Origin: Candidatus Methanoplasma sp.
GTDB lineage: Archaea; Thermoplasmatota; Thermoplasmata; Methanomassiliicoccales; Methanomethylophilaceae
DNA: 11,964 nucleotides
Reading direction: 5' to 3'
NCBI GenBank assembly: GCA_031271555.1
Contig: JAISVN010000158.1
Coordinates: forward strand, 1-11,964
Both the position numbers and the translations under genes were made by a program. Shown here in pieces: positions 1-11,964 of the stretch. Below the pieces are notes generated by a model. The model saw nothing but the letters and a program-made list of their open reading frames with translations. It was not told where the DNA came from and searched no databases. Every line of letters starts with the position of its first letter. The first letter of the stretch is position 1.

Positions 1-233
1 TTATTCTCGGCTGCAGCCTCGTCATCATCCCTTATACTGATATCTATGCAGGGGCGTTTTTCAGAATAGATTATGCATGCGCCGATCACTATGCATAGGG
101 AAAAGGCTGCGGATATGACATACAGCACGGTACTACTTTCTACGTTCTGACCGTGCATCATAAAATACATCAAAGAGACGGTAACCCCAGTCAGTATGGC
201 AAGTACTCCCAATCTCTCCAAACTTCTGCTCAA
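1..233 (-). CDS. Small two-helix membrane protein, 3' part cut off by window edge
   Basis: I do not recognise this gene. The open frame starts at a TTG (231-233) and stays open to the left edge for 77 codons. A TAA lies in the same frame just upstream, and no in-frame ATG precedes the hydrophobic part. Two membrane segments are seen at about residues 8-22 (LGVLAILTGVTVSLM) and 37-57 (around VISAAFSLCIVIG), separated by a short polar loop (HGQNVESS). A charged, acidic tail (RDDDEAAAEN) follows and continues out of the window. The reason for calling it real is two clean hydrophobic segments in one frame, with polar linkers where expected. It has the same orientation as the nitrogenase-like operon but is separated from it by a terminator-like hairpin, so it is probably its own unit or reached only by readthrough. 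The TTG start is uncertain; no good ribosome binding site is visible. Confidence 0.5.
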   Translation of the reverse strand, partial: MSRSLERLGVLAILTGVTVSLMYFMMHGQNVESSTVLYVISAAFSLCIVIGACIIYSEKRPCIDISIRDDDEAAAEN

Positions 234-249
234 GTCCGCACATCCAGTT

Positions 250-287
250 TAAAAAATAAGTGGCATTGCTGCCACTTTAAGATTTTT
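250..287 (-). terminator. Hairpin with U-tract ending the nitrogenase-like operon
   Basis: A perfect 8-bp stem with a 4-nt loop lies at 258-277 (AAGTGGCA / TGCCACTT). Read on the minus strand it is followed by a run of six T (256-251), directly behind the TAA stop of the substrate-binding protein at 279-277. A second T-run (282-287) lies on the plus-strand side, so the structure could work in both directions. U-tracts are the main termination signal in archaea; the stem may add to it or protect the 3' end. Confidence 0.7.
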
Positions 288-1533
288 TATTATATTCCTC
301 GGCAGTTATGATGAACTGTCCGTCGACTTTGAAATCGATGCCGTATATGTCCATCAGCTTCTGATGCCATTCATCGGCGAACCCGTCTTCGAACAGTTCA
401 GGATACATGAACTCTGCCATGTACGCTATTCTAAGGGTCTGGGGCAGCGTGAAATCTATGACACAGAATTTGCCGTTCTTGTATGCGTTCATTGGTTTTA
501 CGACCTCTCCATACATCTCGTACAAGTTTTCGCGCACTTCAGGAGAGGATCCGTAACCCATTGTGAATATCCTTATTATGTACTCTGGATCGTAGTTCAG
601 TATCCAGGTGCCGTTATCCGCATTAAGCATCTTATAATTGTTCCAGTCAGCGATGGTCTTCCCGCCGGAGGCCTCTAAAGCCTTGGTATAGTCGTTGCCG
701 ATGCCCGCTGCAGCATATAATGCGAACCACACGAGTGCAGTGCGGCGGTCGGCATCCTCCAGACTGGCGACCTTATCTTCTACTGCCGAAAGCATATCAT
801 GGCACCAGTCGGCATACTTCTGTGACCGCTCCTCGCAATCCACAAGGTATCCCAGGGTCAGAGCGCTGGATGAACTTTCCTCGCCGTCCATCCCCAGTAT
901 GGGGATTATATCGATGCCAGCTCTGTTGTATAGTGCTCTGACAGATGCATCGATTACTCTGGATTCAAGATTGCCTATTATGACCGCATCAGGGACCCCA
1001 GCGGCAGTGATCCCTTCGAAATCCGCAGGGTCGCTCGTGGTCAGGGTCTTTGCCCCTTCAAAGGATTTGAACAGGATACTGTCTTCTTTGGTATAACCTA
1101 TGATCTTCGAATCATCCAGTCCGACGGCAAGCGCCATCAGTTGAGGGGAATTGGCGAGTACCACTATCTTATCCAGAGGCCACACGACATTGGACGTATC
1201 GTAATTTCCGTCAATGTACCAGACCGTCAGACCATCTTCTCGTGAGAGCATCTTCCTTACTTGTTCGACATCCCTCTGATCAACCGTCCCGTCATTGTTT
1301 GCGTCACAGAATGCGGTCTCATCCACATCTCCAACTATGCATTCCTCTATGTATCTGATATCATCTTCATCGATGACACTGTCTTCGTTGGCGTTGCCGT
1401 ATACCTGCAATTCGCCCCCGTAGTCCTGTATCTTCTTGGAATCATTGCCGCCGTATAACATCACGACCGCCGCCACTCCGGCAACGGCCAAGATCAAAAC
1501 GGCCAATACTGCGATCAGCTTATTCTTTTCCAT
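277..1533 (-). CDS. FeCT-type ABC transporter substrate-binding protein with dockerin-like calcium domain
   Basis: This 418-residue protein is predicted to bind a metal complex outside the cell and pass it to an ABC importer of the iron-siderophore/cobalamin/heme class. Residues 5-28 form one hydrophobic signal or anchor segment. Residues 44-98 form two EF-hand-like loops of dockerin type I spacing: N47, N49, D51, D55, D58 and D77, N79, D81, D85, D88. Residues from about 100 to the end match the helical-backbone binding-protein fold (PF01497/TroA-like), including IVVLANSPQLMALAVGL, PDAVIIGN and a C-terminal stretch with MYPELF. No lipobox cysteine is seen after the hydrophobic segment, so anchoring by the uncleaved helix is likely. 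It lies 37 bp after the NifK-like gene on the same strand, with AGGA at 1542-1545 spaced 8 nt from the ATG. No permease or ATPase gene is present in the window. The ligand cannot be told from sequence; co-transcription suggests it is substrate, cofactor or metal source for the reductase. Confidence 0.85.
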   Translation of the reverse strand: MEKNKLIAVLAVLILAVAGVAAVVMLYGGNDSKKIQDYGGELQVYGNANEDSVIDEDDIRYIEECIVGDVDETAFCDANNDGTVDQRDVEQVRKMLSREDGLTVWYIDGNYDTSNVVWPLDKIVVLANSPQLMALAVGLDDSKIIGYTKEDSILFKSFEGAKTLTTSDPADFEGITAAGVPDAVIIGNLESRVIDASVRALYNRAGIDIIPILGMDGEESSSSALTLGYLVDCEERSQKYADWCHDMLSAVEDKVASLEDADRRTALVWFALYAAAGIGNDYTKALEASGGKTIADWNNYKMLNADNGTWILNYDPEYIIRIFTMGYGSSPEVRENLYEMYGEVVKPMNAYKNGKFCVIDFTLPQTLRIAYMAEFMYPELFEDGFADEWHQKLMDIYGIDFKVDGQFIITAEEYNKKS

Positions 1534-1570
1534 TTTATCATTCCTGTCCTTGGTTCTTTTCTACTGTCTG

Positions 1571-2821
1571 TCATAACATCGGATTCACTATGCGGTCCAG
1601 TATGTACATAGCACCGCTCGGCCCCAATACGGGAGAAGGCCGGAAATCCGTATTCATGATGGAAGGGAATGAGATGTCTATCCCTCTCCTGCAATTGCCT
1701 GATGCCTGTTCCAGCTGTGCTGTGTTCCCATCACAAAGGATGACATCCAAACGTCCGCGTCTTTTTTCGTTAAGACAGCCCGATAGGTTGTTTTCAGTGA
1801 GAAACATGGACAATAATTCGTCGGCGCCTTCGTATCCCGTATCGTTGATCATCACCGATGCCGGCACCATAGATAGCGACTCAAAGAGCCATTTGGTCAA
1901 AGGATACGTAATAGAGGGATCGGCCTCTATTGCAAAGGATCTCCCATGGACATCGTTCCTTCCGGACAGCATGCATTCGTAAGCTCTTTTCCGGAAGCGG
2001 TCGACATATTCCTTCGCCTTGGAAGGATCTTTTCCAGTCATCTGGGCAACAATCCCTATCATATCGTCGGTGGCATCGAACCCGACGGGAGAATAACCCA
2101 AGGATATGGATTCGATCCCATACCTTTCCAGATAGAATGATGCTGTCGTCCTGGCATATTCCGGACAAAGGACGATGTTATACTGTGCGTTTACGGACTC
2201 CCTCATCTCCTCTATGGAGGATCCGGCCCCCACGCAGCATATTACCTTCAGGCCCATGAGTTCGAAGATGGTCCTGAACTCTTCAACCGCCGTTCTCCAA
2301 TCCTTTGTCAGGATATTCAGCCCAAGAATATTGACGGAATCTTCGATCGGTGACGATCTTTCAGAGGATAGTTTCTCAATGACCCTTGCAATGGTCAGGT
2401 CCATGCCGTCGCTGAACGGCCCAGATAACACATGGGCATCAAGGATGATCGCTTTGTCGCTGATTCCGCATTCTTCGATAGCCTTGCTGCAATCATCCCC
2501 GATGAGAGAGGCTCCCGGCGAACATACAACAGCAACGAATGAGTTATTTTTCGCTTTGACGAAATCCAAAGCGTCCCTCAACTTCTCATATGCGCCGTGG
2601 ATGTAATCCATGGACAGTACACCGGTGCATGGTACCCTCGGATATCCGCGGTAGTACGGCATTCCCACGCCGCATCCCGGTTCCGGCCTGGGGTATGATT
2701 TATTGGAAAGCACGGTCAGGTTCTTTCGACATCCGTCCGGTCCGTGGAGCAGCACTGCCGCATCCGATATGCCTTCGATCGCCATCACAGCTCCGATGAA
2801 CCCATCCGGTCCGGTCAGCAT
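1571..2821 (-). CDS. Nitrogenase-like NifK/NifE-family subunit (short beta-like partner)
   Basis: A 416-residue member of the nitrogenase component 1 oxidoreductase family (PF00148), predicted to pair with the NifD-like half of the upstream fusion protein. Family marks are HGPDGC with C31, VPC at C65, and VVCSPGASLIGDD with C100 in front of the conserved IGDD turn. NIVLC at C219 is followed by a helix and YGIES, and then GYSPVGFDATDD, as in NifD/E/BchB proteins. By hand alignment C31 and C100 match NifK Cys95 and Cys153, while the first NifK cluster ligand (Cys70) has no counterpart because the protein begins at about that point. C65 matches a non-ligand cysteine of NifK. The ATG sits inside ATGCTGA, where it overlaps the stop of the fusion gene by 7 bp, so the two are translationally coupled. 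An in-frame TGA just upstream excludes a longer start. It is shorter than true NifK (about 460-520 residues). It is not a molybdenum nitrogenase beta subunit; NifN- or BchB-like alternatives cannot be excluded. Confidence 0.85.
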   Translation of the reverse strand: MLTGPDGFIGAVMAIEGISDAAVLLHGPDGCRKNLTVLSNKSYPRPEPGCGVGMPYYRGYPRVPCTGVLSMDYIHGAYEKLRDALDFVKAKNNSFVAVVCSPGASLIGDDCSKAIEECGISDKAIILDAHVLSGPFSDGMDLTIARVIEKLSSERSSPIEDSVNILGLNILTKDWRTAVEEFRTIFELMGLKVICCVGAGSSIEEMRESVNAQYNIVLCPEYARTTASFYLERYGIESISLGYSPVGFDATDDMIGIVAQMTGKDPSKAKEYVDRFRKRAYECMLSGRNDVHGRSFAIEADPSITYPLTKWLFESLSMVPASVMINDTGYEGADELLSMFLTENNLSGCLNEKRRGRLDVILCDGNTAQLEQASGNCRRGIDISFPSIMNTDFRPSPVLGPSGAMYILDRIVNPML

Positions 2822-4935
2822 GTCGGATCACCCCATGATCTCCACCCTTCTGTAGGATTCGCTATAAGCGTATTGCATATGTAATCCAGATAATTCATCG
2901 ATGCGAAATGCGTCAGAGATTCCTGTGCGACATTGGCACATCTCCTTTCTCCCAGCAGGGACATGTTCACGTCTCTGATCACAATATCCGGATCATCCAT
3001 TCTTATGGCTGATATTATCTCAGGAATTGTCATTCCTGTTATGAAATCGAATCTGCCTTTGTATTTTGAATGGAAAGCCGATGATGCCGACCTCATTGCC
3101 AGAACATATATCTTCCCGATCTCGGCACCCGCATCCGTGAGACACTCCAGGATCCAATCTATTCTGGAGGATGAGCTGATCAGCATGTCGATGCGTTTGC
3201 CAGATATAATTCCTGAAACGCGTTCGGTCTTTGCTTTGTATTCCCTCTCCAGTTCTGAGACAAGGGATGCAGTATCTCTGCTGATTAATCCCCCGATCTC
3301 CTGAACCCATTCTATTGTTTCCGAGAACCCACGCGGCAAGGGCGAACCGGTCACCTTCATACCCTTTGCCTCAAGGAGCCCCTTCATCATATTATTGGTA
3401 TCAGAATCTTCCACGAGGATGTTGATCCTGTTCCTTTTTGCTTTGACCACATCTTCAAGATTGCAATCCTCGAAGATCTTGGTCCCCATCTCCAGCCCAA
3501 GTCTTGAAAGAATGTCCGTGAGCCAGGATTCGTTCAGGCCTCTGTTGAATCCCATGAAGTTATCGCCGACAAGATTCACCCTCATAACGTCCGGCTCTGC
3601 ATCCCCGTCTATAAGCCCGATGTATTGCTTTATGACCTCGATGCGCCCTTCCTCGCTGTCGCCTGACAGGTTCCCGTCGGCATGTATGATCATCACGCAA
3701 ACGTCTTTATGATCTTTCTCAAAAGATTCCGCCACGCGGTCAACATGCTCTCCGGTTATGCCCGAGACACAGGTGGTTATAACGAGAATGACTTTGTTCC
3801 CCTTTCCGGCCAGTTCCTCCAATTTCCTCCTGAGGTCTCTTTCCCCTCCGAAAACGGAAGAATTGTTGCTCATATCGGTACATGTGATGTTGTTCCTCAT
3901 GATCGGACGGATGGCAGGATTCGTAGCGATATCGGAAAGGTAGTGGCTGTCCTGCGTATGGCACATCACATAACCGCAGCTTCTTGGTCCATGGATCACT
4001 ACGGGGATGTCCATTATCCTTCCTGCCCCGAATGCCGCTCCTCTCGATGCACATGATGACATCCCGAGTTGTTTGGAGGTCTGGCAGGATCTTTTCGGTT
4101 CGAATCCTCCCTTGGAAGGACTGCGTCCGCTCAGAAGCCCCTCCAGCTGATCATCGGTTAGAGGGCGGGGGTGATAAAGCCGCCCTTTGCATTCTGCCAA
4201 TGAGATGATGTCATCGGCGATCTTAGAATACTGCCTTGACGGAACTGAATCAGGGAACATCTCAGATACCGTTCTCATCTCCATTTCGGCTACAGAGAAA
4301 AGATCCGATCTCGGGATCGATGCCACGATCGGTATGCCGATGGCCTCGGCGAATCTTTCGACAATGGACGGCTCATTATCGAGTCCGCGCTCATTGAATA
4401 TTATTCCGGCCGCCCTTGGTCTCGCAGAACCGAAGTTCAGCATTCCTCTCAATATGTTGTTGGCGGCATATATCGACATGAACTCGCCGGATGTCACGAT
4501 ATATATCGCATCCGCATTCTCCGATCTCATCGGGACTGCGAACCCGCCGCATACAACATCCCCGAGGACATCGTAGACAGTGATATCGCTTGATGACTCC
4601 CCAACGCCGAGCCGGCTGAGCGTATCGAAGGTCGTAAGTATTCCGCGGCCCGCACACCCTATTCCGGGTTCCGGTCCGCCCGCCTCTATGCATGATATCC
4701 CCATTACGCCCGTCATGACCACATCAGACAGTTTCCTTTCCGGCAGGGGTGTGGATCTAACATAATCCAAAACCGTGGTCTGTCTTCTGCCTCCGATCAA
4801 AGGTCTCGTGGAATCGTGTTTGGGGTCGCAGCCTATATGCATGACCTTCATTCCCTTGGACGCCAATGCGTAAGAGAGGTTGGAAGATGTCGTTGATTTT
4901 CCGATTCCTCCCTTCCCATAGATCGCCATCTTCAT
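2815..4935 (-). CDS. Fused nitrogenase-like protein: NifH-like iron protein joined to NifD-like subunit
   Basis: A 706-residue fusion that joins the reductase and one catalytic half of a nitrogenase-like enzyme. Residues 1-267 are a complete NifH/BchL/CfbC-type iron protein. The P-loop GKGGIGKST is at 7-15 and the DPK switch at 37-39. GGPEPGIGCAGRG contains cluster ligand C94 and the R97 equivalent of the NifH ADP-ribosylation site. YDVLGDVVCGG contains cluster ligand C129, and the family's C-terminal PLTDDQLEGLL is present. A short linker (about 270-282) leads to a NifD/E-like domain (284-706). There SCASRGAAFG (C295), IHGPRSCGY (C320), CTDMSNNSSVFGGERDL (352-368) and TTCVSGITGEH (C389) align with NifD Cys62, Cys88, the VFGG segment and Cys154. 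A NifD-type cofactor cysteine is not seen. The gene starts the operon, overlaps the NifK-like gene by 7 bp, and has no Shine-Dalgarno but a TATA-like box about 26-35 nt upstream, consistent with a leaderless mRNA. The substrate is unknown. Ordinary NifH and NifD are separate proteins, so the fusion is the striking point. Confidence 0.9.
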   Translation of the reverse strand: MKMAIYGKGGIGKSTTSSNLSYALASKGMKVMHIGCDPKHDSTRPLIGGRRQTTVLDYVRSTPLPERKLSDVVMTGVMGISCIEAGGPEPGIGCAGRGILTTFDTLSRLGVGESSSDITVYDVLGDVVCGGFAVPMRSENADAIYIVTSGEFMSIYAANNILRGMLNFGSARPRAAGIIFNERGLDNEPSIVERFAEAIGIPIVASIPRSDLFSVAEMEMRTVSEMFPDSVPSRQYSKIADDIISLAECKGRLYHPRPLTDDQLEGLLSGRSPSKGGFEPKRSCQTSKQLGMSSCASRGAAFGAGRIMDIPVVIHGPRSCGYVMCHTQDSHYLSDIATNPAIRPIMRNNITCTDMSNNSSVFGGERDLRRKLEELAGKGNKVILVITTCVSGITGEHVDRVAESFEKDHKDVCVMIIHADGNLSGDSEEGRIEVIKQYIGLIDGDAEPDVMRVNLVGDNFMGFNRGLNESWLTDILSRLGLEMGTKIFEDCNLEDVVKAKRNRINILVEDSDTNNMMKGLLEAKGMKVTGSPLPRGFSETIEWVQEIGGLISRDTASLVSELEREYKAKTERVSGIISGKRIDMLISSSSRIDWILECLTDAGAEIGKIYVLAMRSASSAFHSKYKGRFDFITGMTIPEIISAIRMDDPDIVIRDVNMSLLGERRCANVAQESLTHFASMNYLDYICNTLIANPTEGWRSWGDPTC

Positions 4936-4950
4936 GAGGCATGGATTCGG

Positions 4951-5020
4951 AAAATGATTATTAAAATATTATTAAATTATTAATAATTATTAAGATTGAA
5001 ATCTATTTTTATTATTAACA
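4951..5020 (-). promoter_or_regulatory. AT-rich promoter of the nitrogenase-like operon with five ATTATTAA repeats
   Basis: The sequence TTAAAATATT at 4961-4970 lies 26-35 nt ahead of the ATG on the minus strand and can serve as the archaeal TATA box for a leaderless message. ATTATTAA (TTAATAAT in promoter orientation) occurs five times, starting at 4957, 4968, 4976, 4986 and 5011. Two central copies are part of a perfect 14-bp palindrome (AATTATTAATAATT, 4975-4988). Low sequence complexity explains part of this. The even spacing of 8-11 bp and the palindrome make a repressor-binding array plausible. Confidence 0.5.
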
Positions 5021-5210
5021 TCAATCCGAAAAGCAGGAATCGGCCCTCTCCGGATATTCGTTCTTATATTGACGTATCTGGATATACATCTTTAGAGATT
5101 CATGATTACTCCATACACATGCAATTTATTCACAGGATCAATTAATAAAAAAAGCAAAATGGCAACCATATCATAATGAGGCGGTTCAAACAAAATGAGT
5201 CATATGGCTG
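5021..5210. other. Intergenic stretch, no gene recognised
   Basis: Only very short reading frames occur here and none has a convincing start signal. An AT-rich patch (5138-5154, AATTAATAAAAAAAG) could be a plus-strand TATA box for transcription beginning near 5165-5175, that is, toward the inverted-repeat-bounded element that follows. I see no tRNA, no CRISPR repeat and no transposase remnant. Confidence 0.4.
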
Positions 5211-5516
5211 AACTCTAACTTCAGAAATCGAGGCGCGATGGTTTTCTATCCCATGCAGAAACTCCTGTCATCAAATTCACCTGCATGAGGTTTTTCCGGT
5301 GCGGGAGAATGTATATGCGGTCATGTTCCATCGGGTACATCGTAGGATGTGAAGCGTATTGGTGGTCCACCATGGTTTGGAATAAAGTCATGGTAAAAAG
5401 AAGGAAGGTCTCTGAGTGGGAGGAGGGAACGCCTAACTCGATGGGATGGTCATGGGGGCGCAGCCCAAAGGCGTAGCATGAGGTATGACGTATGCCCCAA
5501 TTTCAAAGTTAGAGTT
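5211..5516. repeat. About 306-bp element closed by an 11-bp inverted repeat; possible structured RNA
   Basis: AACTCTAACTT at 5211-5221 is the exact reverse complement of AAGTTAGAGTT at 5506-5516. Pairing continues inward after a small internal loop (GAAAT 5224-5228 with ATTTC 5500-5504, then G and GGC with GCC). Inside are further potential stems. CCCATGCAG (5250-5258) pairs with CTGCATGAGG (5281-5290) with one bulge. ACATC and GATGT flank a GTAG tetraloop (5337-5350). CTATCCCAT (5246-5254) pairs with ATGGGATGG (5441-5449) with one G-U pair, competing with the first. The base composition is mixed and no frame codes a recognisable protein. No direct target-site duplication is visible. It could be a non-coding RNA whose ends pair, on either strand, or a small non-autonomous transposon relic. 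Signal recognition particle RNA was considered because of size, but its conserved motifs are absent. Confidence 0.45.
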
Positions 5517-5546
5517 AAAACGACGAAAAAAATGTAAGCCAGATGG

Positions 5547-5854
5547 AAAAATGGTGTCAAGTGGTGATAGTACCCCCCCTTCTGTTTCAGGCAGCATTCA
5601 ACTATGCACTCTACCCGCCGGTCGCGGGCGGTCATCCCGGCTGTATGAGCTTGCTCCGATGAGGTGTCGCCGTTTCACCATATCCTTGGGAACGTCACTG
5701 TCAGCAGATCATCCTTAACCAAGGCTGTGTCGTTTCTGGGCCCTTGCCAAAGCTCTCGCCTTACCGGATTTCCCGGTTCATCTTGCCCTGTGGAGGAGGG
5801 AAGTTCCTCAGCTGGATCTAGTCCTACCGTCGGCTGCCCTTCATCTCTTGACAC
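5547..5854 (-). ncRNA. rnpB: RNase P RNA, archaeal type A, with 3' U-tract
   Basis: The catalytic RNA of ribonuclease P, which matures tRNA 5' ends. Read on the minus strand, the ends pair as GTGTCAAG (5854-5847) with CTTGACAC (5561-5554), giving an 8-bp P1 helix. Between them lie the universally conserved elements in the right order. GAGGAACTTCC (5809-5799) is the CR-I-like strand of P4. GGTGAAACGG (5679-5670) and GGAGCAAG (5657-5650) match CR-II/III and CR-IV. ACAGAA followed by a G-run (5585-5573) is CR-V and the second P4 strand. The enclosed RNA is about 301 nt, in the usual archaeal size range. Five U residues (5551-5547) follow as a terminator. CR-I differs somewhat from the common GAGGAAAGTCC form. 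The gene name rnpB is used for the RNA in general. Confidence 0.88.
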
Positions 5855-5871
5855 TCATAGTATGCAGGATT

Positions 5872-5886
5872 CGTATTTTTCTTTAG
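5872..5886 (-). promoter_or_regulatory. TATA-like box for RNase P RNA
   Basis: On the minus strand CTAAAGAAAAATACG lies about 20-30 nt ahead of the P1 helix of RNase P RNA. AAAAATA (5880-5874) has the position and composition of an archaeal TATA box, with purines upstream in the place of the TFB recognition element. Assigned by position and composition only. Confidence 0.45.
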
Positions 5887-5905
5887 CGGTCCGAGAGGCA
5901 ACATC

Positions 5906-5927
5906 GCATCTTTGACGGAAAAGATGC
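5906..5927. other. Hairpin between RNase P RNA promoter and tetR
   Basis: GCATCTTT (5906-5913) and AAAGATGC (5920-5927) form a perfect 8-bp stem with a 6-nt loop. No U-tract follows on either strand, so it is not a standard terminator. It sits between divergent transcription units and may be a binding site or part of an untranslated region; the role is unknown. Confidence 0.35.
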
Positions 5928-5940
5928 CTTCTTCCATAGG

Positions 5941-5970
5941 AATTAATTAAATATGTTTAAAACATGTTAA
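5941..5970 (+). promoter_or_regulatory. tetR promoter with overlapping palindromic operator candidates
   Basis: AATTAAATATG (5945-5955) lies about 25-35 nt ahead of the ATG at 5980 and fits a TATA box for a leaderless message; no Shine-Dalgarno precedes the start. Overlapping it are ATGTTT-A-AAACAT (5953-5965) and the perfect palindrome AACATGTT (5961-5968). A palindrome over the TATA box directly before a TetR-family gene suggests autorepression. Confidence 0.5.
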
Positions 5971-5979
5971 GTAAAGTAT

Positions 5980-6531
5980 ATGCATCAAGATAAAGTTGAT
6001 GAGATAGTTCAAAAAACAGTAGAACTGTTCCATTCAACAAAAGGCAGAGGCATGACCACCCGAAGGATAGCCAAGAATGCTGGAATAAATCCCGCTATGG
6101 TGAATTATTACTTCGGATCGAAAGAAGGCTTACTGAGAGCAGCGGTCTCCGCAATGAACGGAAACCATCCGAGAGATGCAGCTTACGCCTACGACGGTTC
6201 GAGAAAGGCCATGTTCGATTTTCTTGTAGGTATATGCGAGATTACAATGCTTTCTTCGGAAATGGGGATAAGCAGGGATTCCGCATCATTCTCAAAAGAT
6301 GTCATGGACACAGCATCAAAGCTTGTTGAAATGAAGACGGCGCATAAGAAACAAGGATTGCCCGAAGAAGGGGATGCCGCATCCGCATTGGGGGTCGCAT
6401 GCCTGCTGATGACCGCATCAACGGATCCGGAGAGGTTCCTGCGATATTCCGGAGTCGATATGCATGCAAAAAACCAGCTCAGAGCCCTTGTATCCGAGCA
6501 GCTGGATTTACTGCTTGAAGAGACCCTTTGA
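5980..6531 (+). CDS. TetR-family transcriptional regulator
   Basis: A 183-residue DNA-binding regulator. The N-terminal helix-turn-helix is plain: MTTRRIAKNAGINPAMVNYYF at about residues 25-45, followed by the typical GSKEGLL. The rest (about 55-183) is the helical ligand-binding and dimerisation domain, which diverges between families and gives no clue to the ligand. The length is normal for the family. The ATG is preceded by an AT-rich box and palindromes but no Shine-Dalgarno, pointing to a leaderless, autorepressed gene. It is followed 59 bp later by the rrf2 gene on the same strand, with its own promoter-like box between them. Its target is unknown; candidates are itself and the neighbouring non-coding region. 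Confidence 0.85.
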   Translation: MHQDKVDEIVQKTVELFHSTKGRGMTTRRIAKNAGINPAMVNYYFGSKEGLLRAAVSAMNGNHPRDAAYAYDGSRKAMFDFLVGICEITMLSSEMGISRDSASFSKDVMDTASKLVEMKTAHKKQGLPEEGDAASALGVACLLMTASTDPERFLRYSGVDMHAKNQLRALVSEQLDLLLEETL

Positions 6532-6537
6532 TAAATA

Positions 6538-6590
6538 CTACTGTGATTCAGTAGGAAATATTTTACGTATGCACAGCAGTAGTGGGTGTT
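6538..6590 (+). promoter_or_regulatory. rrf2 promoter with CTACTG/CAGTAG repeats
   Basis: AAATATTTTA (6557-6566) lies about 25-34 nt before the ATG at 6591 and fits a TATA box. Just upstream is the inverted repeat CTACTG-N5-CAGTAG (6538-6554), and a second CAGTAG stands at 6577-6582, 28 bp after the first, downstream of the box. Sites on both sides of a TATA box suggest autoregulation by the Rrf2 protein. Alternatively the inverted repeat is the 3' hairpin of the tetR message. Confidence 0.45.
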
Positions 6591-7034
6591 ATGCTCATAT
6601 CTGCCAAAGGCCGCTATGCACTTAGGTGTATGTTGGACATCTCTCTGAACGGAACGGAATCCAATGTTAAACTGAAGGATATAGCAGAAAGGCAGGATAT
6701 TCCGATAAAGTACCTTGAGCAGATAATCTCCTCGATCCAAAAGGCCGGATTCGTGAAAAGCGAGAGGGGTCCGAGCGGAGGATACCGTCTTTCTAGACCT
6801 CCCGAAGAATACACCGTGGGAATGATAATAAAACTGATCGAAGGGGACACGGTCCCGGTCTCATGCCTCACTGGCTCCAACAGCTGCGAGAGGTCGGACC
6901 AGTGTGTATCGATGATACTCTGGAAGAAACTCAATGATGCTGTGAACTCAGTTCTTGACGGAACGACCCTCGCAGATATGATCGACTGGAGTTCCAAAGG
7001 CCGGTTGATAGAGATCGGGATACCCGATTACTGA
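6591..7034 (+). CDS. Rrf2/IscR-family regulator with three Fe-S cysteines
   Basis: A 147-residue winged-helix regulator of the Rrf2 family. MLISAKGRYALRCMLDI at the start matches the first helix of IscR, and DIAERQDIPIKYLEQIISSIQKAGFVKSERG with GGYRL covers the recognition helix and wing. C92, C99 and C105 (SCLTGSNSCERSDQC) stand where IscR holds its [2Fe-2S] cluster (C-x6-C-x5-C here, C-x5-C-x5-C in E. coli), so Fe-S sensing is likely. I chose ATG 6591 over the upstream GTG at 6582 because it matches the family's first residues and sits about 25-30 nt behind a TATA-like box. The gene converges on cysK, and the two coding ends overlap by 7 bp. Control of the neighbouring iscS-iscU-cysK operon is inferred from this context and from family knowledge. 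Confidence 0.88.
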   Translation: MLISAKGRYALRCMLDISLNGTESNVKLKDIAERQDIPIKYLEQIISSIQKAGFVKSERGPSGGYRLSRPPEEYTVGMIIKLIEGDTVPVSCLTGSNSCERSDQCVSMILWKKLNDAVNSVLDGTTLADMIDWSSKGRLIEIGIPDY

Positions 7035-7951
7035 AACATCTCGGATGACAGATACCTCTCGCCGCTGTCCGCTGCGATGAAGACAATGGTCTTCCCTTTG
7101 TTCTCCGGCAGTTTTGCAAGCCTGACGGATGCGGCAAGCGCAGCCCCGGCCGATATGCCGACAAGCAGACCTTCCTTCTTTGCCGATTCCCTGCCGAATG
7201 CGAGTGCCTCATCTCCAGGTATCGCCACGATCTCATCTATCAGACTCACGTCAAAGTTCTCCGGCACGAAGCCTGCGCCTATCCCCTGTATCTTATGCGG
7301 GCCCGCTTTGCCGCCTGAAAGGATGGGCGACTCCGCCGGTTCGACGGGCACGGTCTTTATTCCTGAGTTTTTCGACTTAAGATACCTGGCGGTGCCAGTG
7401 ACGGTCCCTCCGGTCCCTACCCCGGCAACGATGATATCCACCTTTCCGTCGGTGTCCTCCCATATCTCCGGGCCCGTGGTTAGTTCGTGATACTTTGGAT
7501 TTGCAGGATTTGTGAACTGCGACAGTATTACGGCTCCTTCGATGCTGCTGCGCAACTCTTCCGCCTTGGCTATCGAACCCCTCATCCCGTCTTTCCCGGG
7601 CGTAAGGACGAGCTCCGCCCCATATGCTTTCAGAAGATTGCGGCGCTCCAAGGTCATGGTCTCAGGCATCGTCAGTATGAGCCTGTACCCTTTGGAGGCG
7701 CAGATGGAAGCAAGCCCGATCCCGGTGTTGCCTGAAGTGGGTTCTATTATAACGGAACCTGTTCCGATGAGTCCCTTCTTCTCGGCATCATCCAGCATAG
7801 AGAATGCGATCCTGTCCTTCACGCTGCCGCTGGGGTTCCTGGATTCTATCTTCGCAACGATCCTGGCATCCAGGCCGTGCACTTTCTCTATATTCCTGAG
7901 CCTCAGCAAAGGCGTCCTGCCGATGAGTTCCGTTATATTCTCATGTATCAT
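7028..7951 (-). CDS. cysK: Cysteine synthase, PLP-dependent O-acetylserine sulfhydrylase type
   Basis: This 307-residue fold-type II PLP enzyme makes cysteine from an activated serine and sulfide in the cytosol. NPSGSVKDR carries the PLP lysine at K45, TSGNTG at 72-77 binds the substrate carboxylate, QFTNP is at 145-149, and GTGGT at 179-183 holds the PLP phosphate. The C-terminal VGISAGAA segment is also present. Length and motif spacing are normal for CysK/CysM. The start is placed at ATG 7951, four bases after the iscU stop, because MIHENITELIGRTPLLRL is the usual N-terminus. A longer frame back to 8017 would add 22 residues with no family match and would overlap iscU. It is the last gene of the iscS-iscU-cysK unit, so it probably feeds cysteine to the desulfurase. 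Whether it uses O-acetylserine or O-phosphoserine cannot be settled by eye. Confidence 0.92.
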   Translation of the reverse strand: MIHENITELIGRTPLLRLRNIEKVHGLDARIVAKIESRNPSGSVKDRIAFSMLDDAEKKGLIGTGSVIIEPTSGNTGIGLASICASKGYRLILTMPETMTLERRNLLKAYGAELVLTPGKDGMRGSIAKAEELRSSIEGAVILSQFTNPANPKYHELTTGPEIWEDTDGKVDIIVAGVGTGGTVTGTARYLKSKNSGIKTVPVEPAESPILSGGKAGPHKIQGIGAGFVPENFDVSLIDEIVAIPGDEALAFGRESAKKEGLLVGISAGAALAASVRLAKLPENKGKTIVFIAADSGERYLSSEMFQ

Positions 7952-7955
7952 GCGA

Positions 7956-8405
7956 TCAGTCTTCGGTGTGCAGATCTTCGTGGTGGCTGTCTTCGAGATC
8001 CTCGACAGGTTTCTCAAGGCCTTCTATCTTGATGCCTTTCTTCTCTGCATAGTCCCAAAGGGCTGCGCGGACAGCCTCTTCGGCAAGGACCGAGCAGTGC
8101 ACCTTGACCGTCGGCAGGCCGTCAAGAGCCTCCATGACGCTTTTGTTGGTCAGTTTAAGCGCTTCGTCTATGCTCTTTCCCTTTATCAGTTCGGTGGCCA
8201 TGCTGCTTGTCGCGACCGCAGCCCCGCATCCGAACGTCTTGAATTTCACGTCTTTTATTATGCCGTTGTCATCGATGTCGAGGTACACCCTCATGATGTC
8301 CCCGCATTTTGCGTTCCCAACGGTTCCGACACCGCTTGCGCCTTCGATCTCTCCGACATTCCTGGGGTTGGTAAAGTGGTCCATTACCTTCGCGCTGTAT
8401 TGCAT
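7956..8405 (-). CDS. iscU: Fe-S cluster scaffold protein IscU/NifU N-terminal type
   Basis: A 149-residue scaffold on which [2Fe-2S] or [4Fe-4S] clusters are built from IscS-derived sulfur. The three ligand cysteines are C34 (AKCGD, with the conserved Asp two residues later), C60 (FGCGAAVA) and C104 (KVHCSVLAEEA, with the preceding His). The C-terminal tail beyond about residue 125 is acidic and His-rich (EDLEDSHHEDLHTED), which is unusual for IscU and could bind metal. The start is ATG 8405: the strong ribosome site AGGAGGT (8418-8412) is 6 nt from it, but directly abuts the earlier ATG at 8411, and MQYSAKVMDHF is the family's usual beginning. The iscS stop lies two bases upstream, so the pair is coupled. 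Confidence 0.93.
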   Translation of the reverse strand: MQYSAKVMDHFTNPRNVGEIEGASGVGTVGNAKCGDIMRVYLDIDDNGIIKDVKFKTFGCGAAVATSSMATELIKGKSIDEALKLTNKSVMEALDGLPTVKVHCSVLAEEAVRAALWDYAEKKGIKIEGLEKPVEDLEDSHHEDLHTED

Positions 8406-8407
8406 TC

Positions 8408-9592
8408 TCATACCTCCTTATTCTTAATGGCGTCCTCATATAACGGGGACATTGATCTGAGTTTGGAGACGACCTCTTTCAGAGCATCTACCGTATAATC
8501 CAATTCTTCTTTCGTTGTGAACTCCGACAGGGTCATCCTGAGGGAGCCGTGGGCTATCTCGTGCGGAAGCCCTATTGCCAGGAGAACATGCGACGGGTCA
8601 AGCGAACCCGATGCGCATGCGGAACCGGTGGAGGCGGATATGCCCTTCATATCGACCATCATCAGCATTGATTCTCCTTCTATGTACCTGAAACTTATGT
8701 TGACGTTCCCGGGAAGCCTTCTGTCCTTGTCGCCGTTGAGCCTCGAGTACGGTATCTCGCCGAGTATCCGGTCGATCAGGTAGTTCCTCATCTCCCTTAT
8801 CCTGTCAGTACTCTCCGCCATCTCTTTCTTGGAAAGTTCCGCCGCTTTCCCGAACCCCACTATGCCGGGAACGTTCAGGGTGCCGGCCCTTCTCTTCCTT
8901 TCATGAGGCCCTCCGTGTATGAGGGGGGTTATCCTTGCACTGTTCTTCATGTACAGCATACCGACGCCTTTGGGGCCGTGTATCTTGTGCGCACTGGCGC
9001 TCAGGAGGTCGATGTTGTCCTTCTCCACGTCTATCGGGATGTGGCCGAACGCTTGGACCGCATCGGTATGGAAAATTATCCCGTTGGAGCGTGCGATCTC
9101 GCCTATCTCTCTTATAGGCTGTATCGTGCCTATCTCGTTATTCGCGTATATCACAGAGATAAGTATCGTGTCCGGGCGTATGGCCGCCTTCAGCTCATCG
9201 AGTTTCAGGATCCCTTTTTCATCCACGCCTACGAATGTTATCTCGAAACCGTTGCCGGCAAGGAACTCGCATGTCTCCATGACCGCATGGTGTTCGATAG
9301 CAGAGGTGATGATGTGCCTGCCTTTGTCCTTCTTCATGAAGGCGACGGACTTTATCGCCCAGTTGTCCGACTCGCTGCCGCCGGATGTGAAGTAGATCTC
9401 ATTGTCCTTAGCATTGATCAATCCGGCTATCGTCTTCCTTGCTTTCTCGCATGCCACATTGCATTCGGCACCGAAGGAGTGTATGCTGGAAGGGTTGGCA
9501 TACATTTCTGTAAGGTAAGGCATCATGGCCTCAAGGACATCTGGTTTCATCATTGTGGTTGCGGCATTGTCAAGATAAATGGTCTTAGGCAT
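8408..9592 (-). CDS. iscS: Cysteine desulfurase IscS/NifS
   Basis: A 394-residue PLP enzyme that takes sulfur from cysteine as an enzyme-bound persulfide and hands it to IscU. YLDNAATT is at the N-terminus, and EHHAV holds H101, which stacks on PLP. DAVQ holds D177, and SASAHKIHGPKG holds the PLP lysine K203. The persulfide cysteine is C326 in GSACASGSLDPSHVL, with the SSGSACxS-type loop intact. Length and motif order are those of group I desulfurases. It heads an operon with iscU and cysK. The start ATG at 9592 is preceded by an AT-rich promoter with repeated TTCAYAC half-sites. The iscS gene name follows the context next to iscU; NifS is the equivalent name in nitrogen fixers. Confidence 0.95.
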   Translation of the reverse strand: MPKTIYLDNAATTMMKPDVLEAMMPYLTEMYANPSSIHSFGAECNVACEKARKTIAGLINAKDNEIYFTSGGSESDNWAIKSVAFMKKDKGRHIITSAIEHHAVMETCEFLAGNGFEITFVGVDEKGILKLDELKAAIRPDTILISVIYANNEIGTIQPIREIGEIARSNGIIFHTDAVQAFGHIPIDVEKDNIDLLSASAHKIHGPKGVGMLYMKNSARITPLIHGGPHERKRRAGTLNVPGIVGFGKAAELSKKEMAESTDRIREMRNYLIDRILGEIPYSRLNGDKDRRLPGNVNISFRYIEGESMLMMVDMKGISASTGSACASGSLDPSHVLLAIGLPHEIAHGSLRMTLSEFTTKEELDYTVDALKEVVSKLRSMSPLYEDAIKNKEV

Positions 9593-9604
9593 TCATTTTC
9601 ACCA

Positions 9605-9662
9605 ACGATATTTCATACTATTTTGATATGGATAAGGTATGAAGTGAGGTTCACACTATTTT
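9605..9662 (-). promoter_or_regulatory. iscS promoter with TTCAYAC/GTATGAA operator-like sites
   Basis: ATAGTATGAAATAT on the minus strand (about 9620-9607) is an AT-rich box 15-30 nt before iscS. Three half-sites are seen on the plus strand: TTCATAC (9612-9618), GTATGAA (9637-9643) and TTCACAC (9650-9656). The last two form a 7-6-7 near-palindrome. TTCAYACTATTTT is repeated as a 13-mer with one mismatch at 9612 and 9650. Such an arrangement at the start of an isc operon beside an Rrf2 gene suggests the Rrf2 binding site. Confidence 0.5.
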
Positions 9663-9697
9663 AAGCTTTGTGAGGGGAAGCCGGGTGTCCGTATAGG

Positions 9698-9841
9698 TTC
9701 GTACAGTTACGAAACCCACCGCATAATGCTGGATATGACACGAAAAACACATGTTCGTACACGCTTTGTAAATATTCGTAAATTACCAATATCATCTTTT
9801 AATATACGAACAACTCTGTATAATTAAGGTGCATATTCGTC
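9698..9841 (+). promoter_or_regulatory. TTCGTA/TACGAA site array upstream of the secreted phosphoesterase
   Basis: TTCGTA occurs at 9698, 9754 and 9775, TACGAA at 9708 and 9805, and a near copy TTCGTC at 9836. The first two form TTCGTA-cagt-TACGAA, a perfect 6-4-6 inverted repeat. GTTCGTACA is repeated exactly at 9697 and 9753. Steps between the last four sites are 21, 30 and 31 bp, close to whole helical turns. TTTAATATAC (9797-9806) can be a TATA box, placing transcription start near 9830 with an untranslated leader of about 100 nt before ATG 9935. Confidence 0.55.
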
Positions 9842-9934
9842 TATCCGCATCCCGATAGAAATGTCTGCATCCCGGCTCCGAAAGGTGCCTAAACCCAGAA
9901 AAAACCCATCAAAAACTGGAAAGGAGCATAAAAC
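9842..9934 (+). other. Probable 5' untranslated leader of the phosphoesterase gene
   Basis: No reading frame is supported here. An exact 8-mer, GCATCCCG, occurs at 9847 and 9867, 20 bp apart, and the sequence becomes A-rich toward the gene. A clear ribosome site GGAG (9923-9926) lies 8 nt before the ATG, which differs from the apparently leaderless genes on the left. Confidence 0.45.
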
Positions 9935-11964
9935 ATGCAGAAAAAAGCAAGAACAAATGCACTCTCCATGCTGTTGATCATTACAGCGGCATTCCTCGCA
10001 GTAGGAGGATTATGCCTTGTAAGTATAACATCAGAGGTCCCGTTCGCCAGTGCAGACGAACCTCATGAGGATATGCAGATCGTCACATCCTCTGCGGCAT
10101 GGAGATATCTCGACGATAATACCGACCCATTCTTAGAATCAAAAGTCTATCAGATCGGACTGGCTCTGGGCTATGATGAAAGCGACCTCGCGCCCTTCAG
10201 GTTCTCCTGGTCAGCTCCGCACAGCGTGTACTACCATCCGGAACTCCCCGGGATCGATGTCGGATTCGACGACAGCTCATGGAAAGAAGGTAATGGTACA
10301 TTCGGTTACAAGAACAGGAACATCCCCGCAGCATGGGGAGAACTCGGAACAACACTTAACGGCAACATACCCGAGACGGACGATGAAAGGGTGATGACCT
10401 ACTTCTTCCGCTACAATTTTGATATGAATGAAGACCCTTCATGGGTGAAATCACTTTCATACACACTTCGTTATGACGATGCTGTCATCCTCTACCTGAA
10501 TGCTGAGGAGATCGGCCGCTACAACACAGCACACTATACTCAGAACCTGAGTTACGGCGCCGCCGATGTTGCAGGAGATTATCTAGAAACGACAGAATCG
10601 ATCAACATACCCGCAGGGCTTCTGCGCACAGGGTCCAATGTGCTCGCAGTAGAGCTTCACCAAGACCGTGTGAACAGTTCAGACATCTACTTTGACTTCA
10701 TGGACCTCACGCTGTCTGAGACTCTGGTCCCATCGGGGAACGGGGACGAGATAGTCGATCTTACCCTGCAGCCCGGCACAGACGAGAGCGAACTCAGATT
10801 CACATGGCTCAGCAATGTGGACGAGCCCGGCACGGTCACGGTCTGGGAGACAGGCACAGAACCGAGCACATTCGACTCAATGGCCGACGCGTTATCTCAG
10901 CGCAGCGGATACCTTACCAATAAGGCAACGGTGTTCGGTCTCGAGCCGGGAAAGACATACAACTACAAAGTGTCTAACGGAAGCACAGAATCCGAGACAT
11001 ACACCTTCAGCACTAATGAGAGCGTCTCCTCTTTCAGTTTCCTGCTTGCAGGAGACATTCAGATAGGTTCCGGCAGCGTTTCTAACGATATTTCCGGCTG
11101 GCAGAACGCCATGCGCAACATATCCGGCGAATGGTCCGACATAAGCTTCATAGTGAGTGCAGGGGACCAAGTGAACACATCGACGAGCGAGGACGAATAC
11201 GACGGCGTGTTCAGCCCCGGCGTTCTGACAAGCATACCGATGGCCCCGAGCGTCGGCAACCACGACAACAGCGCCAACTACCAGGGACACTACAACCTGC
11301 CTAATTTGAGCGAAATAGGTTCGACATCTGCAGGCGGAGACTACTGGTATTCTTACGGAAAGGTTCTGTTCATGCACCTGAACTCCAACAATTCCGATAT
11401 CGATGCACACGAGGAGTTCATGAAAATGGCCATAGAAGCATACAAAGCAGCCAATGGCGGGAACGAGCCAGAATGGAAGGTAGTCGTGTTCCACCATGCA
11501 CTGTATTCAAGCGCATCGCATGCTAAAGAGAACGGCATACGAGACCGCAGGGCAGATTGGTCGCCCGTTCTGTCTGAACTCGATATCGATGCAGCCCTCA
11601 ACGGACATGACCATGTGTACACAAGGTCGTTCATGATGGAAGGCACCCCGGTGGAGGGCGTAGCTGTGGGCGGAGGTTCGACACCCATTACCACAGGCTA
11701 CACATCCGTCGGAGACAACATATATGCGGAATACGCAAAGAAGAAGATGGGAGAGACAGTCTACTTCGAGGCAAGCTCTTCCTCAGGAAGCAAGTTCTAC
11801 GGTATCGAAGAGCCCGACTACCCATTCGTGGCGTTCGACGAGCAGAAACGGAAATCATCGATCATAAAGATAGATGTGACCTCAGACTCCTTGACCTTCA
11901 ACGCTTACTACACCGACACGGAGATAGACTCGTCTTCTCCCTTCGACTCGTTCGTACTCAAAAA
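9935..11964 (+). CDS. Secreted purple-acid-phosphatase-like metallophosphoesterase, C-terminus beyond window
   Basis: The frame runs open from ATG 9935 to the right edge (676 codons, no stop). Residues 9-30 are a signal or anchor helix. Residues about 48-265 form a beta-rich module (SAAWRYLDD, FDDSSWKEG, YFFRYNFDM, RYDDAVILYLN, TGSNVLAVELHQ) of the kind found beside secreted phosphoesterases and probably carbohydrate- or surface-binding. Residues about 266-365 are an FN3-like purple acid phosphatase N-terminal domain (EPGKTYNYKV). The catalytic metallophosphoesterase domain follows. Its metal-binding motifs are GDIQ (373-376), GDQ (410-412), GNHD (441-444), HH (520-521) and GHDH (557-560), a complete set. 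It should hydrolyse phosphate esters outside the cell. An 8-nt spaced GGAG precedes the start. It stands alone, divergent from iscS, with its own operator-like array. Substrate and cell-surface attachment are unknown because the end is missing. Confidence 0.88.
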   Translation, partial: MQKKARTNALSMLLIITAAFLAVGGLCLVSITSEVPFASADEPHEDMQIVTSSAAWRYLDDNTDPFLESKVYQIGLALGYDESDLAPFRFSWSAPHSVYYHPELPGIDVGFDDSSWKEGNGTFGYKNRNIPAAWGELGTTLNGNIPETDDERVMTYFFRYNFDMNEDPSWVKSLSYTLRYDDAVILYLNAEEIGRYNTAHYTQNLSYGAADVAGDYLETTESINIPAGLLRTGSNVLAVELHQDRVNSSDIYFDFMDLTLSETLVPSGNGDEIVDLTLQPGTDESELRFTWLSNVDEPGTVTVWETGTEPSTFDSMADALSQRSGYLTNKATVFGLEPGKTYNYKVSNGSTESETYTFSTNESVSSFSFLLAGDIQIGSGSVSNDISGWQNAMRNISGEWSDISFIVSAGDQVNTSTSEDEYDGVFSPGVLTSIPMAPSVGNHDNSANYQGHYNLPNLSEIGSTSAGGDYWYSYGKVLFMHLNSNNSDIDAHEEFMKMAIEAYKAANGGNEPEWKVVVFHHALYSSASHAKENGIRDRRADWSPVLSELDIDAALNGHDHVYTRSFMMEGTPVEGVAVGGGSTPITTGYTSVGDNIYAEYAKKKMGETVYFEASSSSGSKFYGIEEPDYPFVAFDEQKRKSSIIKIDVTSDSLTFNAYYTDTEIDSSSPFDSFVLK

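Follow-up and report, generated by a model that had tools for sequence, protein, structure and literature searches.

A widespread NifH-NifD fusion of Methanomassiliicoccales, often linked to FecCD-type importers: a possible reductase of imported metal chelates

The stretch of DNA analysed here (referred to as the window) comprises 11,964 bp and constitutes the entire contig C117 of a genome which is 68.6% complete. It harbours a gene encoding a NifH-NifD fusion protein, followed by the gene of a NifK-like subunit and, downstream of the latter after a gap of 37 nt, by that of a substrate-binding protein (Table 1). Fer4_NifH matches residues 1 to 269 of the fusion with 300 bits and Oxidored_nitro residues 295 to 664 with 148 bits, while the NifK-like protein matches Oxidored_nitro with 168 bits. 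Both the presence of a complete iron protein and a NifD-like subunit within one chain and the 7-bp overlap with a NifK-like gene, claimed in a preceding reading of the bare sequence (the sequence-only reading), are thereby confirmed. The monomer model of the fusion reaches a pTM of 0.68. As that reading had also stated for nifB, nifE and nifN, neither nifB nor any further NifD-, NifK-, NifE- or NifN-like gene is found on the contig. A scan of positions 4800 to 6000 for promoters of the bacterial type did not exceed chance level. Since the window is the whole contig, the gene order past the binding-protein gene is cut off; a partial membrane-like open reading frame of 77 residues (3 to 233) follows at the contig end, and does not resemble FecCD permeases, so that its assignment as a permease is not supported.

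Table 1. Features of the NifH-NifD fusion operon within the window.
Feature	Positions	Strand	Remarks
NifH-NifD fusion protein, 706 aa	2815..4935	-	Fer4_NifH and Oxidored_nitro matches; model pLDDT 88.4
Iron-protein domain, residues 1-269	4129..4935	-	P-loop GKGGIGKST; cluster cysteines C94, C129
Flexible linker part, residues 282-292	4060..4092	-	sole run of at least 3 residues with pLDDT below 50
NifD-like domain, residues 295-706	2815..4053	-	C295, C320, C389
NifK-like subunit, 416 aa	1571..2821	-	single cluster cysteine C31; overlaps fusion by 7 nt
Substrate-binding protein, metal-chelate (Peripla_BP_2) fold, 418 aa	277..1533	-	model pLDDT 89.0; dockerin-like module, residues 48-96
Intergenic region, 5' of fusion	4936..5979		separates fusion from divergent TetR gene

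The sequence of the binding protein scores below the cut-offs of both Peripla_BP_2 (21 bits, cut-off 27.5) and TIGR04281 (29.5 bits, cut-off 325). Yet the top three rows of a Foldseek search of the PDB with its model are solute-binding proteins of the same type (E-value 6.6e-15, TM-score by target 0.68 to 0.71), and YiuA, FepB-type proteins and CeuE are among the matches, with heme binders ranking lower. The designation as an FeCT-type binding protein given in the sequence-only reading is thus borne out by the clear predicted fold, which is the metal-chelate binding-protein fold of FecCD/BtuCDF-type import, but not by the weak sequence match. The Dockerin_1 domain of this protein had not been mentioned in the sequence-only reading.

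A hand count, which includes the window's own genome, reveals a same-frame H-D match (reaching from residue 3 or earlier to residue 600 or later, a stop codon being present in some rows) in at least 80 of 199 genomes, namely the own genome and its relatives, often with several copies per genome. Searching genomes for fusions of this domain order, as had been proposed, thus uncovers a real and widespread family, and with this count an assembly error or a single-genome oddity is rejected. For 53 of 55 same-frame H-D pairs, a K gene is located no further than 1.5 kb away. A protein search with the fusion gave 3,259 hits, and among the 120 of them which are listed, 19 proteins exhibit a tandem NifH-NifH-NifD arrangement, the host being named for the Myxococcota locus only. 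Two bacterial metagenome-assembled genomes (Myxococcota and Fibrobacter) hold a sister form of the fusion, the Myxococcota copy carrying two iron proteins ahead of D. Scanning genome contigs with the whole fusion as query confirmed no close relatives. One fusion (L050), missed by open reading frame calling, was recovered by profile. Internal stop codons among the listed fusion loci comprise eight amber and one opal codon; seven of the eight amber codons were tested (p = 5e-10 versus stop usage). The fusion itself, regarded as unreported in the sequence-only reading, is already on record with the same architecture: passages of PMC4153887 and PMC11237513 mention, once each and without function, a fused nifH/nifE and a NifH-NifD/E fusion, respectively, in Methanomassiliicoccales. 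These passages contain neither the ligands nor the transporter link nor the bacterial tandem form, for which no report was found in the literature searched.

In 91 of 98 single fusions the iron-protein motifs are intact; of the remaining seven, five are without the P-loop stretch at the N-terminus and two do not strictly match the pattern of the first cysteine. The fused D retains the equivalents of NifD Cys62, Cys88 and Cys154 in 27 of 27 sequences. Of the three NifK cysteines which complete the nitrogenase P-cluster, K keeps the Cys95 equivalent only (18/18), Cys70 being replaced by Asp in 16 of 18 and Cys153 by Pro in all 18 sequences. The FeMo-cofactor ligands are not kept in the fused D either: the equivalent of NifD Cys275 is a cysteine in none of the 27 sequences and that of His442 is most often Arg, Asp or Lys. 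Three cysteines in D and one in K constitute the same set as in BchYZ, so that the residues match the arrangement of DPOR and COR, in which one subunit contributes three ligands to a single [4Fe-4S] cluster and the other subunit the fourth. Because the ligands of both P-cluster and FeMo-cofactor are missing, chemistry based on [4Fe-4S] clusters only, and not nitrogen fixation, is to be expected. A true nitrogenase was rejected on these ligands; classic unfused nif operons are located apart from the fusions in four related genomes examined. The absence of nifB from the neighbourhood says little since in 28 of 33 such genomes NifB exceeds its cut-off, and its lack was consequently abandoned as proof of a missing cofactor. 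In the window's own, incomplete genome NifB has no hit. According to a passage of PMC12176620, NifB is expected in methanogens, where it probably serves MCR activation.

The predicted DPOR/COR-like cluster layout occurs in a separate lineage. Fused D and fused K form clades of their own outside NifDK, NifEN, BchNB, BchYZ and CfbD (Bch branches are long in these trees), and D, for which alone MarD was placed, also lies outside the latter. Placement inside a known clade, by which the sequence-only reading would have been refuted, is thus not found among the clades sampled. MarD, represented by one sequence with 306 residues in the tree, groups with NifDE (support 98/92), and a grouping of six bacterial-type fusions with MarD is rejected (p-AU 0.006). 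In the first tree CfbD_L061 (53 aa) dropped out; the second left out CfbD_L061, the likely misread CfbD_L062 and seven near-duplicate or redundant rows. A fold search with the D domain ranks MarD and NifEN chains at the top, with MarD and NifD being as close as DPOR.

With BchLNB and BchXYZ the system shares an ATP-driven iron protein, a heteromeric catalytic part, three cysteines on one subunit with one ligand on the other (a cysteine in BchZ) and the lack of a P-cluster or FeMo-cofactor ligand set. It differs from them in that the reductase is fused to D, or present as tandem H-H-D, in its separate clades and in the importers which often adjoin. Membership in the Bch family models is not found either, as the best Bch catalytic model gives 36 bits for D (cut-off 490) and 66 bits for K (cut-off 509), K having local similarity to BchB. 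CfbCD belongs to the same superfamily, and CfbC yields the best iron-protein family score (321 bits, cut-off 402); CfbD, however, is a single unfused catalytic gene, whereas here a separate K subunit is present. The CfbD model gives scores of 24 and 28 bits here (cut-off 268.4) and less than 50 bits for the fusions (cut-off 268), while 41 of 61 genomes possess a separate CfbD gene that exceeds the cut-off; the assignment as F430 enzyme was therefore rejected. The window's own genome, in its incomplete state, shows no CfbD; on another of its contigs, CfbA is accompanied by a CfbC-like gene that scores 336 bits (cut-off 402). MarHDK, considered together with the group IV Nfl enzymes, carries a P-cluster and an [Fe8S9C] cluster according to a passage of PMC12552129, and the ligands of both are missing here.

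Of 37 loci whose flanks are complete, none of them bacterial and some from incomplete genomes, 24 have a FecCD permease no more than 6 kb away, compared with about 12% expected. The expectation is based on 500 matches in about 53.6 Mb of 31 genomes (rounded genome sizes, summed by hand), and a few of the 37 loci belong to genomes outside these 31. As the loci are not independent they were also counted by clusters at 55% identity, of which 9 of 13 have the permease in the majority of their members. Any single linkage is weakened by the abundance of FecCD permeases, 3 to 43 per genome. In the nearest-clade fusions (L040 to L048) a permease lies within 3 kb in all nine loci fetched; in the window, none is seen up to the contig end. 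An ATPase, exporter ATPases included, occurs in 27 of the 37 loci, and a narrow profile finds a binding-protein gene in 12; the latter, whose constant adjacency the sequence-only reading had put up for testing, does not always adjoin. In the other thirteen loci no FecCD permease occurs over that distance of 6 kb. One clade of five loci has it only once and is flanked by housekeeping genes, with cobamide-assembly genes in three loci. Outside the 37 loci, an unfused Treponema locus consists of a divergent binding-protein gene followed by NifH, D, K, binding protein, permease and ATPase, and the Myxococcota locus of NifH-NifH-NifD, K, TonB receptor, binding protein and FecCD, with an ABC ATPase adjoining on the other strand. 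These two loci and the 24 of 37 corroborate the link to FecCD-type import. The earlier idea of an imported substrate or cofactor gains from this; its guess of a tetrapyrrole, corrinoid or metallophore is compatible without one class being singled out.

Because importers of metal complexes often adjoin, an enzyme reducing something taken up is suggested. We give an even chance to the operon encoding an ATP-driven two-component reductase of imported metal chelates which operates with [4Fe-4S] clusters only and represents a lineage of its own. In it, a dimer of the NifH domain would accept low-potential electrons, perhaps from flavodoxin (flavodoxin or FMN reductase genes lie near some fusions). 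ATP hydrolysis would drive these to one [4Fe-4S] cluster held by the three D cysteines and the one of K, and from there to a substrate in a D/K cavity. The latter would most likely be a metal chelate, a siderophore-like complex or a metallotetrapyrrole of heme or corrinoid type, delivered by the linked binding protein together with an ABC importer of the FecCD type, in the Myxococcota case also via the TonB receptor, and released or converted upon reduction. The fusion would hold the reductase at its partner and, since the iron protein of the bacterial branch is duplicated in tandem, a single chain there could, in principle, provide a complete dimer of the iron protein. Against this reading, the importers may feed something else.

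Restricting the substrate to tetrapyrroles, with a ring double bond of imported heme, corrinoid or a chlorophyll-derived ring being reduced as by DPOR and COR in a salvage, remodelling or iron-release step, appears rather unlikely. It would agree with the BchYZ-like cysteine pattern, the BchB-like portion of K, the heme binders among the fold matches and the fact that DPOR and CfbCD possess [4Fe-4S] clusters only and bind tetrapyrroles (a passage of PMC12552129). A CbiX-type chelatase in one fusion cluster and CbiB, CbiZ, CobS and a CobD-like aminotransferase in three related loci point the same way. Corrinoid genes, however, lie beside a few of 41 loci, RACo in one of them, which is near chance by a rough estimate, and corrinoid as the single substrate was set aside on such counts. 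Moreover, neither D nor K enters a Bch clade, and the lone TonB receptor is nearest to the siderophore type, with 208 bits (cut-off 223.5), the heme types reaching no more than about 33 bits.

That receptor, though under its family cut-off, together with the ranking of siderophore binders above heme binders and the wealth of FecCD permeases, would suit an ATP-powered reductase of ferric (or cobalt or nickel) chelates which frees the metal from siderophores too low in potential for ordinary reductants. We consider such a metal-centred function unlikely: less costly reductases normally suffice, the iron of anoxic guts is frequently in the ferrous state, and we know of no nitrogenase-superfamily enzyme acting as a siderophore-metal reductase. 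Still more doubtful is a biosynthetic reductase producing a metallophore or modified cofactor which is then exported, and to which the transporters would be secondary. One clade, of 12 loci, is flanked by ABC-2 type exporter genes (one query's hits in 16 loci) and by a conserved 240-residue protein without Pfam match (10 loci), but a FecCD permease is also present in 8 of these 12, importer parts recur across clades, and no NRPS-type family occurs in the scanned selection of flanking genes. An enzyme of nitrogenase or methylthio-alkane-reductase type whose 8-iron cluster would be the product of NifB is, in spite of the NifB genes and the MarD and NifEN fold matches, highly improbable in view of the ligands, the position of MarD, the expected other role of NifB and the nif operons lying apart.

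In known nitrogenase-like enzymes the iron protein is separate and associates only transiently with its partner, as stated in a passage of PMC12552129 and the abstract of PMC12518044. The H-D fusion and the tandem H-H-D of the bacterial branch thus offer a natural means of testing whether the iron protein must dissociate fully for each electron transfer. Tentatively, and with somewhat less than even confidence, we propose a nitrogenase-superfamily branch in nutrient uptake, i.e. an ATP-driven reductase of very low potential for imported metal chelates, which in gut-type methanogens would have undergone many duplications to serve different ligands. Its iron protein would form part of the catalytic polypeptide, bacterial members carrying a covalent dimer of it on D, and electron transfer would then no longer depend on a freely diffusing reductase. 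If true, this would be, to our knowledge, the first role of the superfamily in uptake. Should these enzymes act on imported chelates, they would bear on how methanogens of rumen and gut acquire the iron, nickel and cobalt which methane formation requires.

The operon read from the sequence alone, a NifH-NifD fusion with an NifK-like gene overlapping by 7 nt and a binding protein behind it, is borne out by gene calls and domain matches. The window fully covers its contig (C117), and the archaeal genome it belongs to is 68.6% complete.

Features of the fusion operon in the window
Feature	Position	Strand	Remarks
NifH-NifD fusion, 706 aa	2815-4935	minus	complete iron protein (H), residues 1-269; NifD-like domain (D), residues 295-664
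NifK-like gene (K)	1571-2821	minus	7-nt overlap with fusion gene
Binding protein, 418 aa	277-1533	minus	37 nt beyond NifK-like gene; dockerin-like module

In the AlphaFold model of the fusion the domains are confident and residues 282-292 form the single floppy stretch. The predicted fold of the binding protein matches solute binders first, including YiuA, FepB-type proteins and CeuE, while heme binders follow further down the match list. Its dockerin-like module comprises residues 48-96, with several Asp/Asn positions among the invariant columns of a 28-sequence alignment. Near the operon (6582-9592) lie genes for an Rrf2-type regulator, a cysteine synthase, a NifU/IscU scaffold and a NifS desulfurase, for which no clustering with the neighbours of other fusions was found.

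Matches to the fusion occur in 132 of the 199 genomes searched (the window's own counted in). Since at least 80 of the 199 genomes (hand count, among the matches listed) harbour a same-frame match spanning from residue 3 or earlier to residue 600 or later, the fusion is real and not, as the sequence-only reading had allowed for, the oddity of a single genome. For the related fusion proteins listed (120), the source names are mostly Candidatus Methanomethylophilaceae or other Methanomassiliicoccales archaea. Going by these names and by the PylS that the window's genome encodes, this genome is probably that of a methanogen of the same order. Several paralogues per genome are common, one genome (G018) carrying three within about 17 kb, and the window's own genome possesses a second copy on contig C49. 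The fusion itself is already known from this order: PMC4153887 uses a fused nifH/nifE gene of Ca. M. intestinalis to mark the place of an adjacent origin-recognition box, and PMC11237513 lists one high-confidence NifH + NifD/E fusion in Methanomassiliicoccales, where Methanosarcinales and Methanomicrobiales show composite and split forms. The listings of the open literature searched gave no report of the tandem form, ligand pattern or transporter link described below, nor of a function, which does not prove that none exists.

In the D/K tree, a quick tree with long Bch and Treponema branches, the references comprised nif and bch sequences from named plasmids and nif and CfbD sequences from relatives. 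The fused D domains (24 rows) lie on one side of a branch with SH-aLRT 98, apart from NifDE, NifKN, Bch and CfbD, and the same holds for the K partners (18 rows; SH-aLRT 98). Once added, MarD (306 residues from R. rubrum) groups with NifDE (98/92), the fusions still forming one group with moderate support (88/87). Placement of MarD with the six bacterial-type fusions was rejected (p-AU 0.006). The fused iron-protein domains likewise all fall into one group, again moderately supported (88/74). Thus, a placement of both domains inside a known clade, which would have spoken against the sequence-only reading, was not observed for the clades sampled (for D and K: NifDE, NifKN, Bch, CfbD and MarD).

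The equivalents of NifD C62, C88 and C154 are present in D of all 27 sequences; a broader alignment (47 fusions) shows the first conserved to at least 90% and the remaining two invariant. K retains the equivalent of NifK C95 (18/18), while the C70 position is occupied by Asp in 16 of 18 and the C153 position by Pro in all 18. The FeMo-cofactor ligands C275 and H442 have no conserved equivalents. This set of three cysteines from D and one from K is that of BchYZ. What it predicts, at the level of sequence, is a single [4Fe-4S] cluster bridging the subunits, together with an open site for the substrate, in place of a P-cluster and FeMo-cofactor. According to PMC12552129, DPOR and CfbCD are [4Fe-4S]-only members, both with tetrapyrrole sites. 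Extra cysteines are common in K (C65 in 83%, C377 in 94% of the family), and one might guess that they face a substrate. Against a simple [4Fe-4S]-only story stands NifB, which scores above its cut-off in 28 of 33 such genomes, although the incomplete genome of the window itself gave no hit. Yet its presence is not decisive since, according to PMC12176620, methanogens that lack nitrogenase cannot do without NifB, which probably has a role in MCR activation.

K lies within 1.5 kb in 53 of 55 same-frame H-D pairs. Among the 37 pairs whose flanks extend to 11 kb or more, a permease of the FecCD type (metal-chelate ABC permeases) is found within 6 kb in 24, an ABC ATPase in 27 (exporters included) and a binding protein, by a narrow profile, in 12. 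FecCD permeases are very numerous for small genomes (3 to 43 in each of 31 relatives of about 1.2-2.8 Mb); as the 500 matches spread over about 53.6 Mb, a nearby one is expected by chance in about 12%. Because the loci share kinship, fusions were clustered at 55% identity, and the permease occurs in most members of 9 of the 13 clusters and in at least one member of 11. In the clade nearest to the window (47-52% identity; L040-L048, counting only the nearest-clade copy in L040 and L047), no more than 3 kb separate it from the fusion in all nine fetched loci. Among the exceptions is one five-member clade with a permease in a single locus. No FecCD-type permease was found in the 17-18 kb surrounding four nif operons of relatives. 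Classic unfused nif-type operons with NifD/K/E/N-like genes in tandem are seen in fusion-carrying relatives (L101, L102, L103, L104), NifH being present in three of the four stretches. Flavodoxin or FMN-reductase genes close to some fusions could supply electrons. One fusion clade (L053, L056, L070, L073, L075-L077, L086, L088) displays a conserved block of FMN reductase, a Pfam-less 240-aa protein and an ABC-2 exporter, in most cases with a further ABC pair. In L081, L083 and L085, genes for a CobD-like aminotransferase, CbiB, CbiZ and CobS adjoin the fusion-K pair, with dCTP deaminase and TRM5-type genes at the other side.

Of the 55 H-D pairs fetched, 8 are interrupted by an in-frame amber codon and one by an internal opal codon; as stop-flagged loci (amber or opal) were chosen deliberately, 8 of 55 is no measure of frequency. 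Four ambers lie in the linker, and in three of these no start codon separates the amber from the first cluster cysteine of D. Conserved ORFs of these loci terminate in TGA (276), TAA (51) or TAG (12). Decoding as pyrrolysine would be the simplest account, in agreement with the amber tolerance of Ca. M. alvus noted in PMC4153887. The second copy in the window's genome (L038; H at 2892-3716, D downstream in the same frame, followed by K) is among the four: its linker is interrupted by a TAG, after which the first cluster cysteine of D is reached without an intervening start codon; as this genome encodes PylS, the linker likely contains pyrrolysine. In-frame TAGs at differing positions within D (L048, L079, L094, L095) are consistent with near-neutral pyrrolysine insertion.

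Two iron-protein domains precede D in 19 of the 120 proteins listed, 16 of the 19 measuring 1,079-1,106 aa; a Pfam check covered six of the 120, three of them tandem. P-loop and cluster-cysteine motifs are retained in both copies in most of the 19, with one strict pattern missing from one copy in some. The D domain of this form was matched in two named loci: a Myxococcota MAG, with both iron-protein domains present, and Fibrobacter sp. UBA1313, whose contig starts within the gene, hence only one is visible. In the iron-protein tree the first copies make up one starred clade and the second copies, together with the Fibrobacter domain, another, so that a single duplication in the bacterial-type branch is probable. 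If (HD)2K2 is assembled as in relatives, the single fusion would provide each tetramer with just one iron-protein dimer (two chains), and the tandem form with four chains. On the Myxococcota contig the tandem fusion, K, a TonB receptor, a binding protein and FecCD share one strand, an ABC ATPase adjoining on the opposite one. Plasmid pTS1 of Treponema saccharophilum (L064, 10638-18294) carries, in order, a divergent binding protein, an unfused NifH, two nitrogenase component 1 genes, a binding protein, an iron (FecCD-type) permease and an ATPase. Its D and K show the 3+1 cysteine pattern of the fusions, but as both lie on long branches we are unsure of their kinship.

Most likely, ferredoxin or flavodoxin would pass electrons to the iron-protein cluster, ATP would drive them on to the D/K cluster, and from there they would reach a bound metal chelate taken up via the linked transporter. 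The intact iron protein, ligand set and transporter linkage are read from the sequence; cluster type, substrate and import-coupled reduction we infer. The enzyme may reduce the metal of a siderophore-like complex, in line with the binding-protein signals and with the Myxococcota TonB receptor, whose score on the siderophore subfamily is 208 bits, short of the cut-off of 223.5, with heme types reaching about 33 bits at most. Alternatively, in line with the chemistry of its relatives, the fused reductase may reduce the ring of a tetrapyrrole.
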